Source: Pseudomonas oligotrophica (GTDB lineage Bacteria; Pseudomonadota; Gammaproteobacteria; Pseudomonadales; Pseudomonadaceae). Taken from it: 64,000 nt of DNA. The stretch spans positions 434,001 to 498,000 of the forward strand of contig NZ_JAKJRU010000001.1 in the NCBI RefSeq assembly GCF_021726475.1, read 5' to 3'. Each line of letters begins with the position of its first letter. Position 1 is the first letter of the stretch. A model generated the notes under the pieces. The model saw only the letters and a program-made list of their open reading frames with translations. It was not told the origin of the DNA and ran no database searches. A program made the position numbers and the translations under genes. Below, one piece after another: positions 1-64,000 of this stretch.

Positions 1-2
1 GC

Positions 3-182
3 GAACTGGACCAGATGCTGGCGCGTACCGCGCGCAACCAGGAGAACGACCTGGCCGCGCAGATCGCCCTGCTGGTCGGCCTGTTCGAGCCGTTCATGCT
101 GGTGTTCATGGGCGCGGTGGTGCTGGTCATCGTGCTGGCGATCCTGATGCCGATCCTTTCTCTCAACCAACTGGTGGGGTAA
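3..182 (+). CDS. gspF: Type II secretion inner-membrane protein GspF (C-terminal end only)
   Basis: Only the last 59 residues are in the window; the frame is open from its left edge and stops 6 bases before gspG. The visible part holds a conserved polar stretch and a final strongly hydrophobic helix that ends in SLNQLVG, as in the GspF/PilC family. GspF is the polytopic platform protein of the type II secretion machine, which links the GspE ATPase to the pseudopilus. Position directly upstream of gspG is the usual order (gspE-F-G-H-I-J-K-L-M), which supports the call although most of the protein is missing. Confidence 0.85.
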   Translation, partial: ELDQMLARTARNQENDLAAQIALLVGLFEPFMLVFMGAVVLVIVLAILMPILSLNQLVG

Positions 183-188
183 CCACGA

Positions 189-623
189 ATGAAGTTGCAA
201 CGACGCAGGCAGGGGGGCTTCACCCTCATCGAGATCATGGTGGTGGTGGTCATCCTCGGCATCCTCGCCGCGCTGGTGGTGCCGCAGGTGATGAGCCGGC
301 CGGACCAGGCCAAGGTCACCGTCGCCAAGGGCGACATCAAGGCCATCGCCGCGGCGCTGGACATGTACAAGCTGGACAACTTCAGCTACCCGAGCACCCA
401 GCAGGGGCTGGACGCGCTGGTGAGCAAGCCGTCCGGCAACCCGCAGCCGCGCAACTGGAACGCCGACGGTTACCTCAAGCGCCTGCCCAAGGACCCCTGG
501 GGCAACGACTACCAGTACCTGGCGCCCGGCACCAAGGGTGCCTACGACCTGTTCTCCTACGGTGCCGACGGCAAGCCCGGCGGTTCGGAGCTGAACGCCG
601 ACATCGGCAACTGGGACCTCTGA
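189..623 (+). CDS. gspG: Type II secretion major pseudopilin GspG
   Basis: A 144-residue prepilin-like protein. A short basic leader ends in GG before the FTLIEIMVVVVILGIL segment, so PilD/GspO would cleave between Gly and Phe and methylate the Phe. The globular part carries the family's conserved features: the Pro-Ser-Thr-Gln-Gly-Leu-Asp-Ala-Leu region and the C-terminal DPWGNDY and DLFSYGADG stretches around the calcium site. GspG polymerises into the periplasmic pseudopilus that pushes folded exoproteins through the GspD secretin. It starts 6 bases after gspF and is the first of a run of four pseudopilin genes plus gspK. Confidence 0.95.
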   Translation: MKLQRRRQGGFTLIEIMVVVVILGILAALVVPQVMSRPDQAKVTVAKGDIKAIAAALDMYKLDNFSYPSTQQGLDALVSKPSGNPQPRNWNADGYLKRLPKDPWGNDYQYLAPGTKGAYDLFSYGADGKPGGSELNADIGNWDL

Positions 624-626
624 CGC

Positions 627-1199
627 ATGCGCCGGCGCGCCCGCGCCTTCACCCTGATCGAACTGCTGGTGGTGCTGGTGCTGCTCGGCATCCTGGTCGG
701 CCTGGCGGTGCTGGCCAGCGGCAGTTCGAGCAGCTCGCGCGAGCTGCAGGAAGAGGCGCGGCGCCTGGCGGCGCTGATCGGCGTGCTCTCCGACGAAGCC
801 GTGCTGGACAGCCGCGAGTACGGCCTGCTGATCGGCGAGCACGGCTACCGGGTGCTGCGCTATGACGAGGGCGACGGCCGCTGGTACGAGGCGGAGCGTG
901 TGCGCGGCCGCCAACTGCCGGACTGGATGCGCCTGGAGCTGGAACTCGACGGCGAGCCACTGCGCCTGGTCGCGCCGGCCGGTGGCGAGGACGACCGCGC
1001 CGGCCTGTCGCGCGAGGACGAACCGGCCCGGCGTCGGCGCGGCCCACGGCTGGAGCCGCAGCTGCTGGTGCTCTCCAGCGGCGAGCTGTCGCCGTTCACC
1101 CTGCGCTTGGCCGAGCGCCGCACCGGCGGCAACGCCTGGCGCCTGGCCAGCGACGGCCTGCGCCTGCCACAGGCCGAGCGCCTGGAGGCGCGCCGATGA
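627..1199 (+). CDS. gspH: Type II secretion minor pseudopilin GspH
   Basis: A 190-residue minor pseudopilin, lying 3 bases after gspG and overlapping gspI by 4 bases (ATGA). The N terminus has the FTLIELLVVLVLLGILVGLAV helix with Glu at mature position 5. The residue before the cleavage site is Ala (RARA|FTLIE) instead of the usual Gly. The body is rich in Arg and Glu, and the C terminus keeps the family's Trp-Arg-Leu and Gly-Leu-Arg-Leu-Pro pattern. GspH is expected to sit near the pseudopilus tip with I, J and K. Identification rests on helix type and operon position, since this family diverges strongly. Confidence 0.88.
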   Translation: MRRRARAFTLIELLVVLVLLGILVGLAVLASGSSSSSRELQEEARRLAALIGVLSDEAVLDSREYGLLIGEHGYRVLRYDEGDGRWYEAERVRGRQLPDWMRLELELDGEPLRLVAPAGGEDDRAGLSREDEPARRRRGPRLEPQLLVLSSGELSPFTLRLAERRTGGNAWRLASDGLRLPQAERLEARR

Positions 1200-1594
1200 C
1201 GCGCGCGGCCGCCAGAGCCGGCGGCTTCACCCTGCTCGAAGTGCTGGTGGCGCTGGCGATCTTCGCCATGGTCTCGGCGGTGGTGCTGACCGCCGCCGGG
1301 CGCAGCACGAGCAACGCGGCGCGGCTGGAGGAGCTGACCCTGGCCAGCTGGATCGCCGACAACCGGATCACCGAGCTGCAGCTGCAGGACACGCCGCCAG
1401 CGCCCGGGCGTGAAACGACCGAGCTGGAATACGCCGGGCGCCAGTGGCAGACCCTGAGCGAGGTGCGTGCCGGGGCCGATCCCGACCTGCTGCAGGTCAC
1501 CGTCTGGGTCGCGCTGGCCGAGCGCCGGCGCAGCAATCGTCCACTGCGCGAGCGCGCGGTGACCAGCCTGTCCGGCTTCATCGGGGTGCGCTGA
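1196..1594 (+). CDS. gspI: Type II secretion minor pseudopilin GspI
   Basis: A 132-residue pseudopilin. The leader ends in Gly-Gly before FTLLEVLVALAIFAMVS, the typical GspI signature (LLEVLVALAIFA). The body contains the Leu-Ala-Ser-Trp-Ile-Ala-Asp-Asn-Arg segment that is well conserved in GspI proteins. It overlaps the end of gspH by 4 bases and is followed after one base by gspJ, so translation is probably coupled. GspI starts assembly of the tip complex with J and K in the inner membrane. Confidence 0.93.
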   Translation: MTRAAARAGGFTLLEVLVALAIFAMVSAVVLTAAGRSTSNAARLEELTLASWIADNRITELQLQDTPPAPGRETTELEYAGRQWQTLSEVRAGADPDLLQVTVWVALAERRRSNRPLRERAVTSLSGFIGVR

Positions 1595-1595
1595 G

Positions 1596-2324
1596 ATGCC
1601 GTCGCGCCGCGCCGCCGGGTTCACCCTGCTCGAACTGCTGATCGCCATCGCCCTGTTCGCGCTGCTTGGCCTGGGCACCTACCGCATGCTCGAAGCGGTG
1701 CTGCAGAGCGACCAGGCCACCGCCGCCCAGGAGCAGCGCCTGCGCACCCTGAGCCGGGCGGTCTGGCTGTTCGAGCGCGACCTGCAGCAGGTCGCGCCGC
1801 GGCCGATCCGCGACGGCTTCGGCGACGAGGCCAATACCTTCATCGGCCAGGCCGAGGGCGAGGACGGTGCGCCGCTGCTGGAGCTGACCCGCAGCGGCTG
1901 GCGCAACCCCACCGGGCTGACCCGCGCCAACCTGCAGCGGGTGCGCTGGCGGCTGGCGGGCGAACGCCTCGAGCGGCTCTACTGGGTGGTGCTCGACCGC
2001 GACCTGGACAGCGCGCCGCGGGTGCAACGGGTGCTCGACCAAGTGACTGCCATGCAGCTGCGCTACCTCGACGAGAACGGCGCCTGGCACGAGGAATGGC
2101 CGCCGTTCGAGTTCGGCCGCGGCGGCACGCAGGATGCCGCCGAGCGCCTGCCTCGCGCCGTCGAGCTGGTGCTCGAGGTGCCGCGCTACGGGCGCATCAG
2201 CCGCCTGCTGCGCCTGCCCGACCCGCCGTCGCAGCAGAGCCAGGTGCAGCTGCCGGGCGCCGAAGGCGTGCCCGGCTCGCCCGACGAAGGCGCGCCGGAG
2301 CCGCCCGGGGTGGTGCCGCAATGA
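1596..2324 (+). CDS. gspJ: Type II secretion minor pseudopilin GspJ
   Basis: A 242-residue pseudopilin with leader ending Ala-Ala-Gly before FTLLELLIAIALFALLGLG. The Ala-Val-Trp-Leu-Phe-Glu-Arg-Asp-Leu-Gln-Gln stretch near residue 55 and the Arg-Pro-Ile-Arg-Asp motif are characteristic of GspJ. The C-terminal tail is Pro/Gly/Ser-rich and longer than the folded domain needs. The stop overlaps the gspK start (ATGA). Its role is in the I-J-K tip of the periplasmic pseudopilus. Confidence 0.93.
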   Translation: MPSRRAAGFTLLELLIAIALFALLGLGTYRMLEAVLQSDQATAAQEQRLRTLSRAVWLFERDLQQVAPRPIRDGFGDEANTFIGQAEGEDGAPLLELTRSGWRNPTGLTRANLQRVRWRLAGERLERLYWVVLDRDLDSAPRVQRVLDQVTAMQLRYLDENGAWHEEWPPFEFGRGGTQDAAERLPRAVELVLEVPRYGRISRLLRLPDPPSQQSQVQLPGAEGVPGSPDEGAPEPPGVVPQ

Positions 2325-3292
2325 GGGCGCAGCGGGGCGTGGCGCTGATCACCGTGCTGCTGGTGGTGGCGCTGGTCACGGTGGTCAGCGCCAGCATGGT
2401 CGCCCGCCAGCAGCTGGCCATCCGCGTCGCCGGCAACCAGCTGCAGGCGCGCCAGGCCTGGCACTACGCGCTCGGTGGCGAGGCGCTGGCGGCGGCGATC
2501 CTGCGCCGCGACCTGCGCGACGGCGGCCAGCAGAACGCCGGCATCGACCATCCGGGCGAAGCCTGGGCGCAGCCGCGGCCGGCCTACGCGGTGGATGGCG
2601 GCGAGATCCGCCTGCGCATCGAGGACCTGGCCGGGCGCTTCAACCTCAACAGCCTGGTGAAGAACGGCCAGGCCGATGCGGCCGGCGTCGAGCAGTTCCG
2701 CCGTCTGCTCGCCCGGCTGCAGATCAGCGAGCCCTATGCCGAGCGGCTGGTGGACTGGCTGGACGCCGACCAGGAGCCGAGCGCCGCCGAGGGGGCCGAG
2801 GACGGCGCCTACCAGCTGGCTGAGACGCCCTATCGCGCGGCCAACCGCCGGCTGTTCGATCTCTCCGAGCTGCGCCTGTTGCTGGGCATGCGCGAGGAGG
2901 ACTTCCAGCGCCTGGCGCCGCATGTCGCCGCGTTGCCCGACGAGGCCGTGCTGAACGTCAACACGGCCAGCGCGCTGGTGCTGTCCAGCCTCGGCGACGC
3001 GCTCACCCCGGGTGCCGCCGAGGCGCTGGTGGTGCAGCGCAACAGCGCGCCGTTCACCGACACCGCCGCCTTCCTCGCCCAGCCGGCCATGGCCGGGACG
3101 ACGCTGCAGGGCACCGCCATCGCCGTTGGCAGTCAATTCTTCCAGGTCACCAGCGAAGTGCACCTGGGCGACCGCCGCCTGGCGCTGGTCAGCCTGCTGC
3201 AGCGCGAGCAGGACGGCGGCGTCCGCGTACTCTGGCGCAACCTCGGGCAGCCGCCGCGGCTGCCCGCCACATCCGCAGAAGGAGAGCCCTGA
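2321..3292 (+). CDS. gspK: Type II secretion minor pseudopilin GspK
   Basis: A 323-residue protein. I chose the ATG that overlaps the gspJ stop, because the leader MRAQRG followed by VALITVLLVVALVTVVSA is a proper GspK N terminus; the frame is open further upstream but only inside gspJ. As usual for GspK, mature position 5 is not Glu. Conserved parts include the Asp-Leu-Ala-Gly-Arg-Phe-Asn-Leu-Asn-Ser-Leu stretch, the Trp-Leu-Asp-Ala-Asp calcium region and the Leu-Asn-Val-Asn-Thr-Ala helix-hairpin-helix-like part. GspK caps the pseudopilus and limits its length. Confidence 0.93.
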   Translation: MRAQRGVALITVLLVVALVTVVSASMVARQQLAIRVAGNQLQARQAWHYALGGEALAAAILRRDLRDGGQQNAGIDHPGEAWAQPRPAYAVDGGEIRLRIEDLAGRFNLNSLVKNGQADAAGVEQFRRLLARLQISEPYAERLVDWLDADQEPSAAEGAEDGAYQLAETPYRAANRRLFDLSELRLLLGMREEDFQRLAPHVAALPDEAVLNVNTASALVLSSLGDALTPGAAEALVVQRNSAPFTDTAAFLAQPAMAGTTLQGTAIAVGSQFFQVTSEVHLGDRRLALVSLLQREQDGGVRVLWRNLGQPPRLPATSAEGEP

Positions 3293-3294
3293 CC

Positions 3295-4437
3295 ATGGAT
3301 TGCCTGTTCCTGCCGGCCGACTGCCCGGCGCGCCTCGCCGAGGCGACGCCGGTCTGCTGGCTGCCTGCCGAAGGCCCGGCCCGCCAGGTGCACCTGGCCG
3401 AGGTCGCGGCGGCGGCGCCTGCGGCGCTCAGCCTGGTCGTGCCGATCGAGTGCTGCAGCGCCTTCGCCGTCGCCCTGCCGACGCGCAAGGCGCGCTGGCT
3501 GGCGCAGGCGCTGGCCTATGCCGCCGAGGAACTGCTCGCCGAGAGTGTCGACGAGCTGCACCTGAGCCTCGGCGAGGTGCTCGAGGATGGCCGCTACCGG
3601 GTCATCGCCATCCGCCGCCAGCTGCTCGCCGGCTGGCTGGAAGACCTGCGCGCGCAGGGCCTGTCGGTCGTCGCGATCCATGTCGATGCCGACCTGCTGC
3701 CGCGCGAGGCCACCCAGCTGCTGCTGATCGGCGAGCGCGGGCTGCTTGGCGGCAGCCCCGAGCCGCGCCTGGCGTTCGCCGCCACGCAGTGGCCGCTGCT
3801 CGCCGAGGGCTGCCCGGCGCCGCGTCACGCCCACGGCGATGCCGCCGCCGCGCCGCCGCTGGTGGACGACTACCAGCCGCTCGAGGAGCCCTACCGCCTG
3901 CTGGCCACCCACCGCGCGGCGGCCGTCAACCTCGCCCAGGGCGAGTTCGCCGTCGAACTCGGCGGCAGCGGCCTTAGCTACTGGAAGCCGCTGCTGGCCA
4001 CCCTCGGGCTGATCCTGGTGGTGCAACTGGGCTTCAACCTGGCCCAGGGCTGGTACTTCGACCGCCAGGCCGAGGCCTACGGCGAGGCCAGCCTGGCGCT
4101 GTACCGCGAGCTGTTCCCGCAGGACACCCGCATCGTCGACCTGCGCGCGCAGTTCACCGACCACCTCAGCCGCGGCGCCGGCGGCCAGGCCGGTTTCCTG
4201 CGCCTGCTCGAGCACGTCGCCAACGCCCTCGCCGAGGGCACTCCGGTGACGGTGAGCCAGGTGGACTACAACGAGGACCGCGGCGACCTGGCGTTGCAGG
4301 TGCAGGCCGGCGACTTCGCCGCGCTGGAGCAGTTGCGCCAGCAGCTGGCGCAGGCCGGGCAAGCCGTGCAGCTCGGCTCGGCCAGTCGCGACGGCGCCGG
4401 TGTCAGTGCCCGGGTGGTGATTGGAGGTGGTGCATGA
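3295..4437 (+). CDS. gspL: Type II secretion inner-membrane assembly protein GspL
   Basis: A 380-residue bitopic protein. The first ~230 residues form the actin-like cytoplasmic domain, with the typical RKARWLAQALAYAAEE segment. One membrane helix follows at about residues 240-260 (LLATLGLILVVQLGFNLAQ), then a small periplasmic ferredoxin-like domain. GspL binds the GspE ATPase and pairs with GspM. The start lies 2 bases after the gspK stop and the end overlaps gspM by 4 bases. Confidence 0.92.
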   Translation: MDCLFLPADCPARLAEATPVCWLPAEGPARQVHLAEVAAAAPAALSLVVPIECCSAFAVALPTRKARWLAQALAYAAEELLAESVDELHLSLGEVLEDGRYRVIAIRRQLLAGWLEDLRAQGLSVVAIHVDADLLPREATQLLLIGERGLLGGSPEPRLAFAATQWPLLAEGCPAPRHAHGDAAAAPPLVDDYQPLEEPYRLLATHRAAAVNLAQGEFAVELGGSGLSYWKPLLATLGLILVVQLGFNLAQGWYFDRQAEAYGEASLALYRELFPQDTRIVDLRAQFTDHLSRGAGGQAGFLRLLEHVANALAEGTPVTVSQVDYNEDRGDLALQVQAGDFAALEQLRQQLAQAGQAVQLGSASRDGAGVSARVVIGGGA

Positions 4438-4946
4438 ACCTTGCGCAGCAACTGACCGTGCGCCTGGCCGACTCGCCGCTGTGGCAACGCTGGCAGCGCC
4501 TGGCGCCGCGCGAGCGCCTGGCCCTCGGCCTGCTCGCCGCGTTCCTGCTGGGCGTGCTGTTCTGGCTCTGGCTGTGGCTGCCGGCCGAACGCGCCGCGCA
4601 GCAGGCGCGCGACAGCTATCTGGCCCAGCGCGACCTGCACCGTTACCTGGAGCAGAACACCGACCTGGCCCGCCAGCTGGGCGGCAGCAGCGAGGCGCCG
4701 AGCCTGGCGCCCGACCAGCTGCAGGGGCTGATCACCCAGAGCGCGCAGCAGAGCAACCTGTTGATCGAGAGCTTCGACAACGGCGCCGACGGCAGCCTGC
4801 AGGTCAGCCTGCCGGGCGCCTCGGCAGCGCTCTTGCTGCGCTGGTTCGACGAGCTGCAGGCACTCGGCGTGCGCCTGGCCGAGGTCAGCCTGGAGCGCGT
4901 CGGCGACGGCCAGGTCAATGCCCGGGTGCGCTTCGCCGCCGGTTGA
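4434..4946 (+). CDS. gspM: Type II secretion inner-membrane assembly protein GspM
   Basis: A 170-residue protein with a short cytoplasmic N terminus containing the LAPRERLALGLLAAFLLG pattern, one membrane helix (about 27-47) and a periplasmic ferredoxin-like domain. GspM stabilises GspL in the platform. It closes the operon: no gspN follows and the stop directly abuts the convergent gene, so there is no room for a separate terminator. Absence of gspN agrees with the Pseudomonas Xcp arrangement. Confidence 0.9.
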   Translation: MNLAQQLTVRLADSPLWQRWQRLAPRERLALGLLAAFLLGVLFWLWLWLPAERAAQQARDSYLAQRDLHRYLEQNTDLARQLGGSSEAPSLAPDQLQGLITQSAQQSNLLIESFDNGADGSLQVSLPGASAALLLRWFDELQALGVRLAEVSLERVGDGQVNARVRFAAG

Positions 4947-6311
4947 TCAGCCGCGGGTGCTGCCGCCGTCGAGCTCGCGCATCAGCAGGCCGTAGGCCAG
5001 CTCGACGCCTTCGGGCACCGGCAGGTAGACGGTGTGGCCGTCGCCGGGGGCGACCTCGATGGCCTCGCCGCGGCTGTTCTGCAGCCTTTCCAGGCGCAGG
5101 TTGAGGTTGCCCTGCGGGGTCATCAGCTCCAGCTTGTCGCCGACCGCGAAGCGGTTCTTCACCTTGACCTCGGCCAGGCCGTTGCGCCGCTCGCCGGTCA
5201 GTTCGCCGACGAACTGCTGGCGCTCGGAGAGCGAGAAGCCGCGTTCGTAGTTCTGGTACTCATCGTGCACGTGGCGGCGCAGGAAGCCCTCGGTGTAGCC
5301 GCGGTGGGCCAGCGATTCGAGGGTGTCCATCAGCGACTTGTCGAACGGCCGGCCGGCCACCGCATCGTCGATCGCCTTGCGGTAGACCTGCGCGGTGCGC
5401 GCCACGTAGTAGTGGCTCTTGGTGCGGCCCTCGATCTTCAGCGAGTGCACGCCCATCTGCACCAGGCGCTCGACGTGCTGCACGGCGCGCAGGTCCTTGG
5501 AGTTCATGATGTAGGTGCCGTGCTCGTCCTCGGTGGCCTCCATGAACTCGCCGGGGCGCGTGACATCCTCGAGCAGGAATACCTGGTCGGTGGGCGCGCC
5601 GACGCCGAGGGTCGGCGCCGTTTCGGCCGGCTGCACGGCGATCGGCTCATAGAGGTGCACCGCGTTGCCGAGTTCGTCTTCCTTGGCCTCGTGGGTCTTG
5701 TATTCCCAGCGGCAGGCGTTGGTGCAGGTGCCCTGGTTGGGGTCGCGCTTGTTGATGTAGCCCGACAGCAGGCAGCGGCCGGAATAGGCCATGCACAGCG
5801 CGCCGTGGACGAAGACTTCCAGCTCCATGCCCGGCACCTGTTCGCGGATCTCGCCGATCTCCTCCAGCGATAGCTCGCGCGAGAGGATCACCCGCGACAC
5901 GCCCTGGCTTTCCCAGAACTTCACCGTCGCCCAGTTCACCGCGTTGGCCTGCACCGAGAGGTGGATGGTCTGCTGCGGAAAATGCTGGCGCACCAGCATG
6001 ATCAGCCCCGGATCGGACATGATCAGCGCGTCCGGGCCCATCGCCACCACCGGCTCCAGATCCTTGATGAAGGTCCTGAGCTTGGCGTTGTGCGGGGCGA
6101 TGTTGACCACCACGTAGAACTGCTTGCCCAGCGCGTGGGCCTCGTCGATGCCGAGCTTGAGGTTGGCGTGGTCGAACTCGTTGTTGCGCACGCGCAGGCT
6201 GTAGCGCGGCTGCCCGGCGTAGACCGCGTCGGCGCCGTAGGCGAAGGCGTAGCGCATGGATTTCAGCGTGCCGGCGGGCGACAGCAGTTCGGGGCGGAAG
6301 GCGGTGGACAT
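4947..6311 (-). CDS. trhP: U32-family tRNA uridine hydroxylation protein (TrhP/YegQ type)
   Basis: A 454-residue protein of the peptidase-U32 family. The family signature is visible around residue 165 (EVFVHGALCMAYSGRC), with further conserved cysteines in the CTNACRWEY stretch that fit an Fe-S site. Homologues of this length (YegQ/TrhP) act in prephenate-dependent 5-hydroxylation of wobble uridine in tRNA, rather than as proteases. The N terminus (RPELLSPAGTLKSMRYAFAYGADAVY) is typical. It converges on gspM with no gap and is separate in function from its neighbours. Confidence 0.88.
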   Translation of the reverse strand: MSTAFRPELLSPAGTLKSMRYAFAYGADAVYAGQPRYSLRVRNNEFDHANLKLGIDEAHALGKQFYVVVNIAPHNAKLRTFIKDLEPVVAMGPDALIMSDPGLIMLVRQHFPQQTIHLSVQANAVNWATVKFWESQGVSRVILSRELSLEEIGEIREQVPGMELEVFVHGALCMAYSGRCLLSGYINKRDPNQGTCTNACRWEYKTHEAKEDELGNAVHLYEPIAVQPAETAPTLGVGAPTDQVFLLEDVTRPGEFMEATEDEHGTYIMNSKDLRAVQHVERLVQMGVHSLKIEGRTKSHYYVARTAQVYRKAIDDAVAGRPFDKSLMDTLESLAHRGYTEGFLRRHVHDEYQNYERGFSLSERQQFVGELTGERRNGLAEVKVKNRFAVGDKLELMTPQGNLNLRLERLQNSRGEAIEVAPGDGHTVYLPVPEGVELAYGLLMRELDGGSTRG

Positions 6312-6359
6312 GGCGCGGTGACTCGGCGGGGCGGAAAAGCGGCGATTCTACCGCCGAAC

Positions 6360-6455
6360 GCCGCAGCGTGCGCCCCGCACGCTGCGGCGGCGACGAATCG
6401 CCAGCGGCCGGACAGCCAGACGCCGGGCGCGGCGGAACCGGGCCCGGCGTCTGGC
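6360..6455 (-). terminator. Two strong hairpins after the ectoine operon
   Basis: Downstream of the ask stop (minus strand) there are two perfect inverted repeats. The first has 14-bp arms at 6415-6428 and 6442-6455 with a 13-base loop. The second has 13-bp arms at 6360-6372 and 6376-6388 with a CCC loop. Neither is followed by a run of T on the minus strand, so these are not classical intrinsic terminators; they may end or stabilise the ect transcript. The stems are certain; the function is inferred from position. Confidence 0.55.
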
Positions 6456-6466
6456 GATGGCGGCGA

Positions 6467-7897
6467 TCAGGCGGCGGCGATCACGTCGCCATGGTTCTCC
6501 GGCTCGATCAGCGCGCGGTGCAGCGCGGCGACCGCGGCGTCGTAGTCCTCCTCGTTGACCACGCACTGCATCTCCACCTGGCGGATCGACTGGTGCACCG
6601 CCTGGATGCTGATGCCGGCCTCGGCCAGCGCGGCGACGGTCTTGGCGAGGATGCCCTTGACCTTGAGGTCCGAGCCGATCGCCGAGACGATGGCCACGTT
6701 GTGCACGCTGACCTCGGCCGCCGGGTACTGCTCCTCGATCAGCCGCGCGGCGCGGTTGATCAGCTTGCGCGAGCCGGAGGCGTAGTAGGTGATGCTGTTG
6801 GCGTCCGAGTCCTTGTTCACCACGTAGAGCTTGAGCTGCTTGAGCAGCTTGGTGATCTCGATGTCGTAGGCCACGTCGCCGAGCATGTCCTGGTCGAACA
6901 CCTCGATGCCGAAGACGTCCTTGCGCCCGGCGATGATCTCCACGCAGGGCTTCTCGCTCTTGTAGTCCTGGCTGATCAGGGTGCCGGCGTGGTGCGGCTC
7001 GAAGGCGTTCTTGATGCGCAGCTCGATGCCGGCACGGCGCAGGGTCTTGGCCGCGCGCGGATGGATCGCCTCCATGCCGAGGTTCGACAGCTGGTCGGCG
7101 ACGTCGTAGTTGGTGCGGCCGATGGTCACCACCTTGTCGGCGCCGACCAGGTTCGGGTCGGCCGAGGAGAGGTGGAACTCCTTGTGGATGATCGCCTCGC
7201 GGGCGCCGGTGGCGGCGGCGATCTGGGCGAAGGTGATCTCGCTGTAGCCGCGGTCGAAGGTGCTCATCAGGCCTTCGCTGCAGTGCGTGTAGCCGGTGGC
7301 GACCACCAGTTCGCGGCTGAAGTCGATGCCGTCGAAGCTGGTGCGGATCATCTCCTCGAACGGCAGCGGGCTGTCGCGGTGCCAGCCGGTGAGGTCGGCC
7401 AGGCGCGCGCTGACGCCGCGCTGCTTGAGCGCCAGCACCGAGTTGAAGGCGCTGTGCGCCTCGCCGAGGGAGGCGAGCATCTCGCGCACCTTCATCAGGT
7501 GCTCGGAGAGCTGGAAGTGCCCGTAGCTGCACAGCTTGTGCAGGCTGTGCATGCACTCGGCGGCATCGTCGATGCGCTTGTTGATGAACTGGTTGGCGGC
7601 ATGCAGCTCGAACTCGCCGGCGAACAGCTCGGCGTTCTTCTCCAGCATGCGCTGGCGCACCTGCTCCAGGCTGTCGCGCCAGGCTTCCTCGTTCTGCGCG
7701 TCGGCGAAGCGTTGGTAGACGCCCGGCTCGCCGGTCTTCTTGTGCTCGAGCAGCAGGTTGGTCATGCCGCTGTAGGCCGAGACGACGAAGATGCGCTGGT
7801 ACAGCGCGTCGCCTTCGCGGGGGCCGATGAAGATGGTGTCGAGGACTTCCTCGAAGCGGCTCATCGAGGTGCCGCCGATCTTTTCTACGGTGTGCAT
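6467..7897 (-). CDS. ask_ect: Ectoine-specific aspartate kinase (Ask_Ect)
   Basis: A 476-residue aspartokinase of the special group found in ectoine operons. It begins with HTVEKIGGTSMSRF (kinase KxGGTS motif) and keeps FVVSAYSGMTN. Two C-terminal ACT domains follow from about residue 330. It phosphorylates L-aspartate, the first step toward L-aspartate-semialdehyde, the precursor of both lysine/threonine and ectoine. A dedicated copy in the operon probably escapes normal feedback control when osmolytes are needed. It is the last gene of ectABCD-ask, 158 bases after ectD. Confidence 0.93.
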   Translation of the reverse strand: MHTVEKIGGTSMSRFEEVLDTIFIGPREGDALYQRIFVVSAYSGMTNLLLEHKKTGEPGVYQRFADAQNEEAWRDSLEQVRQRMLEKNAELFAGEFELHAANQFINKRIDDAAECMHSLHKLCSYGHFQLSEHLMKVREMLASLGEAHSAFNSVLALKQRGVSARLADLTGWHRDSPLPFEEMIRTSFDGIDFSRELVVATGYTHCSEGLMSTFDRGYSEITFAQIAAATGAREAIIHKEFHLSSADPNLVGADKVVTIGRTNYDVADQLSNLGMEAIHPRAAKTLRRAGIELRIKNAFEPHHAGTLISQDYKSEKPCVEIIAGRKDVFGIEVFDQDMLGDVAYDIEITKLLKQLKLYVVNKDSDANSITYYASGSRKLINRAARLIEEQYPAAEVSVHNVAIVSAIGSDLKVKGILAKTVAALAEAGISIQAVHQSIRQVEMQCVVNEEDYDAAVAALHRALIEPENHGDVIAAA

Positions 7898-8055
7898 CGT
7901 TTCGTTGCGTCCGGTTCTGCAGGCCGTGGACGGGGCCGGGCGCAGGTGGCGCTCGTGCAGTCGACAACCTTGGTGAGAGTCATCCCTGGCCCGGGGTCGG
8001 CGACCCTGGGCGGCAGAGGAGAGCGGGGCTCGTCGATCAGACGAACCCGCGGGCG

Positions 8056-8973
8056 TCAGAGATACCTTTGCGGCTCGATACGCAGCGCGGTGAAGTCCTC
8101 GCGCTCGGCGACGAACGCCGGGCGGGGTGCCTGCTGGCAGAACGGAGCCTGCACGGCATTATCCACATGGTTGTAGACGTAGAACAGGTTGCTGCGCGCG
8201 CTGGGGGTGATGTTGCCGTTGGAGCCGTGCATGGTGTTGCAGTCGAAGAACACCACGCTGCCGGCCGGGCCGGTGGCGCAGTCGATGCCGAAACGGCTGG
8301 CCAGCTCGGCCAGGCTGTTCTCGTCGGGCACGCCGATCTCCTGCTTGCGCAGCGACTTCTCGTAGTGGTTCTCCGGCGTGGCACCGACGCAGCGCACGTA
8401 GTGCCTGTGCGAGCCGGGCATCAGCATCAGCGGGCCGTTGTGCGGCGAGTTGTCGGTCAACAGGATCGAGCACGACAGGCAGCGCATGCGCGGCATGCCG
8501 TCCTCGACGTGCCAGGTCTCGAAATCCGAGTGCCAGTAGAACTCCTTGCCCTTGAAGCCGGGCTTGAAGTTCATCCGCGACTGATGGACATACACGTCGC
8601 CGCCGAGGATGAAGCGAGCGATGCCGGCGATGCGCTCGTCCGCCGCGACGCGGGCGAACAGGGCGTTGTCCTTGTGGATGGCGAACACCGAGCGGATCGC
8701 GCCGCTGTCGGGTTCCTGGATGGTCTTGCCGGAGCTGGCCACCGCCGGGTCCTGGCGCATGCGCTCGAGTTCGGCGCGAAACAGCGCGACCTCGTCGGCG
8801 CTGAACAGCCCGGGGATGACCAGGTAGCCGTCGCGCTCGAAGCGCTGGATCGACTCGGCGGCGATGGGCGCGTGCTCCAGGTCGCTGCGGTACACGACCG
8901 GGTCCAGGCGCTCCTGCCAGCGCGGCTGGTCTTCGTGGCGCGAGGGGTACAGGTCGTCTGCTGCGCTGCGCAT
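8056..8973 (-). CDS. ectD: Ectoine hydroxylase EctD
   Basis: A 305-residue Fe(II)/2-oxoglutarate dioxygenase that converts ectoine to 5-hydroxyectoine. The EctD signature FYWHSDFETWHVEDGMP is present near residue 145 and supplies the His and Asp iron ligands; the second His is in the later part (FDCNTMHGSNGN). The N terminus (DDLYPSRHEDQPRW) also matches EctD proteins. An AGGAGG ribosome site lies just before the ATG. It sits between ectC and ask, as in P. stutzeri. Confidence 0.96.
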   Translation of the reverse strand: MRSAADDLYPSRHEDQPRWQERLDPVVYRSDLEHAPIAAESIQRFERDGYLVIPGLFSADEVALFRAELERMRQDPAVASSGKTIQEPDSGAIRSVFAIHKDNALFARVAADERIAGIARFILGGDVYVHQSRMNFKPGFKGKEFYWHSDFETWHVEDGMPRMRCLSCSILLTDNSPHNGPLMLMPGSHRHYVRCVGATPENHYEKSLRKQEIGVPDENSLAELASRFGIDCATGPAGSVVFFDCNTMHGSNGNITPSARSNLFYVYNHVDNAVQAPFCQQAPRPAFVAEREDFTALRIEPQRYL

Positions 8974-9023
8974 GTGGTCCTCCTTTATATCTGGGCGGGG
9001 CGCCGGGGCGCCCCGCGCCTCGC

Positions 9024-9428
9024 TCAGGCGAGGGTTTCGGCCTCCAGCGGATAGACACCGCTTGCGTCGTGGACTTCGCGGCCATTGAGCGGCGGGTTGA
9101 ACACGCAGGCCAGCTTCATGTCCTCGCTGCCGCCGCGCAGCAGGTGCTCGTCGTGCTGGTCGAGCACGTAGAGCGTGCCCGGCTCGATCCGGTAGATCTT
9201 GCCGTCGGCGATGGTCTCGATCTCGCCATTGCCGCTGATGCAGTACACCGCCTCGAAGTGGTTCTGGTAGTGGATGTGGGTCTCGCTACCGGCGTAGATG
9301 GTGGTGATGTGGAAGGAGAAGCCGACCTTGTCGTCCTTGAGCAGCATGCGCGTGCTGTCCCAGGTACCGGTCTGGCTGTGGACCTTGCGCTCGGTCTTTT
9401 CGCACTCGGCCAGGGTTCTGACGATCAT
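9024..9428 (-). CDS. ectC: Ectoine synthase EctC
   Basis: A 134-residue cupin that cyclises N-gamma-acetyl-diaminobutyrate to ectoine. The N terminus [16 protein letters not shown] and the barrel motifs ([25 protein letters not shown], here described in parts: the His-Ile-His metal region and the Glu-Ala-Val-Tyr-Cys strand) are diagnostic. Length matches the family. It lies 10 bases after ectB and 50 bases before ectD. Confidence 0.97.
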
Positions 9429-9438
9429 CGCGGTGTCC

Positions 9439-10716
9439 TCAGGAAGCTTGGTTGGCAGCCTGCTCGCCCATCACGGCGGCGAAGGCCTTGTCCAGGATGT
9501 TCAGCGCCTTGTCGATCTGCGCCTCGCTGATCACCAGCGGGCAGAGGCACTTGACCACTTCGCTGTGGGCGCCGCTGGTCTCGACCACCAGGCCGTCGGC
9601 GAACGCCTGGCGGCACACCGCGGCGGCGATCTCGCCGTCCGGGCAGCTGATGCCGAGCATCATTCCGCGGCCCTTGAGGAACAGCGAATCCGGGCCGTGG
9701 CGGCGGATGATGCGCTGCATGCCGTCGGCGATGCGCTTGCCCTTGGCCTTCACGCTGCCGGAGAACTCATCGGTCTGCCAGAAGTGCTCGAGCGCCGCGG
9801 CGGCGGTGACGAAGGCGTGGTTGTTGCCGCGGAAGGTGCCGTTGTGCTCGCCCGGCTGCCACTGGTCCAGCTCCTGGCGCAGCAGCACCATGGCGAACGG
9901 CAGGCCGTAGCCGGACAGCGACTTGGACAGGGTGACGATGTCCGGCTTGATGCCCATCTCCTCGAAGCTGAAGAAGCTGCCGGTGCGGCCGCAGCCGGCC
10001 TGGATGTCGTCGACGATCAGCAGCATCCCGTGCTTGAGGCAGAGCTTTTCCAGCTTGCGCATCCACTCGGCCGAGGCGACGTTCAGGCCGCCCTCGCCCT
10101 GCACCGTCTCGACGATCACCGCGGCCGGCTTGTCGATGCCGCTGGACGGGTCGGACAACAGCTTGTCCATCATGCCGATGGTGTTGGTCTTGTCGCCGAA
10201 GTAGTTGGCGTAGGGCATGCGGCTGACGTCCGCCAGGCCGGTGCCGGAGGCGCCGCGGTGATGCTGGTTGCCGGTCGCCGCCAGGGCGCCGATGCTGCAG
10301 CCGTGGAAGCCGTTGGTGAAGCTGATGACGTTGCTGCGCCCGGTGACCTTGCGCGCCAGCTTCAGCGCCGCTTCCACCGCGTTGGTGCCGGTCGGGCCGG
10401 TGAACTGCATGCGGTAGTCGGCCATGCCGCGCGGCTCGAGGATCAGCCGGGCGAAGGTCTCGAGGAAGCGCTCCTTGGCCGCGGTGTACATGTCCAGGCC
10501 GTGGGTCACGCCGTCCCCTTCGATGTAGTCGAGCAGCGCCTGCTTGAGCTGCGGGTGGTTGTGCCCGTAGTTCAGCGTGCCGGCACCGGCGAGGAAGTCG
10601 ATGTAGTGCTTGCCGTCGGCGGTGATCAGTTCGGCGCCGCGGGCCTGCTTGAAGATGACGGGGAAGGAACGGCAGTAGCTGCGAACCTTGGATTCTCTGA
10701 GTTCGAAAGTTTTCAT
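9439..10716 (-). CDS. ectB: Diaminobutyrate-2-oxoglutarate aminotransferase EctB
   Basis: A 425-residue class III aminotransferase that turns aspartate-semialdehyde into L-2,4-diaminobutyrate with glutamate as donor. The ATG chosen overlaps the ectA stop (ATGA) and gives the family N terminus [19 protein letters not shown]. The frame stays open upstream, but only inside ectA. PLP features are clear: [14 protein letters not shown], the [14 protein letters not shown] aspartate region, and the Schiff-base Lys in [13 protein letters not shown]. Confidence 0.97.
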
Positions 10717-11246
10717 GCGGGCTCCTTGAGCTCTTCTTCGAGTCGGGAAATGTCGAACGGACCGGCGCGATAGAGCACCTCGTCCTCGTGCTTGCCGGCG
10801 AAGTGGCTGTCGCGGCCGAACAGCGTGCGCGTCTGCGCCTCGACGCCGAGGCGGGCGAAGGCGCGGCGGAACAGCGCCTGGGACGCGCCGTTGTCCGGCG
10901 AGATGGTGGTTTCCAGGTAGCGCACGTCGTGTGCCCGGGCGACCCGGCCGACCAGTGCCAGCAGCATGCGCAGGGCCAGGCCCTGGCCACGCATCGAGCC
11001 GTCCACGGCCACCTGCCAGACGAACAGGGTGTCCGGGCGTTGCGGTGGGCGATAACCGGAGATGAAACCGACCAGCTGACCTTCGGCGGTCTCGGCGGCG
11101 ATGGCGGTATCGGCGAAGTCGGAACACTGCAGCAGGTTGCAGTACACCGAGTTGCTATCGAGGGGCTGGCAGCGCGCCACCAGCTGATGAAGGGGGTAAC
11201 CGTCGCCGTCGGTTGGACGACGGAGCAGTACGGTGGTGAAACTCAA
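10713..11246 (-). CDS. ectA: Diaminobutyrate acetyltransferase EctA
   Basis: A GNAT acetyltransferase that makes N-gamma-acetyl-diaminobutyrate. The acetyl-CoA loop (VDGSMRGQGLALRML) and LETTISPDNGAS are typical of EctA. I place the start at a TTG at 11246 (177 residues). It has an AAGG ribosome site 7 bases upstream. A good promoter at 11284-11313 would start the message downstream of the longer frame's ATG at 11294 (193 residues), which has no ribosome site. Homologues are often annotated with the longer start, so the 16 extra residues may be an artefact of DNA conservation. The protein beyond this point is unambiguous. Confidence 0.93.
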   Translation of the reverse strand: MSFTTVLLRRPTDGDGYPLHQLVARCQPLDSNSVYCNLLQCSDFADTAIAAETAEGQLVGFISGYRPPQRPDTLFVWQVAVDGSMRGQGLALRMLLALVGRVARAHDVRYLETTISPDNGASQALFRRAFARLGVEAQTRTLFGRDSHFAGKHEDEVLYRAGPFDISRLEEELKEPA

Positions 11247-11283
11247 AACAATGCCTTTTGGGTTGTTGATTGAATTCCTTTTT

Positions 11284-11313
11284 AGGGTAGGCATATCCGC
11301 AAAGTTTTCTCAA
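11284..11313 (-). promoter_or_regulatory. Osmoregulated-type ectA promoter
   Basis: On the minus strand, TTGAGA (11308-11313) and TACCCT (11284-11289) are separated by 18 bases. A slightly long spacer and a GC-containing -10 box agree with what I recall for the osmotically induced ectA promoter of P. stutzeri A1501. The predicted transcript begins near 11277. The boxes are seen directly; osmotic control is inferred. No ectR regulator gene is nearby. Confidence 0.6.
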
Positions 11314-11788
11314 CCCTCAACTTCCCGAGAGGGTCGTGAATGCGCCGCGGATATTGGCCGATGACGGCGAAGTTTCAGCTAGTTATGCGGGTTAGTTCGA
11401 GTGCAGTTTGCGCTCGGGGTTCCCGGCGATGGGTGCGGGCGCGTCCGGGCGGCGTCGAGGTGGCTGCCAGGATGACCGGGCGAACGGGCTGCAGGCCTTG
11501 TATTGCAAGGCTTTCAAGGAAATTCAGGAGCGTTGCCAGGGGCGTCCGGCATGGCCGTCGAGCGCGGCCGCGGGGGCACCTGGCCGGCGTGCTGGACGCC
11601 GGCAAATATCGCCCGCTGAACTTCGCTGGCAGCGCATGCGCATCGGCGAAGTTCGGCGGCTATTCAGGTGCGTGAATATTTTCTCGATATGTCGAGTGGT
11701 GCAGGAAGTTGCGCGGTGCAACTTGGCCGCCTCGCGGGAAGTTGCAGGCCGTCTGCCATGGGAGTTCACGGCGATATGCGGCGCAAGT
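11314..11788. other. Intergenic region between zwf and ectA
   Basis: About 475 bases without a convincing gene in any frame. A 7-bp hairpin (arms 11706-11712 and 11718-11724, AAGTTGC/GCAACTT) lies shortly after the zwf stop and could help end zwf transcription, though no T run follows. A second short stem (CTCGA/TCGAG) lies near 11682-11695. A small inverted repeat CCCTC/GAGGG (11314-11318, 11329-11333) lies just upstream of the ectA -35 box. Base composition is less GC-rich than the genes. Confidence 0.4.
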
Positions 11789-13231
<1,443 letters not shown>

Positions 13232-13294
13232 GGCATCACTCCAGGTGCGTAAGTGGGCAAAAAACGGCCGGATTGTTGGGCGCCGGCAGAGGGC

Positions 13295-13322
13295 TTGTAG
13301 TATAACTACCGACCCACTACAA
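13295..13322. promoter_or_regulatory. Operator for the RpiR regulator between zwf and rccR
   Basis: TTGTAGT (13295-13301) and ACTACAA (13316-13322) form a perfect inverted repeat with a 14-base spacer. Nested in it is GTAGT-ATA-ACTAC (13297-13309). TGTAGT/ACTACA half-sites fit what I recall of RccR targets and resemble the related HexR site. Position between the divergent zwf and rccR genes suggests control of both. Sequence symmetry is certain; the regulator is inferred. Confidence 0.65.
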
Positions 13323-13389
13323 CCCGCTGGCCGGGTGGCCGGACGCGCTGCGCCCGGCGGTCGCCAGCCGATCATAGCGAGCCCGCCCT

Positions 13390-14253
13390 GTGAACCTGCT
13401 GCAACACATCGCCCAATCCCGAAGCCAGCTGCGCAAATCGGAGCTCAAGGTCGCCGATCACGTGCTGCTCGACCCGGCGGCGGTCATGCACAGTTCCATG
13501 GCCGACCTGGCGCACACCGTCGGCGTCAGCGAGCCGACCATCGTGCGTTTCTGCCGCGCCATCGGCTGCCTGGGCTTCCAGGACCTCAAGCTCAAGCTGG
13601 CGCAGAGCCTGGCCGCCGGGGCCAGCTTCGGGCAGTTCTCGATCAGCGAGCAGGACGCCATCGGCGACATCAGCCAGAAGATCTTCGACACCACCCTGCA
13701 CACCCTGATGGAGGTGCGCGAGCGCCTCGACCCCCAGGCCCTGGAGCGCGCCGTGACGGCCATCGCCCGCGCCGAGCGGGTGGAGTTCTACGGCTTCGGC
13801 GCCTCCGGCGCGGTGGCCACCGACGCGCAGCACAAGTTCTTCCGCCTGCTGCTCTCGGCGGCGGCCTACTCGGACCCGCACATGCAGGCGATGTCGGCGG
13901 TGACGCTCAAGCCGTCAGACGTGGCCATCTGCATCTCGCAGTCCGGGCGTTCCAAGGACCTGCTGATCACCGCCAACGTGGTCCGCGAGACCGGCGCCAC
14001 GCTGATCACCCTGTGCCCGAGCCAGACGCCGCTGGCCGAGCTGGCGACCATCAACCTGGCGATCGACGTGCAGGAAGACACCGAGATCTACACGCCGCTG
14101 ACCTCGCGCATCGCCCACCTGGTGGTGATCGACGTGCTGGCGATGGGCGTGGCCATGGCGCGTGGGCCGAGCCTGGTCAACCACCTCAAGAGCGTCAAGC
14201 GCAGCCTGCGCAGCCTGCGCCTGTCGCCCAAGACGGTGAAGCACGACGACTGA
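13390..14253 (+). CDS. rccR: RpiR-family carbon regulator RccR (KDPG-responsive type)
   Basis: A 287-residue RpiR-family regulator: an N-terminal helix-turn-helix (VGVSEPTIVRFCRAIG at about residues 48-63), then a SIS sugar-phosphate domain with VEFYGFGASGAV and CISQSGRSKDLL. It is the HexR-like paralogue found beside pycR in Pseudomonas (PA5438 type). RccR is reported to sense KDPG and to balance glyoxylate, gluconeogenic and pyruvate metabolism genes. The start is GTG. It diverges from zwf over a shared operator. Distinction from HexR rests on the N terminus MNLLQHIAQSRSQLRKSELKV and on synteny. Confidence 0.85.
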   Translation: MNLLQHIAQSRSQLRKSELKVADHVLLDPAAVMHSSMADLAHTVGVSEPTIVRFCRAIGCLGFQDLKLKLAQSLAAGASFGQFSISEQDAIGDISQKIFDTTLHTLMEVRERLDPQALERAVTAIARAERVEFYGFGASGAVATDAQHKFFRLLLSAAAYSDPHMQAMSAVTLKPSDVAICISQSGRSKDLLITANVVRETGATLITLCPSQTPLAELATINLAIDVQEDTEIYTPLTSRIAHLVVIDVLAMGVAMARGPSLVNHLKSVKRSLRSLRLSPKTVKHDD

Positions 14254-14369
14254 GGCGCGCCGCGGCGACCGCTGCGCCGCGGTCATCGGCCTGTCGGCAA
14301 GCTGCAATCACCCGGTCATCTGGCCGGTGGAAGCTGGAACTCCCGAAACCTCTCGCCGGGAGACACGCC

Positions 14370-14585
14370 ATGCTGCCGAACATCGACGAATCCGTTTCGC
14401 CACTCGACGCCAAGGCCCGCCGCAAGGCCCAGGACGTGCGTCGCATGCGCTACCGCCGCGCCATCGAGAGCTACGCCGAGCAGCGCCGCCTGCAGGCCCT
14501 GCTCGACCCCTTCGCCGAGCCCTCGGCGCTCACTGCGCAGCAGGCCTGGGCGCAGAACCGCCGAAGCGTGTCGCCAGCGCACTGA
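14370..14585 (+). CDS. Small basic hypothetical protein
   Basis: A 71-residue frame with a GGAG ribosome site 7 bases before the ATG. The product is highly charged (DAKARRKAQDVRRMRYRRAI) and looks mostly helical, with no membrane segment or cysteine motif. It follows rccR in the same direction after 116 bases, and its end overlaps the convergent pycR gene by 56 bases. I do not recognise a family. The ribosome site and composition argue for a real gene, but the short length and the overlap leave doubt. Confidence 0.55.
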   Translation: MLPNIDESVSPLDAKARRKAQDVRRMRYRRAIESYAEQRRLQALLDPFAEPSALTAQQAWAQNRRSVSPAH

Positions 14586-15489
14586 TCTGCGCGCGGCGGT
14601 CGCGGATAAAGGCGAAGAACGCCTGGGCCACCGGGCTCAGGCGCTTGCCGCGGGCATGCGCCACGCACCAGCTGCGGTACAGCGGCAGCTCCTCCACCGG
14701 CAGCTCGCGCAGCAGGCCGTGACCGAGCTCCAGGCTCGCCGCATGGCGCGGTAGCAGGGCCACGCCGAGGCCGGCGATGGCCGCCTCGCGCAGGGCGTCC
14801 AGCGAGGCGATTTCCACCGTCTGGGCGAAATGCGCACGCTTCTGCTGGAAGTATTCCTCGCAGGCCTTGCGCGTGCCCGAGCCCTGCTCGCGGATCAGCA
14901 GCGGGTAGGCGGTGAGGTCCTGCAGGGTCAGGCTGGCGGCGTTGCACAGCGGGTGCTCGGGCGGCGCCACCGCGATGATCGGGTTGTTCAGGAAGGGCAG
15001 GAACTCCAGGGCGATCTCGGTGGGCATCAGCGACATGATCACCAGGTCGTCGCGGTTGTCGGCCAGGCGCTTGATCACCTGGGCGCGGTTGACCACCGTC
15101 AGCTGCAGGCCGACCTCCGGATGCTGCTGCTTGAAGGCGGCGAACAGGTGCGGGACGAAGTACTTGGCGCTCGATTCCACCGCCAGGTTGAGCTGGCCCT
15201 GCAGCGAGCCGCGCAGGTCGGAGAGCTGCATGTCGAGGCTCTCCAGGCGGCCGAAGATGTCGCCGCTGGCCCGGCGCAGCGCCTCGGCCGCCTCGGTCAG
15301 GTAGAGCTTGCGGCCGACGTACTCGAACAGCGGCTGGCCGACCAGCTCCTCGAGCTGGCGGATCTGTGAGCTGACCGCCGGCTGGGTCAGGGCCATCTCC
15401 TCGGCGGCACGGCTGTAGGAGCGCGTCTCGCAGACCGCGCTGAACACCTGCAGCTGGCGCAGGGTCATGCGCATCAGGGACTTCCGCAT
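14530..15489 (-). CDS. pycR: LysR-family regulator of pyruvate carboxylase (PycR type)
   Basis: A 319-residue LysR-type regulator. The N-terminal winged helix contains SRAAEEMALTQPAVSSQIRQLEE, followed by the two-lobed inducer-binding domain. I chose the ATG with an AGGAG ribosome site (MRKSLMRMTLRQLQVF); the frame extends 27 residues further up without support. It is divergent from pycA and occupies the same place as PA5437, known as PycR, which controls pyruvate carboxylase. A candidate binding box lies in the intergenic space. Confidence 0.88.
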   Translation of the reverse strand: MRKSLMRMTLRQLQVFSAVCETRSYSRAAEEMALTQPAVSSQIRQLEELVGQPLFEYVGRKLYLTEAAEALRRASGDIFGRLESLDMQLSDLRGSLQGQLNLAVESSAKYFVPHLFAAFKQQHPEVGLQLTVVNRAQVIKRLADNRDDLVIMSLMPTEIALEFLPFLNNPIIAVAPPEHPLCNAASLTLQDLTAYPLLIREQGSGTRKACEEYFQQKRAHFAQTVEIASLDALREAAIAGLGVALLPRHAASLELGHGLLRELPVEELPLYRSWCVAHARGKRLSPVAQAFFAFIRDRRAQISALATRFGGSAPRPAAQ

Positions 15490-15585
15490 GGGCTCCTCCG
15501 TTGCCGTTCCCGGCTTCGATTCCGCTGACCGAACGATCAGAAAACATCCGCTGAAGGGTGCCTCAGGCACCGTCGTTGCGCTTGT

Positions 15586-15601
15586 ATAAGTCTTTTCTTA
15601 T
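15586..15601. promoter_or_regulatory. Candidate LysR-type box between pycR and pycA
   Basis: ATAAG-TCTTTT-CTTAT is a perfect 5-bp inverted repeat with T-N11-A geometry, the classical LysR-type binding pattern. It lies in an AT-rich island within the 235-base divergent intergenic region. Symmetry is seen; binding by PycR is inferred. Confidence 0.5.
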
Positions 15602-15724
15602 GGTCGGGCAAACAATTATTCATTTCTATTGATCGACAGCGCCGGCGTAGGGTGAAAAACGCGCTCCACGAGCGCCCACCGGCCCGCTACGGGCCACCTG
15701 ATCATCGATCCGAGGGAAGACAGC

Positions 15725-17140
15725 GTGATCAAGAAGCTGCTGATCGCCAACCGCGGGGAAATCGCCGTACGCATCGTGCGTGCCTGCGCCGAGATGGGCG
15801 TACGCTCGGTGGCGGTGTTCTCCGAGGCCGACCGCCATGCGTTGCACGTCAAGCGTGCCGACGAGGCGCATTTCATCGGCGAGGACCCGCTGGCCGGCTA
15901 CCTGAACCCGCGCAAGCTGGTGAACCTGGCCGTGGAGACCGGCTGCGACGCGCTGCACCCGGGCTACGGCTTCCTCTCCGAGAACGCCGAGCTGGCGGAG
16001 ATCTGCGCCCAGCGCGGGATCAAGTTCGTCGGCCCCTCGGCCGAGGTGATCCGCCGCATGGGCGACAAGACCGAGGCGCGCCGTTCGATGATGGCGGCCG
16101 GCGTGCCCTGCACGCCCGGCACCGAGGGCAACGTCGCCGACCTCGAGGAGGCGCTGCGCGAAGCCGGGCGCATCGGCTACCCGGTGATGCTCAAGGCGAC
16201 CTCCGGTGGCGGTGGCCGTGGCATCCGTCGCTGCAACTCGCAGGAAGAACTGACCCAGGCCTATCCGCGGGTGATCTCCGAGGCGACCAAGGCCTTCGGC
16301 AGCGCCGAGGTGTTTCTGGAAAAGTGCATCGTCGAGCCCAAGCACATCGAGGCGCAGATCCTCGCCGACAGCTTCGGCAATACCGTGCACCTGTTCGAGC
16401 GCGACTGCTCGATCCAGCGGCGCAACCAGAAGCTCATCGAGATCGCCCCCAGCCCGCAGCTGACCCCCGAGCAGCGCGCCTACATCGGCGACCTGGCGGT
16501 CAAGGCGGCCAAGGCGGTGGGCTACGAGAACGCCGGCACCGTGGAGTTCCTGCTCGCCGATGGCGAAGTGTACTTCATGGAGATGAACACCCGGGTGCAG
16601 GTCGAGCACACCATCACCGAGGAAATCACCGGGATCGACATCGTCCGCGAGCAGATCCGCATCGCCTCGGGCCTGCCGCTGTCGGTCAAGCAGGAAGACA
16701 TCCAGTACCGCGGCTATGCGTTGCAGTTCCGCATCAATGCCGAGGACCCGCGCAACAACTTCCTGCCCTGCTTCGGCAAGATCACCCGCTACTACGCACC
16801 GGGAGGCCCGGGCGTACGCACCGACACGGCGATCTACACCGGCTACACCATCCCGCCGTACTACGACTCGATGTGCCTGAAGCTGATCGTCTGGGCGCTG
16901 ACCTGGGAAGAGGCGCTGGCGCGCGGCTCGCGGGCGCTCGACGACATGCGCGTGCAGGGCGTGAAGACCACCGCCACCTACTACCAGCAGATCCTGGCCG
17001 ACGCGGAATTCCGCAGCGGGCAGTTCAACACCAGCTTCGTCGACAACCATCCGGAACTGCTGAACTACTCGATCAAACGCAAGCCGGGCGAACTTGCCCT
17101 GGCCATCGCCGCCGCCATCGCCGCCCACGCAGGCCTGTGA
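15725..17140 (+). CDS. pycA: Pyruvate carboxylase subunit A (biotin carboxylase)
   Basis: A 471-residue ATP-grasp biotin carboxylase. It starts with GTG after a GAGGGA ribosome site. Visible family parts are IKKLLIANRGEIAVRIVRA at the N terminus, the glycine-rich ATP lid GGGGRGIRRC, and the EMNTRVQVEHTITEEITG catalytic stretch. With ATP and bicarbonate it carboxylates the biotin on PycB, and PycB passes the carboxyl group to pyruvate to give oxaloacetate. It is cotranscribed with pycB, 11 bases downstream. Confidence 0.96.
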   Translation: MIKKLLIANRGEIAVRIVRACAEMGVRSVAVFSEADRHALHVKRADEAHFIGEDPLAGYLNPRKLVNLAVETGCDALHPGYGFLSENAELAEICAQRGIKFVGPSAEVIRRMGDKTEARRSMMAAGVPCTPGTEGNVADLEEALREAGRIGYPVMLKATSGGGGRGIRRCNSQEELTQAYPRVISEATKAFGSAEVFLEKCIVEPKHIEAQILADSFGNTVHLFERDCSIQRRNQKLIEIAPSPQLTPEQRAYIGDLAVKAAKAVGYENAGTVEFLLADGEVYFMEMNTRVQVEHTITEEITGIDIVREQIRIASGLPLSVKQEDIQYRGYALQFRINAEDPRNNFLPCFGKITRYYAPGGPGVRTDTAIYTGYTIPPYYDSMCLKLIVWALTWEEALARGSRALDDMRVQGVKTTATYYQQILADAEFRSGQFNTSFVDNHPELLNYSIKRKPGELALAIAAAIAAHAGL

Positions 17141-17151
17141 GGACCACACCC

Positions 17152-18957
17152 ATGAGCAAGAAAATCAGCGTTACCGATACCATCCTGCGTGATGCCCACC
17201 AGTCGCTGCTGGCGACCCGCATGCGTACCGAGGACATGCTGCCGATCTGCGACAAGCTCGACCGCGTCGGCTACTGGTCGCTGGAAGTCTGGGGTGGCGC
17301 GACCTTCGACGCCTGCGTGCGCTTCCTCAAGGAAGACCCCTGGGAGCGCCTGCGCCAGCTCAAGGCGGCACTGCCCAACACCCGCCTGCAGATGCTGCTG
17401 CGCGGGCAGAACCTCTTGGGCTACCGCCACTACAGCGACGACGTGGTCGAGGCGTTCGTCGCCAAGGCCGCGGAGAACGGCATCGACGTGTTCCGCATCT
17501 TCGACGCGATGAACGACGTGCGTAACCTGGAAACCGCCATCCGCGCGGTGAAGAAGGCCGGCAAGCACGCCCAGGGCACCATCGCCTACACCACCAGCCC
17601 GGTGCACACCGTCGAAGCCTTCGTCGAGCAGGGCCGGCAGATGGCGGCGATGGGCATCGACTCCATCGCCATCAAGGACATGGCCGGCCTCTTGACCCCC
17701 TTCGCCACCGGCGAGCTGGTCAAGGCGCTGAAGGCGGCGCTGCCCGAACTCGACGTGGTGGTGCACTCGCACGACACCGCCGGCGTGGCCAGCATGTGCC
17801 AGCTCAAGGCGGTGGAGAACGGCGCCGACCGCATCGACACCGCGATCTCCTCGATGGCCTGGGGCACCAGCCACCCGGGCACCGAGTCGATGGTCGCCGC
17901 GTTCAAGGGCACCCCGTACGACACCGGCCTGGACCTGGAACTGCTGCAGGAGATCGGCCTGTACTTCTACGCGGTGCGCAAGAAGTACCACCAGTTCGAG
18001 AGCGAATTCACCGGCGTCGATACCCGCGTGCAGGTCAACCAGGTGCCCGGCGGGATGATTTCCAACCTCGCCAACCAGCTCAAGGAGCAGGGCGCGCTGC
18101 ACCGCATGGACGAAGTGCTGGCCGAGATTCCCAAGGTGCGCAAGGACCTCGGCTACCCGCCGCTGGTCACCCCGACCTCGCAGATCGTCGGCACCCAGGC
18201 GTTCTTCAACGTGCTCGCCGGCGAGCGCTACAAGACCATCACCACCGAGGTGAAGTACTACCTGCAGGGCCGCTACGGCAAGGCGCCGGCGCCGGTCTGC
18301 GAGCGCCTGCGCTTCCTCGCCATCGGCAGCGAGGAGGTCATCGATTGCCGCCCGGCCGACCTGCTCCAGCCCGAGCTGGCCAAGCTGCGCAAGGAAATCG
18401 GCGAACTGGCCAAGAGCGAGGAGGACGTGCTGACCTACGCCATGTTCCCGGACATCGGCCGCAAGTTCCTCGAGGAGCGCGAAGCCGGCACCCTGCAGCC
18501 CGAAGTGCTGCTGCCGATGCCCGGCGTGGCCGCGGCGCCGGCCCAGGGCGGCGTGCCCACCGAGTTCGTCATCGACGTGCACGGCGAGAGCTACCGCGTC
18601 GACATCACCGGTGTCGGCGTCAAGGCCGAGGGCAAGCGCCACTTCTACCTGTCCATCGACGGCATGCCGGAAGAGGTGGTCTTCGAGCCGCTCAACGAGT
18701 TCGTCGGCGGCAGCGGCGGCGGCCGTCGCCAGGCCAGTGCGCCGGGCGACGTCAGCACCACCATGCCGGGCAACGTGGTCGACGTGCTGGTCAAGGAAGG
18801 CGACGTGGTCAAGGCCGGCCAGGCGGTGCTGGTCAGCGAGGCGATGAAGATGGAGACCGAGATCCAGGCACCGATCGCCGGCACCGTGAAGGCGGTTCAC
18901 GTCGGCAAAGGTGACCGGGTGAACCCGGGCGAAGTCTTGATAGAGATCGAGGCCTGA
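17152..18957 (+). CDS. pycB: Pyruvate carboxylase subunit B (carboxyltransferase with biotin carrier)
   Basis: A 601-residue protein, OadA-like. The N-terminal TIM-barrel carboxyltransferase has TDTILRDAHQSLLATRMRT and the metal-binding HSHDTAGV stretch. A linker and a C-terminal biotinyl domain follow, with the biotinylated Lys at about residue 566 in SEAMKMETE. It transfers CO2 from carboxybiotin to pyruvate. Although called oadA in many annotations, pairing with a biotin carboxylase and the absence of membrane OadB/OadG subunits indicate an ATP-driven anaplerotic enzyme. A strong terminator follows. Confidence 0.95.
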   Translation: MSKKISVTDTILRDAHQSLLATRMRTEDMLPICDKLDRVGYWSLEVWGGATFDACVRFLKEDPWERLRQLKAALPNTRLQMLLRGQNLLGYRHYSDDVVEAFVAKAAENGIDVFRIFDAMNDVRNLETAIRAVKKAGKHAQGTIAYTTSPVHTVEAFVEQGRQMAAMGIDSIAIKDMAGLLTPFATGELVKALKAALPELDVVVHSHDTAGVASMCQLKAVENGADRIDTAISSMAWGTSHPGTESMVAAFKGTPYDTGLDLELLQEIGLYFYAVRKKYHQFESEFTGVDTRVQVNQVPGGMISNLANQLKEQGALHRMDEVLAEIPKVRKDLGYPPLVTPTSQIVGTQAFFNVLAGERYKTITTEVKYYLQGRYGKAPAPVCERLRFLAIGSEEVIDCRPADLLQPELAKLRKEIGELAKSEEDVLTYAMFPDIGRKFLEEREAGTLQPEVLLPMPGVAAAPAQGGVPTEFVIDVHGESYRVDITGVGVKAEGKRHFYLSIDGMPEEVVFEPLNEFVGGSGGGRRQASAPGDVSTTMPGNVVDVLVKEGDVVKAGQAVLVSEAMKMETEIQAPIAGTVKAVHVGKGDRVNPGEVLIEIEA

Positions 18958-18974
18958 TTCCAAGAAAGTCCCTT

Positions 18975-18999
18975 GGGAGCCCTGGTGGCTCCCTTTTTT
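18975..18999 (+). terminator. Intrinsic terminator of pycA-pycB
   Basis: GGGAGCC (18975-18981) and GGCTCCC (18987-18993) form a 7-bp perfect stem with a 5-base loop, followed at once by six T. It lies 17 bases after the pycB stop. Confidence 0.92.
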
Positions 19000-19056
19000 C
19001 AGGCCGGATGAAGGCCAGGGAAGGTTGCCTTGCAATTTCGTCTAGCGGAGTGAGCG

Positions 19057-19998
19057 ATGGGAATCGACCCAGTCGTACTGTTCTTTGTCTTCGGCCTGCT
19101 GGCTGGGCTCGTCAAGAGCGAGCTGAAACTGCCACCGGCGCTCTACGAGACGCTGTCCATCGTGCTGTTGCTGGCCATCGGCCTGCACGGCGGCGTGGAA
19201 CTGGCCGAACAGGCCAGCGCCGCGCTGCTCGGCCAGTCGCTGCTGGTGCTGGGGCTGGGCATCGTGCTGCCGGTGATCGCCTTCGGCCTGCTGCGCGGGC
19301 TGCGCTTCGACCGCATCAACGCGGCGGCGGTGGCCGCGCACTACGGCTCGGTCAGCGCCGGTACCTTCGCCGTGGTGGTCGCCTACCTGGTGGCGCGCGA
19401 GGTGTTCTTCGAAAGCTACATGCCGCTGTTCGTGGCGATCCTCGAGATCCCGGCGATCCTGGTCGGCATCCTCCTGGCCAAGGGCGTGTCGAAGGACACC
19501 GACTGGAAGGAGCTGGGCCGCGAGATCTTCCTCGGCAAGAGCATCATGCTGCTGCTCGGCGGCCTGGTGATCGGCGCGATCGCCGGCAAGGAGGCGATCA
19601 AGCCGCTGGAGCCGCTGTACACCAGCATGTTCAAGCCGGTGCTGGCGTTCTTCCTGCTGGAGATGGGCCTGATCGCTTCCGGCCAGCTCGGTTCGCTCAA
19701 GCGCTATGGCATCAAGCTCGCCGCCTTCGCGCTGCTCATGCCGCTGCTCGGCGCGCTGGTCGGCGCGCTGCTGGCGCGTTTCATGGGGCTGTCGCTGGGC
19801 GGCACGGCGATGCTCGCCACGCTGTCGGCCAGCGCCTCCTACATCGCGGTGCCGGCGGCGATGCGCCTGGCGGTGCCGGAAGCCAACCCGTCGCTGTCGC
19901 TGACCGCGTCGCTCGGCATCACCTTCCCGTTCAACATCCTGATCGGCATCCCGCTGTACCTGGCCCTGGCCGAACAGCTGATCGCCTGGGGGTTCTGA
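19057..19998 (+). CDS. sbtA: SbtA-type sodium-dependent bicarbonate transporter
   Basis: A 313-residue membrane protein with about ten hydrophobic segments and the inverted-repeat layout of the SbtA family. MGIDPVVLFFVFGLLAGL, the LLLAIGLHGGVEL stretch and the SASASYIAVPAAMR segment late in the protein are family features. SbtA imports bicarbonate with sodium in cyanobacteria, and relatives occur in many proteobacteria. The partner gene sbtB begins one base after the stop. Substrate is inferred from family and partner; bicarbonate would serve the adjacent pyruvate carboxylase. Confidence 0.88.
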   Translation: MGIDPVVLFFVFGLLAGLVKSELKLPPALYETLSIVLLLAIGLHGGVELAEQASAALLGQSLLVLGLGIVLPVIAFGLLRGLRFDRINAAAVAAHYGSVSAGTFAVVVAYLVAREVFFESYMPLFVAILEIPAILVGILLAKGVSKDTDWKELGREIFLGKSIMLLLGGLVIGAIAGKEAIKPLEPLYTSMFKPVLAFFLLEMGLIASGQLGSLKRYGIKLAAFALLMPLLGALVGALLARFMGLSLGGTAMLATLSASASYIAVPAAMRLAVPEANPSLSLTASLGITFPFNILIGIPLYLALAEQLIAWGF

Positions 19999-19999
19999 C

Positions 20000-20302
20000 A
20001 TGCCCGTCCATACCCGCACCCTGCTCACCGTGATCTGCGAAGCCGCCCTGGAACACAAGCTGGAGGTCGACCTGCAGGCCCTCGGCGCGCCCGGCTGGAC
20101 GCTGTCGGACGCCCGCGGCAGCGGCAGCCGCGGCGTGCGCAGCGCCGGCTGGGACACCGAGGGCAACATCCGCCTGGAGGTGATCTGCAGCCGCGAGATC
20201 GCCGAGCGCATCGCCGAGCACCTGGCCCAGCGCTACTACGAGAACTTCGCCATGGTCTGCTACCTGGCCGAGGTCGAGGTGCTGCGCCCGGAGAAGTTCT
20301 GA
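20000..20302 (+). CDS. sbtB: SbtB-like PII-family regulator
   Basis: A 100-residue protein with the PII-like fold pattern: the beta strand LLTVICEAALEHKLEVDL, a T-loop (about residues 35-52, rich in Gly, Ser and Arg), the strand NIRLEVICSREIAERIAEHL, and an aromatic YYENFAMVCYLAEVEVL end. SbtB proteins bind cyclic AMP or adenylates and block SbtA through the T-loop. Coding directly after sbtA with a one-base gap implies a 1:1 operon. No C-terminal Cys-x-x-Cys redox loop is seen. Confidence 0.87.
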   Translation: MPVHTRTLLTVICEAALEHKLEVDLQALGAPGWTLSDARGSGSRGVRSAGWDTEGNIRLEVICSREIAERIAEHLAQRYYENFAMVCYLAEVEVLRPEKF

Positions 20303-20368
20303 GTCGCCTGTGATGGCCGGCGGACCCAGGGCGTCCACTTGCAGAACCAGGACCGATGGAGCTGCCTG

Positions 20369-21277
20369 ATGCAAGCCCTGCTTGAAGAAATACTCGACGA
20401 GGTGCGCCCGCTGCTCGGCCGCGGGCGCGTCGCCGACTACATCCCGGCGCTGGCCGACGTGGCGCCCGACCAGCTGGGCATCGCCGTGTGCAGCGCCGAG
20501 GGCGAGCTGTTCGCGGCCGGCGACGCGCGCACGCCGTTCTCGATCCAGAGCATCTCCAAGGTGTTCAGCCTGGTGCAGGCCATCGGCCACCGCGGCGAGT
20601 CGCTGTGGGAGCGCCTCGGCCACGAGCCCTCGGGGCAGCCGTTCAATTCGCTGGTGCAGCTGGAGTTCGAGCGCGGCCGGCCGCGCAACCCGTTCATCAA
20701 CGCCGGCGCCCTGGTGATCTGCGACATCAACCAGTCGCGCTTCGCCACCCCGGAGATCTCGCTGCGCGACTTCGTCCGCCACCTGTCCGGCAACCCGCAC
20801 GTCGTCTCGGATGCGCGGGTGGCCGAGTCCGAGTACCAGCACCGGGCGCGCAACGCGGCGATGGCCTACCTGATGCAGGCCTTCGGCAACTTCCACAACG
20901 ACGTCGAGGCGGTGCTGCGCAGCTATTTCCACCACTGCGCGCTGCGCATGAACTGCATCGACCTGGCCCGCGCCTTCGGCTTCCTCGCCCGCGACGGGCA
21001 CTGCCTGCAGAGCGGCGAGGCGGTGCTCACGCCGCGCCAGGCGCGCCAGGTCAACGCGATCATGGCCACCAGCGGCCTGTACGACGAGGCCGGCAACTTC
21101 GCCTACCGGGTCGGCCTGCCGGGCAAGAGCGGCGTCGGTGGCGGCATCGTCGCGGTGGTGCCGGGGCGCTTCAGCGTCTGCGTCTGGTCACCGGAACTCA
21201 ACGCCGCCGGCAACTCGCTGATCGGCATGGCGGCGCTGGAGGCGCTGTCGCAGCGCATCGACTGGTCGGTCTTCTGA
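20369..21277 (+). CDS. glsA: Glutaminase (serine-dependent, GlsA type)
   Basis: A 302-residue glutaminase that hydrolyses L-glutamine to glutamate and ammonia. The beta-lactamase-like Ser-x-x-Lys motif is in [12 protein letters not shown]; other family parts are [30 protein letters not shown] and [12 protein letters not shown]. The ATG with a GGAG site 7 bases upstream was chosen; the frame is open 30 bases higher without support. It lies 66 bases after sbtB and 69 before the carbonic anhydrase. Confidence 0.93.
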
Positions 21278-21346
21278 TGCACGCGGTGTCCGGCCGTGCC
21301 GCCGCCGCGTCCCACCCTTTTGAATGAAGTCCTTGGAGAAACGAAC

Positions 21347-22048
21347 ATGAGCGATGACAAGACGAGCGAAACCGCGCAGCAGGCCCTCGACGCCATCGTC
21401 GGCGGGGTCAAGCGCTTTCGCGAGGAGGTCTATCCGCAACAGCGCGAGCTGTTCGAGAAGCTTGCCTTCGAGCAGAAGCCGCGGGCGATGTTCATCACCT
21501 GCGCCGACTCGCGGATCATTCCCGAGCTGATCACCCAGAGCTCGCCGGGCGACCTGTTCGTCACCCGCAACGTCGGCAACGTGGTGCCGCCCTACGGGCA
21601 GATGCTCGGCGGCGTCTCCACCGCGATCGAGTTCGCCGTGGTGGCGCTCGGCGTGCAGCACATCATCATCTGCGGGCATTCGGACTGCGGCGCGATGAAG
21701 GCGGTGCTCGACCCGGCCCCGCTGCAGCGCATGCCCACGGTCAAGGCCTGGCTGCGCCACGCCGAGGTCGCCCGGCACGTGGTGGAGGAGAACTGCGGCT
21801 GCGCCAACGAGCACACCCTGGGCATCCTCACCGAGGAGAACGTGGTCGCCCAGCTCGACCACCTGCGCACCCACCCGTCGGTCGCTGCGCGCCTGGCCAG
21901 CGGCCAGCTGTTCATCCACGGCTGGGTCTACAACATCGGCACCAGCGAGATCCGCGCCTATGATGCGCAGGCCGGCGCTTTCCGCCTGATCGGTGACGGC
22001 CCGCTGCCGATGGCCACGCCGCGCCCGCGCTACCAGCTGCGCGGCTGA
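21347..22048 (+). CDS. can: Beta-class carbonic anhydrase
   Basis: A 233-residue enzyme interconverting CO2 and bicarbonate. Zinc ligands are Cys52, His111 and Cys114, with the Asp54/Arg56 dyad in CADSR and the HSDCGAM motif. A GGAGA ribosome site precedes the ATG. Neighbours sbtAB and pycAB make a bicarbonate supply role plausible. It meets ansA tail to tail after 13 bases. Confidence 0.95.
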   Translation: MSDDKTSETAQQALDAIVGGVKRFREEVYPQQRELFEKLAFEQKPRAMFITCADSRIIPELITQSSPGDLFVTRNVGNVVPPYGQMLGGVSTAIEFAVVALGVQHIIICGHSDCGAMKAVLDPAPLQRMPTVKAWLRHAEVARHVVEENCGCANEHTLGILTEENVVAQLDHLRTHPSVAARLASGQLFIHGWVYNIGTSEIRAYDAQAGAFRLIGDGPLPMATPRPRYQLRG

Positions 22049-22061
22049 GCCAGGCGGACGC

Positions 22062-23048
22062 TCAGTCCGCCAGTTCGCCGCACAGGTCGCGGGCGAACAG
22101 GCGTTCGACCTCGGCCTGGGGCAGGCCCGCGCCGAGCAGGGCGAACAGCTTGCCCAGCGCGGCCTCGCGGGTCATGCCGCCGCCGTTGACCACGCCGGCC
22201 TGGCGCAGGCGGCTGCCGGTGGCATAGACGCCGAACTCGACGTGCCCGGCCGGGCACTGGCTGATCGCCGCCAGCACCACGCCGCGGCGATGGGCCGCCT
22301 CCAGCGCCGCGATGAAGGCGGCATCGCCCGATGGCCCGGTACCGCTGCCGTAGCATTCGAGCAGCAGCGCCTCGACGTCACCGGCCAGCAGCGCCTCGAC
22401 CTGCGCCGCGCCGACCCCCGGATACAGCGGCAGCAGCGCCACCGCGGCGTTGCGCCGTGGCGTGCGGTAGTCCGGTGCGAGCGCGGCGGCCGGTGCCGCC
22501 AGCCGCGGGCGAGCGGCCTCGGCGAAGGCATCGAAGGCCTCGCTGCGCAGCTTGCTGACCCGCGCGCCGTGCAGCAGCGCGCCGTTGAAGTACAGCTGCA
22601 CGCCCTGCACCAGACCGGCCTGCAGCGCGCGCATGGCGCCGAACAGGTTCGGCCAGGCGTCGCTGTTCGCGGCGCCGGCCGGGCGCATGGAGCCGGTCAG
22701 CAGCACCGGCGCCGGCAGGCCGAGCAGCAGGAACGACAGGGCCGCCGCGCTGTAGGCCAGGGTGTCGGTGCCGTGCAGCAGCAGCACGGCGTCACAGCCG
22801 TCGTGCTCGACCGCCGCGCGGATGATTTCGGCCATCTGCAGCCAGTGGCGCGGCTGCATGTCGGCGCTGTCCAGCGGCGGCAGCATCTCGCGGAACGTCC
22901 AGTCCGGCAGGGGCGCGCGTTCCTCGGCCTGGCGCTCGCGCAGCCGCGCCTCGAAACCGGAGGCGGGCATCAGCCCGCTGGCGCTCTGCTGCATGCCGAT
23001 GGTGCCGCCGGTATAGAGCACCAGCAGCCGTTGGGGAGAATGCTTCAC
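22062..23048 (-). CDS. ansA: L-asparaginase (type I, cytoplasmic)
   Basis: A 328-residue asparaginase hydrolysing L-asparagine to aspartate and ammonia. The first catalytic Thr is in LYTGGTIGM near residue 13, and the second motif is LLHGTDTLAY. LLTGSMRPAG is also conserved. No signal peptide is present, which fits the low-affinity cytoplasmic type. The neighbouring aspartase and amino acid transporters place it in acidic amino acid catabolism. Confidence 0.93.
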   Translation of the reverse strand: MKHSPQRLLVLYTGGTIGMQQSASGLMPASGFEARLRERQAEERAPLPDWTFREMLPPLDSADMQPRHWLQMAEIIRAAVEHDGCDAVLLLHGTDTLAYSAAALSFLLLGLPAPVLLTGSMRPAGAANSDAWPNLFGAMRALQAGLVQGVQLYFNGALLHGARVSKLRSEAFDAFAEAARPRLAAPAAALAPDYRTPRRNAAVALLPLYPGVGAAQVEALLAGDVEALLLECYGSGTGPSGDAAFIAALEAAHRRGVVLAAISQCPAGHVEFGVYATGSRLRQAGVVNGGGMTREAALGKLFALLGAGLPQAEVERLFARDLCGELAD

Positions 23049-23199
23049 GCGCAGTCCTCACTCGCGCGGCGCAGGGCCGCAGGGTTGGGAAGGGGGCTTG
23101 GCGCAAGGCCGTTGCCGCTCCGGCGCGGCGCGCGCGAAGCGGAACAGACCCTAGCGGTTTTCCTGGCCGGGGCCAAGGCGAGCGGCGGCCCGGCAGGCT

Positions 23200-23219
23200 G
23201 CCCGGCGCAGGCGCCGGGC
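23200..23219. terminator. Possible hairpin after the AGCS symporter gene
   Basis: GCCCGGCGC and GCGCCGGGC form a 9-bp inverted repeat with a two-base centre, just downstream of the minus-strand symporter gene and upstream of ansA. No T run follows on either strand, so a termination role is only suggested by place. Confidence 0.35.
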
Positions 23220-23228
23220 ATGACGGGC

Positions 23229-24671
<1,443 letters not shown>

Positions 24672-24784
24672 GGCAATGTTCACCTTTTTGTCTTTGTTGT
24701 GTGCAGGGCCCGAGGTGGCGGGCCGCGCGAGGCTGCGATGGTCGACCAGCGACGGCACGCCGGACAATTTCGCAGCTGGCCGCG

Positions 24785-24819
24785 AAGTGACGCGACCTGA
24801 TGCTATAGTGGCGTCACTT
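24785..24819. promoter_or_regulatory. Inverted-repeat operator between the AGCS gene and its XRE regulator
   Basis: AAGTGACGC (24785-24793) and GCGTCACTT (24811-24819) are perfect 9-bp inverted arms separated by 17 bases. A -10-like TATAGT (24804-24809) lies between the arms and points toward the XRE gene. Binding of the regulator here would cover the promoter. Symmetry is certain; the binding protein is inferred. Confidence 0.6.
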
Positions 24820-24842
24820 GCGCCAGTTCTGCCGAGCCCGCC

Positions 24843-25661
24843 ATGACCTCCCACCTCGCCGAAAACCTCAAGCTGCTGTGCTGCCACTACCGCTCGATCG
24901 CCGAGGTCTGCCGGCGCCTGGCGATCAACCGCGCACAGTTCAACAAGTACCTGGGCGGGCAGAGCCGGCCGACGCCGTACAACCTCAAGCGCATCGGCGA
25001 CTTCTTCGGTGTCGAGGGCTACGAGCTGGAGCTGCCGCCCGAGCAGTTCGCCCAGCTGGTCGGCGCGCGCCACCCGGAAGTACAGGCCGGGCCGCGCACC
25101 GATCCGCTGCTGGCGCTGCTGCAGCCGCTGCGCGAGCACGCCGCCAGCCTGGCGCGCTACTGCGGCTACTACTTCGAATACGCCAACTGCATGTCGGTGC
25201 CCGGCAGCGTGCTGGTCTCGCTGGTGCAGCTGCGCGAGGAGGGCGGTCAGTTCCTGTTCGAGCGCCAGGAGCGCCAGGAGCGCGCCAGCCCGACCCGCGG
25301 CCAGGCCGAGGACTGGGTGCGCTGCCGCTACCTGGGCGCGGCGTTCGGCCTGCAGGACCGGCTGTTCCTGATCGACTACGAGTCGCTGACGCTCAACGAG
25401 ATGAGCCAGACCATCCTCATTCCCAGCTTCAAGAGCCGCATCACCCGGCTCAACGGGCTGAAGACCGGGGTCTCCTCCGGCGACCGCCGCACCCCGGCCT
25501 GCACCCGCGTGGTCTGGGAATACCTGGGCAAGGAGATCAACCGCGTCAGCGCCTATCGCCAGGTGATGCTCTACGCCCCGGACGACCCGCGCATCGACGC
25601 CGAGATCCGTGAGCGCCTGGCGACGCCGCACGTGGAGAGCGGGCTGTTCCAGATCGAATAG
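24843..25661 (+). CDS. XRE-family transcriptional regulator
   Basis: A 272-residue protein. The first ~65 residues form a helix-turn-helix (IAEVCRRLAINRAQFNKYLGG, then NLKRIGDFFGV) of the XRE/Cro type. The remaining ~200 residues form a domain I cannot name, with an aromatic Tyr-Cys-Gly-Tyr-Tyr-Phe-Glu-Tyr patch and several strands, possibly a ligand sensor. It diverges from the AGCS symporter gene, and converges on the dicarboxylate symporter gene 12 bases away. Control of the symporter is likely from the arrangement. Confidence 0.82.
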   Translation: MTSHLAENLKLLCCHYRSIAEVCRRLAINRAQFNKYLGGQSRPTPYNLKRIGDFFGVEGYELELPPEQFAQLVGARHPEVQAGPRTDPLLALLQPLREHAASLARYCGYYFEYANCMSVPGSVLVSLVQLREEGGQFLFERQERQERASPTRGQAEDWVRCRYLGAAFGLQDRLFLIDYESLTLNEMSQTILIPSFKSRITRLNGLKTGVSSGDRRTPACTRVVWEYLGKEINRVSAYRQVMLYAPDDPRIDAEIRERLATPHVESGLFQIE

Positions 25662-25673
25662 CCCGCCGCTGCG

Positions 25674-26933
25674 TCACTCCTTGTTGCTGCTGTCGTACAC
25701 CGCGCGGTCGAGTTCCTGCTCGCTGCGCCCGACCAGCGTGGTGGTCATCAGGTCGCCGGCGACGTTCACCGTGGTGCGCGCCATGTCGAGGATGCGGTCG
25801 ATCCCGGCGATCAGCGCCACGCCTTCCAGCGGCAGGCCGGCGGCGCTGAGCACCAGGCCGAGCATGATCAGCCCGGCGCCGGGGATGCCGGCGGTGCCGA
25901 TGGAGGCCAGCGTCGCGGTGAGGATGATCATCGCGTACTGGCCGGCGCCCAGCTCGATGCCGAAGGCCTGGGCGATGAACAGCGCCAGCACGCCCTGGTA
26001 GATCGCCGTGCCGTCCATGTTGATGGTGGCGCCCACCGGTAGCACGAAGCCGGCCACGCCTTCGGACACGCCGAGGTTCTTGCGTGCACATTCGATGGAC
26101 ACCGGCAGCGTGCCGGAGCTGCTCGAGGTGCTGAAGGCCACCGCCAGCGCCGGCGCGATGCCCTGGAAGAAACGCAGCGGATTGAGCCGCCCGAGCAGGC
26201 CGAGCAGCCCGCCGTAGACCAGCAGCACATGGGTGATGCTGGCGAGGTAGATCACCCCGATCACGCCGGCCAGCGGCAGCAGCACCTCGGCGCCGTGGCT
26301 GCCGACCACGCCGGCGGTCAGGGCGAACACGCCGATCGGCGCGACGCGCATCACCAGGTCGGTGAGCTTGTAGAAGGTCTCGGCCAGCGCATCGAACAGG
26401 CGCACCGCGGGCGCCGCGCGTTCGCCGACCAGGTTGATGCTCACGCCCAGGGCGATGGCGAAGACGATGATCTGCAGGATGTTGCCCTCGGCAAAGGCAG
26501 TGACCGGGTTGGCCGGCACCAGGCCGACCAGGATCGACACCAGCGAGGGCGCCTGCTTGGCCTGCTCATTGCCACTGGCGAGCATGTTCATCCCTTCGCC
26601 CGGGCTGAACAGCGCGCCGAACAGCAGGCCGATGCTCACCGCGAAGGCGGTGGTCACCAGGTAGATGGCGATGGTTTTCAGGCTGATGCGGCCGAGCTTG
26701 GCGCTGTCGTGCATCGAGGTGATGCCGGCCACCAGCGAGACGAACACCAGCGGCACGATGAGCATCTTGATCGCATTGAGGAACAGCGTACCGATCGGCG
26801 CCAGTGTCTGCGCGCCTTCACCGAAGGCCATGCCGGCGGCGGCGCCGAGGGCCAGGCCGAGAAGGATCTGCTGCCAGAGCGGCAGGCGGACGAGCAGGCG
26901 CAGGGGTGCGGAGAGGGTGGTACTCGGGGTCAT
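25674..26933 (-). CDS. Dicarboxylate/acidic amino acid:cation symporter (DAACS family)
   Basis: A 419-residue transporter of the GltP/GltT/DctA family. Signatures include MLIVPLVFVSLVAGI, the serine-rich re-entrant loop STSSSSGTLPVS, the VGATINMDGTAIYQG helix and the Asp-rich RILDMARTTVNV segment near the end, which contains the substrate and sodium sites. The RILDMARTTVNVAGD part favours amino acids (Glu, Asp or Ser) over C4 dicarboxylates. Nearby aspartase and asparaginase support aspartate or glutamate uptake. Confidence 0.9.
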   Translation of the reverse strand: MTPSTTLSAPLRLLVRLPLWQQILLGLALGAAAGMAFGEGAQTLAPIGTLFLNAIKMLIVPLVFVSLVAGITSMHDSAKLGRISLKTIAIYLVTTAFAVSIGLLFGALFSPGEGMNMLASGNEQAKQAPSLVSILVGLVPANPVTAFAEGNILQIIVFAIALGVSINLVGERAAPAVRLFDALAETFYKLTDLVMRVAPIGVFALTAGVVGSHGAEVLLPLAGVIGVIYLASITHVLLVYGGLLGLLGRLNPLRFFQGIAPALAVAFSTSSSSGTLPVSIECARKNLGVSEGVAGFVLPVGATINMDGTAIYQGVLALFIAQAFGIELGAGQYAMIILTATLASIGTAGIPGAGLIMLGLVLSAAGLPLEGVALIAGIDRILDMARTTVNVAGDLMTTTLVGRSEQELDRAVYDSSNKE

Positions 26934-27023
26934 GGGGCTTCCTGTTTGTTTTTATTGTGCGAACGGGCCGCACGCGCGGCCCGGCAAGCGAGCGCCCGGC
27001 GGCTGGCCGGGCGCAGAGGGGGG

Positions 27024-28448
27024 TCACACCGCCAGCGGGATCTGCCGCGGCGCGACCATGTTTTCCGGGCGCAGGATGTCGGCCAGCATGGCGTCGTCGA
27101 GCAGGCGCTCCTCGCGCACCAGCTCCAGCACGCCGCGGCCGCTGAGCAGCGCCTCGCGGGCGATGCGGGTGCTGTTCTCGTAGCCGATGTAGGGATTCAG
27201 CGCGGTGATCAGGCCGATGGAGTTCTCCACCAGCTCGCGGCAGCGCGCCTCGTTGGCGGTGATGCCCTCGATGCAGTGTTCGCGCAGCATGTCCATGGCG
27301 CGCTGCAGCAGGCGGATCGAGTCGAACAGCTTGTAGGCGATCAGCGGCTCCATCACGTTGAGCTGCAACTGGCCGCCCTCGGCGGCGAAGGTCAGCGCCA
27401 TGTCGTTGCCGATCACCTCGAAGGCGACCTGGTTGACCGCCTCGGGGATCACCGGGTTGACCTTGCCCGGCATGATCGAGCTGCCCGGCTGGCGCGGCGG
27501 CAGGTTGATCTCGTTGAAGCCGGTGCGCGGGCCGCTGGAGAGCAGGCGCAGGTCGCTGCAGATCTTCGACAGCTTCACCGCCAGGCGCTTGAGCATGCCG
27601 GAGAACAGCACGAAGGAGCCCATGTCCGAGGTGGCCTCGATCAGGTCGGCGGCCGGGCGCAGCGGCTGGCCGCTGATCTCGGCCAGGCGCTGCACGGCGA
27701 TGGCCTGGTAGCGCGGGTCGGCGTTGATGCCGGTGCCGATCGCGGTGCCGCCGAGGTTGACCTCCAGCAGCAGCTCGGGGGCGAAGCGGCGCAGGTGGCC
27801 GAGGTCCTCGCCGAGGGTGGTGGCGAAGGCTTGGAACTCCTGGCCGAGGGTCATCGGCACGGCGTCCTGCAGCTGCGTGCGGCCCATCTTCAGCACCTGG
27901 GCGAATTCCTCGCCCTTGCCGGCGAAGGCCTGGATCAGGCTGTCGAGGCTGGCCAGCAGGGTGTCGTGGCCGAGCAGCAGGCCGAGGCGGATCGCCGTCG
28001 GGTAGGCGTCGTTGGTCGACTGCGCCATGTTCACGTCGTTGTTCGGGTGCAGGTAGCGGTACTCGCCCTTGACGTGGCCCATGGCCTCCAGGCCCAGGTT
28101 GGCGATCACCTCGTTGGCATTCATGTTGGTCGAGGTGCCGGCGCCGCCCTGGATCATGTCGACCACGAACTGCTCGTGGAACTCGCCGCGGATCAGCCGT
28201 GCGCAGGCCTGGCTGATGGCCTCGTGCTTGGCCGGGCTGAGGTAGCCCAGCTCGCGGTTGGCGTCGGCCGCGGCCTGCTTGACCATCGCCAGCGCGGTGA
28301 CCAGCTTGGGGTAGTGCGACAGCGGCACGCCGGACAGGCGGAAGTTGTTCACCGCGCGCAGCGTCTGGATGCCGTAGTAGGCGTCGGCGGGGACCGGGAG
28401 GGTGCCGAGGAGGTCGTATTCGATACGCGATGATGCAGATTCGGACAT
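27024..28448 (-). CDS. aspA: Aspartate ammonia-lyase (aspartase)
   Basis: A 474-residue fumarase/aspartase-family enzyme that converts L-aspartate to fumarate and ammonia. The family signature GSSIMPGKVNPVIPE is present, with GGAGTSTNMNANEVIAN upstream and the N terminus RIEYDLLGTLPVPADAYYGIQT typical of aspartase. The ATG giving MSESASSRIE was chosen; 33 further codons upstream look non-coding. It diverges from a LysR gene, the same arrangement as PA5428-PA5429. Confidence 0.93.
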   Translation of the reverse strand: MSESASSRIEYDLLGTLPVPADAYYGIQTLRAVNNFRLSGVPLSHYPKLVTALAMVKQAAADANRELGYLSPAKHEAISQACARLIRGEFHEQFVVDMIQGGAGTSTNMNANEVIANLGLEAMGHVKGEYRYLHPNNDVNMAQSTNDAYPTAIRLGLLLGHDTLLASLDSLIQAFAGKGEEFAQVLKMGRTQLQDAVPMTLGQEFQAFATTLGEDLGHLRRFAPELLLEVNLGGTAIGTGINADPRYQAIAVQRLAEISGQPLRPAADLIEATSDMGSFVLFSGMLKRLAVKLSKICSDLRLLSSGPRTGFNEINLPPRQPGSSIMPGKVNPVIPEAVNQVAFEVIGNDMALTFAAEGGQLQLNVMEPLIAYKLFDSIRLLQRAMDMLREHCIEGITANEARCRELVENSIGLITALNPYIGYENSTRIAREALLSGRGVLELVREERLLDDAMLADILRPENMVAPRQIPLAV

Positions 28449-28525
28449 GATGTTTGCTTGGCCTTTCTTGCCAGGTGGTGGGCTTGGACGGCTTAAAATT
28501 AAGGCTTCAGCCCCATGCGTGGCCA

Positions 28526-28563
28526 ATGCCGTTGCTTGCTGCCCCATGCAGGAACGGCATAAT
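28526..28563. promoter_or_regulatory. Inverted repeat and promoter between aspA and its LysR regulator
   Basis: ATGCCGTT (28526-28533) and AACGGCAT (28553-28560) are perfect 8-bp inverted arms. A promoter-like TTGCTG (28536-28541), 16 bases, CATAAT (28558-28563) overlaps the right arm and points to the LysR gene. This fits autoregulation by the LysR protein, which is inferred. Confidence 0.45.
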
Positions 28564-28607
28564 GTCGGCGTGACTCACCGATGCCGGCAAGCGTGTGGAG
28601 GGCTGCC

Positions 28608-29522
28608 TTGAACCTGGAAACCAAATGGCTGGAGGATTTCATCGCCCTGGCCGCGACCCACAGCTTTTCCCAGGCGGCGCAGCGCCGCCACGTCACCCAG
28701 CCGGCCTTCAGCCGGCGCATCCGCTCGCTGGAGGAGGCCCTCGGCCTGACCCTGGTCGACCGCAGCTGCACGCCGGTACAGCTGAGCGAGGCCGGGCAGC
28801 TGTTCCTGGTCACCGCGCGCAGCCTGGTCGAGCAGCTCGGCGACGTGGTGCGCCATCTGCATCACCTCGAAGGCCAGCAGGGCGAGGTGCTGCAGGTGGC
28901 CGCCGCGCATTCGCTGGCGCTGGGCTTCTTCCCCGGCTGGGTCGCCGGGCTGCGCCAGGAGGGCCTGAACCTGGCGACCCGCCTGGTCGCGGCGAACGTC
29001 GGCGATGCGGTGCACCTGCTGCGCGAGGGCGGCTGCGACCTGATCGTCGCCTACTACGACCCCGATGCCGCGCTGCAGTTGGACCCGGAGCTGTTTCCCT
29101 CGCTGCACCTGGGGCGCACCGAGATGCTGCCGGTCTGCGCGGTCGGCGCCGACGGCCAGGCGCTGTTCGACATCGACAGCGGCCAGACGGTGCCGCTGCT
29201 GGCCTACAGCGCCGGCGCCTTCCTCGGTCGCTCGGTGAACCTGCTGCTGCGCCAGCGCGCACTGCGCTCGACCATCGTCTACGAGACGGCCATGGCCGAC
29301 AGCCTGAAGAGCATGGCGCTGCAGGGCCTGGGCATCGCCTGGGTGCCCAGGCTGTCGGCGCAGCGCGAACTGGAACGCGGCGAACTGGTGGTCTGCGGCG
29401 GCGAACAGTGGCGGGTGCCGCTGGAGATCCGCCTGTATCGCTGCGCGCTGATGCGCAAGGCTGCCGTGCGCTTGCTCTGGCGGCGCCTGGACGAGCGTTC
29501 CAGAGCGGCTGCGCCGGCCTGA
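28608..29522 (+). CDS. LysR-family regulator next to aspA
   Basis: A 304-residue LysR-type regulator with the N-terminal winged helix (FSQAAQRRHVTQPAFSRRIRSLEE) and an effector domain. I chose a TTG start with a GGAGG site 7 bases upstream, giving the N terminus NLETKWLEDFIALA found in homologues; an ATG 27 bases further up lacks a good site. Divergent placement from aspA suggests it controls aspartase. The effector is unknown. Confidence 0.87.
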   Translation: MNLETKWLEDFIALAATHSFSQAAQRRHVTQPAFSRRIRSLEEALGLTLVDRSCTPVQLSEAGQLFLVTARSLVEQLGDVVRHLHHLEGQQGEVLQVAAAHSLALGFFPGWVAGLRQEGLNLATRLVAANVGDAVHLLREGGCDLIVAYYDPDAALQLDPELFPSLHLGRTEMLPVCAVGADGQALFDIDSGQTVPLLAYSAGAFLGRSVNLLLRQRALRSTIVYETAMADSLKSMALQGLGIAWVPRLSAQRELERGELVVCGGEQWRVPLEIRLYRCALMRKAAVRLLWRRLDERSRAAAPA

Positions 29523-29717
29523 GCGGAGCGCGCGCAGAAACGGCGATCCGCTAAAAGCGGCGAACGACGGGAAACAGCCGGCGCAGGGCGGCGTTCAGGG
29601 CGAACTTGGTTCGTGTTACAAAAAAACCAGCGTGTTGGGCAACTTTCGTTTCGCCTGCTGTCTTAGCTGAGCATTCCATGCCATGGCCAGGCCGGACTCA
29701 GCCAAGGAAAGACCGTC

Positions 29718-32456
29718 GTGAACCCCAAACTCGATCCGGCCGGCACCCGCCCGGGGCCGGCCTCCCCTGCGCTCGAGGGGCCTGTCGGAGCGGCGACGCT
29801 CCAGCAGGCGTTCGAGCAACTCGCTGCGACTTTCGCCGACTGTCCAGCCGTGCTCTCCACGCGCTTCGATCCCCTCGACTTCCGCGGCCTGCAGCGTTTC
29901 ATCGAAACCACCCGCGGCCAGTTGCGCCAGGCAGGCCTGGGCCGCGACGCGCGCATCGGCGTGCTGCTGCCCGAGCCGGCCCAGGCGGCGGTAGCGATCA
30001 CCGCGGTCGCCTGTTCGGCGGTCGCCGTGCCGCTCGATCCACGGCTCGGCCCGGTGGAGCTGGCGCAGTTCCTCCAGCAACTGCCGCTCGACGCCATGCT
30101 GGTCGAGGCTGACGGCGCGGCCGAGGCGCATGCCGCCGCACGCCGCCATGGCCTGATGCTGATCGAGGCCGAGCCGGCCGAGGACGGCACCCCGACGCTG
30201 CAGCTGACGCTGCCCGGCGCGCGCCAGCCGGTCGCCGACGAGCCGCCGCGGGCCGATGCGCCGGCGTTCATCCTGCGCAGCTCGGGGACCACCGCGCTGC
30301 CCAAGCTGATCCCGTTCAGCCATCGCAACATGCTCACCGCCGCGCACAAGTGGCAGCAATGGTTCGGCCTGGATGCCGGCAACCGCTGCCTGTGCGTCTC
30401 GGCGCCCTACTATTCGCATGGCCTGAAGGTGACCATCCTGACGCCGCTGCTCAGCGGCGGCAGCGTCGCCTTCCCGCTGAGTCCGGCGGTGGTCGACCTG
30501 CACGAATGGTTCGAGACGCTGCAGCCGACCTGGTACTCGGCCGGCCCGGCGCTGCACCGTGCCATCCTCGAGGCCGGTCGCACGCATCCGCATGACCTGG
30601 CCCGGCACCGGCTGCAGTTCGCCTCGTCGGGAGGTGCGCCGCTGGGCCAGGACATCCTCGACGACTTCGAGCGGGTGCTCGGCTGCAAGCTGCTGGAGCA
30701 CTACGGCTCCAGCGAGGCCGCGCAGATCGCGGTCAACACGCCGCTGCCGGGCGAACATCGTGCCGGCAGCGTCGGCCGGCCGTGGCCGGGCACCCTGAGC
30801 ATCGTCGACGAGGCCGGCCAGCCGGTGACGCCCGGCGCGCGCGGCGAGATTCGGGTGCGCGGCGCCACCGTCATGTCCGGCTACCTGGGCAACGAGGCGC
30901 TCAATGCCGAGGTGCTGCGCGACGGCTGGTTCCACACCGGCGACATCGGCAGCCTCGACGAGGACGGCTTCCTGCACCTGCACGGGCGCCTGCGCGAGGT
31001 GATCAACCGCGGCGGCGAGAAGGTCAGCCTGCCGGAGGTCGACGGCGCGCTGCTGCGCCATCCGGCGGTGCTCGAGGCCGCCGCCTTTGCGGTGCCGCAC
31101 CCGCGCCTCGGCCAGGACGTCGCCGCCGCGGTGGTGCTGCGCCCCGGTGCCACGGCCACCTCCGCCGAGCTGCAGCAGTTCCTGCATGGCGAGCTGGTCT
31201 ACTTCAAGGTGCCGCGACGCGTACAGGTGATCGACGAACTGCCGCGCGGCCTGACCGGCAAGGTGCTGCGCCACCGGCTGGCCGAGCAGTACCTCGCCGA
31301 GCGCGACGCGCGTGCCCGCGCCGCGGTCGAGGCCGAGGTCGACGAAGGCTCGACACCGCTGGAGCAGGAGGTGCTGGCGCTCTGGCGGCGGCTGCTGAAA
31401 ACCGATGCGGTCGGCCTCGACGACAATTTCCTCGACGCCGGCGGCGACTCGCTGCTGGCCACCGAGATGCTCGCCGAACTGGAGCAGCGCCTGGGCCGGG
31501 TGATTCCCGAGTCGCTGCTGATCAGCGCCGAGACCGCGCGCGATTTGGCCACCCAGCTGGAATACCTGGCCTCGCACGACATCCCGGTGATCGATTTCAA
31601 CCCGCAGCCCGGGCGCGCCACGCTGTTCTGGTTCCACGGCGACTTCGCCCACGGCGGTTACTACATCCGCCGCCTGGCGCGCCTGCTCGGGCCGCAGCAG
31701 CCGCTGAGCGCGATCGCGCCGCACGGCATGGCCAGCGAGGCGATCCCCGCCTCGGTGGAGGCGATGGCCCGCGAGCGCCTGCCGCTGATCCTCGAGCGCC
31801 AGCCCCACGGGCCCTATCGCATCGGCGGCTACTGCAACGGCGCGCTGGTGGCCTTCGAGGCTGCGCGCCTGTTGATCGAGGCCGGCGAGCAGGTCGAGAT
31901 CGTCGCGCTGATCGACCCGCCGACGGCCAACGTGCGGCCCTGGTCGCGGGCGATCCTGCGCACGCTCGACCGCTGCCTGCCCGATGCCAGCCTGGCGCGG
32001 GCCTACGAGGCGCTCAGCCGTTTCGGCGAGACCAGCAAGTGGCCGTACCCCAAGCGCCTGGCCAACCTCGCCGGCAAGCTCGGCAGCAAGGGCGCCCTGT
32101 GGCTCAGGCAGCGCCTGGCCGGGCAGGCGCCGGAGCCGCCGTCGGCGCGCGATCGCGAGGTCCACGCGCGCTTCCTGCGCTACTCGCTGGTGATGGCGCG
32201 CTACCTGCCGCAGCCGATCGCTGCGCCGGTGGTCTACTTCTCGGCGGACTACACCAGCCGGGCCTGGCGCAACATGGGCGAGCGCTTCGAGAGCTACGAC
32301 GTGCAAGGCGGCCACCACCGCTGCGTGAAGGACTACACCGCCTCGATCGCCACGCCGCTGCGTGCGCTGCTCGAGGAATCCACCGGCGCATCCGGCCCCA
32401 CCGGGCTGATGCCCCTGGCCAAACCGGCCGAACAGGACACGGCAGTGCCGCGGTGA
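29718..32456 (+). CDS. Free-standing A-PCP-TE synthetase (NRPS-like, aryl/acyl-activating)
   Basis: A 912-residue three-domain protein. Residues ~25-525 form an AMP-forming adenylation domain: SSGTTALPKLIPFSH at ~187, EHYGSSEAAQ, FHTGDIGSLDEDG, and the catalytic Lys at 515 in TGKVLR. A carrier domain at ~540-610 has Ser578 in DAGGDSLLA for phosphopantetheine. A thioesterase at ~625-885 has GYCNG with Cys706 as nucleophile, Asp733 and His866 or His867. No condensation domain is present. The next gene, 52 bases on, makes protocatechuate from 3-dehydroshikimate, so an aryl acid substrate is plausible; the TE could release, lactonise or dimerise it. No phosphopantetheinyl transferase gene is near. 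Confidence 0.85.
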   Translation: MNPKLDPAGTRPGPASPALEGPVGAATLQQAFEQLAATFADCPAVLSTRFDPLDFRGLQRFIETTRGQLRQAGLGRDARIGVLLPEPAQAAVAITAVACSAVAVPLDPRLGPVELAQFLQQLPLDAMLVEADGAAEAHAAARRHGLMLIEAEPAEDGTPTLQLTLPGARQPVADEPPRADAPAFILRSSGTTALPKLIPFSHRNMLTAAHKWQQWFGLDAGNRCLCVSAPYYSHGLKVTILTPLLSGGSVAFPLSPAVVDLHEWFETLQPTWYSAGPALHRAILEAGRTHPHDLARHRLQFASSGGAPLGQDILDDFERVLGCKLLEHYGSSEAAQIAVNTPLPGEHRAGSVGRPWPGTLSIVDEAGQPVTPGARGEIRVRGATVMSGYLGNEALNAEVLRDGWFHTGDIGSLDEDGFLHLHGRLREVINRGGEKVSLPEVDGALLRHPAVLEAAAFAVPHPRLGQDVAAAVVLRPGATATSAELQQFLHGELVYFKVPRRVQVIDELPRGLTGKVLRHRLAEQYLAERDARARAAVEAEVDEGSTPLEQEVLALWRRLLKTDAVGLDDNFLDAGGDSLLATEMLAELEQRLGRVIPESLLISAETARDLATQLEYLASHDIPVIDFNPQPGRATLFWFHGDFAHGGYYIRRLARLLGPQQPLSAIAPHGMASEAIPASVEAMARERLPLILERQPHGPYRIGGYCNGALVAFEAARLLIEAGEQVEIVALIDPPTANVRPWSRAILRTLDRCLPDASLARAYEALSRFGETSKWPYPKRLANLAGKLGSKGALWLRQRLAGQAPEPPSARDREVHARFLRYSLVMARYLPQPIAAPVVYFSADYTSRAWRNMGERFESYDVQGGHHRCVKDYTASIATPLRALLEESTGASGPTGLMPLAKPAEQDTAVPR

Positions 32457-32508
32457 TCCCGCGGATTGCCCACGGAACCCACGAGGTTGCGCTGTTAAGG
32501 AGCAACGG

Positions 32509-34431
32509 ATGAAACGCTCGATCGCCACCGTGTCGCTCAGCGGCACCCTGCCGGAGAAGCTGGAGGCGGCCGCCGCGGCCGGCTTCGACGGCATCGAATT
32601 GTTCGAAAACGACCTGCTCTACCACTCCGGCAGCCCGGCGGACATCCGCCGGCGCTGCGCGGACCTGGGCCTGGCAGTCACGCTGTTCCAGCCGTTCCGC
32701 GACTTCGAGGGTTGCCCGCGCGAGCGCCTGGCGCGCAACCTCGAGCGCGCCGAACGCAAGTTCGACCTGATGCAGGAGCTGGGCTGCGAACTGATGCTGC
32801 TGTGCAGCAACGTGCAGGCCGATGCGCTGGGTGAACGCGAGATCCTCGCCGGCGACCTCGCGCTGATCGCCGAGCGCGCCGGTGCGCGGGGCCTGCGGGT
32901 GGGCTACGAGGCGCTGGCCTGGGGTCGCCAGGTGAAGACCTGGCGGCAGGTGTGGGAGTTGGTGCGCGCGGTCGACCACCCGGCGCTGGGGGTAATCCTC
33001 GACAGCTTCCACACCCTGGCCCTGCGCGACGATCCCGGCGGTATCGCCGATATTCCCGGCGAGAAGATCTTCTTCGTGCAACTCGCCGATGCGCCGCTGC
33101 TGGCAATGGACGTGCTCGACTGGAGCCGGCATTTCCGCTGTTTCCCGGGGCAGGGCGAGTTCGACCTGGCCGGCTTCCTCGCCCCGGTGCTGGCGGCCGG
33201 CTACCGCGGGCCGCTGTCGCTGGAGGTGTTCAACGACAGCTTCCGCGCCGCCCCGCCGCGCGGCATCGCCGCCGACGGCCTGCGCGCACTGCAGTATCTG
33301 GAGGAGCGCACGCGGCTGCGCCTGGCCGCGGGCGAACCGCGTGACGGCCTGGCGCAGCCGCTGTTCGCACCGCCGCCGGCAGCCCGCTACGACGGCATCG
33401 AGTTCCTCGAGTTCGCCGTCGACGAGGCGCATGCCGCGCGGCTCGGCGAATGGTTGCAGCGCCTCGGCTTCGCCCGCGCCGGGCGGCACCGCTCCAAGGA
33501 CGTGCTGCTCTACCGCCAGGGTGACATCAACATCGTGATCAACGCCGAGCCCTATTCGTTCGCCCACAACTACTACCTCGCCCATGGCCCCTCGGTGTGC
33601 GCCATGGCGCTCAAGGTCGACCGCGAGGCGCCGAGCCTGGCGCGCGCCTGTGCCTTCGGCGGCCAGCCCTACCGCGGGCTGATCGGGCCGAACGAGCGAC
33701 AGGTGCCGGCGGTGCGCGCACCGGATGGCAGCCTGATCTACCTGGTCGAGCCGGGGGCGCCGGGGCAGGGGCTGTATGAGGTCGATTTCCGCCTGGATGG
33801 CGAGGCGTGCCCGGACGGCGCACTGCAGCGCATCGACCACATGGCCACGGCGCTGCCGGCCGACAGCCTGGCCAGCTGGGTGCTGTTCTACCGCAGCCTG
33901 TTCGACTTCGAGGCCGGCGACGAGCTGCTGGTGCCCGATCCCTACGGCCTGATGAAGTGCCGCGCGGTGCGCAGCGCCTGCGGCCGGGTGCGCCTGCCGC
34001 TGAACACCTCGCAGGACCGCAACACGGTGATCGCCCAGGCGCTGTCGAGCTACCGTGGCGCCGGCGTGCACCATGTCGCCTTCGCCTGCGACGACATCTT
34101 CGCCGAGGTGGCGCGGGCCCAGGCCGCCGGCGTGCCGCTGCTGGAGATCCCGCGCAACTACTACGACGACCTGGCGGCGCGCTTCGATTTCGACGAGGCG
34201 ATGCTCGCCGACCTGGCGCGCTACAACGTGCTCTACGACCGCGACCCGGCTGGCGGCGAGCTGTTCCACGTCTACACCGAGCCGTTCGCCGGGCGCTTCT
34301 TCTTCGAGATCCTCCAGCGTCGCGGCGGCTACGATGGCTACGGCACGGCCAACGTCGCCGTGCGCCTGGCGGCCATGGCCAAGCGCGCCCGGATGCTGGC
34401 GGCCGGGGGTGTCGAACCGGCTGCGGCCTGA
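32509..34431 (+). CDS. quiC: 3-dehydroshikimate dehydratase fused to an HPPD-like domain (QuiC type)
   Basis: A 640-residue two-domain enzyme. Residues 1-~280 form a xylose-isomerase-like TIM barrel with metal-site parts VGYEALAWG, VILDSFHTLA, FVQLAD and LSLEVFND, as in AsbF/QuiC, which dehydrates 3-dehydroshikimate to protocatechuate. Residues ~295-630 are a vicinal oxygen chelate domain like 4-hydroxyphenylpyruvate dioxygenase, with its likely iron ligands His444, His522 and Glu600 retained. P. putida has the same fusion. The ribosome site AAGGAG lies before the ATG. In quinate users it feeds the beta-ketoadipate route; here it follows a synthetase gene, which suggests a biosynthetic supply role. 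Confidence 0.9.
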   Translation: MKRSIATVSLSGTLPEKLEAAAAAGFDGIELFENDLLYHSGSPADIRRRCADLGLAVTLFQPFRDFEGCPRERLARNLERAERKFDLMQELGCELMLLCSNVQADALGEREILAGDLALIAERAGARGLRVGYEALAWGRQVKTWRQVWELVRAVDHPALGVILDSFHTLALRDDPGGIADIPGEKIFFVQLADAPLLAMDVLDWSRHFRCFPGQGEFDLAGFLAPVLAAGYRGPLSLEVFNDSFRAAPPRGIAADGLRALQYLEERTRLRLAAGEPRDGLAQPLFAPPPAARYDGIEFLEFAVDEAHAARLGEWLQRLGFARAGRHRSKDVLLYRQGDINIVINAEPYSFAHNYYLAHGPSVCAMALKVDREAPSLARACAFGGQPYRGLIGPNERQVPAVRAPDGSLIYLVEPGAPGQGLYEVDFRLDGEACPDGALQRIDHMATALPADSLASWVLFYRSLFDFEAGDELLVPDPYGLMKCRAVRSACGRVRLPLNTSQDRNTVIAQALSSYRGAGVHHVAFACDDIFAEVARAQAAGVPLLEIPRNYYDDLAARFDFDEAMLADLARYNVLYDRDPAGGELFHVYTEPFAGRFFFEILQRRGGYDGYGTANVAVRLAAMAKRARMLAAGGVEPAAA

Positions 34432-34580
34432 TGTCCCAGGGGCGCTGCCGGCCGCGCGGAGCGGGGCTGGCAGCGGTGCCCGGGCGATCAGCGGAGGCTG
34501 CGCCTGGCTGGCTACGTGCTATCATCGCGCGCTTTCGCCAGATCTCCTCTTAGCGACCCTGCAACGCGCTGGAGCAAGTC

Positions 34581-37443
<2,863 letters not shown>

Positions 37444-37454
<11 letters not shown>

Positions 37455-38538
37455 AAACCTGCGCGACCTGACCGTGGTGGTCATCGACGACATCCGCGCC
37501 AACCTGCGCCTGCTGCAGGCCAGCCTGCGCGCCTTCGGCATGCGCCAGGTGGTCGGCTTCTCCGACCCGGCCGAGGGCCTCGCCTGGCTGCGCGACAACT
37601 CCTGGGACCTGCTGCTGCTCGACCTCGACATGCCGCAGCCCAACGGCTTCGAGGTGCTCCGGCAGCTCGCCGACCGCGACCCGAGCTGCTCGCCGGTGAT
37701 CATCGTCACCGCCCTCGGCGACGTCGAGAACCGCCGCCAGGGCCTGGAGCTGGGCGCCGACGACTACGTCAGCAAGCCGCTGGACCTCACCGAGCTGATG
37801 CTGCGCGTGCGCAGCAAGCTGCAGCTGGCCCACGCCAGCCGGGCGCTGCGCCAGGAGCGCGCGCAGCTCGAGGACAAGGTCGCCAGCCGCACCGAGCAGC
37901 TGCGCAGCAGCTACGAATCGCTGATCCGCAGCCTGACCCTGGCGGCGACCTTCCGCGACAACGAGACCGGCAACCACATCCTGCGCATCGGCGAATCGGC
38001 GGCGCTGTTCGCCGGCGCGCTGGGCCAGGCCGCCGAGGCGGTCGAGCTGATCCGCCTGGCCGCGCCGATGCACGACATCGGCAAGATCGGCATCCCGGAC
38101 CAGATCCTGCTCAAGCCCGGACGACTGAGCGACGACGAGCGGCAGACCATGAACCGCCACCCGGGCATCGGCCACGAGATACTCACCACGGCCGGCCAGT
38201 CGCCGCTGCTGGCACTCGCCGCCGAGATCGCCCTGCATCACCACGAGAAGTGGGACGGCAGCGGCTACCCCGCGGGGCTGGCCGGCACGGCGATCCCGCT
38301 GTCGGCGCGCATCGTCGCGCTGTGCGATGTCTACGATGCGCTGCGCACCGCGCGGCCGTACAAGCCGGCCTGGTCGGCCGAGCGCGCCCAGGGCTACCTG
38401 CGCGAGCAGGCCGGGCTGCATTTCGATCCCGAACTGGTCACGCTGTTCGGCACGCTGGCCGGGCCGATCGAGGCGCTGCTGCAACGCCTGCCGGACGACC
38501 CGGTCGAAGGTGCCGGGGATCGCGAGCCGCGCGGCTAG
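37444..38538 (+). CDS. Response regulator with HD-GYP cyclic-di-GMP phosphodiesterase
   Basis: A 364-residue two-domain protein with a GTG start inside the end of the kinase gene (11-base overlap), implying coupled synthesis. The receiver (~8-125) has acceptor Asp60 in LLLLDLDMPQPNGF and Lys in VSKPLDL. A coiled linker follows. The HD-GYP domain (~165-350) has His210-Asp211 in MHDIGKIGIPD and the GYP triplet at 274-276 in DGSGYPAGL. It should hydrolyse cyclic-di-GMP when phosphorylated by the upstream kinase, probably lowering biofilm formation and raising motility. Confidence 0.92.
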
Positions 38539-38656
38539 GCGCTATACTGCGCGGCCCCTCGAAGCGGCAGCCGCTGCCGCTTCTGACTTTCCGGGTCGCG
38601 CCATCCAGCGATCCGCATAACGATGCGCCCCCGGGCGCCCGACGAGAGGCACGACG

Positions 38657-39148
38657 ATGAGCGCACTGGTAGGCGTGATCATGGGCTCCAAGTCCGACTG
38701 GTCCACCCTGAGCCACACCGCCGAGATGCTGGAAAAGCTGGGCATCCCCCACGAGGTGACGGTGGTTTCCGCGCACCGCACCCCCGACCTGCTCTTCCAG
38801 TACGCCGAACAGGCCGAAGCCCGTGGCCTGCGCGTGATCATCGCCGGTGCCGGCGGGGCCGCCCACCTGCCGGGCATGTGCGCGGCCAAGACCCACCTGC
38901 CGGTGCTTGGCGTGCCGGTGCAGTCCTCGATGCTCTCGGGCGTCGACTCGCTGCTGTCGATCGTGCAGATGCCCGCCGGCGTGCCGGTCGCCACCCTGGC
39001 CATCGGCAAGGCCGGCGCGGTCAACGCCGCGCTGCTCTCGGCGAGCATCCTCGGCCACGAATTCCCCGAGTACCACGCCGCACTCAAGGCGTTCCGCGAG
39101 GAGCAGACCCGCACGGTGCTCGACAACCCGGACCCGCGTCAGGCCTGA
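38657..39148 (+). CDS. purE: N5-carboxyaminoimidazole ribonucleotide mutase
   Basis: A 163-residue class I PurE. It moves the carboxyl group of N5-CAIR to give CAIR in purine synthesis. [11 protein letters not shown] at the N terminus, VVSAHRTPD with the catalytic His, and [12 protein letters not shown] are family motifs. A TATACT -10-like box lies at 38543-38548 upstream. It is cotranscribed with purK, 35 bases downstream. Confidence 0.97.
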
Positions 39149-39183
39149 GCCGCCCGGCTGGCCATTGCAATCAGGTGCAAACC

Positions 39184-40269
39184 ATGAAAATCGGTGTGAT
39201 CGGTGGCGGCCAGCTGGGCCGCATGCTGGCTCTGGCGGGCACTCCGCTGGGCATGACCTTCGCCTTCCTCGACCCGGCGCCGGACGCCTGTGCCGCGGCG
39301 CTCGGCGAACACCTGCGCGCCGACTACGACGACAAGGACCACCTGCGCCGGCTGGCCGACGAGGTCGACCTGGTGACCTTCGAATTCGAGAGCGTGCCGG
39401 CCGAGACCGTGGCCTTCCTCTCGCAGTTCGTGCCGGTCTACCCGAGCGCCGAGTCGCTGCGCATCGCCCGTGACCGCTGGTTCGAGAAGTCGATGTTCCG
39501 CGAACTCGGCATCCCCACGCCGGAATTTGCCGACATCCAGTCGCAGGCCGACCTGGATGCCGCGGCGGCCGCCATCGGCCTGCCGGCGGTGCTCAAGACC
39601 CGCACCCTGGGCTACGACGGCAAGGGCCAGAAGGTCCTGCGCACGGCGGCCGACGTCGCCGGCGCCTTCGCCGAGCTGGGCAGCGTGCCGTGCATCCTCG
39701 AGGGCTTCGTGCCGTTCAGCGGCGAGGTCTCGCTGGTCGCGGTGCGCGGCCGCGACGGCGAGACCGCGTTCTATCCGCTGGTGCACAACAGCCACGAGGC
39801 CGGCATCCTGCGACTGTCGGTGGCCAGCAGCAACCATCCGCTGCAGCAGCTCGCCGAGGACTACGTCGGCCGCGTGCTGGCCAAGCTCGACTACGTCGGC
39901 GTGCTGGCCTTCGAGTTCTTCGAGGTCGACGGCGGCCTGAAGGCCAACGAGATCGCCCCACGCGTGCACAACTCCGGGCACTGGACCATCGAAGGCGCCG
40001 AGTGCAGCCAGTTCGAGAACCACCTGCGCGCGGTGGCCGGCCTGCCGCTGGGCTCGACCGCCAAGCTCGGCGAGAGCGCCATGCTCAACTTCATCGGCAG
40101 CGTGCCGGCGGTGGACAAGGTGATCGCCATCGAGGACTGCCACCTGCACCACTACGGCAAGGCCTTCAAGGCCGGCCGCAAGGTCGGCCACGCCACCCTG
40201 CGCTGTCCGGATCGCGCCACCCTCGACCGGCAGATCACCGCGGTCGAATCGCTGATCGAGCGCGGCTGA
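39184..40269 (+). CDS. purK: N5-carboxyaminoimidazole ribonucleotide synthase
   Basis: A 361-residue ATP-grasp enzyme that makes N5-CAIR from AIR, ATP and bicarbonate. The ATG with N terminus MKIGVIGGGQLGRMLALAG was chosen; upstream codons in this frame overlap purE and are not coding. LGYDGKGQ is the ATP loop and NEIAPRVHNSGHWT the C-terminal metal/phosphate stretch. It pairs with PurE directly upstream, and is another consumer of bicarbonate in this window. Confidence 0.97.
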   Translation: MKIGVIGGGQLGRMLALAGTPLGMTFAFLDPAPDACAAALGEHLRADYDDKDHLRRLADEVDLVTFEFESVPAETVAFLSQFVPVYPSAESLRIARDRWFEKSMFRELGIPTPEFADIQSQADLDAAAAAIGLPAVLKTRTLGYDGKGQKVLRTAADVAGAFAELGSVPCILEGFVPFSGEVSLVAVRGRDGETAFYPLVHNSHEAGILRLSVASSNHPLQQLAEDYVGRVLAKLDYVGVLAFEFFEVDGGLKANEIAPRVHNSGHWTIEGAECSQFENHLRAVAGLPLGSTAKLGESAMLNFIGSVPAVDKVIAIEDCHLHHYGKAFKAGRKVGHATLRCPDRATLDRQITAVESLIERG

Positions 40270-40400
40270 GGCACCGGCAGCGAGGCTTCGCGGTTGATTC
40301 TTGTCGCTCCGGTCGTCCGGCCCACGACGCTCGCCGTCGAACTGCCGGCGGCGGGGCGGGGTCCACTGGTTACCTACCTTTCGGACCTTGGAGGCTCACC

Positions 40401-40652
40401 ATGGGCATCATCGCGACCATCATCATCGGCCTGATCGTCGGCCTGATCGCACGCTTTCTGAAACCCGGCGACGACAGCATGGGCTGGATCATGACCATCC
40501 TGCTCGGCATCGGCGGCTCGCTGCTGGCGACCTACGGCGGCCAGGCGCTGGGCCTCTACGAGGCGGGCGAGGGCGCCGGCTTTATCGGCGCGGTGGTCGG
40601 TGCGATCATCCTGCTGGTGATCTACGGCATGGTGACCCGCCGTAAGCACTGA
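40401..40652 (+). CDS. Small membrane protein of the GlsB/YeaQ/YmgE stress family
   Basis: An 83-residue protein with three hydrophobic segments: MGIIATIIIGLIVGLIARFL with the conserved Gly-Leu-Ile-Ala-Arg, MGWIMTILLGIGGSLLA, and GFIGAVVGAIILLVIYG. A basic tail (TRRKH) ends it. A GGAGG ribosome site lies 8 bases upstream. The family is linked to general stress; the biochemical function is unknown. The 131 bases between purK and this gene hold no clear terminator or further gene. Confidence 0.9.
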   Translation: MGIIATIIIGLIVGLIARFLKPGDDSMGWIMTILLGIGGSLLATYGGQALGLYEAGEGAGFIGAVVGAIILLVIYGMVTRRKH

Positions 40653-40703
40653 CCCTGCCGGGGCCGCTCCCGGCGGCCCCGTTTCCCCGACTCCCTGCCT
40701 GCC

Positions 40704-41240
40704 ATGCCCCGACTCTTCGCTGCCGTTCTATTCTGCTTCGCCACCCTGGCCCTGGCCGCCCCGCCGGCCGAACTCGACTGGCTGGAGCTGATGCCTGCCG
40801 CCGACCGCAAGGCCCTCGAGGAAATGCCGGAGATCGCCCACGATTCACCGGAGAACGCCGGCTTCAGCGATGCCGGCGGACTCAAGCAGGGCGCCGGCCT
40901 GCCCGAGGTGATGTACTCGGCCAACACGGTGGCGGCGCTCGACGGCCGGCGGATCCGCCTCGGCGGCTACCCGGTGCCGCTGGAAAGTGACGCGGCCGGG
41001 CGCAGCACCGAGTTCTTCCTGGTGCCCTACCCGGGTGCCTGCATCCACGTGCCGCCGCCGCCGCCGAACCAGATCGTGCTGGTGCGTTTCGCCAAGGGCA
41101 TCGACCTGGCCGACATCTACGCGCCGCTGTGGGTCGACGGCCCGCTGCGCATCGAGCCGGTGAGCAATGACCTCGCCGATGCCGCCTACGCCATCGACGC
41201 CGAGGCGGTGCTACCGATCGACGAAGCGGACCTGGAGTAG
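40704..41240 (+). CDS. Exported DUF3299 protein
   Basis: A 178-residue protein with a cleavable signal peptide (hydrophobic to about residue 18, AAALA-like cut after LALA). The mature part contains RIRLGGYPVPLE and LVPYPGACIHVPPPPPNQIV, the core of the DUF3299 family, where a Cys and His near a Pro run resemble a metal or haem-lipoprotein context. Function is unknown. It is likely periplasmic or attached to the inner membrane's outer face. Confidence 0.82.
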   Translation: MPRLFAAVLFCFATLALAAPPAELDWLELMPAADRKALEEMPEIAHDSPENAGFSDAGGLKQGAGLPEVMYSANTVAALDGRRIRLGGYPVPLESDAAGRSTEFFLVPYPGACIHVPPPPPNQIVLVRFAKGIDLADIYAPLWVDGPLRIEPVSNDLADAAYAIDAEAVLPIDEADLE

Positions 41241-41245
41241 CCGGC

Positions 41246-41932
41246 ATGGCGCTGGACCAGGCCCTGCGCCAGCGCTTTCGTCAGCTCGCCGGGGCGACAG
41301 AGGGCATCGACCGGGCGGTCTATGCGCAGCATGGCCGCGACCCGCTGGAGCCGATCATCGGCCTGGGCGCGGCGGATGCGCCGATCGCCTTCTTCGGCCG
41401 CGACCCCGGGCGCGAGGAGGTGCGCCACGGCGAGCCCTTCGTCGGTGCCGGCGGGCAGCTGGTGCGGCGCGCCCTGCATCGGCATCGCTACGGCAGCGAA
41501 CCGGCGGATTTCGCCGCCGCGCTGGCGGTCGGCCGGCGCTTCTTCTGGCTCAACACGGTGCCCTACAAGCCGCTGGGCAACCGCGCCTGGTCGATGGCGG
41601 TCAAGCGGCGCTTCCAGCCACTGGTGCGCGAGCTGCTGCTGGCACACTGGCGGGGCCGCGAGGTCATCACCCTCGGCCGCGAGGCGTTCTTCTGGTTCGG
41701 CATCGACCAGCCACGCGAGGTGCGCCAGCGGCTGGAAGCCTTCTGGGCTGACGACAGCCGCTTCGCGCGCAGCCTGGCATTCAGGCTGGAGGATGCGCAG
41801 GGCAACGGCCGCGAGCTGGTCCTGCACCCGCTGCCGCACCCGTCGCCGCGCAACCTGGCCTGGTACCGGCGCTTCGCCGAGCTGCTCGAGGCCCGGTTGG
41901 CGGCGCTGGACGGCGCGCCGCCAGCGGGCTGA
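41246..41932 (+). CDS. Uracil-DNA glycosylase superfamily protein
   Basis: A 228-residue protein with the fold of family 4/5-like uracil-DNA glycosylases. FFGRDPGREEVRHGEPFVGAG corresponds to the GExPG...G.PFVG motif, NTVPYKP to the second motif, and HPLPHPSPRN to the C-terminal HPS loop. The catalytic acidic position of motif 1 is Asp-Pro-Gly in place of Ala-Pro-Gly, so specificity is uncertain. No Fe-S cysteines of family 4 are seen. It starts 5 bases after the DUF3299 gene. Confidence 0.75.
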   Translation: MALDQALRQRFRQLAGATEGIDRAVYAQHGRDPLEPIIGLGAADAPIAFFGRDPGREEVRHGEPFVGAGGQLVRRALHRHRYGSEPADFAAALAVGRRFFWLNTVPYKPLGNRAWSMAVKRRFQPLVRELLLAHWRGREVITLGREAFFWFGIDQPREVRQRLEAFWADDSRFARSLAFRLEDAQGNGRELVLHPLPHPSPRNLAWYRRFAELLEARLAALDGAPPAG

Positions 41933-41938
41933 GGCGGC

Positions 41939-42946
41939 TCAGAACTCCAGGCAGATCTTGCCGAAGTGGCGGTTGCTTTCCTGGTAGCGGAAGGCCTCGC
42001 AGATCTCCTCCAGGGCGAAGCGGCGGTCGATCACCGGGCGCAGGCCGTTGGCGTCGATGGCGCGGACCATCGCCTGCTGCTGGGTGCGGCTGCCGACCAG
42101 CACCGCCTGCAGGCGCAGCTGGCGGACCAGCGCCTCGACCAGCGGCAGCTCGCCGCCGACTCCGGTGAGGATGCCGATCACCGAGATGTGTCCGCCGATG
42201 CGGGTGGCGGTCATCGACTGGGCCAAGGTCGCCGGGCCGCCGACCTCGATCACGTGGTCGACGCCGCGGCCGTCGGTCAGCTCGCGTACGCGCTCGCCCC
42301 AGTTCGGCGTGCTGCGGTAGTTGATCAGCTGCGCCGCGCCGAGCTCGGCCATGCGTTCCAGCTTGGCGTCGCTGGAGGAGGTGGCGATCACCGTGGCGCC
42401 GGCCATGCGGGCGAACTGCAGGGCGAAGATCGACACGCCGCCGCTGCCCTGTACCAAGACCGTCTCGCCGGGCTTGAGCGCGCCGTCGACCATCAGCGCG
42501 CGCCAGGCGGTCAGCCCGGCGGTGGTCAGGGTCGCCGCCTCGGCGTGGCTCCAGCCCCGCGGCGCGCGGGTAAAGGCGGTGGCCGGCGCGGTCACCTGCT
42601 TGCGGGCGTAGCCGTCGATGCCGTCGCCGGGCACGCGGGCGAAGCCCTCGACGCAGGGTTCGCCGTCCAGCCAGTCGGGGAAGAAGGTGCTGACCACCGC
42701 GTCGCCGACCTTGAATTCGCTGACACCGGGGCCGACCGCGATGACTTCGCCGGCGCCGTCGGCCATGGGGATGCGCGGCTCGCTCGGGCCCCACATGCCG
42801 CTGACTACGGCGAAGTCGTGGTAGTTGAGCGAGTTGGCGTGCAGCCGCACGCTGATTTCGCCGGGCCCCGGCTGGGCGGCCTGGTGGCTGCCGACCACGA
42901 CCTTGTCGTAGCCGCCTCCGGCTTGTACGTAGATGGCTTTGCTCAT
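41939..42946 (-). CDS. NAD(P)-dependent alcohol dehydrogenase / quinone-reductase-like MDR protein
   Basis: A 335-residue medium-chain dehydrogenase/reductase. The N-terminal GroES-like half has NSLNYHDFAVVSG and ADGAGEVIAVG; the Rossmann half has VLVQGSGGVSIFALQ. The structural zinc cysteines are missing, and the catalytic zinc ligands are not evident, so it is closer to zinc-independent quinone oxidoreductases. It converges on the UDG-like gene after 6 bases. The substrate cannot be told from sequence. Confidence 0.82.
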   Translation of the reverse strand: MSKAIYVQAGGGYDKVVVGSHQAAQPGPGEISVRLHANSLNYHDFAVVSGMWGPSEPRIPMADGAGEVIAVGPGVSEFKVGDAVVSTFFPDWLDGEPCVEGFARVPGDGIDGYARKQVTAPATAFTRAPRGWSHAEAATLTTAGLTAWRALMVDGALKPGETVLVQGSGGVSIFALQFARMAGATVIATSSSDAKLERMAELGAAQLINYRSTPNWGERVRELTDGRGVDHVIEVGGPATLAQSMTATRIGGHISVIGILTGVGGELPLVEALVRQLRLQAVLVGSRTQQQAMVRAIDANGLRPVIDRRFALEEICEAFRYQESNRHFGKICLEF

Positions 42947-42991
42947 GCTTGCTTCCTGTCGGGCGCGGCACGGGACCGCGCGGGGTGGTTG

Positions 42992-43519
42992 TCAGAGCTG
43001 TCGCCGGCGCCCCGTCACCATCGACAGCAGGAGGTTCTCGCGCAGGCGCAGGCTTTCCACCAGCGCCGCCAGCAGGTGCACCAGCACCAGGCCGAGCAGG
43101 GCGTCGGCGAACAGGGCGTGCAGCTGCTCGGGCCCGTCGAGGCCCCAGAAGTAGTCGATCTCTTCCATGAGAAAGCCGGTGACGCCGAGGCCGAGCATCA
43201 GCAGCATCATCAGGATCATCACCAGCGCGCCGATCGGCGAGTGGCCCAGGCGGTGGTAGGGCTGGCGGCGCAGCAGCGCGCCGCAGTGCGCGGCCAGGCG
43301 CGCGCGGGTCGGCCAGAAGTCCGTCCAGCGCGCCGCCGGCGTGCCGACGAACCCCCACACCAGGCGGATCGCCAGCCAGGCCACGGCGTAGTAGCCGAGC
43401 CAGCGATGCCAGGCTTCGCCTTCTTCGGTGAAGAAGTAGTTGGCGACGAAGCTGCCCGCCAGCGACCAGTGGAACAGGCGCACCAGCGGGTCCCAGAGGG
43501 TGAGGGTGGCGGGCTTCAT
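42992..43519 (-). CDS. Cytochrome b561-family (Ni-hydrogenase b-type) membrane protein
   Basis: A 175-residue protein with four membrane helices. Probable haem-ligand histidines are in LVRLFHWSL, WHRWLGYY and LVLVHLLAALVES. The WDPLVRLFHW start is typical for di-haem cytochrome b subunits that pass electrons between quinols and a partner. The upstream gene in the same operon encodes a small exported PepSY-like protein, so the pair probably works together. The stop-start gap is 1 base. Confidence 0.86.
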   Translation of the reverse strand: MKPATLTLWDPLVRLFHWSLAGSFVANYFFTEEGEAWHRWLGYYAVAWLAIRLVWGFVGTPAARWTDFWPTRARLAAHCGALLRRQPYHRLGHSPIGALVMILMMLLMLGLGVTGFLMEEIDYFWGLDGPEQLHALFADALLGLVLVHLLAALVESLRLRENLLLSMVTGRRRQL

Positions 43520-43520
43520 G

Positions 43521-43787
43521 TCAGTCGTCGATCTCGGTCTTGACCGCGTTGCCGCTCACCGGGTCGAAGTAGATCTCGACCTTCTGCTTGTCCTTGTTCC
43601 AGCCGTAGATCTCGTAGCAGTTGCCGTCGGTGACCTTGAACTTCTTGATCTCGTAGCCCTGGGCCTTGAGGTCCTGCTGGAATTTCTCCTGGTCCTGCCA
43701 CTGCGCCTTGTCGGCGGTGGTGCATTCGGGGCCGGCGAGGGCCAGCGGGCTGGCCAGGGCCAGGGAAAGCAGAAGCAGCTTGCGCAT
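43521..43787 (-). CDS. Small exported PepSY-domain protein
   Basis: An 88-residue protein. The signal peptide MRKLLLLSLALASPLALA is followed by a compact PepSY-like domain with two conserved cysteines (ECTTAD and GNCYEIYG) and the FDPVSGNAVKTEID end. I chose the ATG with an AGAGGA ribosome site; the frame extends upstream without support. Such proteins are often coded next to a cytochrome b gene. It is likely periplasmic; the precise role is unknown. Confidence 0.85.
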   Translation of the reverse strand: MRKLLLLSLALASPLALAGPECTTADKAQWQDQEKFQQDLKAQGYEIKKFKVTDGNCYEIYGWNKDKQKVEIYFDPVSGNAVKTEIDD

Positions 43788-43951
43788 GGGTGTGTCCTCT
43801 TCTTGATGGTGGTCGAGCGCATGCCGGGCGCGAGTGTGACGCCCTGGCAGCGCTCCTTCATGGGAACCTGCGAACGGGCCGGTGTTCCGAAGCGTAGCCG
43901 CAAGCGGGCTGTGCCACACTGTGGCCTGTCCCCTGGCAAGGAGCTCCGCGA

Positions 43952-46450
43952 TTGGCGACCCCGCGCCCCTCGGTATCGCCGGCCACCCTGCGTGCGCTGG
44001 CCTTCGACCTGTCGATCCGCTGGAACAGCCAGAACGACGACATCTGGCAACTGATCGACGAACCGCTGTGGGAGCTGACCCACAACCCCTGCCTGGTGCT
44101 CGACAGCGTGCCGCAGGCGACCCTCGAACGGTTGCTGCGGCGTGACGACTTCCGCCTGCGCGTCGAGGCGCTCGCCGACTGGCAGCAGCGGCGCTTCGCC
44201 GAGCCGGGCTGGTTCGCCGGGCAGGCTTCCGGCGCGCTGACCCGGGTGGCCTACTTCTCCATGGAATACATGCTCAGCGAGGCGCTGCCGATCTACTCCG
44301 GCGGCCTGGGCAACGTCGCCGGCGACCAGCTCAAGGCGGCCAGCGACCTCGGCGTGCCGGTGGTCGCGGTGGGCATGCTCTGGCAGCACGGCTACTTCCG
44401 CCAGGGCATCGATGGCGACGGCCGCCAGCAGGCGCTGTACCCGGTCAACGACACCCGCCAGCTGCCGGTCGAGCCGCTCACCGACCCGGCCGGCCAGCCG
44501 CTGCGGCTGACCTTCAACCTGCCCGGCATGCGCCTGTGGATCCGCGGCTGGCAGGCGCGCGTCGGCCGCTGCCGGCTGCTGCTGCTGGACACCAACGAGC
44601 CGGCCAACCCGCCGCAGGTGCGGCTGATCACCAGCCAGCTCTACGGTGGCGATGCGGAGATGCGCCTGCGCCAGGAGATCGTCCTCGGCATCGGCGGCTG
44701 GCGCCTGCTGGAGGCCGCCGGGCTGGCGCCGGAGGTCTGCCACCTGAACGACGGGCATGCCGCCTTCGCCGTGCTCGAGCGGGCGCGCTGCTACCGGGCC
44801 AGCCGCGGCGTGCCCTTCGAGGTGGCGCTGGCGGCGACCCGCGCCGGCAACCTGTTCACCACCCATACGCCGGTCGAGGCCGGCTTCGACCGCTTTGCCG
44901 CGGCGCGCGTCAGCCAGTACCTGGGCCGCTATGCCGAGGCCGAGCTGGGCATCAGCCGCGCCGAGCTGCTCGAGCTGGGCGGCGCCGCGGCCGGCGACCC
45001 GCAGGCGAGCTTCAACATGGCCTGCCTGGCCACCCGTGGCTCGGGCGCGGTGAATGCGGTCAGCCGCCTGCACGAGGCCACCAGCCGCTTCATCTTCCGC
45101 GGGCTGTTCCCGCGCTGGCCGCTGGCCGAGCTGCCGATCGGCCATGTCACCAACGGCGTGCACCTGCCGACCTGGCTGTCGGCCGATGCCGAGGAGCACT
45201 GGTTCGAACTCTATGGCGCCGAGATCCCCTGGCGCGGCGGCGAGGCGGTGGTTGCCGAGCTGCTGGCGCAGGTCGACGACCGCTGGCTGTGGCAGATCCG
45301 CCAGCGTGCCCGCCGCGAGCTGCTAGCCTTCGTCTGCGCCCACCTGGCGCGCAGCCTGGCGATGCACGGGGCGACGCCGGAGACCATCGGCGCCGCCGGC
45401 TGCGGGCTGGACCCGGAGCGGCTGACCATCGGCTTCGCCCGTCGCTTCGCCGCCTACAAGCGGCCCAACCTGCTGCTGCACGACCCGGACCGCCTGGCGC
45501 GCCTGCTCGGCGATGCGAACCGCCCGGTGCAGCTGCTGGTCGCCGGCAAGGCCCACCCGGCCGACCACGCCGGCCAGGCGTTGCTCGCCGAGTGGCAGCG
45601 CTTCATCGCGCGGCCCGACGTCGCCGGCCGGGTGGTCTTTCTCGAGGACTACGACATGCACCTGGCGCGGCAGTTGGTGCAGGGCGTCGACGTCTGGATC
45701 AACACGCCGCGGCGGCCGTGGGAGGCCAGCGGCACCAGCGGCATGAAGGTGCTGGCCAACGGCGGGCTGAACCTGTCGCAACTCGACGGCTGGTGGGCCG
45801 AGGCCTATGCGCCGGGGCTCGGCTGGGCCATCGGCGACGGCCTGGAGCATGGCGAGGGCCATGACGTGGTGGACGCCGAGCAGCTCTACACGGTGCTCGA
45901 GCAAGAGGTGGTCGCCGAGTTCTATGCGCGTGACGCACGGGGCCTGCCGCATGCCTGGGTGCAGCGCATCCGTCGCAGCATGGGCGAGCTGGTGCAGCGC
46001 TTCTCCGCCGACCGCGTGGTGCGCGAGTACACCGAGCGCTTCTACCTGCCGGCGGCCACGGCCTATCGCGCGCGCAGCGGCGCCGGTTCGGCGCAGGCCT
46101 ACGCGCTGGCCGGGCGCATCCAGCGGCTACGACGGCACTGGGCGGGGCTGGCCTTCGGCCGGGTGGAGCTGCAGCGCCGCGGCGAGCGCTACCAGGTCGC
46201 GGTGGAACTGCAGCTCGGCCGGCTCCGGTCCGACGACCTGGCCGTGCAGCTGTATGCCGAGGCCGTCGACGGCTGGCCGCAGGAGAGCGTGGCGCTCGAG
46301 CCGCGCGGCGGTTCCGGCCCGCACTGGCTGTTCTGCGCCGAGATCGCCGCGAGCCGGCCGGCGGAGCACTACAGCGCGCGGGTCATTCCGGCCGCCTACG
46401 ATGGCCTGCTGCTGCCGCTGGAGCTGCCCTTGATCCTCTGGCAGCGCTGA
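43952..46450 (+). CDS. glgP: Alpha-glucan (glycogen/maltodextrin) phosphorylase
   Basis: An 832-residue phosphorylase of the shorter AGPs type that releases glucose-1-phosphate from alpha-1,4-glucans. It starts with TTG behind an AGGAG ribosome site. Visible motifs are AYFSMEYMLSEALPIYSGGLG, HLNDGHAAF, FTTHTPVEAGFDRF, GFARRFAAYKRPNLL, and the PLP Lys at about residue 599 in GTSGMKVLANGG. The 164-base divergent region to the PepSY gene shows no recognised operator. Confidence 0.92.
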   Translation: MATPRPSVSPATLRALAFDLSIRWNSQNDDIWQLIDEPLWELTHNPCLVLDSVPQATLERLLRRDDFRLRVEALADWQQRRFAEPGWFAGQASGALTRVAYFSMEYMLSEALPIYSGGLGNVAGDQLKAASDLGVPVVAVGMLWQHGYFRQGIDGDGRQQALYPVNDTRQLPVEPLTDPAGQPLRLTFNLPGMRLWIRGWQARVGRCRLLLLDTNEPANPPQVRLITSQLYGGDAEMRLRQEIVLGIGGWRLLEAAGLAPEVCHLNDGHAAFAVLERARCYRASRGVPFEVALAATRAGNLFTTHTPVEAGFDRFAAARVSQYLGRYAEAELGISRAELLELGGAAAGDPQASFNMACLATRGSGAVNAVSRLHEATSRFIFRGLFPRWPLAELPIGHVTNGVHLPTWLSADAEEHWFELYGAEIPWRGGEAVVAELLAQVDDRWLWQIRQRARRELLAFVCAHLARSLAMHGATPETIGAAGCGLDPERLTIGFARRFAAYKRPNLLLHDPDRLARLLGDANRPVQLLVAGKAHPADHAGQALLAEWQRFIARPDVAGRVVFLEDYDMHLARQLVQGVDVWINTPRRPWEASGTSGMKVLANGGLNLSQLDGWWAEAYAPGLGWAIGDGLEHGEGHDVVDAEQLYTVLEQEVVAEFYARDARGLPHAWVQRIRRSMGELVQRFSADRVVREYTERFYLPAATAYRARSGAGSAQAYALAGRIQRLRRHWAGLAFGRVELQRRGERYQVAVELQLGRLRSDDLAVQLYAEAVDGWPQESVALEPRGGSGPHWLFCAEIAASRPAEHYSARVIPAAYDGLLLPLELPLILWQR

Positions 46451-46469
46451 GCGGCGGCCGCCGCTTGCC

Positions 46470-47099
46470 TCAGCGGGCGACCGCGCAGCCGGTGGCCGCC
46501 TGCAGCTGGTCGAAGCTCACGCCCTCGGCCAGCTCGACCAGCTTCAGGCCCTGCACGGTGACGTCCAGCACGCCGAGGTCGGTGATGATGCGGTCGACCA
46601 CGCCGACCCCGGTCAGCGGCAGGTCGCAGGCCGGCAGGATCTTGTGCGCGCCGTCCTTGGCGGTGTGCTCCATCAGCACCACGACCTTCTTAACCCCGGC
46701 GACCAGGTCCATGGCGCCGCCCATGCCCTTGACCATCTTGCCGGGGATCATCCAGTTGGCCAGGTCGCCCTTCTCCGAGACCTGCATGGCGCCGAGGATG
46801 GCCAGGTTGATGTGGCCGCCGCGGATCATCGCGAAGCTCTGCGCGTTGTCGAAGAAGCTGGCCCCGGGCAGCGTGGTGACCGTCTGCTTGCCGGCGTTGA
46901 TCAGGTCGGCGTCGACTTCCTCTTCGCTGGGGAAGGGGCCGATGCCGAGCAGGCCGTTCTCGCTCTGCAGCCAGACGTCCATGCCTTCGGGAATGTAGTT
47001 GGCCACCAGGGTCGGCAGGCCGATGCCGAGGTTGACGTAGAAGCCGTCCTGCAGCTCGGCGGCAGCGCGCTGTGCCATCTGTTCGCGTGTCCAGGCCAT
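46470..47099 (-). CDS. scoB: 3-oxoacid CoA-transferase subunit B
   Basis: A 209-residue CoA-transferase beta subunit. The catalytic Glu lies in [14 protein letters not shown], and [14 protein letters not shown] and [18 protein letters not shown] are family motifs. With subunit A it activates acetoacetate by CoA transfer from succinyl-CoA, completing 3-hydroxybutyrate breakdown to acetoacetyl-CoA. It starts 2 bases after subunit A and is the last gene of the operon. Confidence 0.94.
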
Positions 47100-47101
47100 G
47101 T

Positions 47102-47797
47102 TCAGCTCCTCACCGTGCGTTTTTCGATGCGTTTTTCCGGGTTCGGGTTGTGCACGATGCGCTGCACGTAGATGCCCGGCAGGTGGATCTGGTCGGGGTC
47201 CAGCTCGCCGGTCTCGACGACCTCCTCGACCTCGACGACGCAGACCTTGCCGGCCATCGCCGCCAGCGGGTTGAAGTTGCGCGCGGTCTTGCGGAACAGC
47301 AGGTTGCCGGCCTTGTCGGCCTTCCACGCCTTGACCAGCGCCAGGTCGGCGGTCAGCGATTCTTCCATGACGTACCACTCGCCGTTGAACTGGCGGGTCT
47401 CCTTGCCTTCGGCGACCAGCGTGCCGTAGCCGGTCCTGGTGTAGAACGCCGGGATGCCCGCGCCGCCGGCGCGCAGCTTCTCGGCCAGGGTGCCCTGGGG
47501 GGTGAATTCCAGCTCCAGCTCGCCGGCCAGGTACTGGCGCTCGAACTCCTTGTTCTCGCCGACGTAGGAGGAAACCATCTTGCGGATCTGCCGCGTCTCC
47601 AGCAGCAGGCCGAGGCCGAAGCCGTCGACCCCGGCGTTGTTGCTGATCGCCGTGAGGCCCTTGCGGCCGCTGTCGCGCAGCGCGGCGATCAGCGTCTCGG
47701 GGATGCCGCACAGGCCGAAACCGCCGACCGCGACCGTCATGCCGTCCTCGACCAGCCCGTCGAGGGCGGCCGCGGCGTTGGGGTAGAGCTTGTTCAT
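47102..47797 (-). CDS. scoA: 3-oxoacid CoA-transferase subunit A
   Basis: A 231-residue CoA-transferase alpha subunit. [19 protein letters not shown] near the N terminus, [12 protein letters not shown] and the long [20 protein letters not shown] stretch are typical. The ATG giving [15 protein letters not shown] was chosen and sits 26 bases after the dehydrogenase stop. It forms the acetoacetate-activating enzyme with subunit B. Confidence 0.94.
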
Positions 47798-47823
47798 GGA
47801 TCTCCCTCTTGTCGTTGTCTTGT

Positions 47824-48594
47824 TCAGCGGGCGGCCCAGCCGCCGTCGATGTTCCAGGCGACGCCGCGGACCTGCGCGGCCGCGTCGCTGCACAGATAGA
47901 GCGTCAGTTCGCCGAGCTGTTCGGGGGTGACGAACTCCAGCGAGGGCTGCTTCTCGGCCAGCAGGTCGTGGCGCGCGCGCTCGAGATCGCCGTCGGCACG
48001 GGCGCGCTCGTCGATCTGCTGCTGCACCAGCGGCGTCAGCACCCAGCCGGGGCAGATGGCGTTGCAGGTGATCGGCTCCTGTGCGGTTTCCAGGGCGACC
48101 ACCTTGGTCAGCCCGACCACGCCGTGCTTGGCCGCGACGTAGGCGGCCTTGCCGGTCGAGCCGACCAGCCCGTGCACCGAGGCGATGTTGACGATCCGCC
48201 CCCAGCCGCGCCGGCGCATGCCCGGCAGCGCCAGGCGCGTGGTGTGGAACACCGAGGACAGGTTGATCGCCAGGATGCTGTCCCAGCGCTCGACGGGGAA
48301 TTCGTCGACCGGCGCGACATGCTGGATGCCGGCATTGTTGACCAGGATGTCCAGCGCGCCGAACTCGCGTTCGGCGAAGGCCAGCAGCTCGGCGATCTCC
48401 TCGGGGCTGGCCATGTTCGCCGGGTGGTGGCGCACCTGGCCGCCGGCGGCGCGCACCGTGGCCAGCGCCGCGTCGACGTCGCCGAAGCCGTTGAGCACCA
48501 GGTTGGCGCCGGCCTCGGCCAGGCGCTTGGCGATGCCCAGGCCGATGCCGCTGGTGGAGCCGGTGACCAGGGCGGTCTTGCCTGCGAGATTCAT
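47824..48594 (-). CDS. bdhA: 3-hydroxybutyrate dehydrogenase
   Basis: A 256-residue short-chain dehydrogenase. [16 protein letters not shown] is the NAD motif, [16 protein letters not shown] the core, and catalytic Ser-Tyr-Lys lie in NIASVHGLV and [10 protein letters not shown]. Gly-Ile-Gln-His-Val and [16 protein letters not shown] are specific to D-3-hydroxybutyrate dehydrogenases. It oxidises 3-hydroxybutyrate to acetoacetate. The gene lies between a GntP transporter and the CoA-transferase genes. Confidence 0.94.
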
Positions 48595-48640
48595 GTAGGG
48601 GTCTCCTTGACGGCGCCGGCTCGCGCCGGCGCGCTGCACG

Positions 48641-50032
48641 TCAGACGATACCGGTAGCGTAGAACACACCGATGATGAAGAAGGCCGCGGTGGTGGCGAT
48701 CAGGGTGATCGCGAAGATGTCCTTGTAGGACTCGCGGTGGGTCAGCCCGGTGACCGCCAGCAGGGTGATCACCGCGCCGTTGTGCGGCAGGGTGTCGAGG
48801 CCGCCGGAGGCCATCGAGGCCACCCGGTGCAGCACTTCCAGCGGGATCTGTGCGGCGTTGGCGGCGGCGACGAAGCTCTCGGCCATGGCCGCCAGGGCGA
48901 TGCTCATGCCGCCGGAGGCCGAGCCGGTGATACCGGCCAGCAGGTTGACGGTGATCGCCTCGTTGATCAGCGGGTTGGGGATCGCCGACAGCGCATCGGC
49001 CAGCACCACGAACCCCGGCAGCGAGGCGATCACCGCGCCGAAGCCGAATTCCGAGGCGGTGTTCATCGACGCCAGCAGCGAGCCGCCGACCGCGCTCTTG
49101 GTGCCTTCGGCGAGCTTGTCGCGCAGGGTGGCGAAGCTGGTGACCAGCACCAGCAGGATGCCTAGCAGCAGCGCCGCCTCCACCGCCCAGATCGCGGTGA
49201 CCTTGCCCACCTCGGTGGTCAACGGCGCGGCCATGCCCGGCAGCTGCAGCACGTGGCTGGCGCCGTACAACTCGGGAATCCAGCGGGTGAACAGCAGGTT
49301 GGCCAGCAGCACCAGCAGCAGCGGCGAGAGCGCCAGCCAGGGGTTGGGCAGGGCGATGTCGTCCGGCGTCTGCGGCTCGTTGCGCAGGTTGGTGCCGTAG
49401 CCTTCGCCGGCGTGCCGGGCCTTGGTCGCCTGGCGCTTGAGGTAGAGCATGCCGAGGCTGAAGACGAACAGCGTGCCGATCAGGCCGAGCCAGGGCGCCG
49501 CCCAGGTGGTGGTGTTGAAGAAGGTGGTCGGGATGATGTTCTGGATCTGCGGCGTGCCGGGCACCGCCGTCATGGTGAAGGTGAACGCGCCGAGGGCGAT
49601 GGTGCCGGGGATCAGCCGCTTGGGAATGTCGCTCTGGCGGAACATCTCGGCGGCGAACGGGTAGACCGCGAACACCACCACGAACAGCGAGACGCCGCCG
49701 TAGGTCAGCAGCGCGCAGACCAGCACGATCACCAGCATCGCCTGGCCGCCGCCGAGCAGGCGGATCGCCGCAGCGACGATCGAGCGCGAGAAGCCGCTCA
49801 TCTCGATCAGCTTGCCGAACACCGCGCCGAGCAGGAACACGGGAAAATACAGCTTGATGAAGCCGACCATCTTCTCCATGAAGATGCCGGTGAACGCCGG
49901 CGCCACCGCGCTGGGGTCGGTCAGCAACACCGCGCCGAGGGCGGCGATGGGCGCGAACAGGATGACGCTGTAGCCGCGGTAGGCAGCCAGCATCAGGAGC
50001 CCCAGGGCAGCAAGGGCGATGACTACACTCAT
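48641..50032 (-). CDS. GntP-family permease (3-hydroxybutyrate operon)
   Basis: A 463-residue membrane protein with about twelve helices of the GntP/citrate-proton symporter type (AYRGYSVILFAPIAALGAVLL, TYGGVSLFVVVFAVYPFA, SASGGMSIALAAMAESFV, LDTLPHNGAVITLL). As first gene of an operon with bdhA and scoAB, it most probably imports D-3-hydroxybutyrate, as PA2004 in P. aeruginosa. A sigma-54 promoter lies about 85 bases upstream. Confidence 0.9.
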   Translation of the reverse strand: MSVVIALAALGLLMLAAYRGYSVILFAPIAALGAVLLTDPSAVAPAFTGIFMEKMVGFIKLYFPVFLLGAVFGKLIEMSGFSRSIVAAAIRLLGGGQAMLVIVLVCALLTYGGVSLFVVVFAVYPFAAEMFRQSDIPKRLIPGTIALGAFTFTMTAVPGTPQIQNIIPTTFFNTTTWAAPWLGLIGTLFVFSLGMLYLKRQATKARHAGEGYGTNLRNEPQTPDDIALPNPWLALSPLLLVLLANLLFTRWIPELYGASHVLQLPGMAAPLTTEVGKVTAIWAVEAALLLGILLVLVTSFATLRDKLAEGTKSAVGGSLLASMNTASEFGFGAVIASLPGFVVLADALSAIPNPLINEAITVNLLAGITGSASGGMSIALAAMAESFVAAANAAQIPLEVLHRVASMASGGLDTLPHNGAVITLLAVTGLTHRESYKDIFAITLIATTAAFFIIGVFYATGIV

Positions 50033-50117
50033 CGTTCTATCTCCTGGCCTGCCGACCGTACGGGCACTGGCAGACCTTGTTGTTGTTGTGTGGGTTGCGC
50101 AGGGCGCATGGCGAGAT

Positions 50118-50134
50118 AGCCAGTTTCGTGCCAG
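50118..50134 (-). promoter_or_regulatory. Sigma-54 promoter of the GntP-bdhA-scoAB operon
   Basis: Read on the minus strand: CTGGCACG (50127-50134), AAAC, TGGCT (50118-50122). The -24 element is a perfect match to YTGGCACG, the spacing is right, and the -12 element has one mismatch to TTGCW. An enhancer-binding protein is needed for sigma-54; none is coded in the window. GGTTAACC (50137-50144) and AACCT/AGGTT arms (50141-50145, 50157-50161) just upstream are symmetric but close for an enhancer site. Confidence 0.7.
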
Positions 50135-50320
50135 CTGGTTAACCTATTGTTTCTAAAGGTTTTTTTATTTCATGGGATGGCCTGGTGGATATCCTTTGTC
50201 CCGCAACGGGGACGCGCGTCGCGGTAATTTCGCGCGGCACGCCCTGCAAGGCTGTAGATGCTGGGATCCTGTTTAGGGGACTTCGTCCCGATAGAGAGAC
50301 ATGATTTTTGGAGGATCCTG

Positions 50321-50827
50321 ATGAAGACGCTCTATCTGGTGCGCCACGCCAAGTCCTCTTGGGACGACCCGGGCCTGGCCGATCACGATCGCCCGCTGGC
50401 CCGGCGCGGCCTGCGCCAGCTCGGCGAGATCGGCCCGTGGCTGGCGGCGCGCGGCGTGCGGCCGCAGCGGCTCTTGTGCAGCAGCGCCGAGCGCGCCCGT
50501 GCCACCGCCGGCCCGCTGGCCGAGGCGATGGGCTATCCAGCGGCCGCCATCGACTATCAGGCGCGGCTGTATGCCTGCACGCCGCAAGTCCTGCTGGCGG
50601 CCATCGCCGAGCAGCCGGACGAGCTGGCCAGCCTGATGCTGGTCGGCCACGACCCGGAACTGACCGAGCTGGCCATCCGCCTTGGCGCCGCCATCGAGCA
50701 CCTGCCCACCTGCGCCTTCGTCGAGCTGGTCTTCGACGCCGCGCACTGGTGTGAGATCGCCACCCGGCCACCGCGGCACACCGCCTTCCACCGCCCGACG
50801 CGCAAGCACGAGCGCAAGGACGCCTGA
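50321..50827 (+). CDS. sixA: Phosphohistidine phosphatase SixA
   Basis: A 168-residue histidine phosphatase. The catalytic His is in LYLVRHAKSSW near the N terminus, the second core site is in LMLVGHDPEL. Length and the RHAKSSWDDP pattern match SixA, which dephosphorylates histidine phosphotransfer proteins. A GGAGG ribosome site lies 7 bases before the ATG; the open frame extends upstream without support. Confidence 0.9.
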   Translation: MKTLYLVRHAKSSWDDPGLADHDRPLARRGLRQLGEIGPWLAARGVRPQRLLCSSAERARATAGPLAEAMGYPAAAIDYQARLYACTPQVLLAAIAEQPDELASLMLVGHDPELTELAIRLGAAIEHLPTCAFVELVFDAAHWCEIATRPPRHTAFHRPTRKHERKDA

Positions 50828-50888
50828 GCCACGGACCTTCCTGCAGCCGAGACGATCAAACCGACGAACACCCGACCAGGACGGCCCC

Positions 50889-51980
50889 GTGCGCGCAACG
50901 CTTGCTCCGCTTCTCTGCCTCTCCATGCTCCTGCTGCTGGCCGGTTGCGGCCTGCGCGAACCCCGGCCCCCGGGCCCGACGCCGGCCGCGGTGCGCGCCG
51001 AACTCGCGCGCCTGTTGCCCAGCGGCGTGCATGACCGCCAAGGCTGGGCGCAGGACATCCAGGCGGCGTTCTTCGCCCTGGACATCGAGCCGAGCCGCGA
51101 GAACCTCTGCTCGGTGATCGCCGTCACCGAGCAGGAGTCCACCTTCCAGGTCGCCCCACCGGTGCCCGGCCTGGCGAAGATCGCCCGCGCCGAGATCGAC
51201 CGCCGCGCGGCGCGCCTGCATGTCCCGCAGTTGCTCGTGCGCGGCGCGCTGAACCTCACCTCGCCGACTGGCAAGAGCTACGCCGAGCGCCTGAAGCGGG
51301 TGCGCACCGAACAGGAACTGAGCGCCATCTTCGACGACTTCGCCGGCATGGTGCCGCTTGGCCGCCAGCTGTTCGGCAGCCTCAACCCGGTGCGCACCGG
51401 CGGGCCGATGCAGGTCAGCATCGCCTTCGCCGAAAGCCGCGCAGGCGACTACCCGTACCCGATCGAAGGCAGCGTGCGCGACGAGGTGTTCAGCCGCCGC
51501 GGCGGCATGTACTTCGGCATCGCCCACCTGCTCGGCTACCCGGCCCATTACGACAGGTCGCTGTACCGCTACGCCGACTTCAACGCCGGCTGGTACGCCA
51601 GCCGCAACGCGGCGTTCCAGAACGCCGTGGTCCAGGCCAGCGGCATCAAGCTCGCCCTCGATGGCGACCTGGTGATCCACGGCAGCAGCCGGGTAGGGGC
51701 CACCGAACGCGCGGTGCGCGCGCTCGGCAAGCGACTGGATATCGGCGAGGACCAGATCCGCCGCACGCTGCTGCAAGGCGATAGCCTGGCGTTCGAGGAC
51801 AGCGAGCTGTACGAGAAGGTCTTCGAACTGGCCGAGCGCCACGCCGGCAAGCCGCTGCCCCGCGCGCTGCTGCCCGGCATCAAGCTGGAGAGCCCGAAGA
51901 TCACCCGCAACCTCACCACCGCCTGGTTCGCCAACCGCGTCGACGAGCGCCGCAAGCGCTGCCTGGCGCGCGGCGGGTGA
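50889..51980 (+). CDS. DUF1615 lipoprotein
   Basis: A 363-residue protein with a lipoprotein signal (LLCLSMLLLLAGC; cut before Cys). A GTG start with an AGGA site 7 bases upstream is chosen. The body is the DUF1615 family, which has a lysozyme-like feel: VIAVTEQESTFQ contains a Glu in a position like transglycosylases, and GGPMQVSIAFAE resembles the Gly-x-Met-Gln-Val motif of soluble lytic transglycosylases. A cell-wall role is therefore possible but not shown. It converges on mrr after 12 bases. Confidence 0.82.
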   Translation: MRATLAPLLCLSMLLLLAGCGLREPRPPGPTPAAVRAELARLLPSGVHDRQGWAQDIQAAFFALDIEPSRENLCSVIAVTEQESTFQVAPPVPGLAKIARAEIDRRAARLHVPQLLVRGALNLTSPTGKSYAERLKRVRTEQELSAIFDDFAGMVPLGRQLFGSLNPVRTGGPMQVSIAFAESRAGDYPYPIEGSVRDEVFSRRGGMYFGIAHLLGYPAHYDRSLYRYADFNAGWYASRNAAFQNAVVQASGIKLALDGDLVIHGSSRVGATERAVRALGKRLDIGEDQIRRTLLQGDSLAFEDSELYEKVFELAERHAGKPLPRALLPGIKLESPKITRNLTTAWFANRVDERRKRCLARGG

Positions 51981-51992
51981 GCGGCGCCGGTG

Positions 51993-52928
51993 TCAGCCGA
52001 GCGATTCGTCGAAGTAGTCGCTGTCGAGCCTGGGCACCTTGTAGAGCTGCGAGCTGACGCCGACCTCGTGGTCGAGCATCAGGTTGACCAGGCGCTTGCC
52101 GTCGACCAGCACCAGGCCCTCGACCGAGCGCGCGAAGTCGACCGCCTGGGCGGTGAAGCCGGAGGTGGTGATGAACACGCCGCGCCGCGCCTTCTGTCCG
52201 GCCAGCGCGCCGTAGAAGGCCTGCAGCTCAGGGCGGCCGACCGTGCTCTGCCAGCGCTTGGCCTGCACGTAGACCTTCTCCAGCCCCAGCGCATCGAGCG
52301 AGATCACCCCGTCGATACCGCCGTCGCCGCTGCCGCCGACCTGCTGCAGGGCCTGGCGGTTGGCGCCATAGCCCAGGCTGTGCAGCACATCGAGCACGAT
52401 ATGCTCGAAGCGCGTCGGGCTGGCTTGCAGCAGGCTGTCCAGCAGATCGCCGGCGACGCTGGTGCGCAGCTCGAGGATGGCCTGGTTCAGACGCTCCTGC
52501 GGGCTGCTGGTGGCGAGGTCGGCCTGGGCGATCGACCCCGGCGTGTCGTTGCCCTCGTCCAGCGAGGCGGCATCCGGCGCGGACTTCAGCTTCACGCTCA
52601 TGAAGTTCATCGCCAGATGCTCGACCTGCCCGGCGCTCAGCGGGCCCGGGTTGGCCTGGGCAAAGGCGAGGCCGGCGTCGGTCAGCTGCCAGTAGCCGCG
52701 CTTGGCGCTGCTCGAATAGCCGGCGCGCTTGAGGCGGTCATGCGCCCAACCCGCGCGGTTCTTGTAGGTCGCCTGGCCGCTGGCGATGGTCTCCTGCCGC
52801 TGCGCCTCGCTCAGCCCGAGCGCCGCGGCGGCCGCCTCGTGCGCCTCGCCGGCCGTGGCGCCCTCCGGGTGGGCGGCAAGAAAACGCAGGATGGGCTCGA
52901 TGAACTGGTCGTAGGTCGGCACGGACAT
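51993..52928 (-). CDS. mrr: Mrr-type restriction endonuclease
   Basis: A 311-residue protein. Residues ~1-100 form the Mrr N-terminal winged-helix domain, and ~165-290 the PD-(D/E)xK nuclease, with Glu175, Asp206 in GDGGIDGVIS and Gln222-Ala-Lys224 in VYVQAKRW. Mrr proteins cut DNA carrying foreign methylation. It is the last gene of the type I restriction cluster, 28 bases after hsdS. Confidence 0.92.
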   Translation of the reverse strand: MSVPTYDQFIEPILRFLAAHPEGATAGEAHEAAAAALGLSEAQRQETIASGQATYKNRAGWAHDRLKRAGYSSSAKRGYWQLTDAGLAFAQANPGPLSAGQVEHLAMNFMSVKLKSAPDAASLDEGNDTPGSIAQADLATSSPQERLNQAILELRTSVAGDLLDSLLQASPTRFEHIVLDVLHSLGYGANRQALQQVGGSGDGGIDGVISLDALGLEKVYVQAKRWQSTVGRPELQAFYGALAGQKARRGVFITTSGFTAQAVDFARSVEGLVLVDGKRLVNLMLDHEVGVSSQLYKVPRLDSDYFDESLG

Positions 52929-52956
52929 GGTTCGTTCTCTTCCTGGATGAAGTGGC

Positions 52957-54276
52957 TTAGCTCAGCGTAGCGGCCCGGCGACCGCGCCTGGCCTTGGGCG
53001 CGGCGGCGCGTTGGGCCTTGATGCGCTCCAGCAGTACGCTGGCCGGCTCGTCGTCTGGGTCCTGCGGCACCAGCTCGCCACGGAAGGCTTTGGCGAGAAT
53101 GCTTTGGGTCAGGCGGTCGATGCGCGCCTGGGCGGCTTTGACGCGGGCTTCGAGTTGGTCGGCGAATGCGAAGAGTTGCTCGACACGGCGGACGATTTCG
53201 GTTTGTTCTTCGAGCGGCGGCAGGGGGATTACCAGCGGCGAAATATCAGTATTGTTGACTTGGGGAATCGTAGAGCCAGTGTTCAACTTGGCGAGATCAA
53301 CCGTCTCAAACCATCGGTAAATATAGAGAGTCTCAACGCCTTCAGGAGCAACAATCCCCATCACGTTCAAATCGACAAACGAAGCATCCTTCAAGATTCT
53401 TTTCTTGTTCGTGGCAATCGCGCCGCCCCGCTTTGGAAAGACAATTGCCCCTGCGGGCATCACGGACTTCTCTGAGGCATCATCTCGCGCAAGATAGCGA
53501 TCTGTTTTCTGCAAGAAGAACTCATTCCCTTCAAGGTTCATCTCGCCAACCTTGAAGTACTTGAAATCGCCTTTAGCTTTTTCAATATCTGCAGAAACGG
53601 CTATGCCGCTTTTCAGTTTGCAGAGCTCGCCGACCGTTATGGTTCGCCACTCAGAATTTGAATTCTGCACCCGCCACTCCTCCGTCAACCGCCCAGAAAC
53701 GGCGGCGGTGAGGACGGATTGGCGGAAGCGCTTGAGCAGCGCGGGGATGGCGTCGATGCGGGCTTTCAGGGTATCGACCTGGGCCAGCAGTTCGTCGAGC
53801 TTGGCGGCGATGCGGGTTTGTTCGGCTGCTGGGGGCAGCGGAACAGGCGCTTTAGAAAAAATGCTTTTATTTACGATGGATATCGTTGTGGCAGAAGACT
53901 GCGCTTCGAGCCATGCTCTCAATGTCTTGGAATAATGAAATACGTAGGCCGAGTCGATGCCATTGTCAGGAATCAAAGCGTTGATTTGCTGATTTGTGGC
54001 TGATGTCGTTGTGGTTAGTCCAACTTTCCCCAAGTTTCCGATACAGGTCACTACGATGCTTTGCGGCGGCAGACTAGGGACTTCTGCAGCCCCGGCATTC
54101 GTCAGGAAAGTTTCTGTCGTGCGTACTGGACCTGAATGGTCGAGATCGCCCGGTTTGATGAAGGGGATACTTCCCCCATAGAAGTTAGCCTCCTTTGTAT
54201 TTGGGGTTTTACCTGTAACGATATGGCCTATGTCGGCTAAGCTGCAAACAGCCCACCCATCCGGCAACCCACTCAT
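52957..54276 (-). CDS. hsdS: Type I restriction-modification specificity subunit HsdS
   Basis: A 439-residue specificity subunit with the usual symmetric design: first target-recognition domain ~1-150, central conserved helices (EQTRIAAKLDELLAQVDTLKARI, then FRQSVLTAAVSGRLTEEW) ~160-205, second target-recognition domain ~210-375, and final helices (EEQTEIVRRVEQLF... RLTQSILAKAFRGELVPQDP). It sets the two-part DNA target for methylation and cleavage. The recognition parts (about 53230-53690 and 53830-54240) are clearly poorer in GC than the rest, a sign of domain exchange. It overlaps hsdM by 4 bases. Confidence 0.95.
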   Translation of the reverse strand: MSGLPDGWAVCSLADIGHIVTGKTPNTKEANFYGGSIPFIKPGDLDHSGPVRTTETFLTNAGAAEVPSLPPQSIVVTCIGNLGKVGLTTTTSATNQQINALIPDNGIDSAYVFHYSKTLRAWLEAQSSATTISIVNKSIFSKAPVPLPPAAEQTRIAAKLDELLAQVDTLKARIDAIPALLKRFRQSVLTAAVSGRLTEEWRVQNSNSEWRTITVGELCKLKSGIAVSADIEKAKGDFKYFKVGEMNLEGNEFFLQKTDRYLARDDASEKSVMPAGAIVFPKRGGAIATNKKRILKDASFVDLNVMGIVAPEGVETLYIYRWFETVDLAKLNTGSTIPQVNNTDISPLVIPLPPLEEQTEIVRRVEQLFAFADQLEARVKAAQARIDRLTQSILAKAFRGELVPQDPDDEPASVLLERIKAQRAAAPKARRGRRAATLS

Positions 54277-55844
54277 CCTCGCTCCCCCATTTCCAGCTTC
54301 TCGCTTCCAGCTTCCGGCTGCTCAAACCCCATCACCTCCGCCATCAACTGCTTCTGCGCCACCACTTCATCCCCCGCGCCCAGTGCCTGCATCAGCGCTT
54401 CCAGCTCATGCAGCGCCTCGGTCAGTTCGGCCATGGCTTCGCCCGCCAGCACTTCCGGGGCGGGGAGGTCGGCGGCGTCGAGGCTGCTTTCATCTTTTAG
54501 CCAGCTGATATCCAGCGAGTCGCCGCGTTCGTTGCGGATGTAGTCGCGGGTGAAGCAGCGGAAGCGGCTGGCCTCGCCGATGCCCTCGACGTTCTCGGCG
54601 CGCGGGCTACCGCCGTTCGGGTCGTCGCCATAGGCGTCCTCGAACGGCTTGAGGTGGGTGGGGCCGAACGGGGTACGCTTGCCGAAGCTGGGCATGTTGC
54701 TGCGCAGGTCGTAGATCCATACGCGCTTCGTGCAGCGCTCTTCCTGGCGCGGGTTGTCGGCCGTGCCTTTCTGGAAGAACAGCACGTTGGTCTTCACGCC
54801 CTGGGCGTAGAAGATGCCGGTGGGCAGGCGCAGGATGGTGTGTAGGTTGCACTTGTCCATCAGGTCACGGCGCACCTCGGTGCCGACGCCGGCCTCGAAC
54901 AGAACGTTGTCCGGCAGCACCACGGCGGCGCGCCCGCCGGGCTTGAGGCCGCGGTAGATGTGCTGGAGAAAGGCCAGCTGCTTGTTGCTGGTCTTGTAGG
55001 TGAGGTCGTCGCGGGTCGGGCCGCCGCCGCCCTTGGCGGTGCCGAATGGCGGGTTGGAGAGGATGATGGCCACCTTCGGCAGCCCTGCGCCGGTCTGGCC
55101 AAGAGCGTTGCCCAGGTGCACCACGCCCTCGGCGTCACCTTCCATGCCGTGCAACAGGCAGTTCATCAGCGCCAGGCGGCGGGTGCCGGGCACCAGCTCG
55201 ACGCCCACATAGGCCTCTGTGCGCTGGAAGCGGCGCGCCTTGTCGTCGAGGTCGTAGAGGTCGTCGGTATGCTTCTTGATGTAAGCGTCGGCGGCGATGA
55301 GAAAGCCTGCGGTGCCGGCAGCCGGGTCCTGAATGGTCTCGCCCGGCTGCGGCTTGATGCAGCGGATGATGCTGTCGATCAGCGCGCGCGGAGTGAAGTA
55401 CTGGCCGGCACCGGATTTGGTCTCGCTGGCGTTCTTTTCCAGCAGGCCTTCGTAGAGATCGCCGAGGCCGTCCTCGCGGGCGCTGAACCAGTCGATGCCG
55501 TCGAGGCTCTTGATCAGCTGCTCGAGGTGGCGCGGCTCCTTCAGGCGCGTCTGCGCATCGGCGTAGATGGCGGCGATCAGCGGGTCCGGGTTCTTGCCCA
55601 GGTCCAGCAGCATCTGCTTGTAGTGGTCGAGCAGGTTGAGCCCGGACTTGCCAGCCAGGTCCGGCCAGCGCGCGCCCTCGGGCAGCTTGTGGCCGAAGCT
55701 GTCGTTGTTCTGCACCTGCTCGTATTCCATCTTGATGAACAGCAGCAGCACCAGCTCGGTGACGTAGTCGCTGTAGTTGATGCCGTCGTCGCGCAGGACG
55801 TCGCAGAGGTTCCAGAGCTTCTGGACGATATCGGAATTGGTCAT
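54273..55844 (-). CDS. hsdM: Type I restriction-modification DNA methyltransferase HsdM
   Basis: A 523-residue N6-adenine methyltransferase. The N-terminal helical HsdM domain (DIVQKLWNLCDVLRDDGINYSDYV) is followed by the catalytic core with SAM motif DPAAGTAG at 173-180 and NPPF at 264-267. Two HsdM with one HsdS protect host DNA. It lies 65 bases after the AlbA_2 gene. Confidence 0.96.
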   Translation of the reverse strand: MTNSDIVQKLWNLCDVLRDDGINYSDYVTELVLLLFIKMEYEQVQNNDSFGHKLPEGARWPDLAGKSGLNLLDHYKQMLLDLGKNPDPLIAAIYADAQTRLKEPRHLEQLIKSLDGIDWFSAREDGLGDLYEGLLEKNASETKSGAGQYFTPRALIDSIIRCIKPQPGETIQDPAAGTAGFLIAADAYIKKHTDDLYDLDDKARRFQRTEAYVGVELVPGTRRLALMNCLLHGMEGDAEGVVHLGNALGQTGAGLPKVAIILSNPPFGTAKGGGGPTRDDLTYKTSNKQLAFLQHIYRGLKPGGRAAVVLPDNVLFEAGVGTEVRRDLMDKCNLHTILRLPTGIFYAQGVKTNVLFFQKGTADNPRQEERCTKRVWIYDLRSNMPSFGKRTPFGPTHLKPFEDAYGDDPNGGSPRAENVEGIGEASRFRCFTRDYIRNERGDSLDISWLKDESSLDAADLPAPEVLAGEAMAELTEALHELEALMQALGAGDEVVAQKQLMAEVMGFEQPEAGSEKLEMGERG

Positions 55845-55909
55845 GGGGTACCTGTGGCGAAAGTGTTAGAGGCGCCGGGTTACTCGACGCATCGGTGTGT
55901 TGTGCTTGT

Positions 55910-57421
55910 TCAGTCTGGGGCGGCGTCCTGTTCAGCCTGTAGCGCGCGGCCGGCGGCAGTCAGGCGATAGCGTTGCTTGCTGCTGGTGGGCTTGTCCGGA
56001 ATGGTCGTCTCGACCAGGCCAAGCGCCAGCAGCGGAGCCAGTACCTGTTCGCGGAATTTGCTGCGGTTACTGCGCCCGGTGAATGCCATCAGCTCGGGGG
56101 TGGCGTGCTCGCCGGTCATCCTGCGCAATAGCGCTAGTTGCTCCTGCGGCAAGCTGGGACGGGCGTCTACCTGTTCCGAACTCGGTCCCGGCCTGGCCCC
56201 GACCTGGTCCCGACTTGGTCCCGACTTGGTCCCTACCTGGTCCCGACCTGGTCCCGAAGCAGTCCCGCTTTCCTGGGGCCGCTGAATCACCACCCTGAAC
56301 TGGTTGCCCTCCCGGTCGTCGTGGAGCTCTATGGTCGGCCAGGCATCGAGCGCGCGCGGAATGCCGGTGCCCAGCCCACGGTAGGGCAGGATGTGCACGG
56401 CATGGGAGGTCAGGGTCGGGTTGCGGCGGTTGGACAGGCCAAAACGGATCTTCTCCGTGTCGAGCACATCCGGCAGGTGCCCGGGGCTGATCAGCTCGAT
56501 CCGGTCGGCAAAGATCATCAGTCGAATGGAGGCGCTGACAAAATAATCGCGGTGAATCAGGGCATTGACCAGCAGCTCCTCGAACACCTCTTCCGGTATT
56601 TCTAGCTGGCCGAGGGTGTTGAAGCCTTGCTGACGCTGCACGTGCCGCAGGTTGCGCTTGATGAACGCCAGGCTGCGGCGGTACTGCTCCGGCAGGTTGC
56701 CATCGATGTCTTCGCTGTCGAGGTAATGGCGGTCGTGCAGCACGGTGCCTGGAAACGCTACGGCCTTGATGTCGAAGGCTGGGCACAGGCGTTGTGGCGC
56801 CCGACCGAAAAGCAGCAGCCCGGCTAGGTTGGGTGTGCCGCCGCTGGCGAGGCCGAGGTTTTCCAGAAGGCGGGCGGTCTCCAGCCCCGCTTGCTCGGGG
56901 CTCTCTCGAAAGCGCCGTTGGAAGTAGTCGCCAAGCGCCTTGGTGTCGATATCCGCCGCGCTGCTGCCCACCACCGGAACAGCATCGGCGCATACCAGCC
57001 CGGCCTGCTGGAACAGGCGCTGCAGCTCTTCACGGGCCGTGACCCGACGTTTGTCGGCACCGCTCTTGACCCAGATGCGCCCGTGACTGTCGACATAGGG
57101 CTTGTTCAGACCGGGTTCGACCGTCACCACCATGACCAGGCCGCATTCGGTCTGGAAGTTGCTGGATAAGGGGTTGATCGCTGGCCTGACGTTCTGCGAG
57201 GCGGCGTTGGAGAGCATCTGGTTGAGCCGCGCAACGTCGGCGGCACTGAGCCCGCTCACTGCGCCGGAGTCGTCCACGCCAATCAGCAGAAGGCCGCCGG
57301 AGGTATTGGCGAACGCCACCAGTTCGGCCGCCAGCGCATCGATGTTGTTGAAGTCGCGCTTGAACTGGTGGCGGCTGTCTTCACCACGGGCAAGGATCTG
57401 TTGAAGCTCGACAGGGGTCAT
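55910..57421 (-). CDS. AlbA_2/Schlafen-type ATP-binding protein in the restriction operon
   Basis: A 503-residue protein. Residues ~10-130 form the AlbA_2 domain (HQFKRDFNNIDALAAELVAF then NTSGGLLLIGVDDSG). A GHKL-like middle region has ELLVNALIHRDYFVS, ADRIELISPGHLPD and GLGTGIPRAL. Residues ~385-420 are a low-complexity tandem repeat of 11 residues (GPSRDQVGARP and variants), then a C-terminal winged helix. Such proteins are annotated as transcriptional regulators or RecG-like, and AlbA_2 genes recur inside type I systems. Its function here is unknown. It sits between hsdR and hsdM in the same direction. Confidence 0.85.
   Translation of the reverse strand: MTPVELQQILARGEDSRHQFKRDFNNIDALAAELVAFANTSGGLLLIGVDDSGAVSGLSAADVARLNQMLSNAASQNVRPAINPLSSNFQTECGLVMVVTVEPGLNKPYVDSHGRIWVKSGADKRRVTAREELQRLFQQAGLVCADAVPVVGSSAADIDTKALGDYFQRRFRESPEQAGLETARLLENLGLASGGTPNLAGLLLFGRAPQRLCPAFDIKAVAFPGTVLHDRHYLDSEDIDGNLPEQYRRSLAFIKRNLRHVQRQQGFNTLGQLEIPEEVFEELLVNALIHRDYFVSASIRLMIFADRIELISPGHLPDVLDTEKIRFGLSNRRNPTLTSHAVHILPYRGLGTGIPRALDAWPTIELHDDREGNQFRVVIQRPQESGTASGPGRDQVGTKSGPSRDQVGARPGPSSEQVDARPSLPQEQLALLRRMTGEHATPELMAFTGRSNRSKFREQVLAPLLALGLVETTIPDKPTSSKQRYRLTAAGRALQAEQDAAPD
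56169..56267. repeat. 11-bp minisatellite, nine units, inside the AlbA_2 gene
   Basis: Nine consecutive units of 11 bases. The consensus on the plus strand is ACCTGGTCCCG; units at 56202, 56235 and 56246 are identical, those at 56191, 56213 and 56224 differ by one or two bases, and the outer ones are more diverged. Since 11 is not a multiple of 3, three units (33 bases) code one 11-residue period. Nine units keep the frame. Confidence 0.9.
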
Positions 57422-57512
57422 GGGGTGTCTCTGGAAATCGCGGTACTGGAGTCAGGCAGCAGCCATTGTCCGTTATTAATCAGCACAGTGGCCAATCACC
57501 GGCGAGGCAGCT

Positions 57513-60500
57513 TCACCCCGTTTGCTGCACCCAAAGATTGTCGTTCAGCGCTTCCAGCACCACGCCGAGATTGCCACCAAGCATCTTGTTCAACCGGGTG
57601 CTGCCGCCGTCGTTCCGGAACGCCTCGCCGATCTGCTTTTCGTCGATCACGACCTCATGCACTAGCTGCTTGGCCAGGCGCTCCAGCCACTTGCGCTGAA
57701 CTGGTGTCCATTGCTGCAGGGTATAAATCTTCTCCATGGCCTTGGCCACGCGTTGCTCGAATGGCAGCAGGGCTTCGCCAAGCGCGGCGCGGCGGATGAA
57801 GCCGACGATGCTGGCGGCGATTTCCTGGTTCGTCTGGTTGCGCCAGGCGCTTTGCAGGTTCACTTCGCTGTAGCCGTGCCCATCGAGCAGCAGGCGCACT
57901 TCGCGCAGCTGCTCTCGGGTCAGGTCCTGCGGGCGATTGACCACCACGCCGAGGGCCACCGACTGGTTGAGCTGGTTCTGGATGAAGTCGTTGAAGCTTT
58001 CCAGGTAGTCCGCGGGCTTCTGATTGGCACCGTAGTTCTGCTCGCGGACCATCAGCTCGTCCGTGTGGGTGGAGATCACCGGGTAGTTTTCCGAGCCGAG
58101 CAGGGCATTGACGGTGGCGAGCTGGTCGAGCAGCTGGCTGTGCTGACGGATGAACTGCGCGGCCTGCTGCGGGCCGAGCCCGTGCAGGTGCTGGTGCAGT
58201 TTGTCTGGTGCCACTCCCCACGTGTCTTCCAACTCGTCGAGTTTGCTCTTGAGGGTCGGTTTGCTCTCGGCCTTGTGGCTGGCCTTGCGCAGGATGCGCA
58301 TCACCCGCTGGCTGAGCTGGTCGAGCACATCATGGGCATGACTGCTGTCGGGCTGGCTGCCGGGCGCGTCGAGGCTGGCGGGGTTGGTCAGCTCGCTGAC
58401 CAGCTGTTCCAGGCTGATGCTGGGGTCTTTCACCAGCGGCTTCATGGTGTCCACCGGTTCGAGGCTGGCGTACAGGTCGACCGGGTCGTAAATCCGGAAT
58501 ACGGTCTTGCCGATCTCGTCGCAGCGACGCGTGGCGCGGCCCTTCATCTGTTCATAGAGGATGCGCGAGCGTACCCGGCGCATGAACACCAGGTGGCAGA
58601 TGCGTGGCACATCGATGCCGGTGGTGAGCAGGTCGACGGTGATGGCGATGCTCGGGTAGCGCTCGTTCTTGTACTGGCGGATCAGCTGTTCGACCTTGTC
58701 GCTCTGCCCGGTGATGATCTGCACGGCGGCCTGGTTGTAGTCATCGCCGTGAACCTCTTTGAAGGCTTCGTCGAGCAGGTTCTTCACGCGCTCGGCGTGG
58801 GCCTGGTTGACGCAGAAGATCATCGCCTTCTCATCGCCTGAAGGGTCCAGCTCCTGGGCCAGCTGCTCGCAAATGACCTTGTCGAAACCGGGGGTGATCA
58901 CGCGGCGGTTGAAGGACTCGATCTCGAAGTCGAGCTCGTCCTCCAGTTCCGCCACGTCCACCTCGCCAGTGGCTGTATCGATGATGCTGACGCTCTCGCC
59001 CTTGGCGAAGTGAATGCCGTTCTGGCTGAGCAGGGTCTGGTAGCGGATCGGCGGTTCGTGGTCGATCAGCCAGTCGTCGGCCACCGCTTCGCGGTAGCTG
59101 TAGGTGAAGATCGGCGCGCCGAACACTTCGCTGGTGTGCTTGGCCGGCGTGGCGGTGAGGCCGATGCGGCAGGCGTCGAAGTAATCGAGCACGCGGCGGT
59201 ACTGCGAGAGGTACTGGCTGTGGTCGCGCACCGCCAGCTCACCTTCGGTCATTTCCTGGTCGAGGGTGTAACCGCGGTGAGCTTCGTCGACGATGATGCA
59301 GTCGAAGGCGTCGATGGGCGGCGGGTTGTCCGACTGGAAGATGCGCCGGACCATGGCCTGCACGGTGGCGACCTGAACGCGCGTTTCGGCCTCGGCGGCC
59401 ATGTCGCCCAGCTCCTTGATGTCGTAGATCTGCGCCAGCGTATGGTTCTGCTCGAGGGTCGCTTCGTTGAACGCCTCGATGGCCTGCTGACCCAGGGCGC
59501 TGCGGTCGACCAGAAAGAGGATACGGCGGAAGCGTTCGGCCTTCAGCAGGCGGTACATCAGGCCGATGATGGTGCGCGTCTTGCCGGTGCCGGTGGCCAT
59601 GGCCAGCAGGCATTGGCGGCGGTTGTCGGCGAGCGCCTGCTCGACGGCGCGAATGGCGTTTTCCTGATAGTCGCGCAGCTTGAGATAGGCGAAGCCTTCC
59701 TGTTGAAGCATCGCCTCGGCCGCTTCACGGCTGCGTTTGAGCAGGTCGAGCAACCCATCCGGCCGATGGAAGTCCTGCAGTGGGCGGCGCAGGTTCGCGG
59801 GGCTGCGCAGGTCGCGGAACCAGATGCCGGATAGCTCGGCGAGCTGCTTGATGTAGGGCCTGCCATTGCAGGCAAAGGCGAACGGGACCTGGAAATATCC
59901 ACCCTGGCCGTCGGTCCAGCCCGCCTCTTGTCCGGCGGGTTGCAGGTCAGCGGTGATGATTAGCTGGCGCGAATAGCGCTCGGCCTGTGGGATGCGGTCG
60001 GCAATGTTGATGCGCTTGCGCTTGGCTTCGACGATGGCGACCGGAGTGAGCCCGGCGAACAGCACGTAGTCGGCGTTTTCTTTCGGCTTGCTGGTTGGCC
60101 ATTCGGCGATGGCCCTGTTCTTGCCCTTCTCCGGGCGAGCGCCCTTGCTATAGGTGAGATCGAGCGAGTCGGCTTCCCATCCGGCATCGTTGAGCTGCTG
60201 GTCGATGAGGATGCGGGTGAGGTCTTCGTTGAGGTCGAACTGGCTGGTGGCTTGCTGCGTCTTGCGGGTGACTTGCTCGGCGGCTTGTGGCTGATTCTCC
60301 AGTTGTTTCTGCAGCGTCTGCAGGCGCACCTCGAACTCGGCGCGGGCGCTGGCCAGTTCCGTTTCACGCTCCCGGGCGATCTGCTCGTAGACGCGCGCTT
60401 CCTCATTCATCTCACCGGCGAGGCTGGCTTGCTCCGCCTTTTCCCGTGCCAGCAGTTCTGCCAGCTGGTGGTTGCTCTCCAACTGCTGACGACTATCGCC

Positions 60501-60980
60501 CAGCTCGGCACGCAGCTTCTCGATCTGCGCTTGCAACTCGCGCAGCGGAGCACTGGGGTCGGCAGGGGTGATGAAAGGGCCCGGTTTGAAGCTGTTGCCG
60601 GCGCTTCCGAACGACTGGTGATACCAGATGGCGAGCGCCCGGGCGACCTTCAGCCCATCCAGAGCTTCGCGATGCTGAGTGCGGAACTGGTGAGTGGCCT
60701 TGTTGCCCTCGATGCGCAGGGTGTGGAACAGATTGCGGATGTTGCCGTCGAGCTGGATCTCGCGGCCTAGCCGGTAGAGCAGGTCGGATTGGGAAATGGT
60801 GGCGTCCAGCTCGATGCCTGCCCGTGCCGCCAGATCCTGCGCCAGTGCCTCGCCGAGTTGGCGCAGCTTGATCAGCGTGGTGTTCGGGTCGCTGGCGAAG
60901 ACGCGCTCGGCGCTGTTGGCTAGCTGAAGGAAGACCGGGTCGTGTTCCTTGAGAAAGTCGAAGTTACTGCTCTCGGCCAT
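57513..60980 (-). CDS. hsdR: Type I restriction endonuclease subunit HsdR
   Basis: An 1155-residue motor-nuclease subunit. The ATG giving MAESSNFDFLKEHD has an AAGGGA site and matches family starts; longer frames lack support. Order: N-terminal helical region with a long coiled-coil (~160-260), endonuclease part with VAIVEAKRKR near residue 318, helicase motif I ATGTGKT near 463, DEAH near 564, motif VI region with GRATRRCDEIG, and a C-terminal EcoEI-like domain. It translocates DNA with ATP and cuts unmethylated DNA. It is the first gene of the island. Confidence 0.95.
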   Translation of the reverse strand: MAESSNFDFLKEHDPVFLQLANSAERVFASDPNTTLIKLRQLGEALAQDLAARAGIELDATISQSDLLYRLGREIQLDGNIRNLFHTLRIEGNKATHQFRTQHREALDGLKVARALAIWYHQSFGSAGNSFKPGPFITPADPSAPLRELQAQIEKLRAELGDSRQQLESNHQLAELLAREKAEQASLAGEMNEEARVYEQIARERETELASARAEFEVRLQTLQKQLENQPQAAEQVTRKTQQATSQFDLNEDLTRILIDQQLNDAGWEADSLDLTYSKGARPEKGKNRAIAEWPTSKPKENADYVLFAGLTPVAIVEAKRKRINIADRIPQAERYSRQLIITADLQPAGQEAGWTDGQGGYFQVPFAFACNGRPYIKQLAELSGIWFRDLRSPANLRRPLQDFHRPDGLLDLLKRSREAAEAMLQQEGFAYLKLRDYQENAIRAVEQALADNRRQCLLAMATGTGKTRTIIGLMYRLLKAERFRRILFLVDRSALGQQAIEAFNEATLEQNHTLAQIYDIKELGDMAAEAETRVQVATVQAMVRRIFQSDNPPPIDAFDCIIVDEAHRGYTLDQEMTEGELAVRDHSQYLSQYRRVLDYFDACRIGLTATPAKHTSEVFGAPIFTYSYREAVADDWLIDHEPPIRYQTLLSQNGIHFAKGESVSIIDTATGEVDVAELEDELDFEIESFNRRVITPGFDKVICEQLAQELDPSGDEKAMIFCVNQAHAERVKNLLDEAFKEVHGDDYNQAAVQIITGQSDKVEQLIRQYKNERYPSIAITVDLLTTGIDVPRICHLVFMRRVRSRILYEQMKGRATRRCDEIGKTVFRIYDPVDLYASLEPVDTMKPLVKDPSISLEQLVSELTNPASLDAPGSQPDSSHAHDVLDQLSQRVMRILRKASHKAESKPTLKSKLDELEDTWGVAPDKLHQHLHGLGPQQAAQFIRQHSQLLDQLATVNALLGSENYPVISTHTDELMVREQNYGANQKPADYLESFNDFIQNQLNQSVALGVVVNRPQDLTREQLREVRLLLDGHGYSEVNLQSAWRNQTNQEIAASIVGFIRRAALGEALLPFEQRVAKAMEKIYTLQQWTPVQRKWLERLAKQLVHEVVIDEKQIGEAFRNDGGSTRLNKMLGGNLGVVLEALNDNLWVQQTG

Positions 60981-61136
60981 GGTCCATCCCTTGATGTCAT
61001 CCATTCCAGCGGTCCGGGAATTAGCTTTCGTCGATGGATGATGCCAGACCGAGTGCTGAGCGTGTACTTGACAGCTGGTTGGACGGACGCCCATCGAGGC
61101 CTGTCTGTCCTGCTTGACCTGAGCTCGCGCCAGAAA

Positions 61137-61166
61137 CAAAAAAGGCCCGCATCGCTGCGAGCCTTT
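61137..61166 (-). terminator. Intrinsic terminator after tRNA-Thr
   Basis: On the minus strand, AAAGGC (61161-61166) and GCCTTT (61141-61146) close an outer stem over an inner CGCA/TGCG stem (61148-61151, 61156-61159), followed by a T run from 61143 downward. It lies 8 bases after the tRNA 3' end and separates the tRNA from hsdR. Confidence 0.85.
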
Positions 61167-61174
61167 GGAAAGGA

Positions 61175-61250
<76 letters not shown>

Positions 61251-61262
61251 AAATCGGGCGCC

Positions 61263-61290
61263 ATTATAGCCATTGGGGGCAGTGAGTAAA
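61263..61290 (-). promoter_or_regulatory. Promoter of tRNA-Thr
   Basis: On the minus strand, a perfect -10 TATAAT (61263-61268) lies 16 bases from a TTTACT (61285-61290) that matches four of six -35 bases. It lies just upstream of the tRNA 5' end and directly after the methyltransferase gene. Confidence 0.7.
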
Positions 61291-61293
61291 CCG

Positions 61294-62523
61294 TTATCGG
61301 CCAGGCACTTGCGCGGGGTCCGCGGGGCGTTCGGCGAGTAGCAGGAGGTTGCGTGGGGTCAGTTCGCTGGGGCAGAAGGTGCCGAGGCGGACCTGGTAGC
61401 CCTGTTCCTCGAGATAGAGCGCGCGGTCGAGTAGCAGCCAGAGCTCCAGCGGGCGGCGGAAGAGGGCGCGCAGCAGCTCGAGGTTGCGCACTTCGGCCAG
61501 GCGCTGCCAGCCGGCCTGCTCCAGGTCAGGCCAGTCCTGCTCGCCGGGGTCGGCCAGGCCCTTGAGGCTGGCCAGGTGGCGGCAGTAGTCGGCGAACGGC
61601 TGGCGCAGCCAGGCGGTCGGCAGCGAGGGCGTCGGCAGGTACGCGTCGACGCCGCGCAGCCGGCGCTGCAGGGTATCGAAGCCCAGGCGCCAGGCCATCG
61701 ACCGGTCGCGGTCGCGGCGCTCGCGCGCGCCGGCGGTGACGGTTTCGCTCAGGGGCAGGCCGAGGTCGTCGCGGCTGAGCTGCAGGGCGGACGCGCCAGC
61801 CCGTTGCGACAGCGGCTGGTAGGCCGGCGCCTGGATGCGGTTGTAGCAGCAGGGCGCGAGCGCCAGCTGCCGCGCCTGGCGGGCGACGGCCAGTTGCAGC
61901 AGGCGCACGTGCAGGTCGCCGCAGGCGTGCAGGGCGACGGCGGTGTGCTGCGGGTCGAGCGCCGCGGCGCAGTCATCGGCGAGCACGTCCTGGCAGCGGT
62001 GTTCGGCCGCCACGCCGAGGCGGGCGCTCAGGCGAGCGCCTTCGGCGACCAGCGCGGCGTCCCATTCCAGGCAGGTCAGCGAGTTGCCGTCGGCGGCCAG
62101 GTAGCGGCCGAGATGGCCCTTGCCGGCGCACCAGTCGAGCCAGTGGGCTGGCCGCTGGCGAAACTGCAGGTGGGCGGCGAAGGCCTGGATCTGCTGCCAT
62201 TTGCGCCCGGGTACGTCGAGTTGCTGGCGGTGGCCGCCGGCGGGCGTCGGTTGCACGGGTAGCGGGTCGAGGCGGCAGAGTTCGCTGGCGCGGCCGGCCA
62301 GTGCCGGGAAGGGCGCCGGCGCGGCGAGCGCAGCGGGGGCGTGCTGGGCGGCTTCGGCCGCGGCCAGCGAGCGGCCGCGCAGCCAGCCTGCCAGTTCCGG
62401 CAGTTGCGCTTCCCAGGCCAGGTGCCGCTCGACGAACGGCCGCGGCCGCCAGAGCGCCTGGTGCTCGCGGAGGAAGGCGTCCAGCGCGTCGAAGCGCTCG
62501 GCAAGGCTGGCTGGGCTGGGCAT
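61294..62523 (-). CDS. SAM-dependent methyltransferase (METTL25/RRNAD1-like)
   Basis: A 409-residue protein. An N-terminal ~120-residue region precedes a methyltransferase core with WLDWCAGKGHLGRYLA as SAM motif I near residue 135, then ALHACGDLHVRLL and APCCYNRIQ, a set shared with the METTL25/RRNAD1-like family, where the Cys-Cys-Tyr triad follows motif IV. The ATG at 62523 is used; the frame runs open further up without homology. The substrate is unknown, possibly rRNA or a protein. Confidence 0.84.
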   Translation of the reverse strand: MPSPASLAERFDALDAFLREHQALWRPRPFVERHLAWEAQLPELAGWLRGRSLAAAEAAQHAPAALAAPAPFPALAGRASELCRLDPLPVQPTPAGGHRQQLDVPGRKWQQIQAFAAHLQFRQRPAHWLDWCAGKGHLGRYLAADGNSLTCLEWDAALVAEGARLSARLGVAAEHRCQDVLADDCAAALDPQHTAVALHACGDLHVRLLQLAVARQARQLALAPCCYNRIQAPAYQPLSQRAGASALQLSRDDLGLPLSETVTAGARERRDRDRSMAWRLGFDTLQRRLRGVDAYLPTPSLPTAWLRQPFADYCRHLASLKGLADPGEQDWPDLEQAGWQRLAEVRNLELLRALFRRPLELWLLLDRALYLEEQGYQVRLGTFCPSELTPRNLLLLAERPADPAQVPGR

Positions 62524-62587
62524 GGTGGTATCGCGACGGGGCGGGGGTGCGATTGTACGACCGTCGCCGGCCGTGCGGCAGCGCCCG

Positions 62588-62615
62588 AAAAAACGCCCGT
62601 CGGGTGACGGGCGTT
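62588..62615 (-). terminator. Intrinsic terminator after the TRAP permease gene
   Basis: AACGCCCGTC (62592-62601) and GACGGGCGTT (62606-62615) form a perfect 10-bp stem with a 4-base loop. On the minus strand it is followed by T's (62593-62588). It lies 9 bases after the stop of the permease gene. Confidence 0.9.
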
Positions 62616-62624
62616 GGCGCGGGC

Positions 62625-63989
<1,365 letters not shown>

Positions 63990-64000
63990 GATCTCAGCCA

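Follow-up and report, generated by a model that had tools for sequence, protein, structure and literature searches.

A conserved two-gene cassette joining an A-PCP-TE synthetase to a QuiC-type dehydratase in Pseudomonas oligotrophica and relatives, a candidate source of a protocatechuate-derived metabolite

In petrobactin biosynthesis, protocatechuate is made by the dehydratase AsbF, and AsbC and AsbD are the acyl-activating enzyme and the carrier. The locus described here resembles that system in its presumed logic, protocatechuate from a dehydratase being passed to an activating enzyme and a carrier, but it has a single A-PCP-TE protein and a QuiC-type dehydratase, with nothing more in the block. 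The QuiC1 and QsuB enzymes of quinate catabolism (5HMQ) are homologous to its dehydratase over nearly the whole length, with all ten dehydratase residues in common, whereas the cassette QuiC belongs to a clade of its own, falls below the curated family cut-off, lies beside a synthetase, has lost the metal site of its HPPD-like domain in 3 of 20 cases, and occurs mostly in genomes without pcaH (protocatechuate 3,4-dioxygenase) over cut-off. Quinone and furanone synthetases, compared here by description only, have the same A-T-TE order without a condensation domain; all those characterised use aromatic α-keto acids according to PMC9047271, whereas the partner enzyme of the cassette would make a benzoic acid. 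Among solved structures, stand-alone oxalyl-CoA synthetases (5ie3, 6qjz, 8aff) come closest to the A domain in both sequence and modelled fold, but in the cassette this domain is fused to a PCP and a TE. Finally, ObiF1 and SulM, which form β-lactones or β-lactams, share a cysteine nucleophile with the cassette TE, and the SulM motif is Gln-Cys-Asn (PMC11298585), the cassette Cys being likewise followed by Asn; in the cassette TE, however, the likely catalytic Asp (D733) does not have the relocated position that it has in ObiF and SulM, and an amino-acid substrate is not apparent. A literature search thin on subscription journals found no published description of the synthetase-QuiC pair.

The pair lies in a window of 64,000 nucleotides (the whole stretch of DNA analysed) from Pseudomonas oligotrophica. 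A free-standing A-PCP-TE synthetase of 912 aa with a GTG start (positions 29718-32456, plus strand), assigned from Pfam, phmmer, fold comparison and residues of its orthologs, is followed after 52 bases on the same strand by a 640-aa QuiC-type 3-dehydroshikimate dehydratase with an HPPD-like C-terminal domain (32509-34431, plus strand), assigned to a cassette subtype from NF042435, 5HMQ, active-site residues and clade. Open reading frames and domain matches (PF00501, AMP-binding_C, PP-binding and Thioesterase, in that order, in the synthetase) confirm the codirectional pair described in the initial annotation, and agree with it on the absence of a condensation domain, none being found in either protein by Pfam at E ≤ 0.001. 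Petrobactin, which it considered unlikely, is indeed so, since the variable block consists of two genes in all and lacks the petrobactin machinery, i.e., an NIS synthetase or separate AsbC, AsbD or AsbE genes. The composition of the pair gives no sign of foreign origin: GC and GC3 are at the level of the neighbouring genes, and by tetranucleotide distance the pair is 11th among 60 stretches. Between positions 28400 and 39200, scans found no Rfam match, no sigma-70 promoter, and two weak terminators, the same as shuffled sequences give.

Judged from the sequence, we favour, with a rough probability of 0.55, the reading that the two genes act as a small cassette for biosynthesis in which protocatechuate from QuiC is loaded by the synthetase and released as a catecholic amide or ester. 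By homology and its intact active site, the dehydratase part of QuiC would convert 3-dehydroshikimate, an intermediate of the shikimate pathway, to protocatechuate. The A domain would adenylate an acid, most likely protocatechuate, and load it onto Ser578 of the carrier, after which the TE would take the acyl group onto Cys706 and pass it to a small acceptor (an amine, a hydroxyl or a second protocatechuate), the amide or ester being thereby released. The genome has one match to the phosphopantetheinyl transferase family, in a 243-aa frame. The pair probably builds a catechol-containing small molecule because the genomes that carry it mostly seem unable to degrade protocatechuate.

A phmmer comparison with solved structures puts oxalyl-CoA synthetases nearest to the A domain, with 270.6 bits to 6qjz. 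Fold comparison, limited to the A domain of a whole-protein model with mean pLDDT 74.6, gave Z 50.4 to 5ie3 and 48.7 to 6qjz (rmsd 2.3 over 493 residues for the latter), and Z 45.3 for the best row other than oxalyl-CoA synthetases. At the positions of the specificity code, set by eye from motifs, the domain carries S233, H234, K237, A275, S304, G305, H328, Q336, I337 and K515; these pocket residues, the A10 lysine (Lys515) and the PCP serine (Ser578) are identical in 22 of 22 sequences, save for Val337 in genomes G015 and G044. Such a polar pocket would fit a dihydroxybenzoate or a small dicarboxylate alike. That the A domain is closer to oxalyl-CoA synthetases than to aryl-acid activators, with a small polar or dicarboxylic acid as a possible substrate, counts against the main reading. 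An alternative that we consider unlikely, though deserving real weight, is that the A domain loads another acid, small hydroxy- or dicarboxylic, while protocatechuate or a derivative is the hydroxyl acceptor acylated by the Cys TE, an arrangement in which QuiC remains essential. It draws on the kinship with oxalyl-CoA synthetases in bits and Z scores and on the polar, conserved pocket (S233, H234, K237, S304, H328 and Q336), but specificity is not fixed by fold kinship, the polar residues could bind catechol hydroxyls, and the block holds no second acid-making gene.

The TE nucleophile Cys706 is present in 21 of the 21 sequences covering the position, including the one from another genus (G138), and D733, as read from the sequence, is the likely catalytic Asp, in the usual place after the strand following the nucleophile helix; the TE model (mean pLDDT 46.4) was too poor and was set aside. 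For the production of aryl amides or esters, a Cys-nucleophile TE able to release one aryl acid at a time would make a compact biocatalyst.

The synthetase is present in 21 of 56 genus genomes, this one included, at 71-100% identity (as two frames in G017 and interrupted by a contig end in G019), and in all 21 the cassette QuiC lies directly behind it with order and strand kept. The co-occurrence of the two genes across genomes, which the initial annotation proposed to examine, thus holds for every carrier of the synthetase in the genus, and the rare adjacency that it regarded as damaging is not seen there, although the synthetase of G138 is without an adjacent dehydratase. In the five genome pairs compared, the dN/dS of the synthetase is 0.08-0.28, indicating that it is under purifying selection, and because all carriers also keep the order and strand of the pair, the adjacency is more than chance. 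A family survey of 398 genomes drawn from a larger group recovered as carriers the same 21 and G138 (64% identity), out of 23 genomes over E ≤ 1e-60, among which G285 has only a 35% match to the A domain. The G138 synthetase has pocket residues identical to those of the cassettes and stands without QuiC or kinase alongside, an observation that counts against the main reading; the sole QuiC match of that genome is on a separate contig and groups with the quinate type. Own gene aside, a class survey of 369 genomes drawn found nothing above 41% identity at E ≤ 1e-60, and a plasmid survey at the same threshold gave four records at 31.8-36.3%. Distant A-T-TE-like proteins (L039, L056, L140/L158 and L154-L157; 26-35% identity) are uninformative on function because the stretches searched around them have neither a QuiC nor a kinase-sensor match.

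Two insertion sites are occupied. At site one (17 genomes, G018 and G019 being placed from partial contigs), a LysR gene precedes the pair and a sensor-kinase gene follows it, ahead of purE, the block running from near the end of the LysR gene to 86-100 bases upstream of the kinase start. At site two (G027, G015, G007 and G044), the flanks are a carbonic-anhydrase-like gene on one side, separated from the pair by one extra gene in G027, and on the other a kinase belonging to the same family. An asparaginase-like gene comes after this kinase in the three genomes whose gene list shows that position (both of these -like genes were named by eye). Close relatives run directly from the LysR gene to the kinase gene and purE, which supports the earlier impression that the block is inserted. 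Genomes with matching flanks and an empty site are available for site one (G035 vs G032, G047 vs G004, G043 vs G008) and for site two (G011 vs G027), with 27-99 bases in place of the roughly 5 kb of the carriers; a further site-two comparison, G034 vs G007, is not clean, because about 1 kb of unrelated sequence occupies the position of the pair. The unpaired genome G047 still carries the final 19 bases of quiC, matching G004 at every position (none of 500 shuffles was as good), and its kinase groups among those of pair carriers in the kinase tree, so that this strain has lost the pair; no such remnant was found in G035, G043 or G030, where shuffles matched the score in 69, 146 and 149 of 500 cases.

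The synthetase and QuiC trees, rooted at midpoint like the others, are concordant in their main groups. In the kinase tree, however, the kinases of G000 (this genome) and G003 stand apart from the other site kinases of the genus, whereas in the synthetase and QuiC trees these two genomes join the other site-one carriers; this difference in placement hints that the pair was exchanged between lineages. Altogether, the genome comparisons indicate that the cassette is a conserved two-gene unit, patchily inherited and gained or lost whole upstream of an older sensor-kinase gene.

Upstream of the synthetase lies a conserved promoter-like motif, GGCAACTT-N14-GTCTTAG (29638-29666, plus strand), whose AAC-N16-GTC layout we take to be that of an ECF-sigma-like promoter. 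The form GGCAACTT-N14-GTCTNAG is exact in 19 of the 20 genus carriers with upstream DNA, L119 having one mismatch, and it aligns ahead of the synthetase gene at site one and at site two alike, despite their different flanking genes; it was not seen in G138. Since 0.51 chance matches are expected in the window alone at up to three mismatches, the weight of the motif rests on its conservation. At up to two mismatches it is single-copy in the 3.98 Mb of this genome, against two matches for a reversed control pattern, and as a single-copy element it may serve a private regulator. The cassette thus has a promoter-like element of its own.

The next gene downstream, which the initial annotation did not mention, accompanies the pair and encodes a hybrid sensor histidine kinase (34581-37454, plus strand) with PAS, HisKA, HATPase and receiver domains; its periplasmic part has weak matches to dCache, below the Pfam cut-off, and to chemoreceptors such as PctB. 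In 20 of 21 genomes a single contig shows the kinase directly beside the pair; the contig of G018 stops inside quiC, and the copy in G005 is a broken frame. Behind the kinase is a receiver-HD-GYP protein (37459-38538, plus strand, an ORF with a provisional start codon), a gene found at the site in 2 of the 20 cassette loci covering it (this one and G003) and behind kinase relatives at four other loci examined (L176, L179, L180 and L184). Alignment across loci shows an extended -10-like box, TG-N-TAT-N-ATC, upstream of the kinase gene (TGCTATCAT here; 34517-34525, plus strand), in all 10 of the paired loci compared and in 6 of the 8 unpaired ones (missing in G051 and G055). A single operon of pair and kinase is unlikely, this kinase promoter box being kept both with the pair and in most loci without it.

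These observations bear on the improbable reading that pair, hybrid kinase and HD-GYP protein form a system that makes and senses its own signal, in the style of RpfF-RpfC-RpfG. The presence of a kinase beside the pair at both insertion sites and the recurrence of receiver-HD-GYP genes behind kinase relatives and in the window would suit such a system, but the N-terminal part of the kinase occurs in 158 of the 398 family genomes, mostly without the pair, the box is shared with unpaired loci, few cassette loci have the HD-GYP gene in place, and in the tree only short branches lie between the kinases of unpaired and paired relatives (G035/G032 and G047/G004), which gives no hint of specialisation. 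Striking as its adjacency at two sites is, the kinase is best regarded as an older neighbour, because unpaired loci have it too, in most cases along with the box, and its divergence does not follow pair status. That a protocatechuate-derived amide or ester, made by the one A-PCP-Cys-TE enzyme, acts as an extracellular signal for it, the pair being a two-gene signal synthase added to an existing kinase/HD-GYP pathway and exchanged among strains as a mobile "voice" for an older "ear", is an idea to which we give very little credence.

The dehydratase protein consists of a xylose-isomerase-like barrel followed by the HPPD-like part, and matches 5HMQ, a P. putida fusion protein, over nearly its whole length. 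It scores 1145.9 bits against NF042435 (QuiC), below the curated equivalog cut-off of 1200; all six cassette proteins tested are below this value (972-1155, five of these scores coming from matched stretches and hence slightly short), as opposed to four of four quinate-type proteins above it (1211-1297). In the tree, cassette QuiC forms one clade, separate from the 11 quinate-type QuiC (G000, G002, G014, G036, G041, G042, G046, G049, G052, G055 and G138); the own genome thus has, besides the cassette copy, a QuiC of the quinate type, whose neighbourhood, viewed in this genome alone, includes genes that by eye look aroQ-like and shikimate-dehydrogenase-like.

All ten dehydratase active-site residues, as listed in PMC7442255, are present in 32 of 32 proteins (21 cassette, 11 quinate-type). 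The 2-His-1-Glu metal residues of the HPPD-like part are kept in 17 of the 20 cassettes covering them, this one included, both histidines being replaced, by Gln and Arg, in G015, G007 and G044. Because 3 of 20 cassettes have lost this metal site and all 21 retain an intact dehydratase site, the likely output of cassette QuiC is protocatechuate rather than an HPPD product, and the earlier suggestion that a product of the HPPD-like domain is the acid loaded loses ground, the more so because the fusion is also the ordinary QuiC layout (PMC7442255). That paper gives no established role for the HPPD-like domain in characterised relatives, and QsuB was inactive on protocatechuate.

The distribution of pcaH differs between genomes with the two QuiC types. 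Among the 14 of 57 genomes with pcaH over the curated cut-off are all 11 with a quinate-type QuiC, G138 included, and two without any QuiC match (G021 and G045), as opposed to only 2 of the 21 cassette genomes (G000 and G029). A LigA search that was positive in G138 gave no hit in any of the 21 cassette genomes; absences in G018 weigh less, this genome being 73% complete. Most other cassette genomes have weaker matches to the pcaH model, read as presumed related ring-cleaving dioxygenases. Apart from this genome, none of the cassette genomes (20 in all) had a quinate-type QuiC at E ≤ 1e-100, and QuiC is present in 9 of the 35 genus genomes without the synthetase. Given these counts for pcaH and LigA, cassette QuiC is probably biosynthetic and not tied to protocatechuate cleavage via either enzyme, in line with the initial proposal of a synthetase paired with a protocatechuate-forming dehydratase, and a purely catabolic QuiC is disfavoured. 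The presence of pcaH over cut-off in two cassette genomes, this one included, counts against the main reading, as do the weaker pcaH-model matches in most of the rest.

It is quite improbable that cassette QuiC is a quinate gene of catabolism that has moved, with the synthetase beside it as an unrelated neighbour: its length and active site are as in catabolic QuiC, and this genome has both pcaH and a quinate-type QuiC, but the adjacency holds in 21 of 21 carriers at two genomic sites, the clade is separate, and pcaH is below cut-off in 19 of 21 cassette genomes, with LigA absent throughout. An equally slight chance falls to a dimerising A-T-TE enzyme of the quinone/furanone-synthetase type acting on an aromatic α-keto acid, with QuiC incidental, which has in its favour the identical three-domain order and the uniform substrate class of the characterised enzymes, but which leaves the fixed dehydratase pairing unexplained, sits poorly with an A domain closest to oxalyl-CoA synthetases, and is at odds with the dehydroshikimate dehydratase product, which is not an α-keto acid; having no α-CH2, protocatechuate should on chemical grounds be closed to C-C dimerisation at an α-carbon.

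Under the preferred reading of a biosynthetic cassette, the product is most likely an undescribed protocatechuate-derived metabolite, i.e., an apparently new catechol-type compound of a common environmental genus, made from two genes only. Because related strains differ in whether this one position holds the cassette, they offer a natural experiment. The pair also hints at the recruitment to biosynthesis of a QuiC-type dehydratase, a protein for which quinate catabolism is the usual annotation, and so bears on how such genes are annotated.

Directly downstream of the cassette lie a gene for a hybrid sensor kinase with a receiver domain and a receiver-HD-GYP gene (34581-38538). The latter is found at the corresponding site in only two of the 20 cassette loci examined, namely that of the window and that of genome G003, and the kinases of the remaining loci stop short of the receiver. 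Upstream of the cassette, Pfam matches identify a group of glutaminase, asparaginase, dicarboxylate symporter and aspartase-like lyase genes (20339-28547), and in several genomes of the genus an asparaginase-like gene of this block adjoins the kinase. An AGCS-like transporter, named by eye, also lies within the block. Further upstream, domain matches indicate a PhyH-family dioxygenase and a class-III aminotransferase (8056-10728), which resemble ectD and ectB of an ectoine cluster.

Beyond the genus, a solitary A-PCP-TE protein (64% identical; L138:8985-11720, genome G138) has pocket residues and a Cys nucleophile identical to those of the cassette synthetase, and no QuiC adjoins it at this locus. 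A more distant relative of the synthetase is plasmid-borne in Gemmobacter aquarius (L154:11902-14523), where it is preceded by two hypothetical genes in a context unlike that of the cassette.

The own genome carries a second QuiC (75% identical; L136:9492-13462, contig C15), near TetR-like, shikimate-dehydrogenase-like and aroQ-like genes (named by eye), and this is the quinate-type copy.
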